This document shows, in pieces, positions 1-37,524 of a DNA stretch of 37,524 bases. Numbering within the stretch: position 1 is the stretch's first letter; the number at the start of each line of letters is the position of its first letter. Position numbers and translations under genes: made by a program. The notes beneath the pieces are model-generated. The model made no database searches. It was not told the DNA's origin and saw only the letters and a list, made by a program, of their open reading frames with translations. This stretch comes from a virus, in IMG/VR virus record IMGVR_UViG_3300025280_000079, positions 1-37,524 of that record; one strand, written 5' to 3'.

Positions 1-331
1 GGTGTAGGCCATCGTCTTCATGGGAGCAGTTTCGCCCCCCTCTTCCTTTCAAGTTGTCTATGCCCACGAAGGTTTGTCCCTTATGGAAAGAAAACACAAC
101 GTCAAAGTTATGCCCGCACTCGCCCTCAACCGAAACGGATGCCTGCACCCCTCTGGTCTTCCGAAACCTGTGAGCATTATTCCCGTCCTGAAGCCCGACA
201 TCCATTACATGAAAGTAGTTGTCCGGCCCACCACAGCCCCTTACAGGGCAGAGTAAGACACCTCTGTAAATCCCCCATGTGTCTTCGGCTCCAAACCTAT
301 CAGAAATTCTTAGCTGTTCTGTTCCTGCCAT
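1..331 (-). CDS. Partial small Cys-pair protein, cut by the window edge
   Basis: An open frame begins at the ATG at 331 and runs leftward without a stop to the window edge, giving about 110 residues. It starts inside the last codons of the RusA gene (22-bp overlap), which suggests translational coupling. The protein shows CPVRGCGG (about residues 28-35), a His in YFHVMD, then a second element EGECGHNF, followed by a HKGQTF segment. The C..GCG ... ECGH arrangement looks like a small zinc-binding fold. I recall phage hypothetical proteins with a similar two-knuckle layout ending in a HKGxT(F/Y) strand, but assign no function. The C-terminus is not in the window. Confidence 0.7.
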   Translation of the reverse strand, partial: MAGTEQLRISDRFGAEDTWGIYRGVLLCPVRGCGGPDNYFHVMDVGLQDGNNAHRFRKTRGVQASVSVEGECGHNFDVVFSFHKGQTFVGIDNLKGRGGRNCSHEDDGLH

Positions 332-729
332 GTCACTGTTATCTCCGCTCTTTCTTCTCCGCGTGGACACCATTTCTTCTCGACGTACATCTGGGCAATC
401 TGGTTGTCGTCTTCCCATAGTCCCGCCTCGGTCAGCCCGTCCACCACGGGCTTCAGCAGGTTGTCAGAGTCAGGCTTCTTCGTATGTAACGCGTAAGGGT
501 CTGCAGTAATCACCTTTTTCGCAGTTCTCTTGGGCCAAGGGAGCCACACGTCGAGCATCAGGGCTACCGGAGTGCCTTCAGGGGCCTTCGGCGGCCTCTC
601 CGTGGACGCTGTGTCCCTGACTAAGTCCATCCACGACCGGACACGCTTGTTGTTGTAAGCCCCGTGCCTCGATATGCTCACCGACTTGGGAGCAGCAAGG
701 CCGGGGACTGTGATCTTTATCCTTGTCAT
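310..729 (-). CDS. rusA: RusA-like Holliday junction resolvase
   Basis: This 139-residue protein matches the size and core motif of the RusA/YqgF-like endodeoxyribonuclease family used by phages to cleave Holliday junctions. Visible hallmarks are KPDSDNLLKPVVDGL (about residues 84-98), carrying the conserved Asp pair that binds the metal, and WEDDNQI (about 104-110) with two more acidic residues. The N-terminus has the family's VPG...SVSISRHG strand followed by a short helix. The start ATG at 729 follows the strong AAGGAAGGAAGGAATTTGG leader. It lies at the end of the leftward string of small genes, and the next gene starts within its 3' end. Resolvase activity would help debranch recombination or replication intermediates before packaging. 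Identification is firm at family level. Confidence 0.9.
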   Translation of the reverse strand: MTRIKITVPGLAAPKSVSISRHGAYNNKRVRSWMDLVRDTASTERPPKAPEGTPVALMLDVWLPWPKRTAKKVITADPYALHTKKPDSDNLLKPVVDGLTEAGLWEDDNQIAQMYVEKKWCPRGEERAEITVTWQEQNS

Positions 730-754
730 TCCAAATTCCTTCCTTCCTTGGAAT

Positions 755-808
755 TCATTCTAAATTAGCTGGACTGTTTCCCAACATGCGATTTGGAATG
801 TCAGTCAT
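755..808 (-). CDS. 17-codon micro-ORF in a start cassette
   Basis: The sequence AAGGAGACACGATGA ends the upstream gene (..KETR*) and opens a 17-codon frame, MTDIPNRMLGNSPANLE. The stop at 755 lies 25 bases before the rusA start. It has the same ribosome-binding cassette and ATGA overlap as clearly real genes in this arm, so ribosomes probably initiate here. The product may be a true micropeptide, the remains of a deleted gene, or simply a device that carries ribosomes on to rusA. Confidence 0.35.
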   Translation of the reverse strand: MTDIPNRMLGNSPANLE

Positions 809-1125
809 CGTGTCTCCTTTGATTGCCACTTTTTAGGAAAACTTGTATCTCTTGGAAAAGGTGTCCCTGTTGCTTCTAAAACTTTATAGCCCAGTGGCAG
901 CAGTCGGTGGTATCCAGCCTTAGACCGATGCAACAATCCTAATCCTTTCAGTTCTTCAAACTGGTCTTCAGAAAATCCACAATCCCGCGCCATCTTGCTT
1001 CTTGGGTGCATACCTGATTTACCTGTGGTACGCCATCGGCAAGCTAGTAATATCATTCGTTCCGGGTTAGAAATCGACCCCTCAAAAGTTGTGCGTAATT
1101 TCTTGGAGTAACTGAAGAAAGTCAT
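805..1125 (-). CDS. Small winged-helix-like protein, function unknown
   Basis: This 106-residue protein has the middle segment PERMILLACRW...HPRSKMARDCGFSEDQFEELKGLGLL, followed by basic HRSKAGYHRLLPLGYKVLE. That is a helix-turn-helix pattern (PRSKMARDCGFSEDQFEELK) with a following beta hairpin, as in small winged-helix DNA-binding proteins. The start at 1125 overlaps the preceding stop as ATGA and has a perfect GGAG ribosome-binding site. The C-terminus, KETR*, is encoded by the recurring start cassette of the next frame. It may be a regulator or a helicase/origin accessory factor; no specific family is recognised. Confidence 0.75.
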   Translation of the reverse strand: MTFFSYSKKLRTTFEGSISNPERMILLACRWRTTGKSGMHPRSKMARDCGFSEDQFEELKGLGLLHRSKAGYHRLLPLGYKVLEATGTPFPRDTSFPKKWQSKETR

Positions 1126-1136
1126 CCTGTCTCCTT
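1122..1136 (-). repeat. Recurrent RBS/start cassette, AAGGAGACAGGATGA
   Basis: Seven leftward gene junctions carry almost the same 15 bases: 805-819, 1122-1136, 1460-1474, 2678-2692, 3097-3111, 5015-5029 and 7073-7087. Variants are AAGGAGACACGATGA, GAGGAGACAGGATGA, AAGGAAACAGGATGA and GAGGAGACAGAATGA. In one frame it encodes the last residues of the upstream protein (K/E-E-T-G/R/E and TGA stop). In the next frame its GGAG is the Shine-Dalgarno site and its ATG the start of the downstream gene. It also decides several starts: longer in-frame extensions upstream of 1463, 2681 and 5018 are rejected because this site lies directly before the internal ATG. Confidence 0.9.
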
Positions 1137-1463
1137 CAACTCTCTTATCATCTCCTTGAGTTCAGCAACTTCCTGACGTATTGAAATCACTTCGTTGTAT
1201 AGTAAAAGTTCATTGTCAACTATGTTTTTCTGTTTGAATTTAGATACCCCTGACACAAGCGTTTGTCCTAAATTCTTAATAGAAATCCGCATGTTGATTA
1301 TGTCGCTCTCATCAAGCGGGATAGGTCGAAGGCATTCTGCTGCTTCATCTTTTGTAAGATATTTCCACGGTGCTGAACTGAAATTCAAACCATAAATTGA
1401 ACTTTTTTCAAAGACAGCGTTCTCATGGTCGAGATATGCATAATTACTTTTTTCTTCAGTCAT
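1122..1463 (-). CDS. Hypothetical protein with C-terminal coiled coil
   Basis: With the start at 1463, chosen because the AAGGAGACAGG cassette precedes it, the protein has 113 residues. The N-terminal half (MTEEKSNYAYLDHENAV...) is acidic and not recognised. Residues about 60-113 are helical, and the end (NEVISIRQEVAELKEMIRELKETG) has heptad spacing typical of a short coiled coil, so the protein probably oligomerises. An in-frame upstream extension to 1526 is open but overlaps the neighbouring gene and has no ribosome-binding site. Neighbours overlap by 4 bp on both sides, placing it in a tightly coupled operon. Confidence 0.8.
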   Translation of the reverse strand: MTEEKSNYAYLDHENAVFEKSSIYGLNFSSAPWKYLTKDEAAECLRPIPLDESDIINMRISIKNLGQTLVSGVSKFKQKNIVDNELLLYNEVISIRQEVAELKEMIRELKETG

Positions 1464-1660
1464 CCTGTCTCCTTCTCTTTTGCTGCGTGATCTTTGCAAT
1501 AATATCCTTCTGGAAAACCAAGCCATCCCCTGAATATAGGTGTCATAAGGAAAATAAGTCCTTCAATAACAGGGGAACCACAATCAACCATTACTGACTG
1601 AAACTCCTTTCCTTCTGGATAGTTGTCGATGGATATTTCAACTTTGTTGGTGCAATACAT
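1460..1660 (-). CDS. Small hypothetical protein with Cys residues
   Basis: This 66-residue protein has MYCTNKVEISIDNYPEG at the start, a central hydrophobic segment (VIEGLIFLMTPIFRGWLGF, about 31-49) and a YYCKDHAAKEKETG end. The hydrophobic stretch is too interrupted to call a membrane span. A Cys3 ... C55KDH pair could bind a metal. It is not recognised. It begins 22 bases after the stop of the preceding gene, with only a weak upstream GCGAAGA element, and ends in the repeated KETG* cassette. Confidence 0.65.
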   Translation of the reverse strand: MYCTNKVEISIDNYPEGKEFQSVMVDCGSPVIEGLIFLMTPIFRGWLGFPEGYYCKDHAAKEKETG

Positions 1661-1682
1661 TTTGGAATCAGTCTTCGCTGGT

Positions 1683-2681
1683 TTATCTTGTCCTTGACAA
1701 AGCCGCTATCTTCTCTGCTTCCTTGATTGCCTTCGCCTTATCATCACGCTCTATGTCAAACTGCGATGGTCTAATTCTGCAATCCAAATCCTGCCATGAA
1801 AAAACCGTTGCTCCGCGCATGTGTTCCCTGACCTTTATTTCAGCGTCAGGTTTCGTTCTGTTCTGGCGGTAGTGTTCTTGAACCCAGTGCCTCAACGCAA
1901 GTCGCCTCTCTCTCCCCGCTGGAATATCTCTGAACTTGAATACTTCTCTAGCCCCGATAGGGTCTGTTGGGACAAGAAGGCTGCTCAAATGACCAAGACC
2001 TAATTCAACCGTCCATTGATACCTCCGGGAAAATTGAACGCCGATAGCCACCTGTATCTGTTGAGACTTCAGGGCGTCCGTATCTGCGTCAGGGAACGCT
2101 CCTAATGTCAAAGTTTTCCAACTTCCGTTTCCTGTGGAACCCATGATCGACTGGAAGGTTTCAGCGTGAGCAATCTGAGTGTCAAAAAAACCGTGAGTGA
2201 GTTCAACCATTTCAGGCATAACTAATTTGACTCTCCCGCGAACTTCAGCAGGTTTTACCGACCTGTATCTTGAAACCACGAAATGATTTACGTCCATGTT
2301 GTCAGTGTCATGACCAATAAGTGTCGTGTCGAGTTCGTATGTAAGAGCAGCTAATGAACCGTCAGTGAATATCCCGAAGTCAGAATCACCACGTATCTTC
2401 TTGAACTCGTCAAGTAAAATATATGGCTCTGCTTTTCTAAAGTACCGCTCATCCACATAACCGCCTTGAATCGGCTCATATCTTGATAGCGATATTACGA
2501 ATAACAGATGGTCAATCGCTTCCTGTAACTTGTACCCAGATTTCGTTTCACTAAGTAACTGCTCGTCGTTAATTAGTACGTTGAAAAAGTCGCGTCCGAT
2601 TCCGCATTTTTTACAGTATCCGCGTGACTTGCGGCTTTTCTTTTCTGGAATCATCCAGTGGTGTATGCAATCAAATATCAT
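1683..2681 (-). CDS. Hypothetical protein with N-terminal zinc knuckle
   Basis: The 332-residue product starts at the ATG at 2681, directly after the GAGGAGACAGG cassette; the longer in-frame extension to 2732 lacks such a site. Residues about 4-28 contain C-I-H-H-W ... GYCKKCGIGRDF. Phage proteins often begin with this HHW...C..CG knuckle, probably a zinc site. The remaining 300 residues are a mixed alpha/beta protein with segments RYRSVKPAEVRGRVKLVMPE and FDTQIAHAETFQSIMGSTG that do not match a family I know. The C-terminus is basic and helical (RDDKAKAIKEAEKIAALSRTR). Its position in an early-type operon suggests a host-takeover or DNA-metabolism role, but nothing in the sequence proves this. 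Confidence 0.75.
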   Translation of the reverse strand: MIFDCIHHWMIPEKKSRKSRGYCKKCGIGRDFFNVLINDEQLLSETKSGYKLQEAIDHLLFVISLSRYEPIQGGYVDERYFRKAEPYILLDEFKKIRGDSDFGIFTDGSLAALTYELDTTLIGHDTDNMDVNHFVVSRYRSVKPAEVRGRVKLVMPEMVELTHGFFDTQIAHAETFQSIMGSTGNGSWKTLTLGAFPDADTDALKSQQIQVAIGVQFSRRYQWTVELGLGHLSSLLVPTDPIGAREVFKFRDIPAGRERRLALRHWVQEHYRQNRTKPDAEIKVREHMRGATVFSWQDLDCRIRPSQFDIERDDKAKAIKEAEKIAALSRTR

Positions 2682-3004
2682 CCTGTCTCCTCTTGTACGT
2701 AGCTGGTTGGTCGCCATCCGCAGTGGATGCAAAAGACGGGGTCGTTTGTTTCACCCCGCTGGGCTAACTGCCCCTTACATTTCGGACAGGCTTTCAATGT
2801 GTTGATGTTGTAGTGCGCTACGACAGGCCGTTTGCTGAGTTCAATCTGCTCCGATCTGCTTAAACCAGAGGCGCGCCGGACTTGTTGATACCTCACATTT
2901 CGGCACTCCCGACAAACGGGATAAGTATTCCCATGCTTGGAATGGTAATAAGTATTGGCTGTCGTCATCTGATGGCCAGCGGTGCAGGTTTCCTTCTTCC
3001 TCAT
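2678..3004 (-). CDS. Double zinc-ribbon protein
   Basis: This 108-residue protein has two Cys knuckle modules. The first (residues about 7-36) is C-T-A-G-H ... NTYYHSKHGNTYPVCRECRN, a layout I recall from the zinc-binding N-terminus of phage HNH-type proteins. No HNH catalytic core follows. The second (about 73-96) is ACPKCKGQ...FCIHCGWRP, a classical C..C/C..C ribbon. The linker is basic and rich in Arg, suggesting nucleic-acid binding. The start at 3004 follows a 29-aa gene by 6 bases. The last residues (QEETG*) come from the repeated start cassette. It may be a truncated HNH endonuclease or a DNA-binding adaptor. Confidence 0.75.
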   Translation of the reverse strand: MRKKETCTAGHQMTTANTYYHSKHGNTYPVCRECRNVRYQQVRRASGLSRSEQIELSKRPVVAHYNINTLKACPKCKGQLAQRGETNDPVFCIHCGWRPTSYVQEETG

Positions 3005-3010
3005 TCCAAT

Positions 3011-3100
3011 CTACTGACTTACTAAATAAAGGAGGGTGAGCCAGACACCACTGGCAATAAGGGTGTTCGTCACCATCATGTATCGTTCAAATTTAGTCAT
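3011..3100 (-). CDS. 29-residue membrane microprotein
   Basis: The ATG at 3100 lies in the AAGGAAACAGGATGA cassette and opens a 29-codon frame ending with TAG at 3011. The product begins MTKFERYMMVTNTL and continues IASGVWLTLLYLVSQ, so residues about 8-27 form one hydrophobic transmembrane helix after a short charged N-terminus. The ideal ribosome-binding site and the 4-bp overlap with the upstream gene argue that it is translated. Small early phage membrane peptides can modify the host envelope or block superinfection; that role is inference only. Confidence 0.6.
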   Translation of the reverse strand: MTKFERYMMVTNTLIASGVWLTLLYLVSQ

Positions 3101-3243
3101 CCTGTTTCCTTCCCTATTGGGCAGTTTGTGTTGTGAAGTTCCATTTGCGGAATCTGGCAGCATGTGTGGCAGGCGCACTCGCACGGCTCACTGCTGTCTC
3201 TGTTCGGGAATAAGCCTGAACACTTGTTATGCCAGTGGTGCAT
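3097..3243 (-). CDS. Small Cys/His-rich protein
   Basis: With the ATG at 3243 the protein has 48 residues: MHHWHNKCSG followed by PCECACHTCCQ. This HxWH..C ... C-x-C-x-CH pattern recurs in small phage proteins and probably folds around zinc. An alternative GTG start at 3303 would add 20 residues and overlap the preceding gene by 46 bp, with no ribosome-binding site; neither start has a strong one. The gene ends in ..GKETG*, feeding the repeated cassette that starts the 29-aa membrane gene. Confidence 0.6.
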   Translation of the reverse strand: MHHWHNKCSGLFPNRDSSEPCECACHTCCQIPQMELHNTNCPIGKETG

Positions 3244-3257
3244 ACATGCCGCGGCTA

Positions 3258-3602
3258 TCACTCTGAGTCCACCAGTTGTAATGGCATAGCCATTCTTCCG
3301 CACGTACAGGTGGGGCAGTGATTAGGGTTGGTGGTAGAAGATCCAACAAATTCTTTTATCCTGTAAGCAGTATCACCTGCCTCTGATGTACGGCTACATT
3401 CAACAATGTAACCCATCGACCGTAAGTCAGAGATTCGCCCCGTAAACCCCTTAGTACCAACGTACTCAGCAATGTCATCTCTGCGATGCCATCGGCCATC
3501 TCGCATGAATACAAACATCCGACGTTTGTGGCCTTTCCACCGTTCCCAATCTGATGGGTTAGGAATAAACGGCCTCATCCCAGACAAACTTATTTGAACC
3601 AT
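3258..3602 (-). CDS. Winged-helix protein with C-terminal Cys motif
   Basis: This 114-residue protein has a likely winged-helix domain at about residues 24-90: RRMFVFMRDGRWHRRDDIAE...FTGRISDLRSMGYIVECS ... DTAYRIKEF. This is the pattern of phage helix-turn-helix proteins in which the recognition helix (TGRISDLRSMGY) is followed by a wing. The tail has HCPTCTCGR, a compact Cys cluster. The start overlaps the methyltransferase stop as TAATG, with AGAGAGGAAC upstream. It may regulate its neighbours or the methylase; the target is unknown. Confidence 0.75.
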   Translation of the reverse strand: MVQISLSGMRPFIPNPSDWERWKGHKRRMFVFMRDGRWHRRDDIAEYVGTKGFTGRISDLRSMGYIVECSRTSEAGDTAYRIKEFVGSSTTNPNHCPTCTCGRMAMPLQLVDSE

Positions 3603-4774
3603 TAGTTCCTCTCTTTCAATATTTGAAACGCCAGTGCTGCCTGCTGCGGGACTACTCCGTTGCCGAGGATACGAAGCTGTGTAGATCGAGCCAGCCCTCG
3701 GGCCAGCCCATCAGCCACTCCACGAACCGCGGGTTCAGGCGTTTCCTGCTGCCGACCTGATCGCCCAGCTTGTAGTGTGCTATCCCCCCCATCTTCATCG
3801 TCCCCCCCTCCGCTTCGGACTTGACCGGTGTTCTCCACTGCCGGTGCGAGGTCTGGTCTTCGGCTGATGACATCTCGCCACTCTGCGCCTGCGCCTGGAC
3901 CTGGTGGGAAAGCATGTTCTGCATATTCCCCGCCAGTGTGCCAGCCGCGTCCTCGTTTGCTGACGGGGCTAGCCAGTTCTGAACGTCGTTCGGAAGGTTT
4001 TTGTTGAATCCTGTCGGATGTTTCTCCGTCGTTGTATGACCCTTCCCGTCCCTCGCTTCTGGCGTTGCCCATCGGCTCGTTACTTGTGGAAGTGCGTCCA
4101 TCCGACTCTGCCCGTCTTTCCTCGTTAGTGCCTCGTCCGAGTAATCCCCTTTGTAGTCCCGGGCTGCTGGAGTTGGCCAATGCTGTGCGATCGCTGGTAG
4201 CCCGTGTCGAGGGTCGTTCGATATATTCCCCCGTTTCTCCGGGTCGTTCGCTCTTGCTGTGGGCCATAATGAAGACGCGCTCTCGGCGATGCGGTGCGCC
4301 GACATCACTCGCTCGTACACACATCCATTCCGCATCGTACCCGATTTCGGAAAGTTCTCCGAGAACGGTTCCAATTCCATCTCGAACAAGGACACCTGGG
4401 GTGTTCTCCAACCAGAGAAATCGGGGTCGTATCTCAACAGCCAGTCGCCGGATATGCTCCCAGAGCCATCGCTCGTCATCGGTTCCTTTTCGGTTTCCGG
4501 CGACACTGAACGGCTGGCAGGGAAAGCCCCCAATGATCCAATCCACTTTGTCAGCAAACGGTCGGCAGTCGAGGGTTCCGGTATCAGACCAAACAGGTGC
4601 TGCATCCATGAGTCCCGCTTCAATATGGTCAACCACGAGCGCGGCTGCCGGTAACTCTCGTTCCACGTATAAGACGCACTTAGCTTCTGGATTCGCGAGT
4701 CGGAATCCGAGATCGAGTCCGCCGCCACCGGTGTAGAGCGAGATGTAGGTTTGCTGTCCGGTATGTAGAGCCAC
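3602..4774 (-). CDS. dcm: C5-cytosine DNA methyltransferase
   Basis: This 390-residue protein transfers a methyl group from S-adenosylmethionine to C5 of cytosine in DNA. The ordered motifs are all visible: I, SLYTGGGGLDLGF (residues 12-24); IV, GGFPCQPFS with nucleophile Cys86; VI, ENTP (123-126); VIII, RRERVF (163-168); and X, QLRILGNGVVPQQAALAF near the C-terminus. Residues about 172-355 are the variable target-recognition region, hydrophilic and low in hydrophobic residues. The GTG start at 4774 lies just before motif I. No cognate restriction enzyme is adjacent, so a solitary phage methylase protecting against host restriction is likely. A second frame through the same DNA is also open (see the ORF at 3652-4809). 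Confidence 0.93.
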   Translation of the reverse strand: MALHTGQQTYISLYTGGGGLDLGFRLANPEAKCVLYVERELPAAALVVDHIEAGLMDAAPVWSDTGTLDCRPFADKVDWIIGGFPCQPFSVAGNRKGTDDERWLWEHIRRLAVEIRPRFLWLENTPGVLVRDGIGTVLGELSEIGYDAEWMCVRASDVGAPHRRERVFIMAHSKSERPGETGEYIERPSTRATSDRTALANSSSPGLQRGLLGRGTNEERRAESDGRTSTSNEPMGNARSEGREGSYNDGETSDRIQQKPSERRSELASPVSKRGRGWHTGGEYAEHAFPPGPGAGAEWRDVISRRPDLAPAVENTGQVRSGGGDDEDGGDSTLQAGRSGRQQETPEPAVRGVADGLARGLARSTQLRILGNGVVPQQAALAFQILKERN

Positions 4775-4809
4775 ATTCCAAACCTTTCTGTCCTGAACTT
4801 TGGAATCAT
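3652..4809 (-). other. Long overlapping ORF in the +1 frame of the methyltransferase
   Basis: A 385-codon frame stays open on the same strand through almost the whole methyltransferase gene, starting 35 bases before it. Its product is patterned: SGWRTPQVSLFEME...FSENFPKSGTMRNG, then SLWPTARAND, WPTPAARDYKG and WATPEARDGKG, ending LNPRFVEWLMGWPEGW...SSATE. I recall phage proteins, some annotated separately as methylase-associated, with exactly this WxTPxARD ... LNPxFVEWLMG order. However, FSENFPKSGTMRNG is what methylase motif VI-VIII codons give when read one base later, and LNPRFVEWLMG likewise mirrors the VRGVADGLA segment before motif X. It is therefore either an overprinted gene or a widespread shadow frame. 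The upstream ATG at 4809 has only a weak site. Confidence 0.35.
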
Positions 4810-4829
4810 TCCAAGCTGTGGGTGGACAG

Positions 4830-5018
4830 TTATGCCAACTGCGACTTGGAAGAAGTCTTCAGCCGGTCCTGTAATTCGTAGTAGGTTGGACGTTTGCAGT
4901 CTTCGGGATGGTTCTTGTCACAGGTGCAGTCGATATGGCCTTCCTGGTACGGCTGCCCGCATACGGTGCAGACAGTCATCTCGACAATGCCGTTTGTCAG
5001 TATCCATTTGTTAATCAT
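4830..5018 (-). CDS. Small zinc-finger-like protein
   Basis: The start at 5018 is set by the GAGGAGACAG cassette and gives 62 residues. The centre has CTVCGQ...GHIDCTCDKNHPEDCKRP, with seven possible Cys/His ligands in about 30 residues, followed by a helical YYELQDRLKTSSKSQ tail. It probably binds zinc. No family is recognised. It overlaps the upstream zinc-ribbon gene by 4 bp and precedes the methyltransferase gene by 55 bases. Confidence 0.7.
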   Translation of the reverse strand: MINKWILTNGIVEMTVCTVCGQPYQEGHIDCTCDKNHPEDCKRPTYYELQDRLKTSSKSQLA

Positions 5019-5227
5019 TCTGTCTCCTCTTCTACTGTCTGCCACCACGGTTTACCGACAAACGCTATCTGTCTAACGAACTTGAGGTAGCGGTTGCAGT
5101 TAGGGCAGGTTGCCTTGATGTGCTTTCCAGACCGGCTGAACTCAGGCTCCACGGTTTCATTGCATCTTGGACACTCGATTGCCCTGTCATCTTCAACGAC
5201 CTCTGCGATTAAATCTGGCTCCGTCAT
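5015..5227 (-). CDS. Zinc-ribbon protein
   Basis: This 70-residue protein has a clean ribbon: IECPRCNE (Cys19/Cys22) and ATCPNCNR (about Cys40/Cys43), separated by a beta-rich FSRSGKHIKA segment. The C-terminus (FVGKPWWQTVEEETE) ends in the repeated start cassette. The ATG at 5227 overlaps the nuclease stop as ATGA; a longer frame to 5368 runs antiparallel to no feature and lies inside the nuclease gene, so it is rejected. Such ribbons usually bind DNA, RNA or protein partners; none can be named. Confidence 0.72.
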   Translation of the reverse strand: MTEPDLIAEVVEDDRAIECPRCNETVEPEFSRSGKHIKATCPNCNRYLKFVRQIAFVGKPWWQTVEEETE

Positions 5228-6135
5228 CCCGATGCCCCGTTTCTTAGGCTTTGGAACTGCTCGCAGAAATCGCTGACTACGCAGTAGTTCTCGCACCGGA
5301 CATTGACACCCGGGCGATGTTCGATCATCCACCCCGGCTTCATCTTGTTGGCCGGGTTCCCGGCCCATGCCACGGCATCGGCCTTTGAGTCGAACAGCTT
5401 CCGCGCCCTTGCGCTTGTGGCGTTATTTTTCAGAGCAAATTTTGTAGGTCGTTGCCACCTTTCTTCCGATGTACACTCTGGAAGCACCTGTTCAGCTTCC
5501 TGATGCAGGCGCACACGTTCCTCGATGAACGCCTTTGCCTTATCCTCAGACCACAGCGGTACGTCGTGTGTCTCTGCGCCAAGCTGCGGGTAACTGCTGT
5601 CTCGCCTGGCTTCCAGCTTCGACCAGTCCCGGTAGATTGCAACGATCTTCAGTGCGTCAACCTTGAACCCGTTGGCGTGCAGAAGGCAGGCGTACATATT
5701 CAACTGCTGCTCGTACTCGTCCGGCACGACGGGCTTGTCAGGGTAGAACTTATCGCGCCTGAACTTCCATGCGGTGACAAACTTGTAGTCCGATATGGTC
5801 CAGCTTCTTTGATCTTCGGCCAGTATCAAAGAGTCGGTCTGCCCGGATATAGTCCAGCCGTTCACTTTCGCAAACAGTCGTTTTTCGTTTATTGCATTAC
5901 GACTTTGCTCACCAGCCCGTTCAAGGAGCAGGTGTATAAGCTGCCCATACAGCGCAAACGTCCGCTCTGATACGTCCTCGACGATCTCGCCATCGTGTGT
6001 ATCCAAGAGTGCTGTCTGCCTTGGTGGTGCAAGCAGCCCCGTGACGCTCCGGTCGGCACTGCCCTTTGAGTAGCTGTCGCTCTCGACGGCCTTTACGAGG
6101 GCTTCGGGGAATCCCTTTTCGTTGGTTATTTTCAT
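5224..6135 (-). CDS. Cas4/RecB-like PD-(D/E)XK exonuclease
   Basis: This 303-residue protein shows the RecB-family nuclease signature in order: a GQLIHLLLE helix with His68, GQTDSLI with Asp101, ISDYKF with Asp116 and Lys118, and the YEQQLNMYACLL helix (QxxxY motif, about 141-152). The C-terminus has RCENYC...DFC, resembling the iron-sulphur cysteines of Cas4 and AddB; the fourth ligand is not obvious. Family members degrade DNA ends or produce single strands for recombination. Its partner is probably the OB-fold protein encoded just upstream, with RusA further down. The start at 6135 follows AGAAGGAC. The exact polarity and substrate cannot be read from the sequence. Confidence 0.85.
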   Translation of the reverse strand: MKITNEKGFPEALVKAVESDSYSKGSADRSVTGLLAPPRQTALLDTHDGEIVEDVSERTFALYGQLIHLLLERAGEQSRNAINEKRLFAKVNGWTISGQTDSLILAEDQRSWTISDYKFVTAWKFRRDKFYPDKPVVPDEYEQQLNMYACLLHANGFKVDALKIVAIYRDWSKLEARRDSSYPQLGAETHDVPLWSEDKAKAFIEERVRLHQEAEQVLPECTSEERWQRPTKFALKNNATSARARKLFDSKADAVAWAGNPANKMKPGWMIEHRPGVNVRCENYCVVSDFCEQFQSLRNGASG

Positions 6136-6150
6136 CAGTTGTCCTTCTCT

Positions 6151-6170
6151 GTTTCGGGTTGTTTCGGGTT
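6151..6170. repeat. Tandem 10-bp repeat
   Basis: GTTTCGGGTT occurs twice in direct succession in the 33-base gap between the nuclease start and the stop of the OB-fold gene, just upstream of the nuclease ribosome-binding site. It could be a slippage scar or a small protein/RNA binding site. Confidence 0.6.
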
Positions 6171-6876
6171 ATACGGTCGTCGTGCTTTCGCCGGTGTTCC
6201 AGTCAAGGGTTTCGACGGTATCACCAGCCTCGTCCTCGCCGGGCTTGTTTTTAATCTCTGTGACTGTGCCGTCAAGTTCTATCCCGACCTGCACCATCGG
6301 TGACAGGTAGTCCAGGCTTACGTGCTTTCCCAGTGCGAGCCTGAGAGTCTCATCCCGGACGATCTGCGAGGCTACTGCCTCAGTGATGTTGAGTGTAGGC
6401 TCGACGATCCCGGCGATAAGCAGGTCTTTTATGATGTTGAGTGCCTGGGCGCGCGCTATCTTCTGATCGGTGGTCAGTCGAGGCTCTGCGTCAGGTACAG
6501 CCTGTGCCTGCTGCGGGGCTGCCTGTACCGGGGACGGCTGTGCGTTCCCGCTGGCTCGGCGAATCCTGTTTATGTCACGGCCCTCGCCGTCCGAACCGTC
6601 GCGCCTGGTGTAGGTGCGGTGAACCATCTGGACCTCGACTACGTCGCCGGACTGGTACTTTTCACCAGCGTAGTCATCGAACCTGTGTGCCTGATCGTTC
6701 CATTCGCCCTTGCAGTTCCACCATGAGTTGCTGGTGTCCTCGACAAAGCGAAGGCCGTAGCCGTACTGCCCGTCGTTGGCTCCGTCCACAGTGACTATCT
6801 TCCAGTTGAACGTAGTCCTGTCACCGTCCAGCTTGGCTATGTCGTGAGGCCATAGATCATCGTTCCGATTTGCCAT
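6169..6876 (-). CDS. OB-fold, SSB-like protein (tentative)
   Basis: The 235-residue product starts at the ATG at 6876 (GAAGGGAAGAGACAT leader); a longer frame to 6915 overlaps the HTH gene. Residues about 20-107 are beta-rich with aromatic positions (TTFNWKIVTVDG, GYGLRFVED, WWNCKGEW, GDVVEVQMVHRTY), consistent with an OB fold. A Gln/Pro/Ala linker (SPVQAAPQQAQAVPD, about 115-129) follows, then a helical domain and an acidic end (GEDEAGDTVETLDW). The order OB fold, flexible linker, acidic tail resembles single-stranded DNA-binding proteins, and the next gene downstream is an exonuclease. No signature motif is decisive, so the name is an inference. Confidence 0.6.
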   Translation of the reverse strand: MANRNDDLWPHDIAKLDGDRTTFNWKIVTVDGANDGQYGYGLRFVEDTSNSWWNCKGEWNDQAHRFDDYAGEKYQSGDVVEVQMVHRTYTRRDGSDGEGRDINRIRRASGNAQPSPVQAAPQQAQAVPDAEPRLTTDQKIARAQALNIIKDLLIAGIVEPTLNITEAVASQIVRDETLRLALGKHVSLDYLSPMVQVGIELDGTVTEIKNKPGEDEAGDTVETLDWNTGESTTTV

Positions 6877-6890
6877 ATGTCTCTTCCCTT

Positions 6891-7076
6891 CTAGGCTATG
6901 CCGTGCTGTTGGCACAGCCTGTTGATTTGTTCGACTCGTTCGGGCGACGGTTGCGCGTCACCTCGGATGTATCGCCTGACCTGTTCGCTCGACTGGCATC
7001 CCAGTGCGTCAGCGATCTCGCGGCTGGACATCTTCTTCCGCAGTTCACGTACACGTTCTGTCGTTGCAGTTATCAT
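6891..7076 (-). CDS. Small helix-turn-helix DNA-binding protein
   Basis: This 61-residue protein is almost entirely one HTH domain: ERVRELRKKMSSREIADALG then SSEQVRRYIRGDAQPSPERVEQINRL, a Cro/C1-like five-helix layout with recognition helix SSEQVRRYIRG. The start at 7076 is in an AAGGAGACAGG cassette overlapping the previous stop. It is a candidate repressor or activator of the phage promoters near 7.7 and 10.7 kb, whose dyads it could bind; the pairing is a guess from proximity. Confidence 0.8.
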   Translation of the reverse strand: MITATTERVRELRKKMSSREIADALGCQSSEQVRRYIRGDAQPSPERVEQINRLCQQHGIA

Positions 7077-7318
7077 CCTGTCTCCTTTAGCTTTGGGTTT
7101 CTAACATCGTCAACTAAATCCTGGAACCACCCGACCGGACAGTTCCCGGCATGTTGTATCTCGGACTGGTTCTCACCAGCATGTCCGCACTCATCGCACG
7201 ACACCCATTCTTCATATGCCAAAGTGCCGTTAGCACCTCGCGAGTGAGCGGTGAGTGCGTGGTCGCTGATCGCATCGTCAATGTGATCTGCTAAGTCACT
7301 TATCAAGTTACTGGTCAT
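7073..7318 (-). CDS. Small hypothetical protein with CxxCGH motif
   Basis: This 81-residue acidic protein has a helical N-terminus (NLISDLADHIDDAISDHAL) and a CDECGHAGE ... HAGNC element at about residues 41-60, likely a zinc site. A short FQDLVDDVRNPKLKETG tail ends in the repeated start cassette for the HTH gene. The ATG at 7318 follows AGAGAATCACAC, the second recurring leader type of this arm. It overlaps the upstream gene by 11 bp. Not recognised. Confidence 0.7.
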   Translation of the reverse strand: MTSNLISDLADHIDDAISDHALTAHSRGANGTLAYEEWVSCDECGHAGENQSEIQHAGNCPVGWFQDLVDDVRNPKLKETG

Positions 7319-7631
7319 GTGTGATTCTCTTTTCTGTGTACTCGACTGCTTTCTCTATAAGTTCTTTCGTGGGATGGCCTTCCACCAGGCATAGCATCTC
7401 ATTGGCTAGCAAGAAGAATGTCGTGTCTATTAACTCTGTTAGTACAGGTTCACAGAGTTGATGCGCCAAATCCATCACTTCTTGACCATCAATGCCGCAA
7501 CGATCCATGAGGACATTTTCGATTTCGGCATACTGTTTTTCGTAGGCATCTCTCGATGCTGCAATTGACAACATGCGTTCTTTTACGACAGCTAAAAAAG
7601 CTGCGAATTGTCCTTGGGTTACATTCATCAT
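7308..7631 (-). CDS. Helical hypothetical protein
   Basis: This 107-residue protein is predicted almost wholly alpha-helical (QGQFAAFLAVVKERMLSIAAS, EVMDLAHQLCEPVLTELID, TTFFLLANEMLCLVEG). It is not recognised. It is the first gene after a clear leftward promoter and dyad, and the leader AGAGGATCACATA precedes the ATG. It therefore heads the transcription unit that continues into the HTH, OB-fold and nuclease genes. Confidence 0.72.
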   Translation of the reverse strand: MMNVTQGQFAAFLAVVKERMLSIAASRDAYEKQYAEIENVLMDRCGIDGQEVMDLAHQLCEPVLTELIDTTFFLLANEMLCLVEGHPTKELIEKAVEYTEKRITHDQ

Positions 7632-7649
7632 TATGTGATCCTCTTTTCT

Positions 7650-7667
7650 CGGGTCAAAGCTGACCCG
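7650..7667. promoter_or_regulatory. Inverted repeat CGGGTCA-4-TGACCCG (operator or 5' hairpin)
   Basis: CGGGTCAAAGCTGACCCG is a perfect 7-bp dyad with a 4-base centre, immediately downstream of the -10 element of the 7.7-kb promoter. The dyad at 10676-10692 shares the GGTCA...TGACC halves but has a longer centre, so the two could bind one regulator or form RNA hairpins at the 5' end of each transcript. Confidence 0.65.
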
Positions 7668-7676
7668 GCTATACCA

Positions 7677-7705
7677 ATGGTACTACACCTGCTACACCTT
7701 GTCAA
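7677..7705 (-). promoter_or_regulatory. Sigma-70-type leftward promoter (7.7 kb)
   Basis: On the minus strand TTGACA (7700-7705) is separated by 17 bases from TACCAT (7677-7682). The spacer contains GGTGTAG twice. Transcription would start near 7668-7670, at the edge of the dyad, and read the gene at 7308-7631 and beyond. It lies in the 91-base gap after the primase/helicase gene. Confidence 0.7.
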
Positions 7706-7722
7706 ATCCAACTCGGCCTGTT

Positions 7723-9765
7723 TCACTCCTGTATTTTCCGATATTGCCCAGCCGCGTTCACTGTCACAACCCCGCGGTCTTTTGCCCGTAGCAGCGACTG
7801 CCTGATGGTGACTGCTTTGAGGTCTGTCAACTCTTCTGCTATTTCGGCGGGCGACATGCTTTGGGTGGCGACCAACGACAAGATTCGGTCGTGCGCTGAA
7901 AGCTTCGGTGCAAGCACTTCCGACTGTGTAAGGTCGGCCTCTGTATACGTGATCTTTCTTGCGTTCTTATACTCGTCTGACTGGAAGTCCACACGCAGCC
8001 CGACAGGTCGCATGATTCCGGTGTTGCTTCCCTTCCTATGGGTAATGGCGATCACGGTGCTGTCGTTGCCGGGTTCTGCATCTGCGGATACCTCGTAGAT
8101 TTGACGGGCGAGGTTCGTGTAATACACGCTGCCGTATGCAGAAGGTTCCCGGGAATTTTTCGCGGCGTGCGTGATACCGATGCTCGATATCCCAAGGGCC
8201 GACATGACCTGATGCCAGGTGCGTGCTGCTTCTGCGTCATTGGGACTGTGCTGATCGCCTGACGCGGCGACCAGCGAGTCCACGCAGATCAGCTTGATGT
8301 CATGGTCGGCGATGTCCTTTGCGATAGCGTCGAAATAATCAGCCAATGCACCGTGGTAGCGTCGGTACAGTACCGGCTTGAGGACATCATGTTCCCATGT
8401 CATACCCTGCCCTCTGAGCAGGGCCGTGGCGGTGGTGTTGAAGGCTTCCTCGCTGTCTTCCCAGTCGCAATACATGACTCCACCGGGGAAGCCTGGGTCT
8501 ATGCCGGGGATCAACTGCGTCCCCGATGCCTTCGACAAGAGGAGGGCAGTAGCAATTGTTGACTTGCCGTTACCTGCAAACCCGAACATGAGTGTGGGCT
8601 GGCTGGTCTGGACGTAGGGTCGGACGCACCAGCCCTCATCGACAGCGGTTGGTGTATGGAAACGCATGTCCTTTGCTGCGCCACCCTCTTCGAGGCTGCT
8701 GCTAACCATGTTGGATACCTGATCCAGTACCATCTGCCAGTTGAGAGGTCTGCGGTTCTTCAGCACCCGCGTCAGAGACTCACGACCTGATGATGACAGC
8801 AGGTTCAGTCGCACTGGCCCAAACAGAGGATCAGTATGAGAACTAAACTTAATCCAACATTCGATACCGGATTTGCTCACTGTTATCCGGGTCAAGGACA
8901 CAATCAAATCCTCGCTCGACCATCTGAAAACGCGACGGTTAGCGATCTCCGACATCACGACGGGGGCAGAGACATCTTCATTCGCGAATACATTCTCTGC
9001 TGGCACGTACCTGTAGATAGACTGGATCGTCTGATCGAGTTCGCGCTCGTCCATCGGCGGGTCACAAGCTAACCGGAATGTCTCCAGCAACTGGCGCGCA
9101 ACGTCGATAGGTATGTGCTTGCTGTTTAGATATCCAGCTAGTCGCGCGGTGACATCGTTGCGCTGACCTTCGGGCGCGCCTTCGGAGAGGTAGGTCGCGA
9201 CCCATGAGGGCTGGGTAACGTCATCCCACCCTGCTGTAACGCCTGTGCGTGGACGAGAGGACGGCTTACTGGCAGCGTATGCCACCAGTTCCGGCCACTG
9301 TCCGAGGGGTAAGTCGCGAATCAGTTCGTATGGTTTGCCGTCGATCACCGACGGCGGGGCCACGATGTATCCGTTTGAGGCCCCATTCCTCACGTCAACC
9401 TTGTCGAGCAGTCCGGCTGTCTGGGGCAGGTCAGTGCCTTGATGTTCCAGCAGCAAGTGAAAACCGCGGGGCGTTTTATGTGTACGGCACTCTGGAATCT
9501 CCAGACCCGCCTGGGTCAGTGCAGCTTTAGCTTCTGGGCCATCCAGATCCACTACTGTGAAGCTGTCGCCACATGCGATCCCGATGTTGGCTCGCGGGTA
9601 CGTGGTGAACAGCTTGGTGATTATTTCTGGGTCGGTGGTAGCTGACAGCGATCCGTTGGGCTGGAGCAGCGTGTCCTTGATGGGGATTTTTGAGTTCGGG
9701 CTGAGTGCCAGTATCGCGAATCCCTGTCGGGCGTACTCGATTCCTGCGGACAGAATGTCAGCCAT
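7723..9765 (-). CDS. Primase-polymerase / RecA-like ATPase (helicase) fusion
   Basis: This 680-residue replication protein has an N-terminal bifunctional primase-polymerase domain (AEP/Prim-Pol, about 1-165). It shows VVDLDG with the catalytic Asp73/Asp75, HKTPRGFHLLL (96-106) and DVRNGASNGYIVAPPS. A primase C-terminal helical segment follows (EGQRNDVTARLAGYL, about 199-213). The C-terminal half is a RepA/DnaB-type ATPase: Walker A GFAGNGKST (395-403), Walker B LICVDS with Asp496, and ITHAAK (531-536). Residues about 625-677 form a winged helix (SPAEIAEEL...TIRQSLLRAKDRGVV). It should prime and unwind DNA at the phage origin. The ATG at 9765 follows GAGAGGAGAATCC. No separate DNA polymerase is seen in the window. 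Confidence 0.9.
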   Translation of the reverse strand: MADILSAGIEYARQGFAILALSPNSKIPIKDTLLQPNGSLSATTDPEIITKLFTTYPRANIGIACGDSFTVVDLDGPEAKAALTQAGLEIPECRTHKTPRGFHLLLEHQGTDLPQTAGLLDKVDVRNGASNGYIVAPPSVIDGKPYELIRDLPLGQWPELVAYAASKPSSRPRTGVTAGWDDVTQPSWVATYLSEGAPEGQRNDVTARLAGYLNSKHIPIDVARQLLETFRLACDPPMDERELDQTIQSIYRYVPAENVFANEDVSAPVVMSEIANRRVFRWSSEDLIVSLTRITVSKSGIECWIKFSSHTDPLFGPVRLNLLSSSGRESLTRVLKNRRPLNWQMVLDQVSNMVSSSLEEGGAAKDMRFHTPTAVDEGWCVRPYVQTSQPTLMFGFAGNGKSTIATALLLSKASGTQLIPGIDPGFPGGVMYCDWEDSEEAFNTTATALLRGQGMTWEHDVLKPVLYRRYHGALADYFDAIAKDIADHDIKLICVDSLVAASGDQHSPNDAEAARTWHQVMSALGISSIGITHAAKNSREPSAYGSVYYTNLARQIYEVSADAEPGNDSTVIAITHRKGSNTGIMRPVGLRVDFQSDEYKNARKITYTEADLTQSEVLAPKLSAHDRILSLVATQSMSPAEIAEELTDLKAVTIRQSLLRAKDRGVVTVNAAGQYRKIQE

Positions 9766-9807
9766 GGATTCTCCTCTCTTTGGGTGTTGTTATCCGGGTG
9801 TTGGTTG

Positions 9808-9827
9808 GGTAACGATATCACGTTACC
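9808..9827. promoter_or_regulatory. Perfect inverted repeat GGTAACG-6-CGTTACC
   Basis: A 7-bp dyad with a 6-base centre (ATATCA) lies in the 103-base gap upstream of the primase/helicase gene. Its GTAACG core is the same as that of the ATGTAACGC repeats in the 13.6-kb control region, suggesting one binding protein for both. No T tract follows, so it is not an obvious terminator. Confidence 0.6.
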
Positions 9828-9868
9828 AGCGCGGGGTTCACGAGCAGGGCTGTCCCTCTTTCCGCGAC

Positions 9869-10180
9869 CTAATATCCTATCTCTTTGCGTGCGTGCTTTT
9901 CGGTGGCAGCTTCCGCGTGCCGGTCGCCCGGCTCGTGCGATGTAACCGCCGGGTACAGGTTCCTGCCCTGCACGCGCTTGACCTTGCCCGAATCGAGCCT
10001 GATCGAAAACCAGTGCCGGGTATTTGAGTCGTACCAGTCGCGCTCGATCCTTCCACTGAAGGACTCGTCGCCTGTGTACGTCCCGCCTCTGGACCTGCGT
10101 CGGCCACCTGAGAAGCTGAACGACCCGCCTGTGAATTTCGGCAGTGTGAACTTTATGCGATCCCCGATTACGATGTTCAT
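9869..10180 (-). CDS. Basic hypothetical protein, probably nucleic-acid binding
   Basis: Started at 10180 (GAGGTACAGGTATGA overlap with the upstream gene), the protein has 103 residues. It begins with a beta strand (MNIVIGDRIKFTLPKF), has a Gly/Ser/Arg-rich loop (GGSFSFSGGRRRSRGGTY, about 18-35), a beta-rich core (FSGRIERDWYDSNTRHWFSIRLDSGKV split by loops) and a charged tail. The GDxIxF start and short beta core suggest a small barrel. Upstream in-frame codons to 10345 lie inside the preceding gene and are rejected. No family is recognised. Confidence 0.7.
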   Translation of the reverse strand: MNIVIGDRIKFTLPKFTGGSFSFSGGRRRSRGGTYTGDESFSGRIERDWYDSNTRHWFSIRLDSGKVKRVQGRNLYPAVTSHEPGDRHAEAATEKHARKEIGY

Positions 10181-10485
10181 ACCTGTACCTCTTTGTAGTT
10201 TTCCTCGATCCCGGCATCGTCCAGGACAAGGTATGCGTCGGTGTTGCGTCCGCCGATGTTCCAGGTGGAGACTGACTCGTTGAGCATGTTGGCCTCGCCC
10301 CAGTCGTAGATAGTTGCTGTGCCATGCTCCGACTCGATAGTCCATTCGCTCATCGTCGTAGAACCGTCGCCCCTGTCGGGCCAGCCCAGCTTACGAACCA
10401 GTTCGGCACCCGACACTCTGATCGTGCCGACCTTGCGAAGTCGGTTGATGCTGGTGTTCGGGCTATTGATTGAAACGTATGTCAT
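10177..10485 (-). CDS. Conserved-looking phage hypothetical protein
   Basis: This 102-residue mixed alpha/beta protein contains ELVRKLGWPDRGDGS, HGTATIYDWGEAN and WNIGGRNTDAYLVLDDAG. The second half (ATIYDWG..., STWNIGGRNTDA) resembles small phage proteins I have seen next to replication genes, but none with a known function. Its start follows AGAGGATCACACGA, the second leader type. It is the first protein gene after the 10.7-kb promoter and the tRNA-like gene. Confidence 0.7.
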   Translation of the reverse strand: MTYVSINSPNTSINRLRKVGTIRVSGAELVRKLGWPDRGDGSTTMSEWTIESEHGTATIYDWGEANMLNESVSTWNIGGRNTDAYLVLDDAGIEENYKEVQV

Positions 10486-10557
10486 TCGTGTGATCCTCTC
10501 AGCGCGTGATGGATGCGCGCCCCCCGTGTTGGTTAGTGCCAGAGAACTGGCGGTATT

Positions 10558-10637
10558 TGGTGGAGGCGGTGGGAATCGAACCCACGTACAGCAGATTCCG
10601 CAAGCGGTTTTATCTACTGGCTAAACCAATCGCCCCC
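10558..10637 (-). tRNA. tRNA-like gene with abnormal anticodon region
   Basis: Reading the minus strand, GGGGGCG (10637-10631) pairs with CGCCTCC (10568-10562) as a 7-bp acceptor stem with one G-U. The T arm is perfect (GTGGG TTCGATT CCCAC), the discriminator is A, and CCA is encoded (10560-10558). A D-loop-like AGCCAGTAGA lies between GGTTT and AAACC, which can pair. But no 5-bp stem with a 7-base loop and U33 fits the remaining 20 bases. The best alternative is an 8-bp stem CAGTAGAT/ATCTGCTG enclosing 15 bases with an inner CCGC-TT-GCGG. The amino-acid type cannot be assigned. It may be a degenerate tRNA, a tRNA with an insertion, or a tRNA mimic. Confidence 0.6.
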
Positions 10638-10648
10638 GTTTTTGGTTA

Positions 10649-10674
10649 TGTGATCCTCCCCTCTTGTGATCCTC
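10649..10674 (-). promoter_or_regulatory. Two leader cassettes GAGGATCACA without a gene
   Basis: GAGGATCACA occurs at 10665-10674 and again at 10649-10658 on the minus strand, between the promoter and the tRNA-like gene. The same leader stands directly before the ATG of the genes at 7631 (..GAGGATCACATAATG) and 10485 (..GAGGATCACACGAATG). Here the second copy reads ..CACATAACC, without a start codon. They look like ribosome-binding sites that lost their genes. Confidence 0.5.
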
Positions 10675-10675
10675 T

Positions 10676-10692
10676 GGTCAGTCGGTCTGACC
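10676..10692. promoter_or_regulatory. Inverted repeat GGTCAG-5-CTGACC
   Basis: GGTCAGTCGGTCTGACC is a 6-bp dyad with a 5-base centre, located at the expected start point of the 10.7-kb leftward promoter. It shares half-sites with the dyad at 7650-7667 in the same relative position, which supports an operator or a common 5' RNA hairpin. Confidence 0.6.
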
Positions 10693-10700
10693 TGCAAACA

Positions 10701-10728
10701 AAGATACACTACTACACCCTAATGTCAA
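10701..10728 (-). promoter_or_regulatory. Sigma-70-type leftward promoter (10.7 kb)
   Basis: On the minus strand TTGACA (10723-10728) and TATCTT (10701-10706) are 16 bases apart. The spacer contains GGTGTAGTAGTG, close to the GGTGTAGCAGGTGTAG of the 7.7-kb promoter. The transcript would begin near 10693 and carry the dyad, the two orphan leaders, the tRNA-like gene and then the genes at 10485 and leftward, including the primase/helicase. Confidence 0.7.
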
Positions 10729-10967
10729 CTACTTATCGTACCAATCTGCCACCAGTTTATTAACCCGGCACCGGATCGCGTAACTCGCCAGCGTAGCAGG
10801 CCGTTGCGCGTGCATGGTGGCGGGTACCCTGCCGGGTACGTGCTGGAAACGCTGTGCGTCGATGCCAGTGGGGCATGGTGCCGTTGTTATGCCGGATCCC
10901 CGGCACGCGAAAACCCGCGACCGTCGAGAGAGTGTGACAGCCGCGGGCGGGTAGGTGGCTGGGTTTG
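10729..10967. other. Gene-free stretch with three GC-rich hairpins
   Basis: No credible reading frame was found between the promoter and the stop of the 80-aa gene at 10968. Three inverted repeats are present: GTACCC-TGCC-GGGTAC (10824-10839), TGCCGG-ATCC-CCGGCA (10890-10905) and CCCGCG...CGCGGG (10914-10947, 22-base loop). CGGGTAC also occurs as a direct repeat. None is followed by a T tract on either strand, so they are not typical intrinsic terminators. They may end leftward transcription by another route or form a structured RNA. Confidence 0.5.
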
Positions 10968-11210
10968 TTAGCTGGGTTGATTCTCCACCTTCCGATCAGG
11001 TAAATATTGGTTTATAAAAAATTGTTCCGGTTCGCCGTTCATCGTCACCCCGTCAAGGTGCGTTAGTCCTATGGTGTAACCATTGTCCGTGCATACAACG
11101 AACCAATGTCCAATTGCATTGCCATGTCCCTTAACAACTTCGTAACTATAAGTTGCCCAATGAACAGTCTTGCCAGCATCAACGGCTGCTTTGATTTCTT
11201 CTAGTGTCAT
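10968..11210 (-). CDS. Small conserved phage protein
   Basis: This 80-residue protein starts MTLEEIKAAVDAGKTVHWA and continues with beta strands (TYSYEVVKG, HWFVVCTDNGYTIGLTHLDGV). The opening, a helix ending in DAGKTVHW, is a pattern I have seen in many small phage proteins of unknown function, where a beta sheet follows. The ATG at 11210 follows AGAGGATAGGAC and sits 3 bases after the preceding stop. No activity can be assigned. Confidence 0.72.
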   Translation of the reverse strand: MTLEEIKAAVDAGKTVHWATYSYEVVKGHGNAIGHWFVVCTDNGYTIGLTHLDGVTMNGEPEQFFINQYLPDRKVENQPS

Positions 11211-11213
11211 GTC

Positions 11214-11399
11214 CTATCCTCTCGCCTGGTTGTTGGCACGACGCGCTGCGCGACGCTGGCGGAATATCTCCCGCGCCACGTCGCGCTCGTCAGCGTGGAG
11301 TGTGATCCACTGTCGCAGCTTGCGCGCTACCGCCGGGTCGTTAGTCTCGACGCCGTCGGCGATCCGTACCACGTTTTGGATGTTGGTTTGTGATGTCAT
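11214..11399 (-). CDS. Small basic helical protein
   Basis: With the ATG at 11399 (leader AAAGAGAGTTAATCGA) the product has 61 residues. It is helical and becomes very basic toward the end (DVAREIFRQRRAARRANNQARG), suggesting nucleic-acid binding. An open extension of this frame to 11519 is rejected because a better gene (11404-11571) occupies that DNA in another frame. The stop of that gene lies 4 bases before this start, giving close coupling. Confidence 0.6.
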   Translation of the reverse strand: MTSQTNIQNVVRIADGVETNDPAVARKLRQWITLHADERDVAREIFRQRRAARRANNQARG

Positions 11400-11403
11400 T
11401 CGA

Positions 11404-11571
11404 TTAACTCTCTTTCCGCGTTGCTTGCTTGTCTTCCCACAGTGCAAACAGGCCGTACCCTGCTGAATGTGCGACACAGTACCGAATAAACAGCGGCATA
11501 TCTGCTGACCCATCGCCATCTATTGAGCAGTCACAATTATTCGATTTTATTGTGGTTCTCTCTACTGTCAT
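11404..11571 (-). CDS. 55-residue Cys-containing phage protein
   Basis: A 55-codon frame starts with the ATG at 11571 behind AAAGAGAGTTAATCAAT and ends TAA at 11404. The protein reads MTVERTTIKSNNCDCSIDGDG, then MPLFIRYCVAHSAGYGLFALWEDK. The C-x-C ... RYCVAHSA..L pattern matches small phage proteins I recall (C-x-C ... YCPLHxxA), probably with a zinc site. The terminator at 11620-11643 lies just upstream, so expression depends on readthrough or an unseen promoter. The same leader (GAAAGAGAGTTAATC) precedes the next gene at 11399. Confidence 0.7.
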   Translation of the reverse strand: MTVERTTIKSNNCDCSIDGDGSADMPLFIRYCVAHSAGYGLFALWEDKQATRKES

Positions 11572-11619
11572 ATTGATTAACTCTCTTTCTCTTGTTGTCT
11601 AGTTTCGTAGTACCTCTTC

Positions 11620-11643
11620 ATAAAACTGGGCTACTAAGCCCAG
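11620..11643 (-). terminator. Intrinsic terminator, leftward
   Basis: On the minus strand CTGGGCT-TAGT-AGCCCAG forms a perfect 7-bp GC-rich hairpin, followed directly by TTTTAT. It stands about 90 bases downstream of the stop of the 255-aa gene. A second hairpin, GACATAT...ATATGTC (11651-11672), precedes it. Since genes continue leftward only 50 bases later, it may be a partial terminator or attenuator. Confidence 0.75.
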
Positions 11644-11716
11644 CGACTAGGACATATTTGTTGGCATATGTCAGACCCGGTATGAGTTACATGTCGCGCC
11701 TCCGTGGTATTTGGTT

Positions 11717-11730
11717 TGGTTAAGTTAGCT
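11717..11730. repeat. 14-bp direct repeat TGGTTAAGTTAGCT, copy 1
   Basis: The same 14 bases occur at 12574-12587. In both places the repeat lies a few bases after the stop codon of a leftward gene (stops at 11735 and 12590). A shorter match, GTTAGCTGG, follows the stop at 10968. It looks like a module end that travels with gene 3' ends. Confidence 0.65.
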
Positions 11731-11734
11731 AGGT

Positions 11735-12502
11735 TTAGATCGGCCGTATGACGATGTTCTTAGCCTGTACCCGGTTACCAGCGCACAATCCGCAATCTTT
11801 GCATGTTGCGTTGCTGGTGATTTCTGGACATAGGATTTCATCAGGTTCCAAGTTCCCGGATGTTACCCGGTACGTTCGGTATCCCAGGTCGTTCGCCGCG
11901 TTTTTCTCGTCAACGGTTTGCACGCTGGCCATGCTGAAATCTTTGGCATTGGGATCGATCCAATCAGATTCCCACTGATGAGTGTATGAAGTTCCGCGGC
12001 CGCGGTTTAGTTCGCGGCGTACCCACATTGGAACCGCGGCCGGGTCGCCCCAGGTTCCTTCACGGAATTCCAAACCTGTAGATTCCAGGTAATCACCTAT
12101 GATTTCAGGATGCAGCCTCGGCAGGTTTGGGATTGAGTCCCACAATTTACCGATCCAACCTTTATTCACATAGCACGCGTCGATAATGTTGCCCTGTAGT
12201 TTTGCAATTTTCGCGGCCACTGGTCGCAGTGGGCAACTGCCACAAACCGCGGCATCGTCGCCATTGTTTACAGCTTCAACCGGGCGAGTATCCCGTGGCA
12301 TGATGTACATCTGTGCCATGTCGCCCGTCTTGCGATTTTCTGATGCAAGCTTAAGGTTAGTGATGACTGCGACAATCGGCGCGCCGTTGATTGGGGAATT
12401 ACCTTCCCAAACTACGACAGTAGAATGCTCGAATGTCTGGCCCAGGTCGCGGCGTGCCGCGCGGATTAGTTTTCTGTGGTCGGCCGGTGCAAGTTTGATC
12501 AC
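11735..12502 (-). CDS. Conserved phage/plasmid protein with Cys clusters, function unknown
   Basis: This 255-residue protein has a characteristic order of motifs: TGDMAQMYIMPRD (about 59-71), DAAVCGSCPLRP (83-94), ACYVNKG, LRLG-like GTWGDPAAVPMWV (about 148-160), SYTHQWES and a C-terminal ILCPEITSNATCKDCGLCAG. I recall proteins with the same GKTGDMxQ ... CGxCPxR ... YGDPAA ... TxYTHQW ... CxxCGLCxG order in many phages and plasmids, all without known function. The cysteines (CGSCP and C..CGLC) could bind metal. The GTG start at 12502 follows GAGAGAGAGAATCACA. It is followed by a hairpin and an intrinsic terminator. Confidence 0.82.
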   Translation of the reverse strand: MIKLAPADHRKLIRAARRDLGQTFEHSTVVVWEGNSPINGAPIVAVITNLKLASENRKTGDMAQMYIMPRDTRPVEAVNNGDDAAVCGSCPLRPVAAKIAKLQGNIIDACYVNKGWIGKLWDSIPNLPRLHPEIIGDYLESTGLEFREGTWGDPAAVPMWVRRELNRGRGTSYTHQWESDWIDPNAKDFSMASVQTVDEKNAANDLGYRTYRVTSGNLEPDEILCPEITSNATCKDCGLCAGNRVQAKNIVIRPI

Positions 12503-12544
12503 TGTGATTCTCTCTCTCTCTATTGACTAAAATTACCATTGCTA

Positions 12545-12566
12545 CGCGCTAGGCCTAACTAGCGCG
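12545..12566 (-). terminator. Hairpin after the 110-aa gene (weak terminator)
   Basis: CGCGCTAG-6-CTAGCGCG is a perfect 8-bp dyad in the 87-base gap between the genes at 12590 and 12502. Only A/T-mixed sequence follows, without a proper T tract, so termination is uncertain. The second copy of the 14-bp repeat TGGTTAAGTTAGCT (12574-12587) lies between this hairpin and the stop codon. Confidence 0.45.
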
Positions 12567-12589
12567 CAGTGGATGGTTAAGTTAGCTGG

Positions 12590-12922
12590 TTAGAAGCTGC
12601 GAATGATCACTTCGCCGTGATCCTTGCAATTGTGGAATTTTGAATCTGTCAAACCGCAGGTAATGTAAATAACGACAACATCGTCGAATGTGCTTGCTGT
12701 TAAGCCTGGGTAGTCCGCGTAAACGCTCTGAAAGCTGTCGTATTCTGAAAATTCGCACGCTATCGCTACGTGGTCAAACTGTATCGGTTCGCCAGTCTGG
12801 TCTTCGATTTCTTCCAGGTGGTCGAACAGCGCGCTTAAGCCTTCGTAGCTGAAGTTATTTTTGTAAGTGTCAGACTGTCGGAACCGATCAATGAAGTTGT
12901 GCCGTGTAACTGTCTCAAACAT
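12590..12922 (-). CDS. Conserved phage hypothetical protein
   Basis: This 110-residue acidic protein has RHNFIDRFRQ, then FSYEGLSALFDHLEEIEDQTGEPIQFDHVAIACEFSEYDS (given here as one region, about 24-63), and ends DHGEVIIRSF. The order FSYEGLxALxxxLEExExxTGExIxxDxxAIxCEFxEY is familiar from many phage genomes as a family of unknown role. It is the most upstream gene of the leftward arm, next to the control region, so it is probably expressed first. The ATG follows GATAGAGAGAGAGAGTC. Confidence 0.8.
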   Translation of the reverse strand: MFETVTRHNFIDRFRQSDTYKNNFSYEGLSALFDHLEEIEDQTGEPIQFDHVAIACEFSEYDSFQSVYADYPGLTASTFDDVVVIYITCGLTDSKFHNCKDHGEVIIRSF

Positions 12923-12983
12923 GACTCTCTCTCTCTCTATCCTGTTTTCGTAACTCCGTTAATCCTAACACGACTACACCTAG

Positions 12984-13016
12984 AATATAAGTACTTAAGT
13001 ACCGAATAAGAGTCAA
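12984..13016 (-). promoter_or_regulatory. Possible leftward promoter with palindrome GTACTTAAGTAC
   Basis: TTGACT (13011-13016, minus strand) and TATATT (12984-12989) frame a perfect 12-bp palindrome at 12991-13002. The spacing of 21 bases is too long for a normal sigma-70 promoter, so the palindrome may be the real signal. Just downstream, AGGTGTAGTCGTG repeats the element found in the 7.7- and 10.7-kb promoters. It would serve the gene at 12590-12922. Confidence 0.35.
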
Positions 13017-13322
13017 TTTGCGCTGAGTTAAACCAGGTGCCAGAAAACACGATTTCACACAGGCGATACAACAGCCTTTAAGGTGTCGTAGTACTCCGAA
13101 CCTGTCTCTAACGCCTGTGCTACATCGGGTTAAATCCGGCGTACGTTCACGGATACGGCCAGAAACGCGAGATATCAACGTACAGAGATCACAGCGCGAC
13201 ATGGGGGAAATACGTATTAAAGGCTTTTACAGCGTAGCCTCTTGCGCGCGGCTGAGCAGTACGTTAACCGCGGAACACTGGACGCGAACGTGGCCCACGC
13301 GAATGGTTGCGCGCGAATGTTC

Positions 13323-13358
13323 GCGCTGTCCGTTTTCGCTGCGCTGTCCGTTTTCGCT
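13323..13358. repeat. Tandem 18-bp repeat, two copies
   Basis: GCGCTGTCCGTTTTCGCT occurs twice head to tail, followed by a diverging partial copy (GTGCTGCC). It lies at the left edge of the G/T-rich tract in the control region and has no reading frame with a ribosome-binding site. Confidence 0.85.
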
Positions 13359-13446
13359 GTGCTGCCTGTGCCTGTGTGTGTTGGGTGTGGGGTGTGTGTT
13401 GGTGTGGTGATAGGGGTGTGCTGTGGATGAGGTGAGTGTGTGGGGT
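13359..13446. other. Strand-biased G/T-rich tract
   Basis: Over roughly 90 bases the plus strand is mostly G and T, with runs such as TGTGTGTTGGGTGTGGGG. This asymmetry is common next to replication origins or R-loop-forming transcripts. It is described from composition only. Confidence 0.6.
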
Positions 13447-13557
13447 GAAGGTACCATCTCGACAGTTCAAACCCTGAAAAGTGGGTATACCCCTGTTTCC
13501 TGGGTTGCGTTGTTTGGAGTCCCGTGCTTACGTTTTTTGGTGTGTAGTTTAGTGTGT

Positions 13558-13680
13558 GTTACATGATGTAACGGGCATGTAACGCGTGTAACGCTAAAAA
13601 TGGGTTGCGTTACATCTGCGTTACATCTTTTTGAGATGGATGTAACGCATGTAACGCCCATGTAACGCTAAATGTAACGG
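13558..13680. repeat. Iteron-like cluster of ATGTAACG[C/G]
   Basis: Direct copies start at 13566, 13577, 13586 (GTGTAACGC), 13640, 13649, 13660 and 13672. Inverted copies GCGTTACAT lie at 13607-13615 and 13618-13626. The left end is the perfect dyad GTTACATGATGTAAC (13558-13572). A further TGTAACGG is at 13813. Direct copies are spaced about 9 to 12 bases, near one helical turn, and the two blocks of direct repeats flank the inverted pair. This is the layout of initiator- or repressor-binding arrays. Confidence 0.8.
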
Positions 13681-13732
13681 GCTTTTCCCTCGCGTGTGCG
13701 CGTGACTAGGTTAACTGTTTAACTTAGTTAAC

Positions 13733-13778
13733 GTTAACTGTTACAAATACTGACGTATGGATTTGTAACAGCGTTAAC
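13733..13778. repeat. Large interrupted inverted repeat
   Basis: CTGTTACAAAT (13738-13748) pairs with ATTTGTAACAG (13761-13771) around a 12-base centre, and outer GTTAAC halves (13733-13738 and 13773-13778) also match apart from two extra bases. Additional TTAAC boxes lie just to the left (13710-13735). It could form a cruciform or be a dimeric binding site beside the iteron cluster. Confidence 0.75.
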
Positions 13779-14056
13779 CCCTCTTTCTTAAAAATGTTTT
13801 CTCCCCTTTGGCTGTAACGGGGTTTTGGTTTTTCTGCGTGTGTTTTGCGAATCATTGTTTATACTTTGTTTTGCGGTCGGGGCTGTCGTATCCGGGGTTC
13901 TCCTTCTCTAAGGTCCTCGTCAGGGTTACAGTTGTCTTTGCACGGCAGGTACGGGCAGAAAGGCTTTTTACCGGCGGCGGCCCAGGCTCTCCTTATGCGT
14001 AATGAACGCCTCAAATGCGTACAAGGGGGCCTGTGCCTTTGGAGAAGGGAAGAAAA

Positions 14057-15433
14057 ATGCTGCTTGCTGCTGACAGGAAGGCGATTCTCAGTACGATAGG
14101 CTTCGATACGTGGCCTGAGCAGGAGAAGATCCTCGACCATGCTGCCCGAATCAAGCTTGTTGCAGGGGGAGAGCGTGCGGGGAAGAGTTTTCTCGGCGCA
14201 TTGTCGGTAATCAGCCGTCTGGACGAGTTCGAGGGCGGCGATATCGTATGGCTTGTCGCCAGGGACTACGAGAGAACCCGTGCTGAATGGAACTATCTTG
14301 CCGATATCCTCCAGAAGCTGGGCTTTCTTATAAGGCAGACCAAGAGAATCGACCCGGGGGAGATGACAGTCGCCTGCGGCACGGGCGAAAACCCGGGTGT
14401 CTTTACCATCAAGAGCAAATCAGCGCAGGATCACCGCAGTTTAGCGATGGAGGCACCCCGGATGGTGGTTGCCTGCGAGGCATCCCAGATAGACCACGAG
14501 AGTTTCCTCCGATTAAGGGGCAGGATCGCAGAAAAGCGCGGATACCTGTTCCTGGAAGGCACTTTCGAGATGTCTTTAGGGTGGTATCCGTCCCAGTGGG
14601 AGGCGTGGCAGTTCTTCAACCCCGACGACGACGCTGTTTCCTTCTCGTTACCGTCGTGGACCAACCGTGTCGTCTATCCCGGGGGAAGGGAAGACGAGGA
14701 AATCCTCTCTTTGGAGCGTCTGCACTCCGAGGACTGGTTCAACGAGCGGATCGCGGGAAAACCGGCACCGCCGACAGGGCTTGTCCACAATATATTCGAC
14801 GTTCAAACGCATATATCCGACAAGGCAGAGTACATCGAGGGCGAGGCAGTGCATCTGTGGACAGACCCCGGGTATTCACAGGTGACAAAGTCCGCATACG
14901 CAGTAGAAGCCGTGCAGATAATAGGTGGGCAGGTAAGAATCATCGACGAAATCTTCGAGAGGGAGAAGATCACCGAGGAAATCATAGAGATATGCCAGAT
15001 GCGCCCGTGGTGGAAGGACGTTCAGCACGGCGTCATAGATATAGCCGCACATAACATCGGAGAGTCCAGGCCTGTTGACACATGGCTCGAAAAGGCCAGC
15101 CTCTACATGCAGTCAGAGCGCGTCGGGGTACTCGACGGAATAGAACGGTTCAACACGTTCCTGAAAGAGAACCCGTCAACAAAACAGCCGAACCTGCTCG
15201 TAAATCCCCGGGCAAGGGGGATAATATCCGAACTCGGGGGATGCGCGAACCCGTTCGACGACCAGATTCATGTCTATACATGGCGCACAGACAGGGATAA
15301 TAATGTTGTCGGAAGAGAGCCAAGGGACGCTTTTAACCACGGCGTAAAGGCAGTTACCTACGGACTTGTTGTAAACTTCGGCTACGCAAGATCCGCTGGC
15401 GCGACTAAGATAATCACCGTAAACAGGTGGTAA
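14057..15433 (+). CDS. terL: Terminase large subunit
   Basis: The 458-residue motor protein cuts concatemeric DNA and drives it into the prohead. The start at 14057 is chosen for GGAGAAGGGA seven bases upstream; a longer frame from 14015 lacks a site. The ATPase domain shows Walker A VAGGERAGKS (35-44) and a Walker B-type RMVVACEAS (135-143, catalytic Glu141). The nuclease domain contains LWTDPGYS (268-273, first metal-binding Asp270), VIDIAAHNIGES and DQIHVYTW with a later acidic residue, as in RNase H-like terminase nucleases. It opens the rightward structural operon and is followed by the portal gene. No small terminase gene is recognised; it may lie outside the window. Confidence 0.9.
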   Translation: MLLAADRKAILSTIGFDTWPEQEKILDHAARIKLVAGGERAGKSFLGALSVISRLDEFEGGDIVWLVARDYERTRAEWNYLADILQKLGFLIRQTKRIDPGEMTVACGTGENPGVFTIKSKSAQDHRSLAMEAPRMVVACEASQIDHESFLRLRGRIAEKRGYLFLEGTFEMSLGWYPSQWEAWQFFNPDDDAVSFSLPSWTNRVVYPGGREDEEILSLERLHSEDWFNERIAGKPAPPTGLVHNIFDVQTHISDKAEYIEGEAVHLWTDPGYSQVTKSAYAVEAVQIIGGQVRIIDEIFEREKITEEIIEICQMRPWWKDVQHGVIDIAAHNIGESRPVDTWLEKASLYMQSERVGVLDGIERFNTFLKENPSTKQPNLLVNPRARGIISELGGCANPFDDQIHVYTWRTDRDNNVVGREPRDAFNHGVKAVTYGLVVNFGYARSAGATKIITVNRW

Positions 15434-15455
15434 CAAGGTAAAAGAAGGCATCAGG

Positions 15456-17309
15456 TTGGCAAGAATCGACGACCTTGCAGAACAGATCGAAGAGGTCTGG
15501 GAGTCCCCGGGATTCCGAACACGAAGAACTCGCATGGAGAACGATTACGGGCTGTACCGTATGAACCCGTACGAAGCGGGAAACGGCTACCAGAGTTACA
15601 CCTCGAACGCCCCGAAAATACTCGCAGACAAGATAATCTCCTACCTCTCCAACGCACAGATGTCCGTAAGGGTCCCCATAAGCGCAGAAGTCGCAGACCG
15701 TACCCCCGGGACACTCAAGGAAAAGTTCGTCATCGGGGCCTTGAACCTCGCAGACGAACGGATGCAGAGGTACGGACAGCCGTCGCTCAGGGAACAGCTT
15801 GCCTTCTACGTCGTACTCAGGGGATGGTACGCAGGACGCGCAATGCTCAACAAGCACGACGACGACACCACGTATGTCGATATAACGCCCTTCGACCCGC
15901 TCCATGTCTGCTACGAAATGGACGATATGGGCATCGTGTGGCTCGCACACAAGACCAAACGCTCGCCGTCCGCAGTAAAACGAGCCTTCAACGTGGATGT
16001 CGAACCCGCATCCGAAGGAGAAACATCCTCCGGCATCACCGTCTGGGACTACTACTCCAGGACAGAGAACGCCGTTATCGTCGTAGGCGACGACGAACAG
16101 AAGAAGTTCGGGAAGAAACTCACGAAACATAACGTCCGCGACATAAACGGAAACCCCTGCGCCCCGGTGTTCCTCGGGGCAGTGGGACCCGCACCGTGGG
16201 TACAGGACGAAATATCAGGGGACGACACCGCAAGGGACTACGGAGAGTCGATATTCGCCGCGAACAGGGACCTCTACTCAGACTATAACTTCGCAATGAG
16301 CGCATACAAGACGCTCGTAAGGCGAGCCGTGAGAAGGCCGTACAAGATCGTATCCCCCGACGGCACGACAACCCTCGATACCGACCCGTGGCAGGACGGC
16401 TCCGAGGTTCCGCTCCCCGCAGGAACGGACATCCGGCTGATGGAAGAAGTGACGATGCCACTCGACACAGGGGCCTTTGTCGGACTTATCTCAGGCGAAC
16501 TGCAAAGAGGCGGACTGTCCAACGTCAGCTACGGGGAACTCCCCTTTGCAATCTCGGGATTCGCAGCAAAGATCCTCCAGGAAGGCTCCGCTCACCAGAT
16601 AGAGCCAAGGGTAAAAGGCATAACCTCCTGCTATAAGCAAATCTCCGAAATCATCTCGATGCAGTACGAACTCGGGGGATTCGACACGGTCAGCGTAAGG
16701 GGACGGCACAACGATATCGCAAGCTACTTCAGCGAGGAGATAAAACCCTCAGACCTCGAAGGCGCAGGTGCCATAGACATAAACTTCGGAGTCCGTATGC
16801 CACAGGACGAACCCCAGCTTGTGACGATGGCGCAGATGATGAGGGAAGGGCCGAAACCCCTTGCACCCGACGAATGGATTTGGGAGAATGTCCTCCAGAT
16901 CAACGACGTTGAACAGTTCCGAAACGCTATCTCCGCACAGCAGGCACAGGTGACCGAGCCGAAGGCACTGCTGCTTACGCTTATCGAAGGACTGATGCAC
17001 TCAGGGGAACAGGAAAAGGCGTTAATCTATATAGACCTCCTGCGAAAGACAATGAAACAGGACCAGCAGCAGGAAACAGCGCAGGATATGCAGTTCCAGC
17101 AGTTACTCATGACGGCAGGTATGCAGGCACAGCAGACAGATCAGCAGATGCAGGGCGCACCCGCAGGGCCAGCCCGGCCTCCCGGCATACCGGGCGGCGT
17201 AATGTCGTCGCAGATGCAGGGATTCGAGAGGGTCGGAGATCCCAGACAGGCAGCACCAGGAACGCCCGGAGGACCCGGGCCTCGCGTTAATCCGCTTGGG
17301 AGAATGTAA
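15456..17309 (+). CDS. Portal protein
   Basis: At 617 residues, directly after the terminase, this is best read as the dodecameric portal through which DNA enters and leaves the capsid. It has the N-terminal RRTRMENDYGLYRMNPY region, a central NRDLYSDYNFAMSAYK helix (about 270-285), the FAISGFAAKILQEG segment and a long helical C-terminal part with IYIDLLRKTMKQDQQQETAQ (crown/stem type). It ends in a Gln/Gly/Pro-rich tail (about 550-617). The start is TTG at 15456 with AAGAAGGCATCAGG before it; the first in-frame ATG (codon 27) would cut a conserved-looking N-terminus. Recognition rests on order, size and pattern rather than a unique motif. Confidence 0.8.
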   Translation: MARIDDLAEQIEEVWESPGFRTRRTRMENDYGLYRMNPYEAGNGYQSYTSNAPKILADKIISYLSNAQMSVRVPISAEVADRTPGTLKEKFVIGALNLADERMQRYGQPSLREQLAFYVVLRGWYAGRAMLNKHDDDTTYVDITPFDPLHVCYEMDDMGIVWLAHKTKRSPSAVKRAFNVDVEPASEGETSSGITVWDYYSRTENAVIVVGDDEQKKFGKKLTKHNVRDINGNPCAPVFLGAVGPAPWVQDEISGDDTARDYGESIFAANRDLYSDYNFAMSAYKTLVRRAVRRPYKIVSPDGTTTLDTDPWQDGSEVPLPAGTDIRLMEEVTMPLDTGAFVGLISGELQRGGLSNVSYGELPFAISGFAAKILQEGSAHQIEPRVKGITSCYKQISEIISMQYELGGFDTVSVRGRHNDIASYFSEEIKPSDLEGAGAIDINFGVRMPQDEPQLVTMAQMMREGPKPLAPDEWIWENVLQINDVEQFRNAISAQQAQVTEPKALLLTLIEGLMHSGEQEKALIYIDLLRKTMKQDQQQETAQDMQFQQLLMTAGMQAQQTDQQMQGAPAGPARPPGIPGGVMSSQMQGFERVGDPRQAAPGTPGGPGPRVNPLGRM

Positions 17310-17311
17310 GC

Positions 17312-18913
17312 ATGGCTTTTTATAATGTCGAGATAACCATGGGAGATGGCGAGCGGGAGACAGTCCGCGTCGAAGCCGACAATGTCGCGGAGGCAAGAAC
17401 GAAGGCCAGGGCGCAGGCAGAGACAGGTGCCGATATAGGACTCCCCGTTTTAGAAGCACCGCGCAGGGTGCCGGGAGCAGGTCGGGCAGCACCTCCCGGA
17501 GCAGGCGATGTAGGCGAGGAATTTGGCGAGGGAGCGCGTGCGTTTGAATATCAGCCGCCGCTGACAGCACCCGCTGCACCGGCAGGCCCCCCGATGTGGT
17601 TGCAGGACGAGGGACAGTTCGGACCCGCGGCAGAGTTCGGGCAGCCGCCCGTTGTTACCGTACCGCCCGTCGGGACGTTTGACGATTTTACACAGACCTT
17701 AGACCCCGACCTCTTCGACCCCGGCTCAACCACGTATGTATCGCCGGTCGCACCCGTCCCGCTTCCGATAGTTCCAGGATTCCAGGATCCGGGGATGATG
17801 GTACTGCCGGGGGGGGCAGTTGCAGCCGGACCAGAGGGATTCCAGGACCCCGGAGCAGGGTTTCAGCCAGGGACGGGAGTTGCACCCCCGCCACCAGCGG
17901 CTAACGGCGCACCGGTCAGCAGGCTCGAAACATTCGGCGAAGCAGGCGCAGGAGGCATGGTGGGAGGACCATCAGGACCACCAGGAATAGTAGGCGAAGC
18001 AGGCGCAGCAGGTGCAGCAGCAGGTGGAGCAGGTGGGGTTAGTGCGGCTGGTCCATATCAGCATGGCTTTTATGACCCTGAACTGGGATATTACAACTCT
18101 CAGACAGAACGGTTTCAGTCCACCGACCCCGGAGCAGCAGCGACTAACGGAGGGGTAAACGGAGGATTTGCAGCAACAGACCCCTTGGGTACGCCTATTC
18201 TTACCAGCCGGGAGATGATCGCCGACCCTGATCTTAGAAGGGCAGGAATACGACGCGCCCTTCAGAACGTGTTCGGACAGGAGTTGGGAAGTGGTGTGGG
18301 ACCTGTTGCCAGTTGGCTGCAACGGCAGACTGATCCCAGGTACGGCGGGAATTTACTTGGAGCATTTAGGGCCGGGTCACTTGCAGATATGACAAGACCT
18401 CCTATGATGCTGCCTGCCACAGCAGCAGGGACTGTCGCAGCCGCTCCTGCCGGAGATATTGGCGGGACTGATTTTGCAGGCGAAAGAATGGATACCTACC
18501 TGGCGGATGATGCAGCCGCTCCCGTAGGGGCAGTGACAGGGATGCCCGGACCGTCGTTCGAGGACTTCCTCAGAACAACTGCCGCGAAACCCACAGGACT
18601 TGGCGGTGCTTATACTCAGGCATTGCAGAATCTTGGAACTCTTAGAGGACTTCAGTCAGATTGGATTCCAACGGGGCAAGCGGCAGGCGCGTCGTATTTT
18701 GATCCATCAACGGCGGCTGAAGCAGCAAACGCTATGGGGCTTCTTGGAGCAGCGCAGAGGGGAAGATACTCAGGTCTTGTAAGTTCGAGGTTCCGTCGGC
18801 CATCGCAGGATGACCTGTTTGCTGACTACTTCCTTGCAAAACAGGATGCAGCAGCAGCAGGACAGTCACCGCAGAACTTCCTTAACTTTGCCGCTCAAAG
18901 GTACGGACTCTAA
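17312..18913 (+). CDS. Gly/Pro/Ala-rich putative virion protein
   Basis: This 533-residue protein starts two bases after the portal stop. Residues 1-45 form a small beta/alpha module (YNVEITMGDGERETVRVEADN, AEARTKARAQAE). Residues about 50-250 are disordered and rich in Pro, Gly and Ala with repeated FQDPG elements (PGFQDPGMM, EGFQDPGAGF). The C-terminal half is more structured (RRAGIRRALQNVFGQE, SWLQRQTDPRYGGNLLGAF) and ends with FLAKQDAAAAGQSPQNFLNFAAQRYGL split over two helices. Its place between portal and capsid genes suggests an internal or ejected virion protein. Not recognised as a known family. Confidence 0.75.
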   Translation: MAFYNVEITMGDGERETVRVEADNVAEARTKARAQAETGADIGLPVLEAPRRVPGAGRAAPPGAGDVGEEFGEGARAFEYQPPLTAPAAPAGPPMWLQDEGQFGPAAEFGQPPVVTVPPVGTFDDFTQTLDPDLFDPGSTTYVSPVAPVPLPIVPGFQDPGMMVLPGGAVAAGPEGFQDPGAGFQPGTGVAPPPPAANGAPVSRLETFGEAGAGGMVGGPSGPPGIVGEAGAAGAAAGGAGGVSAAGPYQHGFYDPELGYYNSQTERFQSTDPGAAATNGGVNGGFAATDPLGTPILTSREMIADPDLRRAGIRRALQNVFGQELGSGVGPVASWLQRQTDPRYGGNLLGAFRAGSLADMTRPPMMLPATAAGTVAAAPAGDIGGTDFAGERMDTYLADDAAAPVGAVTGMPGPSFEDFLRTTAAKPTGLGGAYTQALQNLGTLRGLQSDWIPTGQAAGASYFDPSTAAEAANAMGLLGAAQRGRYSGLVSSRFRRPSQDDLFADYFLAKQDAAAAGQSPQNFLNFAAQRYGL

Positions 18914-19221
18914 TGGCGATAAACCCCACCTTCGCAGGATTTCTTGAGGAAGAGCCTCGTGCTGCCTTCTTCGGGACGCTCGGACAGAAAGGCATGATGG
19001 ATACGTCTGCACGTAAAAGGCAGGCACAGGATATTTATTCAGGGGCAATGTCAGAGTTCTACGGGAAGCTGGGTGAGCAGATACTCGGCGGCGGACAGCC
19101 GACGATGAAGTTCACCGACTTCCTCCAGGACTTCCCGTTTACCGAACGATTCGCACAGCTAGGAAGGCAGTACAGTCAGCAGAGCAGGTTCAGTCCTAAA
19201 ACCCGGTTCCTGTATCACTGA
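18913..19221 (+). CDS. Small putative virion protein
   Basis: This 102-residue protein starts in a TAATGG overlap with the previous gene and ends in a TGATG overlap with the giant gene, so all three are coupled. It reads INPTFAGFLEEEPRAAFFGTL, DIYSGAMSEFYGKLGEQILGG and TDFLQDFPFTERFAQLGRQY, alternating helices with Phe-rich turns. The repeated F-x-x-FL motif (FAGFLEE, FTDFLQDF) also appears at the start of the giant protein (SFADFVGRG), hinting at a shared docking peptide. Function unknown. Confidence 0.7.
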   Translation: MAINPTFAGFLEEEPRAAFFGTLGQKGMMDTSARKRQAQDIYSGAMSEFYGKLGEQILGGGQPTMKFTDFLQDFPFTERFAQLGRQYSQQSRFSPKTRFLYH

Positions 19222-22200
19222 TGACGATGCAGTCGTTCGCCGACTTCGTTGGAAGGGGGCAGCAGAACCTCTACAGGGAGAGGCCGCAGGACGCAATCCG
19301 AAGGCTTCTTGCTGAAGTACAGGCGGGGGGTAAGCGCGCGGAAGCCGCATTACGCACACTCCGCTCAATGCCCGGCGGGCCACAGGCACTCCAGGCTGTA
19401 TCAGCCCCGGCACCCGCCCCAGCACCTGCAAGACCTCAGACAGCACAACCGGTTGTCACCGCAACTCCAAGTGACTGGGATGTTGCAATGGGAAAGATTA
19501 CAGAGTCTCAGCGTTCTCAAACGTCGCCGGATATTATGGCTGACTTAGAGCGAAGCGGTGCTGAACGTGAACAATATGGCAGCATACCTGAAAAGGATGA
19601 TTATCAGAATTTTATTAACCATGAACTACTCGAACAGTCATTGGTTGAGAGAGGGATGTCCCCCGAAGATGCACATACTCGTGCAACGGAACAGTTTGGT
19701 GAAGGTATTGATATACAGGCACTAGCCCGTGCTGACGAACTAAAAGAACTTTTTGGTGCTGATTTTGATGTAGATAGATTCTCTCGTGACCACCTGTTCA
19801 GACGGCAAATGGTTGACACGCTACCTCCGGCACCCACCCCAGCACCAGTACCGGTAGCACTTGCCCCGGCACCAGCAAGACCTCGACCCCAGACAGCGCA
19901 GGCTACACAGGCTGTAGATGTCCAGCGTCCGGTTCCTCCGAGAAGTACAAATATCATAGGACAGACGATAGGGCGCGGTATCGGGCCTCCTGCAAGAGCG
20001 TTAGGGCGCGGTGCAGGGGCGATTGGAAGAGCGCATTTAGAGATGGGAGAACCGATACTAAAAGGACTTGCGGCGGCGGGGAGGTTTGGGGCTGGACACG
20101 TTGTAAGTGATGCCTCTGATATTGTTCATGGTCTGGAGAGGCTTAGAGGAACTCCGTTTGAGGATCAGTTTCCTGGGTTACTTAACGACAGCCAACTTGA
20201 GTGGTTAAGAAAGTTTGAAGCTGCAAGAATAGCCCAGAGAGAAATAGACAGGACAGGGGGATTTATAGAAAAAGCAGGACGGCGGCTTAATCCTTTCCAA
20301 ACTACAGAGGCAAGAGCCTTAAGCGACCCTGAGTTGAGAGAGTCGGCGCATCAGTTTCCTGTGTATCTTCCTTTTGTAAACCAAGACAGCCTGGACCCTG
20401 CCTTTCATCTCAGCGCACTGGATGTTGCAGAAGGTGCCTTTGAGCCTTTAAATATAATTGGAGTTGGGGCTGGAACTAAAGTTGCTAAAGAACTTCGACA
20501 GTTAGTTCCTTATTTGGGAACCTTACAGAAGCCAGGCAGAAGACCTGTCGGTCAAGTATTGCAGGAAACCGGTCAGAGTATTACAGAAGAGTTTGCACCT
20601 GTTACCCGTAAAGCTGGAGAAGCGGCAAGAGCAACAGGACGCGAGGCTCTAAGACAGGCTGAACGTATGCCCGGAGGATTGCCGGGGGTAGCAAGATTTG
20701 CTGACGAGCCTATTGTTCCTTCTAGGGGGGCTGGGGGAGTTGGCGGTACGCTTGATGAGTTCTACCCTCTTGCGGGAGATACCGTAGACGGGAGAACAAC
20801 AAGCACTAAAGTTGATAATTTCGATTCTGTGAGATCGTCTTATTTGTCTTTTGAAGAAATTCCAGGCATTAGAGAAATGGACTTGCGTTCATGGGGTGCT
20901 GAAGGAGGATTTGTTGCTGCTGATGATATTAGGCACGTAGATGAGTTAGCTAAAGCGATTCGTGAAAGCAACCATATTGACCCTGTGATTATTGGGGTTG
21001 GTAAAGATGGTGAGCCAGTTGTTATCGAGGGAGCGCATCGTGTCGCTGCTATGCAGAAATTAGGTGCTAACTCAATTCCTGTGAAATTGGTCGTAGACAC
21101 CACAGATGCGTCGTTAGATGAAGTGGCAACAGCAATACGGGGTACAGAAGAAGCCTGGAAAGGACGTACTGCTTTTGTTGATCCACCCACCACCCCAGCC
21201 ACAAGGCAGGCTGACGTTGCTGCCGCTCCAAAGCCCGGCGTAGCGGTAACAACGCCTAGTGGCAGGGTGTTACCCGCATGGCAGACTGAGGGAGGAGCGT
21301 ATCTCAGGGTCATGGAAAACGTGGGAACTGAAGTGCAGCCCGTTATACGGCCTCGCACTGCAAGGGTCGTGGAAACCACGCCGGAAGGGATTATCAGGGC
21401 AGAGTCAACCGAAGGCAGGGTATTCGAGGTAAACCCCGCTCAGACCGAGATCGAACAGGCTACACGTACAGAGATAGAAACGTTCAACAGGCAGAGAGGT
21501 GTTGATACTGCGCCGCCTGTACGTCCACCGAAAAAGGCTGCTACGGGTATACATCGCCCGGGGATGGCTCCTGCACAGATTGCTGAAACAGCTAAAGAAG
21601 ACGCAGCAAAGAAGATCGTTCCCAGCCCTGATGCAGGAGGGGGAGGAAGTATAGATGAACTTACGTCCGCTCTTGCAGGCTTACCTGAAGAAGATGCAGC
21701 TAAAGCATTAGACAATACATATGACAGTACAAAGTTAGATGTAAGCCAGCTTGGACTTGGAGAAGAGTCCCGCATGTTCGGGCTGGAGGAAACTGTTGAT
21801 TTAGGATTGAGTCGTATAGAAAGACTTGCTTCATCTCTTGCGGGACTTGTACGGGCAAAGGGTCTTGTGCATGTTGACGTTGTGGATGCATTGTGGAACC
21901 TTCGCACAAGAGTTATAAATAACGCAGAGAAACTTGCCGCTTCTCAGGCTCTAAGGATTGCACCAAAAGTAAAACGTGCCTTTAAGCCCGATAAGAACGG
22001 CCAGATCCAAAGCCTGATAAACATTGATGCGTCCCTGCGAGGCGCAGCACCCACAATTCAGGATGTTGCCGCGCGGTTACCCAGGTTTCTCCCGCATCTG
22101 AATCGAGAGCAGATCCAAGCCCTCGAAGAACTCAGAAAAATAACTGCTCCACATAAGAAAGTTTTAGAGGAGTCCGGGCGAGAACTTGGACTCCGTCCAG

Positions 22201-25199
22201 ACATTATTGATGGTGGGTTCTATGTTCCCCGCGGAAACATACAGCTAGACGATCTTGACTCAGGAACCATCGTTGTAAAAAGGCTGGGTGTCCCACAATC
22301 TCAAGTAAAAGCTGCTGAACATCCTTCGATGGCAGAAGCAATTCTTAACGGCTCAGAATATTCTACGTTTCCAAAAGCGATTGATGCCCTTGTAAAAAGC
22401 ACCGGTCAAACTGTTGGAGATAATTTCTTTGCAGCAGCTATGAGGGCGATAAGGAATGAAGACGGAATAAGGATAGGTCGTACTGCAAAAGAACTGGTAA
22501 TTGAAGAAAGTCCAGAAGTCTTTCAGCAAATGGCGAAATTGAGAGCAGCTTCTACACGATTGAAAGGTCTTGTTAAGCAGAAAAACCAGAAAGCCCTTAA
22601 AGAAATGGATCGCTTTATTGAAGATCCGGGCATAGATGACATAGATCAACTCGTAACGCTTTTCGGTAAAAAAAGAACTGTTCTTCGCGGAACGCTAAAA
22701 GGCGCAGAACTTAATAAGGCTGAAGAAGCCCTTGAGATACTCCTGGCAGAACTTAAAGCCTATAAATCTGTATATGACTATGAAATGCAAACTATTGCAA
22801 AGCGGCTTGGTCGAAAGGAAATCGGCGGCGAAGAACAGTTCCCGCGACTTCATGGCGTTTCGTTTGCAGACATCTTTGCTAATCGTGCGAATGATTTAAT
22901 TAATAAAGAAGTAGCAGTAACAGTTAAAGATAAAGCCCAATATGCTAAAGAAGCACTTCAGGGAACAAACGGTATTATGCGGGCAACAACAGCAACTGCT
23001 GATAACTCCGCAATGGGTATCCAGTTGCTTATTACCGGTTATGATTCTCCAAAGGTATGGCATAAAGCCTCAGTTAAATCTCTGAAGGCTTGGGGTGGCG
23101 AAGGTGTCTATGCTTCATGGGCAACAGAATTTAATGATGCTGCAAAAGCCAGAGGGACTTTTACTACAGACGAGTGGGCTGGAAGATTTGGCTTACACCA
23201 ATCTGGTAAACCAATAGATGTTTCTTCCGACATACTCGAAGCAGGCTTTAACATTCCCGGTGTTCGCAAGCCTGTAGGTGGATTCTTCCAGGCAGCATCA
23301 CGGGCTTTTTCTGTAGCAGGGGATGTTGCTCGAATAGAACGGGCGCAAGAACTTTTACTTGAAGAACTTGCAAAAGGACGAACGATAGACGAGTTGATTC
23401 AGGCAGGAGATCTTCGCCGTATGGCGAATCATGTAAATGCCTCTTCGGGATTTGTTAATGGAAGATTTGCTTTAGGTAATTGGATTTTCTATTCCACCAA
23501 GTTTTTATTTGCAAGGATGCTTACGGTTGCCCGTGCAATGAAAGGGATGGATCTTGATGCGCCTCTGGATATGGTTCCGATAGTAGGCAACAAGCTGCGA
23601 GGCAGGGTTCCAAAAATAAATAAGTTTGCAACTATGCAGGACAGGTACGCCCGTCGCGCTATTCTTCGGGTGCTTGGATGGGGAACAATCTTGACTGTGT
23701 TGGCTAATGAAGCCAGAGGAGAAGAAACAGACTTCAGGCTTTATATAAAAAACCGTGAAGGAAAGCTTTATGTAAATCCGAACTTCGTGAAAATACGAAA
23801 CCTAGGCGGTCGTGACAGGTCAGTCTTTGGTCCACTGCACGGGTTACTAAATCTGGTTGCATCTGCTGCTATCACTCCTAAGACGGGAGAAATAGCAAGT
23901 CTTGCAAAGCGGGCAATAAATGCTCCAGGCGCAAGTCTTATGTTAGATTTTGCCCGAAACAAAAAATTTGACGGGACACCAATTTACAATCCGAAAGCGT
24001 CACTTGGGTATAAGGCGGGGCAAGTGATGGGGCATGTCGCTACTAATATGAGGCCTTTTGCGTTAGATGAATCAATGGAATATATAGGTCCGGGGTTCAA
24101 CGATTTTAAGGAAGGCGATATCGTATCGGGTGGTATATCTGTACTCGACATGCTTGGAGAAAGTTACGGTGCTTACTCGACTCCCTTGAGCAATTCGGAA
24201 CTCAGGGACCTGCTTGACATGGAAGAGGACATGGACCCTCAGATGCGCCATGAACTTTATATGATTCTTGACTCTCGCCAGTCTGGATACGAGGCTTTTA
24301 TAGTCGGGGAAGACTTTGCCCCGAGATACAAAAAGTTCAAGAACGACGTTTACAAGAAGTTTGGTAAACCTTTTGGAGATTTAGATACTCTTGCGAAATC
24401 TCAACTGGAAAAGGACCCGGTGCTTGGCCCACAGTACAGAGAGTTTGACCTGATAAGAAGTCGCGCCATGCGAGATGTAGAAGGCTTCGAGGATAAAGGT
24501 GCAAGATCCAGAACGGAAAGACGGCGAATACAGAGCGATGCACAAAGTCAGGCCCGTGCTGTTTTAGGCAGGGATATTTTCGACCTGATTGACACGCTTG
24601 GGCATCCCCGTCTTGGCAGGTATGTTGATGAAGACGGCGGAAAAATATCTATCAGGAGCAGGTTGTTTGAGTTCGTAGATACAGTTAGCGATATAAATAA
24701 TACGGCAGAGGGACGTAAGTACCAGTTACAAAGAGATCTAGGGTTTGATCTTCCGTTTGTTCATGACCCTAAGTCGGAGTTCGATAAGATTCTAAACGTG
24801 TGGTATAGCGTCTATAGGAAGCACGAAGTAGTAATTCCTCTCAGGGACGAACGAGTTCCGAGTACTCCGTGGAGAGGAGAGCAGCTTGAAGGTAGTTTGG
24901 ATTGGGATGCAATAAAGGCAGAACACAAGGCGATTTATAATTCTCTTACAGTGCCTCAGCAGAAACAATTAAACGACTACCTTGCAAGAAACGATGATGA
25001 ACTTGTCTACAGAATAAAACAATTAGCTTTCGACAAGCCGCCTGATTTTCAGAAGACAGAAGTTACCAATATAGTTTTATTCCAGAAAATAAATGTTTTG
25101 CGAAATCAATATCAGGCATCTCAACCGAAGATTGAGAGGCCGTTAGTTGTACCTTCAGTCCCCGAGATCCCGGAGAGATGGTGGGAGCAGGCTGAATGA
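19221..25199 (+). CDS. 1,992-residue putative ejected virion protein with ParB-like domain
   Basis: This is the largest gene in the window. The N-terminal third has helices joined by Pro/Ala linkers (APAPAPAPARPQTAQP near 60-76 and a second copy near 200-225). Residues about 555-630 match a ParB/sulfiredoxin-like fold: DELAKAIRES, HIDPVIIGVGKDGEPVVIEGAHR (split in two; EGAHR at about 603-607) and AAMQKLGANSIPVKL. From about 820 onward it is mainly helical. The stretch near 1420-1560 (FYSTKFLFARM, RRAILRVLGWGTILTVLA, FVKIRNLGGRDRSVFGPLHGL) follows a pattern I recall from very large phage polyvalent or ejected proteins. Its location between portal and scaffold fits a protein packaged in the head and injected with the DNA. 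That role is inference. Confidence 0.8.
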   Translation: MTMQSFADFVGRGQQNLYRERPQDAIRRLLAEVQAGGKRAEAALRTLRSMPGGPQALQAVSAPAPAPAPARPQTAQPVVTATPSDWDVAMGKITESQRSQTSPDIMADLERSGAEREQYGSIPEKDDYQNFINHELLEQSLVERGMSPEDAHTRATEQFGEGIDIQALARADELKELFGADFDVDRFSRDHLFRRQMVDTLPPAPTPAPVPVALAPAPARPRPQTAQATQAVDVQRPVPPRSTNIIGQTIGRGIGPPARALGRGAGAIGRAHLEMGEPILKGLAAAGRFGAGHVVSDASDIVHGLERLRGTPFEDQFPGLLNDSQLEWLRKFEAARIAQREIDRTGGFIEKAGRRLNPFQTTEARALSDPELRESAHQFPVYLPFVNQDSLDPAFHLSALDVAEGAFEPLNIIGVGAGTKVAKELRQLVPYLGTLQKPGRRPVGQVLQETGQSITEEFAPVTRKAGEAARATGREALRQAERMPGGLPGVARFADEPIVPSRGAGGVGGTLDEFYPLAGDTVDGRTTSTKVDNFDSVRSSYLSFEEIPGIREMDLRSWGAEGGFVAADDIRHVDELAKAIRESNHIDPVIIGVGKDGEPVVIEGAHRVAAMQKLGANSIPVKLVVDTTDASLDEVATAIRGTEEAWKGRTAFVDPPTTPATRQADVAAAPKPGVAVTTPSGRVLPAWQTEGGAYLRVMENVGTEVQPVIRPRTARVVETTPEGIIRAESTEGRVFEVNPAQTEIEQATRTEIETFNRQRGVDTAPPVRPPKKAATGIHRPGMAPAQIAETAKEDAAKKIVPSPDAGGGGSIDELTSALAGLPEEDAAKALDNTYDSTKLDVSQLGLGEESRMFGLEETVDLGLSRIERLASSLAGLVRAKGLVHVDVVDALWNLRTRVINNAEKLAASQALRIAPKVKRAFKPDKNGQIQSLINIDASLRGAAPTIQDVAARLPRFLPHLNREQIQALEELRKITAPHKKVLEESGRELGLRPDIIDGGFYVPRGNIQLDDLDSGTIVVKRLGVPQSQVKAAEHPSMAEAILNGSEYSTFPKAIDALVKSTGQTVGDNFFAAAMRAIRNEDGIRIGRTAKELVIEESPEVFQQMAKLRAASTRLKGLVKQKNQKALKEMDRFIEDPGIDDIDQLVTLFGKKRTVLRGTLKGAELNKAEEALEILLAELKAYKSVYDYEMQTIAKRLGRKEIGGEEQFPRLHGVSFADIFANRANDLINKEVAVTVKDKAQYAKEALQGTNGIMRATTATADNSAMGIQLLITGYDSPKVWHKASVKSLKAWGGEGVYASWATEFNDAAKARGTFTTDEWAGRFGLHQSGKPIDVSSDILEAGFNIPGVRKPVGGFFQAASRAFSVAGDVARIERAQELLLEELAKGRTIDELIQAGDLRRMANHVNASSGFVNGRFALGNWIFYSTKFLFARMLTVARAMKGMDLDAPLDMVPIVGNKLRGRVPKINKFATMQDRYARRAILRVLGWGTILTVLANEARGEETDFRLYIKNREGKLYVNPNFVKIRNLGGRDRSVFGPLHGLLNLVASAAITPKTGEIASLAKRAINAPGASLMLDFARNKKFDGTPIYNPKASLGYKAGQVMGHVATNMRPFALDESMEYIGPGFNDFKEGDIVSGGISVLDMLGESYGAYSTPLSNSELRDLLDMEEDMDPQMRHELYMILDSRQSGYEAFIVGEDFAPRYKKFKNDVYKKFGKPFGDLDTLAKSQLEKDPVLGPQYREFDLIRSRAMRDVEGFEDKGARSRTERRRIQSDAQSQARAVLGRDIFDLIDTLGHPRLGRYVDEDGGKISIRSRLFEFVDTVSDINNTAEGRKYQLQRDLGFDLPFVHDPKSEFDKILNVWYSVYRKHEVVIPLRDERVPSTPWRGEQLEGSLDWDAIKAEHKAIYNSLTVPQQKQLNDYLARNDDELVYRIKQLAFDKPPDFQKTEVTNIVLFQKINVLRNQYQASQPKIERPLVVPSVPEIPERWWEQAE

Positions 25200-25287
25200 C
25201 AATAACAAATAGATGCTTTATTATTTGTGAAACCCCGAAAGCGGGATATGCCATCTGACGGTGTCATGTTCTGGAGAAAAACAAAAT

Positions 25288-26115
25288 ATGGTTACTGAGC
25301 GAAATGATGCAGGAACGGAATCCGCGGTAGAGGTTACCGATGTTCCGCCGAGTCCTGACGAAACTCCGGTAGAAGCAGTTGCTGAACCGGAGGTCGAACA
25401 GGATTTGTCGGAAACGGCAGACACACCTATCGGGGTTGCACCTCAGACTGATTCTCAGACCGAACCTCAGAGTACGGAAGGAACTACACCACAGTCAGAC
25501 CAGGAGTTTCGCAAGTACCAGTCTGCTACCGATAAGCGGATAGCAGAGATGGAAACGCAGCTTCAGCAGTCAGAGCAGGCGCGGGCTTTAGCCGAACAGA
25601 AAACCAATGTCAACAACTTAGAGGCAGAGGTAGCTGCATACGGTCAGGAACTGACCCAGCGATACATAAATCAGGGTCTGGACGATACGACCGCACAGCA
25701 AATTGGCGGTCAGCAGGCTGCTCTTGCCAAAGAAGCGTATGTTGCGAAAGTTCAGGCGGAACAGGTAACGGTCCGGCAAAGGCAGGTTGAAACCGAGTTA
25801 AACTCGCGTACACAGCTTGCCAAGGCATATGAACTGTCGTCACAGTACGGCGTTCCTTATGCCGAGTTGCAGGACTTCCCTGACCCGCAGTCTATGGAGA
25901 GGCACGCGAAGGCACTGTCAAGGATTACGAAGCTGGAAAAGACAGTCCAGCAGGTAACCCCGGGACAGCAGATGAGCGGAGCCACTCCTGCTGCTGATGT
26001 AGCACCTACCAACGCTGAGGACGTTTTAGACAGATATAACGCAGGTGATCCTGCGATAAGTACAGAAATGGCACGTTCTGCTTCTCAGAAGTTAGGACTT
26101 ACCATCTTCAACTGA
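25288..26115 (+). CDS. Capsid scaffolding protein
   Basis: The 275-residue protein is acidic, Gln-rich and mostly helical, and immediately precedes the major capsid gene, the usual place of the scaffold that templates prohead assembly. The N-terminal 75 residues are disordered (repeated Glu/Pro/Thr). Residues about 80-195 form a coiled coil (KRIAEMETQLQQSEQARALAEQ and later helices). The C-terminus has DRYNAGDPAISTEMARSA, the likely capsid-binding helix. The ATG at 25288 is chosen because GGAGAA lies ten bases upstream; a GTG at 25261 without such a site is rejected. The 88 bases before it contain no other gene. Confidence 0.75.
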   Translation: MVTERNDAGTESAVEVTDVPPSPDETPVEAVAEPEVEQDLSETADTPIGVAPQTDSQTEPQSTEGTTPQSDQEFRKYQSATDKRIAEMETQLQQSEQARALAEQKTNVNNLEAEVAAYGQELTQRYINQGLDDTTAQQIGGQQAALAKEAYVAKVQAEQVTVRQRQVETELNSRTQLAKAYELSSQYGVPYAELQDFPDPQSMERHAKALSRITKLEKTVQQVTPGQQMSGATPAADVAPTNAEDVLDRYNAGDPAISTEMARSASQKLGLTIFN

Positions 26116-26125
26116 GGTATAAGAA

Positions 26126-26998
26126 ATGGCTACTGTACAAACCAGTACCACTGGGAATCTACAAAACATGTCGCGAATTATGCTCGCGGCTGCCCGATAC
26201 ACCGAAGAGCATAACGCTCCTATGGTGGGGCTTGTTGAGAAGTTCAATCTCAAGAAGGGTGACTACCAACTCACAATCCCCAAGGTTGCACAGATGGATG
26301 CAGAAGACCTTGTAGAGGGTCGCGATATGGTCGATAGCGAGGACATTGATGTTTCAACTGTCACCGCTACTACCGCTGAAGTGGGACTGAAGGTAATTAT
26401 TACCGACACCCTTCTCCAGCAGAACAACGAAGATGTCTTCAAGATCATTGGTCGCCAGATGGGTGACGCAATGGCTCGCAAGAAGGACACAGACATCATT
26501 GCTTTGTTTCCAACCCTAAACGGTGGAACAAAACTTGGTGCTGACAACGCAAACTTTACCCTTGCTAACGCATCGGCAGTTATTGCTACCGCAAAGGCAG
26601 ATCAGTTTGGTTCCGACATTTTTGTCGTACACCACCCTAATGCTCTTTGGAAGTTGGCAACTGATGTAGGTAACACTCTTGCTACCTACCCGCTCCCTGA
26701 CGCTTTCAATAAGCCAGCAGTAAAAGATTACTGGACAGGCATTAAGCTTTCAGGCGTTCCGTTCTTCGAGGATGGAAACATTCAAACTGTAACCGATAAC
26801 TCTGGTTATGGAGTTATCGCTGACAAAACAGCTATGGGTCATCTTGCTGCAAGGGCAAGGCGAGAAGAGCGTGAGCGGGACATTTCCCTGCGAGCGTTTG
26901 AAGTAGTCGTTACCGAAGACTATGCAGTCTTTGAAGTTGATGACACCCGTGGTGCTGCAATCCAGTACGAAATCGGAAACCCATCAACTAGCGCATAG
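26126..26998 (+). CDS. Major capsid protein
   Basis: This 290-residue protein follows the scaffold and carries features of HK97-fold capsid proteins of this size: an N-terminal helix (NMSRIMLAAARYTEEHNAP), an extended E-loop-like region (KGDYQLTIPKVAQMDAEDL), the spine helix (NNEDVFKIIGRQMGDAMARK) and A-domain strands (FVVHHPNALWKLA, WTGIKLSGVPFFED). It ends with YAVFEVDDTRGAAIQYE. It has no cleavage domain visible at the N-terminus. The leader GAGGTATAAGAA gives a good ribosome-binding site. Codon use is smoother and AT-richer than in the terminase/portal genes, as often seen in highly expressed capsid genes. Identification rests on order and fold pattern. Confidence 0.8.
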   Translation: MATVQTSTTGNLQNMSRIMLAAARYTEEHNAPMVGLVEKFNLKKGDYQLTIPKVAQMDAEDLVEGRDMVDSEDIDVSTVTATTAEVGLKVIITDTLLQQNNEDVFKIIGRQMGDAMARKKDTDIIALFPTLNGGTKLGADNANFTLANASAVIATAKADQFGSDIFVVHHPNALWKLATDVGNTLATYPLPDAFNKPAVKDYWTGIKLSGVPFFEDGNIQTVTDNSGYGVIADKTAMGHLAARARREERERDISLRAFEVVVTEDYAVFEVDDTRGAAIQYEIGNPSTSA

Positions 26999-27019
26999 TT
27001 AGTTTTTCAGGAGGCTCTT

Positions 27020-27274
27020 GTGGTTAAATCTGGCTTACAAAGTATGACTGTAAGGGGCGTTACAAAACGCTCTTACTGGAAATATGAAGCTGATTCGGAT
27101 GAATGGGTTGAATGTCCCAATCTTCCTGTTTCATATGAAGACGTATACTTAGAGCGAGGCTTCCGCAAGAGTCCTCCTGAAAAAAAAGAGGTCGCGCCGG
27201 AACTGTTTGCCGAATCGGGGGCATCCGCCCCTGACGAGTCAAGGGTGACAGCGGAAGTCTCGAAAAAGGCGTAA
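27020..27274 (+). CDS. Small hypothetical protein after the capsid gene
   Basis: An 84-residue protein starts at GTG 27020 behind a perfect AGGAGG. Residues 1-50 are structured (VRGVTKRSYWKYEADSDEW, VSYEDVYLERGF); the rest is a charged, Pro/Glu-rich tail. The YWKY...DEWVECPNLPVSY segment could be a small beta fold. It may be a head protein expressed with the capsid. A later ATG at codon 8 has no ribosome-binding site. Confidence 0.65.
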   Translation: MVKSGLQSMTVRGVTKRSYWKYEADSDEWVECPNLPVSYEDVYLERGFRKSPPEKKEVAPELFAESGASAPDESRVTAEVSKKA

Positions 27275-27340
27275 CGATAGACCGAGCCTTTTAAAACTTA
27301 TCGGTTTATCGCAGGATAATTAGACAGCCTGTAAACAGGT
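27275..27340 (+). promoter_or_regulatory. Two RNA hairpins upstream of the decoration-type gene
   Basis: CGATAGACCG (27275-27284) pairs with CGGTTTATCG (27302-27311), 10 bp with one G-U and a 17-base A/T-rich loop. CCTGT-AA-ACAGG (27329-27340) follows. They fill the 81-base gap after the 84-aa gene. No T tract follows, so they may be processing or stability elements rather than a terminator. Confidence 0.5.
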
Positions 27341-27355
27341 ATTGAGGAATAGAAA

Positions 27356-28132
27356 ATGGCATTTCCAACTGTAGTATCTGGTTCACCCGGATACGACAAG
27401 ACCGCCACTACGACGCAAAAGCATCGTCTTGGCACAAAGATGGTTTATAACGACGGACGGGTCTTTTATTACTCTTACGCAGCCGAAGCTATTACGGCTG
27501 GTAAAGTAACGATGGGTTCACAAACATCATCAGGGCATCTAACAGACCTAGCTGTTGCTGCTGCTGCTGCTGCTGGCGCAAACCAGATCAAACTCACCAA
27601 CTCTACTACTGCTATCACTGGCAGCGGTAAGTACACAGGTGACTTTGGTACTCGCGGTGACTATGTAGATGGCTACGTTTTTATTAATGACCACGGTTCA
27701 TCTGGTACTGGTGAAGGTCAGACTTTTACAATCGCAGACCACAGTTCAGCAACTGCAAGTGGAACCTTGACCATTGATCTTTACGACAATGACTCGGTTC
27801 AGACTGCGCTAACCACTGATTCACAAGCAGGTATTCACAAGCCTGTTGGACATTCGGTAGAAGTTTGGGATGCATCGGACATTGACGGTCCAGCTTTGGG
27901 AGTACCAACTCACGATATTGCATCGGGAGAATACTTCTGGAACCAAACCGCAGGACCCGCAGCCGTACTATCTGGCGGGACTCTTGTTCTTGGTAACGAA
28001 GCTTATACTTCTACTGACGGTGCAGTAGACCCATCGGCTTCTGACAACTCAGCAGAGTGCAGGGTGGGAACAGTTCTTGCTGCTGCTGCGGACACTGAAT
28101 ACGCTTTAATTGACCTTGCAATCAAGTTCTAG
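27356..28132 (+). CDS. Putative capsid decoration protein
   Basis: This 258-residue, beta-rich protein is low in charge and rich in Gly, Thr, Ser and Ala (TVVSGSPGYDKTATTTQ, VLSGGTLVLGNEAY), with an Ala-rich stretch (AVAAAAAAGANQI). The motif VGTVLAAAADTEYALIDLAIKF near the end resembles the closing beta hairpin of small phage head-decoration proteins. It is preceded by GAGGAATAGAAA and lies shortly after the capsid gene, at a place where decoration or head-fibre proteins are common. The exact family is not recognised. Confidence 0.6.
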   Translation: MAFPTVVSGSPGYDKTATTTQKHRLGTKMVYNDGRVFYYSYAAEAITAGKVTMGSQTSSGHLTDLAVAAAAAAGANQIKLTNSTTAITGSGKYTGDFGTRGDYVDGYVFINDHGSSGTGEGQTFTIADHSSATASGTLTIDLYDNDSVQTALTTDSQAGIHKPVGHSVEVWDASDIDGPALGVPTHDIASGEYFWNQTAGPAAVLSGGTLVLGNEAYTSTDGAVDPSASDNSAECRVGTVLAAAADTEYALIDLAIKF

Positions 28133-28150
28133 TCATCTAGGAGGGCTGGC

Positions 28151-28489
28151 ATGGCAAAGGCAAAGCTGTGGCTTCCTGTATCCGCAGGGAATCAAAGGCG
28201 TAACCTTCGTCAGGTCAGCCCTCCTGCTGATTTAGAGCGCGTTATAGGGTCGGTGGAGGAGGAAACCTTCAACGTCGGTCCAAACGGGCAGCCTGTGTAT
28301 ATTCCCGGTGCAAGCAAGCTTACTGGCAGTCAGTTGCAGGAGATTCTGCATAAGGCTGCTGAACAGGCAGAGGAAGAAGCAAAGGCGGCACAGCCTGTAC
28401 CGGCTGTAAGCAAAGGAAAAAAAGATGACCTTAAAGGGGCGTTGAGGTCTATAGCAGACTGGCGCAAAGAGAAGCGCAGTAACAAGTAG
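28151..28489 (+). CDS. Small hypothetical head protein
   Basis: This 112-residue protein begins behind AGGAGGGCTGGC. The N-terminus is beta-like (AKAKLWLPVSAGNQRR), the centre contains FNVGPNGQPVYIPGASKLTG, and the C-terminal half is a charged helix (LQEILHKAAEQAEEEAKAA) with a Lys/Arg-rich end. It may help join head and connector, but nothing specific is recognised. Confidence 0.65.
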   Translation: MAKAKLWLPVSAGNQRRNLRQVSPPADLERVIGSVEEETFNVGPNGQPVYIPGASKLTGSQLQEILHKAAEQAEEEAKAAQPVPAVSKGKKDDLKGALRSIADWRKEKRSNK

Positions 28490-28497
28490 AGGTTATC

Positions 28498-29748
28498 GTG
28501 GCTGCAATACAAAGCAGGACCAGAGAACAGATACGTCGCTCCGTTGCAGCTAACCTCGACCAGTTGCCTGCAAGTGCCGCAACAGGCACGGGTAGTTCCA
28601 CAACAATCGTTGATGCCAGCACTCTTGGCGGGGACGACGAATATAACGGTGGCTGGATTTTATTTACCTCCGGTGCCAATGACGGGGTTATCCGTCGTGT
28701 AACGGATTACACCAGTTCGACCGGTACGTTCACCTTCAAGCCAGCAGCAGGTTCTACATCTTCCGACGATTCCTACGAGTTCTGGAGGTCTGAGTATCCA
28801 CCTGCACGTATCCACGAATTTATTAATGATTCGATTATCCAGCGGACGGCACGCGGCCTTGTGATTGACGAGGACATCTCCAACCACGGGCATATCAGGG
28901 ACAGCCGTTACGACATCCCGTCTGCGATGGTTGCGGTATCCCAGATTGACTACAGGTCTGATTTTTCTGGAAAAAGAGTTGATGAAGCCAATACCGCTTG
29001 GACGCAGGGAACAAGTGTAACTATTACTGCTGACTCAGAGGATTTCAAAGCCCACAGCAGCGCAACACGGATGTCCCTAAGCAGCGTATCCGCAGGAACT
29101 ATGGGATATAAAGACATCACATCCATAGATCTGCGTAAGTACGATACTCTTGAGTTCTGGTTCAAGTCTTCCGACGCTCATGTTGCAGGAACCTTAACGA
29201 TTGTTTTAGCAGCAGCATCTGCACTAAGCAGTGCAAAGGAAACTATTAACATCCCTGCTGCTGATGCCAGAACATGGACGTATATGAGGGTGACTCTTAC
29301 GAACCCAGAAGAACTCTCAGCTATTACATCTGTAGGAGTTAAGTACGTTTCGGGGGATAATTCAAGGTATATCTGGATAAACGACATCAAGGCCGTGCAG
29401 ACGGAGTCAGCCGTACATAACAGGCTGTGGTCGGGTTCTTACAGGATAGACCGTGAGGCGCGAAAAGTGTTTCTTACGGAAGCAGCCCGGAAAGAAGTGG
29501 GATACAACCTCATACGACTGATCGGGTACAAGCTGCCGTCCCTCCTCAGTGCTGACTCAGACACGGCAAACATAGACCCGGATCTTGTCGCTGCACGCAC
29601 CACGAGCAAGGCACTGTTCAGCCTCGCAAGGGGCAGGACGACCGATCCTGACGACAGCGACAGGAGAGCCGCCTTCTACGAGGGCGTGGCAGCCCAGGCA
29701 GAACGCTCACTGCCTGCACTCAGGCCCGGCACCAAGATGGTGGACTGA
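28498..29748 (+). CDS. Connector/adaptor-type protein with beta-sandwich insertion
   Basis: The 416-residue protein starts at GTG 28498 just after the previous gene. The N-terminus (QSRTREQIRRSVAANLDQLP then a beta domain with GGDDEYNGGWILFTSGAND, VTDYTSSTGTFTF and YEFWRSEYPPARIHEFINDSI) follows an order I recall from head-tail connector proteins. Residues about 170-300 form a second module (GYKDITSIDLRKYDTLEFWFK, TIVLAAASAL, YIWINDIKAV) with the look of a carbohydrate-binding jelly roll. The C-terminus is helical (AARTTSKALFSLARG). If the connector assignment is right, the insertion would project from the neck of the virion. Confidence 0.6.
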   Translation: MAAIQSRTREQIRRSVAANLDQLPASAATGTGSSTTIVDASTLGGDDEYNGGWILFTSGANDGVIRRVTDYTSSTGTFTFKPAAGSTSSDDSYEFWRSEYPPARIHEFINDSIIQRTARGLVIDEDISNHGHIRDSRYDIPSAMVAVSQIDYRSDFSGKRVDEANTAWTQGTSVTITADSEDFKAHSSATRMSLSSVSAGTMGYKDITSIDLRKYDTLEFWFKSSDAHVAGTLTIVLAAASALSSAKETINIPAADARTWTYMRVTLTNPEELSAITSVGVKYVSGDNSRYIWINDIKAVQTESAVHNRLWSGSYRIDREARKVFLTEAARKEVGYNLIRLIGYKLPSLLSADSDTANIDPDLVAARTTSKALFSLARGRTTDPDDSDRRAAFYEGVAAQAERSLPALRPGTKMVD

Positions 29749-31628
29749 TGGCTTCCGTTATAGATAAGAGTGAAATCCTGCTGAACAGCCAGCGATACAG
29801 GATTGCAGGGCCGGTACGCAAGACGCTCGTGAGCATCGCTGCCCCGAGATTTACCATCGGTGACACCCAGCGCGGTGCTGACCCAAGGGCTTCTATCCTC
29901 ACGCAAAACGACTTTCGTGGCGGTATCGGCTGGAACCGTGGGTTAGACCCGGGATCTGTTGACAGGGCATGGTGGACTAACTGTCAGACCAGATTCAAGG
30001 GACACGTTCTTCTTCCAAGAAAGCCGACGGCAGTAACCAATGAGAATACAGGTGAGATTAATAACATTACCGAGTTTCAGGTAACCGGCGAGGCCTCATC
30101 AAACATTTATGTCTTATTTAGAGATGGGGATTTATACAGGTATACAAATACTGACGACGGGTGGGATACCTTAGCTTTTACCCTGACGAACCCTACATCT
30201 CAGACGATTGTATTTACCGATACTACTCCTACGAGTTACCTCATCTTTGCCCAGGGTGATACCGGGTACTCATATACAACTAACGGTACATCCGCAACGA
30301 ATAAAACAGCGTCCGGGGACAAGGTCGATTACTTTACGATCTGGCACGGGACACTCTGGGGCATAAGCAAAGCAGGCGTGTTGAAAAACTGGGCATCAGG
30401 GCCTACCAACACACCAACACTCAAGGCACAGTTGCCCTTACCTAACGGCTATGTGACATCCCTGATTGTTTATCGGGACGCCGGTGGCAGTCCGATTATC
30501 TATGCTGCTACCAAGGTTGGGCTGTGGGCTTACGATGAGACTAATAACAGGTGGGAGGAGACAGAGTTAAGGATTCCTTTCCACACGCAGTCAGGAACAG
30601 GCGCAATAGTGTGGCGCGATGCTATCTACTTTCCGGCAGGCAACGCTATCTACAAGTACCAGACAGGTGCAAATACGGCTGTCGTAAGCCTTGTCGGATT
30701 CGACCGTGACCACGGTGTCCCAAGTGCCTATCAGGGCCAGATACTGAAGCTGATCGGGACACACAACGACCTGATCGCCCTCGTGAACGCCGATATCGCT
30801 GAAGTTACTTTCGACATAGTGACCGGCGACGGTATCCTGCCTGACGGTTCAAGCGTGGTTGGCGGTAAGGGAACCTCTACGATACTGGGCTATAACGAGC
30901 AGTCCTGGGAGGTTAAGTGGACAGGAGGGAACAATACCGGGCTTAGGGCAGGTACTGTGGGCAGCCCATATAACGAGTACCGGCTCTGGTTTGCGACTGG
31001 TGCGGTGATGTACTGGATCGAGTTGTCTCCTGATGTTATAAATCCTGACGAGATCACCGACTTCCAGTACGACACCGGGGGCGGGACGCTTGAGACACCG
31101 TGGTTTGACGGTGGGGACGCAGCGGGTAACAAGACTGCGATCAGCTTCCGCGCCGTTACGTCGGGATGTTCTTCCAACGTGAATATAGCGATCTCGTTTG
31201 CTACGGACTTTACCGAAACATATACGTCATTAGGGACGATTACGTCTAACGGCACTACGACCTATGATTTTGCTTCCGGCGCGGGTGTCGAGTTCTCTTC
31301 TATTAAGTTCAAGGCCGCCCTTGCTACCAATAATGCTGCTAACAGCCCTGACCTGAACCTGATTGAATTAAGGTGGCGAGAGAAGATCCCGCCGAAGTTC
31401 GGCTTCAGCGTCAATATCGACACGGCGAAGCCGTTCAAGGGAAAAACGCCGAAGCAGATGATGGACAATATAACGACCGTTATCAACACCAATACGCTTG
31501 TTCCGTTTACTTACAGGGACGATGACTCGGACAGGTCTTACTACGTGGATCTTGTAAGTGCCTCCGGTTTCGAGTTCACCGGATTAGATGAAAGGGCGCA
31601 GATACAGTTACAACTGGTTGAGACATAA
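29748..31628 (+). CDS. Tail protein, beta-propeller-like
   Basis: This 626-residue protein starts in a TGATGG overlap. It is beta-rich, with repeated strand-turn blocks such as NIYVLFRDGDLYRYTN, YFTIWHGTLWGISKAGVL, PIIYAATKVGLWAYDETNN and GAIVWRDAIYFPAGNAIYKY (residues about 120-310). These have the YxxxDxxLWxYD rhythm of propeller blades. The C-terminal 200 residues are a separate beta domain with FDFASG-like repeats and KPFKGKTPKQMMDNI. The position after the connector suggests a tail nozzle or hub protein. Specific family not recognised. Confidence 0.65.
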   Translation: MASVIDKSEILLNSQRYRIAGPVRKTLVSIAAPRFTIGDTQRGADPRASILTQNDFRGGIGWNRGLDPGSVDRAWWTNCQTRFKGHVLLPRKPTAVTNENTGEINNITEFQVTGEASSNIYVLFRDGDLYRYTNTDDGWDTLAFTLTNPTSQTIVFTDTTPTSYLIFAQGDTGYSYTTNGTSATNKTASGDKVDYFTIWHGTLWGISKAGVLKNWASGPTNTPTLKAQLPLPNGYVTSLIVYRDAGGSPIIYAATKVGLWAYDETNNRWEETELRIPFHTQSGTGAIVWRDAIYFPAGNAIYKYQTGANTAVVSLVGFDRDHGVPSAYQGQILKLIGTHNDLIALVNADIAEVTFDIVTGDGILPDGSSVVGGKGTSTILGYNEQSWEVKWTGGNNTGLRAGTVGSPYNEYRLWFATGAVMYWIELSPDVINPDEITDFQYDTGGGTLETPWFDGGDAAGNKTAISFRAVTSGCSSNVNIAISFATDFTETYTSLGTITSNGTTTYDFASGAGVEFSSIKFKAALATNNAANSPDLNLIELRWREKIPPKFGFSVNIDTAKPFKGKTPKQMMDNITTVINTNTLVPFTYRDDDSDRSYYVDLVSASGFEFTGLDERAQIQLQLVET

Positions 31629-32020
31629 TGGCTGAGGCAATCGAGGCTATCCCCACGCCAGAATGGTGGGCAGGAAGTGGTCCTGAATACCTTTGCTGGC
31701 AGGCATTGTTAAAACTGGGACTCAAGCCTGATATAGACTTCAGGTATCAGTCACAACTGGCAGGGGGAAGGCAGGATAAGGGGGGGAGGGTTATAGATTT
31801 CGAGATTTACAACCCGCCCGATATTGCGATAAACGTACAGGGAGTGTTTTATCACTACGAGAAGGGTGCGGCGGTTAGACAGTCGGACATACTTACAAGA
31901 GAATATCTGGCAACACTTGGGATAAGGCTTATATTCGTGGACGAGGATGATTTAATAGACGACGCCAGGGCCATCGTGGCTGATGCACTTGCAGGAGTAG
32001 ACCGTTCGAGGTTTAGGTAG
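31628..32020 (+). CDS. Vsr/PD-(D/E)XK-like nuclease in the tail module
   Basis: This 130-residue protein overlaps the tail gene by TAATG. It reads SGPEYLCWQALLKLGLKP (helix with Glu20), a strand GRVIDFEIYNP with Asp57, AINVQGVFYHY (67-77) and a final GIRLIFVDEDDL strand. This helix - D-x-N/V-Q-G strand - LGxRxIFxxEDDL order is that of small Vsr-like or restriction-endonuclease-fold proteins; I recall similar short nucleases in phage structural operons. Ordinary Lys of the motif is not evident, so activity is uncertain. Its place among tail genes suggests a virion-associated or packaging-related role. Confidence 0.65.
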   Translation: MAEAIEAIPTPEWWAGSGPEYLCWQALLKLGLKPDIDFRYQSQLAGGRQDKGGRVIDFEIYNPPDIAINVQGVFYHYEKGAAVRQSDILTREYLATLGIRLIFVDEDDLIDDARAIVADALAGVDRSRFR

Positions 32021-32028
32021 GAAAAAAT

Positions 32029-34554
32029 ATGGCAACAACATCCGTAACGCTATCAGGATTTGTATTCGACAACGCGGGTAACGCCGTTCAGGACGCAGCG
32101 GTTGTCGCCTACACCAGCGCGGATAACGCTACTTCAGCCATCTCCGGGCTTACAGACACGACCGACGCAAACGGCAGATGGGATATAACCACTACTGACG
32201 AATCCCAGTACCCAATGGATATCAAGATTACCTTTGGTGCTGCTGTCCGCTGGATAAAGGCAGCTAACGGGATAAACCTCACACGGCTGACCGTGAGCGG
32301 GGCTGCTGTCTTTGGAGAGAACGACACAGGTGTGGACGTTACGATGTACGGCGCGACCTCTGGCAGGTACCTGCTGTGGGACGAGTCCGAAGATGCCCTG
32401 CACCTTAACGACAGTACAGAGTTAAAAATCGGGTCACTCGCTGCTGGTGACATGGTTCTCTACCATGACGGCACAAACTCTTATATTAAGAACGCAACTG
32501 GCGCGCTAAAGATAGCTACTGAAACAAGTGGCATTGCTGTAACCATCGGTCACACTACCTCAGAAGTAACCGTTGCAGACAACCTGACTGTCACCGGGAA
32601 TCTAACTGTTAGCGGAACGCAGACAATCGTTGACACTGTGACCATGAACGCAGCGAACGCTATTGTGTTTGAAGGCGCAACGGCAGACGGATACGAGACA
32701 ACGCTGACAATCGAGGATCCGACAGCGGATCGTACAGTCGTTATCCCTAATGTGGGAGGTACGCTTGCAGTTCTGGCAGCAGACAGCGACACAGCTATTA
32801 CTGCAACTCCGGCAGAGTTAAACCTGATTGACGGTGGTACTGCCAGAGGTACAACTGCAATAGCAGACGGCGATGGTGTCCTTATAAACGACGGCGGCAC
32901 GATGAGGATGACCACCGTTGAGACTCTTGCTACCTACATGGAAGGCGAGATAAACGCCTTATCTCTTGACGTAACCCTCTCTGGCGCAAGTACATTTTCT
33001 GGAACGGTAACGGTTGGTTCTGATGGCACAGGGCATGACGTAAAGTTCTTCGGAGATACAAGCAGTGCTTTCATGCTCTGGGATCAATCTGAAGACGATC
33101 TGGTTCTTTCCGGTACCGCACAGCTAAGTATTGACACGGCTACTGACGCGACGAATACGACTTCCGGTTCCTTCCATACCGACGGCGGTGTTGGTATCGC
33201 CAAAAAACTATATGTCGGTACTGATCTGGACGTAGCAGGTACATCGAACATAGAAGACACGGTTGTGCTTGGGACGCTAACTGTCGGCGTGGATGACACC
33301 AGCCATGATGTGAAGTTCTTTGGAGCATCTGCCGGTGCGTACCTGGAATGGGACGAGTCAGCAGATCAGTTGAGGATAATGGGTGCATCTGCTGATGCAA
33401 CTACCAGTACAGGCAAGCTTCTTCTCGCTACTTCTAACACAGTTGTTAATGCAAACGACGTTATAGGGAAGATCGACTTCCAGGCACCGCATGAGGCAGG
33501 TGGAACAGATGCGATAGAAATTGCTGCATCTATTCAGGCCATAGCACAAGGCACTTTTGCTGCTGACCTAAACGCGACTGACCTGATTTTCTATACAGGA
33601 CATTCTGAGGCTGCCACTGAGAAATTCAGGTTTACCAGTCAGGGTGAACTGGGTATTGGCGGGGCTACATACGGCTCCAGCGGAGATGTCCTGACCTCTG
33701 GCGGCGCAGGTGCTGCTCCTACATGGGAGACTCCAACTACAGGAGATATCACAGGAGTTACTGCGGGCGTAGGTCTTTCAGGTGGCGGTTCCAGCGGGGG
33801 CGTAACCCTTACTCTCGACCTTTCAGAACTGAGTACCGTGACTCCGGCTGACGGAGATTTCTTCTCCACGCTGGACTCCGATGGAGCGAACGAACAGAAA
33901 ACTACAACGACCGCTTTAGCAACTTTGTTTGCCGGTACGGGTCTTAGTGCTTCCAGCAGCGTTCTAAGCGTAGATGCTGCTCAGTCACAGATAACAACAG
34001 TAGGCACAATCGGAACAGGTGTATGGCAGGGTACTGCCGTAGCTGCTGGCTACATGGCGCAAGGTACAACCAGCGCAAAGGGCGCACTTGAACTTGCAAC
34101 AACGGCAGAGATAAATACATCGACTGATGCGGACAGGGCGATGACTCCTGACCTGTACGCTGCTTCCAACTATGGCATCAGGTATGTCCAGATTATGGCT
34201 GTTGCAAAAGCGACTGCATTGACGGTAACGGACGGACTTGCTTACTTCCATGTTCCCGCAGGGATGGACGGGATGGACTTAGTTGAAGTCCACGCCGAAG
34301 TATTTACTGCACCAGTGGGGTCAACGGCAACCTTTGAAATATCTCTAAATGGTGCATCTACCCAGATGCTTTCGACAAATATCACAATAGATGCGGGCGA
34401 GACAGGGAGTGATTCAGCAGCCACCGCAGCAGTTATTAATGCAAGCACTGATGATGTTGATACTGACGATTTAATACAAATCAACTGCACTCAGGTAGGC
34501 TCCAGCACAGCAGGTTCAGGCTTGCTTGTGACAATGGGCTTCAGGATTCCGTAA
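32029..34554 (+). CDS. Repetitive tail fibre
   Basis: This 841-residue protein begins with an Ig/carboxypeptidase-regulatory-like beta sandwich (VTLSGFVFDNAGNAVQDA ... TDANGRWDITT, 4-70). It then shows a repeated module: VDVTMYGATSGRYLLWDES (about 103), HDVKFFGDTSSAFMLWDQS (about 340) and HDVKFFGASAGAYLEWDES (about 425). The last 200 residues contain TIGTGVWQGTAVAAGYM, typical of trimeric phage fibres, and a globular end (YFHVPAGMDGMDLVEVHAEV). Composition is Thr/Ser/Ala/Gly with few Cys. It should form a trimeric adhesion fibre; receptor specificity cannot be read. Confidence 0.85.
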   Translation: MATTSVTLSGFVFDNAGNAVQDAAVVAYTSADNATSAISGLTDTTDANGRWDITTTDESQYPMDIKITFGAAVRWIKAANGINLTRLTVSGAAVFGENDTGVDVTMYGATSGRYLLWDESEDALHLNDSTELKIGSLAAGDMVLYHDGTNSYIKNATGALKIATETSGIAVTIGHTTSEVTVADNLTVTGNLTVSGTQTIVDTVTMNAANAIVFEGATADGYETTLTIEDPTADRTVVIPNVGGTLAVLAADSDTAITATPAELNLIDGGTARGTTAIADGDGVLINDGGTMRMTTVETLATYMEGEINALSLDVTLSGASTFSGTVTVGSDGTGHDVKFFGDTSSAFMLWDQSEDDLVLSGTAQLSIDTATDATNTTSGSFHTDGGVGIAKKLYVGTDLDVAGTSNIEDTVVLGTLTVGVDDTSHDVKFFGASAGAYLEWDESADQLRIMGASADATTSTGKLLLATSNTVVNANDVIGKIDFQAPHEAGGTDAIEIAASIQAIAQGTFAADLNATDLIFYTGHSEAATEKFRFTSQGELGIGGATYGSSGDVLTSGGAGAAPTWETPTTGDITGVTAGVGLSGGGSSGGVTLTLDLSELSTVTPADGDFFSTLDSDGANEQKTTTTALATLFAGTGLSASSSVLSVDAAQSQITTVGTIGTGVWQGTAVAAGYMAQGTTSAKGALELATTAEINTSTDADRAMTPDLYAASNYGIRYVQIMAVAKATALTVTDGLAYFHVPAGMDGMDLVEVHAEVFTAPVGSTATFEISLNGASTQMLSTNITIDAGETGSDSAATAAVINASTDDVDTDDLIQINCTQVGSSTAGSGLLVTMGFRIP

Positions 34555-34856
34555 TGGCACTAATGGAGTACAAGATAAATCACGTTACACGGGACGGCTC
34601 TACTACCAAAGCCTTCCTTACGTTTCACACAGGTGCAATCTCGACTGAGAATCAAACACCTGCTCCACCACCTGTTGACCCTGCCGTAACAGAATCAGTT
34701 ACCCGTTATCGAAGAACCGCTACGGTTTCTACCGGAACACTGGAAAAAGACGGAACGCTTACAGATGACCAGATGGTTCCTTTTCTGAATACCGAACTGG
34801 CTACAAGAGCCTCAGCTTTAGGGCATACTCCGATTGAGGAGCAGACCAATGAGTAG
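34554..34856 (+). CDS. Small hypothetical protein between fibre genes
   Basis: This 100-residue protein starts in a TAATGG overlap with the fibre gene. It has a beta start (YKINHVTRDGSTTKAFLTFHTG), a Pro-rich linker (TPAPPPVDPAV), a second beta pair and a helical end. Such proteins may assist fibre assembly, but the sequence alone does not show it. Confidence 0.65.
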   Translation: MALMEYKINHVTRDGSTTKAFLTFHTGAISTENQTPAPPPVDPAVTESVTRYRRTATVSTGTLEKDGTLTDDQMVPFLNTELATRASALGHTPIEEQTNE

Positions 34857-36129
34857 TGAAGCTATCGACAGGGCAGAGTACGAACGGGATGCCGTGGCAA
34901 GGGCAAAGATTCTGGGCGGGAAGATACCTTTCACCAAAGGTCGTAGTGCAAAATTCTGGGCTACGCCACTGGAAGAACGTCTAGGTGCGAAGCCTATTGA
35001 TGAGAGCGAATGGTTCAGGATGCACCAGCCGTTACTCCTTGAGATGGTAAATACCGATGAGGGGCGGGAGTTGCTTTGTATCCCCGCTGAATATGGAAAG
35101 ATTGAGAAGTTTGATAGAAACGCTATCCACTGGAAAACAGGGGCGTTCTGGATAAATGACGACGGGTTTATACAGGAGGAATGGAGAGCAGATTTCAGGG
35201 TAGGTGCGAAGTGGGGCAACGTCATCCGTTACAAGTGGCGAGAGTTCTGCAAGCTGGCAAAGACATTTTACGAGAGAGAGTACAAGGGCATGAAAATCTA
35301 CCGCCCTGTCCTGAATGTCAGGGGGGAACTGGTAGCTGCCCATGCAACAGACACTTCTTATCCAGCAGCGGGTACTGGGTCAACAACTGTTGACGGTTCG
35401 TTACGGCATACTACTAATCTAGGGAGCGGTGGCCCTGCAACTTCTGGTGAATGGGATACTACGCACGATGCTGCTAATGCAACTAATGTCTATGAAACAG
35501 ATTCTCCCGATTACCTGTGCGACGCTGATGATTCGTTTTACGGGTCAAATTATTATCTTGAAATAAGGCGTGGATGCGCCACCTTTGATACGAGCGGTAT
35601 TGGCCCTGCGACTATCTCAGCAGGAGTAGCTTCGTGGTATATAGACGATACTTACGATAAAGACAGCGATGCGACTGCTTATATAGCCTTAGTAGAATCT
35701 GCCCCTGCCAGCAATGATGATCTTGTTGCTGGGGATTATGCAAAGATTGGCTTAGATGGCATAGGGGGCAGTTTCCTTGTAAATAATCCAACAGAATTAA
35801 CAGCGACTGGCAACCGATATGTTATGGCCGATGACAACGATACCCGTGCTGAGGATGGGCAGGGCGCACCTGATGCTTACAGGGATTGGACTATGGACGC
35901 AACCGGACTAACAGCCATATCCACTAGCGGTGTAACTAAACTAGGGCTTCGGCATGGACACGATACAACCGACCACCAGACTGCCAATACGCCTAGTGCC
36001 AGTTCAGCAGCCAGCATGTACAGCCTGATATATGGTAAAACAGCAGACCACACAGGTACGGGGTCTGACCCGAAGCTGGTTGTGACTTACACGGCTGTTA
36101 CATTTATACCTCATACAGTAGTGTTCTAA
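34849..36129 (+). CDS. Putative tail-tip or receptor-binding protein
   Basis: The start at 34849 (GAGGAGCAGACC leader, 8-bp overlap ATGAGTAG) gives 426 residues. Residues 1-165 are mixed and charged (FWATPLEERLGAKPI, HWKTGAFWINDDGFIQEEW). The rest is a beta-rich domain with YYLEIRRGCATFDTSGIGPATIS, ASWYIDDTYDKDSDATAY and DPKLVVTY. This is the look of a jelly-roll module often seen in metagenomic phage adhesins. An earlier in-frame start at 34834 lacks a site. It lies at the end of the large tail genes, a usual place for host-recognition proteins. Confidence 0.65.
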   Translation: MSSEAIDRAEYERDAVARAKILGGKIPFTKGRSAKFWATPLEERLGAKPIDESEWFRMHQPLLLEMVNTDEGRELLCIPAEYGKIEKFDRNAIHWKTGAFWINDDGFIQEEWRADFRVGAKWGNVIRYKWREFCKLAKTFYEREYKGMKIYRPVLNVRGELVAAHATDTSYPAAGTGSTTVDGSLRHTTNLGSGGPATSGEWDTTHDAANATNVYETDSPDYLCDADDSFYGSNYYLEIRRGCATFDTSGIGPATISAGVASWYIDDTYDKDSDATAYIALVESAPASNDDLVAGDYAKIGLDGIGGSFLVNNPTELTATGNRYVMADDNDTRAEDGQGAPDAYRDWTMDATGLTAISTSGVTKLGLRHGHDTTDHQTANTPSASSAASMYSLIYGKTADHTGTGSDPKLVVTYTAVTFIPHTVVF

Positions 36130-36138
36130 GGAATAAGC

Positions 36139-36306
36139 ATGACAACAGAGAACAACATCACGATCACAATGGCTGACGTAGACGTAGTGCGGACTGTAGA
36201 CCCTGACTTTAATAAGCAGTTGCTTATTGCGGCAGCCTCACGGATGCGCTCTGAGATGGCACAGAAGATTGAGCAGGAAGCTACAGCGGAGAAGCCGAAG
36301 AAATAA
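36139..36306 (+). CDS. 55-residue hypothetical protein
   Basis: ATG at 36139 to TAA at 36306, behind AAGGAATAAGC. The protein is helical in the second half (FNKQLLIAAASRMRSEMAQK) with a charged end (EQEATAEKPKK). It starts 9 bases after the previous stop and overlaps the next gene as TAATGG, so it fits the operon. Not recognised. Confidence 0.7.
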   Translation: MTTENNITITMADVDVVRTVDPDFNKQLLIAAASRMRSEMAQKIEQEATAEKPKK

Positions 36307-36605
36307 TGGCTGGAATAGTTCATGGCAGGGTAACTGTGGCGAGTGCTGGTACAGCAGTCCGGTTCACCACGTCTCCAACGCCTCTCAAGTATTTACTGAT
36401 AGACGTCCCGTCTGGCAACACAGGGAGCGTTTACATAGGTGATTCGACGGTAGCCAGTAACAATTCTCCTGCTATCGCTAGGGGAACAACAAGAGAATTT
36501 ACTTTCAGGCACGACGCAGAAGAGTCGCCGGGAGAACTGTCCGACTTTTATGTGGATGCCGCTAACACCAGTGATGTGATTAACTATTTTGCGGTAACAA
36601 TTTAG
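36306..36605 (+). CDS. Small beta-sandwich virion protein
   Basis: This 99-residue protein reads VHGRVTVASAGTAVRFTTSP, KYLLIDVPSGNTGSVYIGD, IARGTTREFTF and SDFYVDAANTSDVINYFAVTI. The order (V..AGTAV.. then NTGxVYIGDS.V, a GTT/GES turn, and FYVDA.....YF) is one I know from small phage structural proteins near fibre genes. It is probably a virion surface or head-decoration protein of all-beta fold. No catalytic residues are apparent. Confidence 0.7.
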   Translation: MAGIVHGRVTVASAGTAVRFTTSPTPLKYLLIDVPSGNTGSVYIGDSTVASNNSPAIARGTTREFTFRHDAEESPGELSDFYVDAANTSDVINYFAVTI

Positions 36606-36614
36606 GAGGCTGTT

Positions 36615-36692
36615 ATGCCAAAAGGTAAAGGCACTTACGGAAGTAAAAAGGGTCGTCCGCCAAAGAAGGACAAAAAGAAGAAGGGAAAATAA
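36615..36692 (+). CDS. 25-residue basic peptide
   Basis: Behind a perfect AGGAGG, an ATG at 36615 opens MPKGKGTYGSKKGRPPKK, followed by a Lys-rich end (DKKKKGK) and TAA. Twelve of 25 residues are Lys or Arg. I recall short peptides with the same GKGTYGSKKGRP core near fibre/lysis genes in many phages. It is probably nucleic-acid binding or virion-packaged, but no function is established. It is directly followed by the next ATG. Confidence 0.7.
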   Translation: MPKGKGTYGSKKGRPPKKDKKKKGK

Positions 36693-37013
36693 ATGGAAAT
36701 TCAGGACTTCAAGCCAAAGCAGCCAGTAGATAACTCAACTACCGAAGGCGTTAGTGCTGTAAAAGAAACCACTGATGCTGTAGAAGACGAGGCTGTGCCG
36801 ACCGTCAAAAAAGAGCCTGTGCTGACCATCGAAGACGGGAAGACGGTAAGCCCTACCGAACTTGTCCAGTCGCTTTTTGAACTTAAAGATCGACTCAAAG
36901 ATGCCGGGATGCGACCCCTTCAGAACGTGGTAACATCTTACGCCAATCATGGAGTGGCGATGATCAATGGACTTCTCGAGTCTCTTGAAGGCTCAAAGAA
37001 GAAGGACAAATAG
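36693..37013 (+). CDS. Acidic hypothetical protein
   Basis: The ATG at 36693 immediately follows the previous stop, with AAGAAGAAGGG as the site. The 106-residue protein has a disordered, acidic first half and a helical second half (SPTELVQSLFELKDRLKDAG, LQNVVTSYANHGVAMINGLLESLE). A Lys-rich end (KKKDK) closes it. It may pair with the basic peptide before it or with the membrane proteins after it. Not recognised. Confidence 0.65.
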   Translation: MEIQDFKPKQPVDNSTTEGVSAVKETTDAVEDEAVPTVKKEPVLTIEDGKTVSPTELVQSLFELKDRLKDAGMRPLQNVVTSYANHGVAMINGLLESLEGSKKKDK

Positions 37014-37291
37014 TGGGCTGGCTGCTGGGATATACATTTGGCTCAATCGCCGCGAGTTATATCGTAGTCCGTATATTCGACTTTCTAATTGGGGGCGCAG
37101 TTGATAGTGCCACCAGTGCAGCGCGTGGTATCGTGTTTATCAACACCTGGACTGCAATTACAGTTAAGGCTGGTATGCGCGACTTGACAAAGTCAGCACG
37201 AAATTTACGACTAAAAAATCTGGTTGTAAAAAACAAGTTAGACGCTCTCATTGATGATGAGCAAACGATAACTAATAGTAAGGAATACTAA
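37013..37291 (+). CDS. Small membrane protein
   Basis: A GTG start overlaps the previous stop (TAGTG). The 92-residue protein has one or two hydrophobic spans (GWLLGYTFGSIAASYIVV, residues 2-19, and a second around FDFLIGGAVDSATSAARGIVF), then a basic, helical cytoplasmic-type tail (KSARNLRLKNLVVKNK). Its position after the tail genes, beside another small membrane protein, makes a lysis role (holin or antiholin type) possible but unproven. Confidence 0.6.
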   Translation: MGWLLGYTFGSIAASYIVVRIFDFLIGGAVDSATSAARGIVFINTWTAITVKAGMRDLTKSARNLRLKNLVVKNKLDALIDDEQTITNSKEY

Positions 37292-37294
37292 ATT

Positions 37295-37420
37295 ATGAAT
37301 GAATGGGTTTTAGTAGGCATTGTGGCAGCTTCCACTGTTGTCCTATTAGGTGGTGGTGGCTGGATGGCAACGTGGCTCCGACGAGGGAACTCTAAAGGAA
37401 AGAGCAAGAAGGAAGTTTAA
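37295..37420 (+). CDS. 41-residue membrane protein
   Basis: ATG 37295 to TAA 37420. The protein reads MNEWVLVGIVAASTVV, then LLGGGGWMATWL and a basic tail RRGNSKGKSKKEV. This is a single transmembrane helix with a positively charged inside end, typical of small phage membrane proteins. It begins 3 bases after the previous stop. A lysis-related role is possible. Confidence 0.65.
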   Translation: MNEWVLVGIVAASTVVLLGGGGWMATWLRRGNSKGKSKKEV

Positions 37421-37524
37421 TTGCTCGCTCCTGAAATTAGGAGCATAGGTGAAGTCGGTCGCCATGCATCACGCATACTCGGTCGACGCATAAGGATACG
37501 GTTGTTCTGGGTGCTTGTTTTCTT
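37421..37524 (+). CDS. Partial reading frame at the right edge
   Basis: A TTG directly after the preceding TAA, with AAGAAGGAAG upstream, opens a frame that runs to the window edge without a stop: LAPEIRSIGEVGRHASRILG then RRIRIRLFWVLVF. It is basic and then hydrophobic, so another membrane protein is plausible. The evidence is only an open frame, spacing and the ribosome-binding site. Confidence 0.4.
   Translation, partial: MLAPEIRSIGEVGRHASRILGRRIRIRLFWVLVF

Follow-up and report, generated by a model that had tools for sequence, protein, structure and literature searches.

Two-polypeptide cytosine-5 methyltransferases

M.EcoHK31I (recognition site YGGCCR) and M.AquI (CYCGRG) are known C5-methyltransferases (C5-MTases) composed of two polypeptides, and M.EaeI is a relative of M.EcoHK31I. 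The small subunit (beta) of M.EcoHK31I is about 176 aa long, is encoded in an alternative frame within the large subunit (alpha) and starts inside it. The larger M.EcoHK31I polypeptide carries motifs I-VIII and X, together with the predicted target-recognition region (TRD), while motif IX is in the smaller one, and artificial splits of M.SssI complement each other (PMC3404938). In mycobacteriophage methylases an inserted HNH homing endonuclease, the ShiLan insertion, has been described (PMC11855218).

Here we analyze a window of 37,524 nucleotides, a virus record whose minus strand has two open frames, of 390 and 385 codons, on one 1.15-kb stretch. We refer to the chain in the Dcm frame as alpha and to the chain in the +1 frame as beta. 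Compared by description, the window is like M.EcoHK31I in having motifs I-VIII and X in one polypeptide and motif IX in the other. A second subunit in an overlapping alternative frame is also shared, with full +1 overlap in 145 of 166 classified loci. Unlike in M.EcoHK31I, the constrained TRD is in beta (36 of 42 locus pairs) and alpha is predicted to be disordered there. The window beta is also far from the M.EcoHK31I beta in layout: it has 374 aa, starts at the alpha start, overlaps alpha end to end and possesses a conserved N-terminal segment. The window shares with M.AquI a natural split near the variable region but differs in that motif X is in alpha and that the genes overlap fully, not only at their ends. 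As with the ShiLan insertion, an out-of-frame protein is hidden in a phage methylase gene, although the HNH endonuclease is no part of the methylase. Our literature search found no paper describing an overlapping alpha/beta methylase family. Judging from the sequence comparisons below, the locus very probably encodes a heterodimeric C5-MTase of the M.EcoHK31I kind from two genes that overlap end to end.

Layout of the locus

The features are listed below in window coordinates; all are on the minus strand.

3602..4774, minus: alpha ORF (Dcm frame), putative catalytic subunit with motifs I, IV, VI, VIII and X; 390 aa, GTG start
3652..4776, minus: beta ORF (+1 frame), putative recognition/motif IX subunit; 374 aa when read from ATG 4776, a conserved start
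4772..4776, minus: nested start codons ATGTG (beta ATG 4776-4774, alpha GTG 4774-4772)
4783..4788, minus: weak Shine-Dalgarno-like GAAAGG; spacing 6 nt to the beta ATG and 8 nt to the alpha GTG
4703..4744, minus: alpha motif I (ISLYTGGGGLDLGF)
4496..4531, minus: alpha motif IV with the catalytic Cys (GGFPCQPFSVAG)
4394..4423, minus: alpha motif VI (RFLWLENTPG)
4259..4300, minus: alpha motif VIII (GAPHRRERVFIMAH)
3728..4258, minus: alpha linker over the beta TRD, largely predicted disordered; under selection against stops (0 against 322 expected among relatives)
3626..3679, minus: alpha motif X (QLRILGNGVVPQQAALAF), matching phrog_1008 positions 291-317, right after the beta match
4531..4776, minus: beta N-terminal segment (MWLYIPD..., then predicted helices), with more conservation than the alpha shadow explains
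3742..4266, minus: putative beta TRD with WxTPxARD-type repeats
4156-4179 and 4048-4071, minus: beta WxTP repeats WPTPAARD and WATPEARD
4243-4266, 3949-3975 and 3814-3837, minus: degenerate WxTP copies in beta
3691..3741, minus: beta motif IX (RLNPRFVEWLMGWPEGW), with an LN..FVEWLMGW block

Read from its first ATG (4809), the +1 ORF spans 3652-4809 and encodes 385 aa, and the stop-to-stop opening extends further upstream. The true beta start is probably ATG 4776.

The Dcm-frame chain

Alpha matched PF00145 over residues 10-189 only (Pfam, 8e-32). Its AF2 model is confident at residues 5-180 and 360-390, while residues 188-289 have pLDDT below 50 and are predicted to be disordered. The best Foldseek matches of the model were M.HaeIII (E=2e-14) and M.HhaI, with about 172 columns aligned. 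The features by which a C5 cytosine DNA methyltransferase is recognized (motif I, motif IV with PCQ, an ENV-like motif VI, motif VIII and a matching fold) are all found in alpha. The usual continuation, a TRD followed by motifs IX and X in one chain, is divided in the window: the TRD and IX are in the +1 frame and X is in alpha. On the model, alpha is the large domain of a C5-MTase without the small domain. It has neither motif IX nor a foldable TRD, and the +1 frame holds both.

Stop codons in the two frames

Expected stop counts were obtained by permuting the codons of each protein so that its amino acids and codon usage stayed unchanged. In the window, the alpha frame is stop-free over the TRD when beta is held fixed (4.3 stops expected, p=0.0015), and the beta frame is stop-free over motifs I-VIII when alpha is held fixed (p=0.0085). 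Across 70 loci, a set that required overlapping ORFs of some length, alpha-frame stops over the TRD numbered 0 against 322 expected and beta-frame stops over I-VIII numbered 2 against 122.

To avoid selecting open +1 frames, a second viral search used the Dcm-frame alignment only. The +1 frame was fully open over motifs I-VIII in 75 of the 80 loci it gave, with 8 beta-frame stops observed and 191 expected; the third frame had 541 against 497. As controls we used 56 ordinary C5-MTase loci from viral contigs, found with a profile of six loci which a query with the M.HaeIII N-terminus had returned. Their +1 frames showed no depletion (484 stops observed, 460 expected). The double opening in the window is more than chance, and the same is true of almost every relative. 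Since a shadow of the Dcm codons would show stops as the ordinary C5-MTases do, the +1 frame is not a shadow.

The original prediction, made from the window alone, was of a methylase gene open in two frames with ordered motifs in both. Both points are borne out, the first beyond chance by codon permutation and the second by motifs I, IV, VI, VIII and X in the Dcm frame and the WxTP repeats and RLNPRFVEWLMGWPEGW in the +1 frame. It also proposed counting +1 stops across homologues and comparing change in the two frames; the stops proved far fewer than expected, and change in the two frames, described next, points to purifying selection on beta.

Alternating constraint

Fifty-five disjoint locus pairs were compared, and the codon position that varied most was used to tell which frame is constrained. 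Between the start and motif I, the most variable position was the third position of beta in 13 of 15 pairs. It was the third position of alpha in 50 of 53 pairs for motifs I-IV and in all 55 for motifs IV-VIII. The third position of beta was again the most variable over the TRD (36/42) and motif IX (19/21), and that of alpha over motif X (30/41). Constraint alternates, lying on beta up to motif I, on alpha from I to VIII, on beta again in the TRD and IX, and on alpha in X. In control monomeric C5-MTases the gene's own third position was the most variable throughout, including the TRD.

The third-position difference over I-VIII was 0.35 in the two-frame genes against 0.45 in controls, at similar first- and second-position divergence (0.14, 0.08) in sets otherwise unmatched. 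This lower third-position change fits an added load from beta.

The +1-frame chain

In nearly all betas a start codon lies right by that of alpha, and W[LIVF]xxP comes no more than two residues after it. The beta start is upstream of alpha motif I in most loci and on motif I itself in four (L002, L010, L073 and L076). Because its position relative to motif I varies in this way, the start with its W[LIVF]xxP is not tied to the alpha sequence. In 120 of 121 relatives the beta start has an alpha-frame start codon no more than 15 nt away, the offset being most often +2 (82 loci) or -4 (60 loci). Of the 121, 90 carry 4 nt or more of AGGAGGT upstream, with a spacing mode of 8 nt.

Residues W2, P6, W48, G63, P68, S69 and W78 of the beta N-terminal segment are conserved at 90% or more. 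Over motifs I-VIII, beta columns are conserved beyond the alpha shadow, with a permutation z of 50 against 19 for a third-frame control, which shows that these scores are inflated by relatedness. Tryptophans over the same region of beta are kept in 22-27 of 31 diverged sequences. The N-terminal half of beta has no known homologue, and the whole of beta gave nothing convincing against Pfam, NCBIfam and PDB sequences, even with a 58-sequence profile. AF2 modelled beta poorly, with a mean pLDDT of 54, and the reasonable parts are confined to the motif IX helix and the helices of residues 45-82. The N-terminal segment would help beta to dock on alpha.

The first sign that the +1 frame belongs to the methylase came from phrog_1008 ("DNA methyltransferase"), since this profile reads continuously from the +1 segment into motif X. 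The +1 protein matched it over profile positions 42-281 (E 9e-38 to 1e-37). While phrog_1008 runs from the beta TRD and IX straight into X, neither it nor phrog_27243 ("unknown function"), both of which are matched by all 58 aligned betas, is described as a subunit encoded over another gene.

Motif IX of beta (LNPRFVEWLMGWPEGW) aligns with motif IX of M.HhaI (residues 271-314) with z 7.5; read in the alpha frame, this DNA scores z -0.2. The LN..FVEWLMGW block is invariant in the 58 aligned sequences. In a relative with separate genes, Upyo gp53, the IX-X tail is colinear with M.HhaI (z 9.9). Pfam returned no PF00145 match for betas with IX and X in one frame. The identity of motif IX rests on the M.HhaI comparison and on two loci, L214 and Rita, in which a like IX precedes X. 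The original prediction had taken LNPRFVEWLMG for the +1 translation of conserved Dcm codons (VRGVADGLA). The relation is inverted: VRGVADGLA is the shadow, since the changes tolerated in IX are at the third positions of beta codons and a resemblance to M.HhaI IX is seen in the beta reading only.

Split, overlapping and fused relatives

Searching with the +1 protein returned 80 viral loci, and its alignment then gave 80 bacterial and archaeal loci, which include Rhizobium, Pseudomonas, Acinetobacter, Myxococcus, Chloroflexi and others. A plasmid search with the window beta gave no match. In 145 of 166 classified loci both ORFs are open over the whole gene, and the second is always in the +1 frame. 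This end-to-end two-frame arrangement is found in well over a hundred phages and bacteria.

Other relatives have separately started chains with slight or no overlap. Gordonia phage Upyo has two annotated genes without overlap, gp53 lying downstream of gp54, and gp53 is homologous to the window beta (E=1e-6), as are Anthony gp79 (E=1e-8) and the beta of locus L156 (E=5e-10). In Anthony and L156, alpha stops just past motif VIII and beta holds the TRD, IX and X in DNA outside alpha. This is the M.AquI layout (alpha I-VIII, beta TRD-IX-X), which is seen in Anthony gp80/gp79, L108 and L156. In Rita, gp76 is a single chain with motifs I-VIII, LPTP repeats, IX and X in one frame, and in L214 the like IX precedes X in the alpha frame.

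Among the loci seen, beta always adjoins an alpha gene, with the exception of L064, which is on a contig end. That non-overlapping betas also adjoin alpha is as expected of an obligate partner. Free-standing +1 homologues, which the original prediction had proposed to look for, were found off Dcm codons (Upyo gp53, Anthony gp79, L156) but always beside alpha.

Several individual loci show further variation. In three alphaproteobacterial or proteobacterial MAGs (L119, L133 and L135) alpha ends right after VIII; beta is complete and includes IX, and neither chain was assigned a motif X. The near-identical methylase regions of mycobacteriophages Jarcob (L081) and Rita (L084) differ near 3190, giving one chain in Rita and two ORFs in different frames in Jarcob. 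The locus of E. coli PCP07014 (L166, 1501-2262) carries a pseudogene annotation because of an internal stop; with stops near 1864 in alpha and near 1868 in beta, both subunits are cut at one point. On a Paenibacillus polymyxa plasmid (L172, 1888-3378) the alpha-frame reading of the IX region occurs twice (GRVSDGLS and GRVLDGLS), as if the C-terminal part of beta had been duplicated.

A probable single enzyme from two frames

Comparison among relatives shows both frames to be selected, with constraint alternating between them, motif IX in beta and the same beta encoded as a separate gene elsewhere. One DNA (cytosine-5) methyltransferase would be made as two polypeptides from the same 1.2 kb. 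Alpha would provide a catalytic domain with motifs I-VIII, carrying the catalytic pocket and cofactor site, then a disordered linker and motif X. Beta, started from the same ribosome-binding site through the nested ATG/GTG, would supply the TRD and motif IX absent from alpha, and the assembled pair would be an active enzyme with phage DNA as its substrate for methylation. We infer translation of both chains, heterodimer formation, activity and specificity, and likewise an anti-restriction role. Phage orphan methylases are generally known in such a role, and methylation here would probably counter host restriction.

Programmed ribosomal frameshifting could instead fuse the frames, with I-VIII read in alpha, a +1 shift to the TRD and IX, and a return to alpha for X. 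This is unlikely. It predicts the same alternating constraint, IX and X can share one chain (Rita gp76 and L214) and phage methyltransferases are listed among genes with frameshifts (PMC10274946), but two shifts would be needed. It also leaves unexplained why alpha is stop-free across the whole TRD (0 vs 322), why beta is stop-free upstream of the shift (8 vs 191) and why a start codon of its own and the W[LIV]xxP N-terminus are retained in beta. The several relatives with separately started chains that barely overlap, or do not, argue against it as well. Because both frames avoid stops, we favor two separately started chains.

The original prediction had offered a second phage protein overprinted on the methylase as one of two explanations. 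A second protein does appear to be encoded, but not as an extra function laid over a complete methylase. An unrelated protein would agree with the real selection on beta, including the N-terminal half without a known homologue; however, the Dcm frame is incomplete, lacking IX and having a disordered TRD region in which its amino acids drift, and beta carries motif IX and is found fused to alpha in Rita gp76. We consider such a protein very improbable.

The other explanation takes the +1 ORF for a shadow of Dcm codons and the PHROG families that match it for artefacts. It draws on most beta changes over IV-VIII being non-synonymous, where alpha drives conservation, and is refuted to near certainty by the stop depletion with clean controls, the switch in constraint with purifying selection on beta, beta's own start and the homologues off Dcm codons. 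Sequencing error or a pseudogene was set aside, both frames being intact in more than 100 loci.

If the locus does encode a heterodimer from two overlapping genes, many annotated single "DNA cytosine methyltransferases" of phages and bacteria would be half an enzyme. Their recognition subunit would be unannotated or called "unknown function", and attempts to clone the enzyme or assign a methylome from the annotated frame alone would fail or mislead. E. coli PT62, Salmonella phage S9-5, Acinetobacter phage ABMM1 and a Leptospira plasmid all carry an intact beta, yet their annotations give alpha only; for Acidovorax phage Alfacinha1 it is the beta frame that is annotated as the methyltransferase. 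On balance we lean toward a widespread phage and prophage gene class in which two full-length, mutually required enzyme halves share one start site, selection passes back and forth between the frames and most annotations lack the second half. The repeated WxTPxARD units may act as recognition modules in tandem, with the target site set by them. In our judgement, few conserved same-strand gene overlaps in prokaryotes would be as extensive, and this one would provide a built-in way to make two subunits from one start region. As a natural system, it would allow split, overlapping and fused forms of one enzyme to be compared.

Other genes in the window

At 3602 the stop codon of alpha is overlapped by the ATG of the following minus-strand ORF (3258-3602), which suggests that this ORF may be translationally coupled to alpha. 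A protein with Prim-Pol, PriCT-1 and AAA_25 domains, a primase-helicase, is encoded at 7723-9765 on the same strand as the methylase. The structural gene block contains a 1992-aa ORF (19221-25199) with a weak ParB-N-like stretch at residues 570-635.
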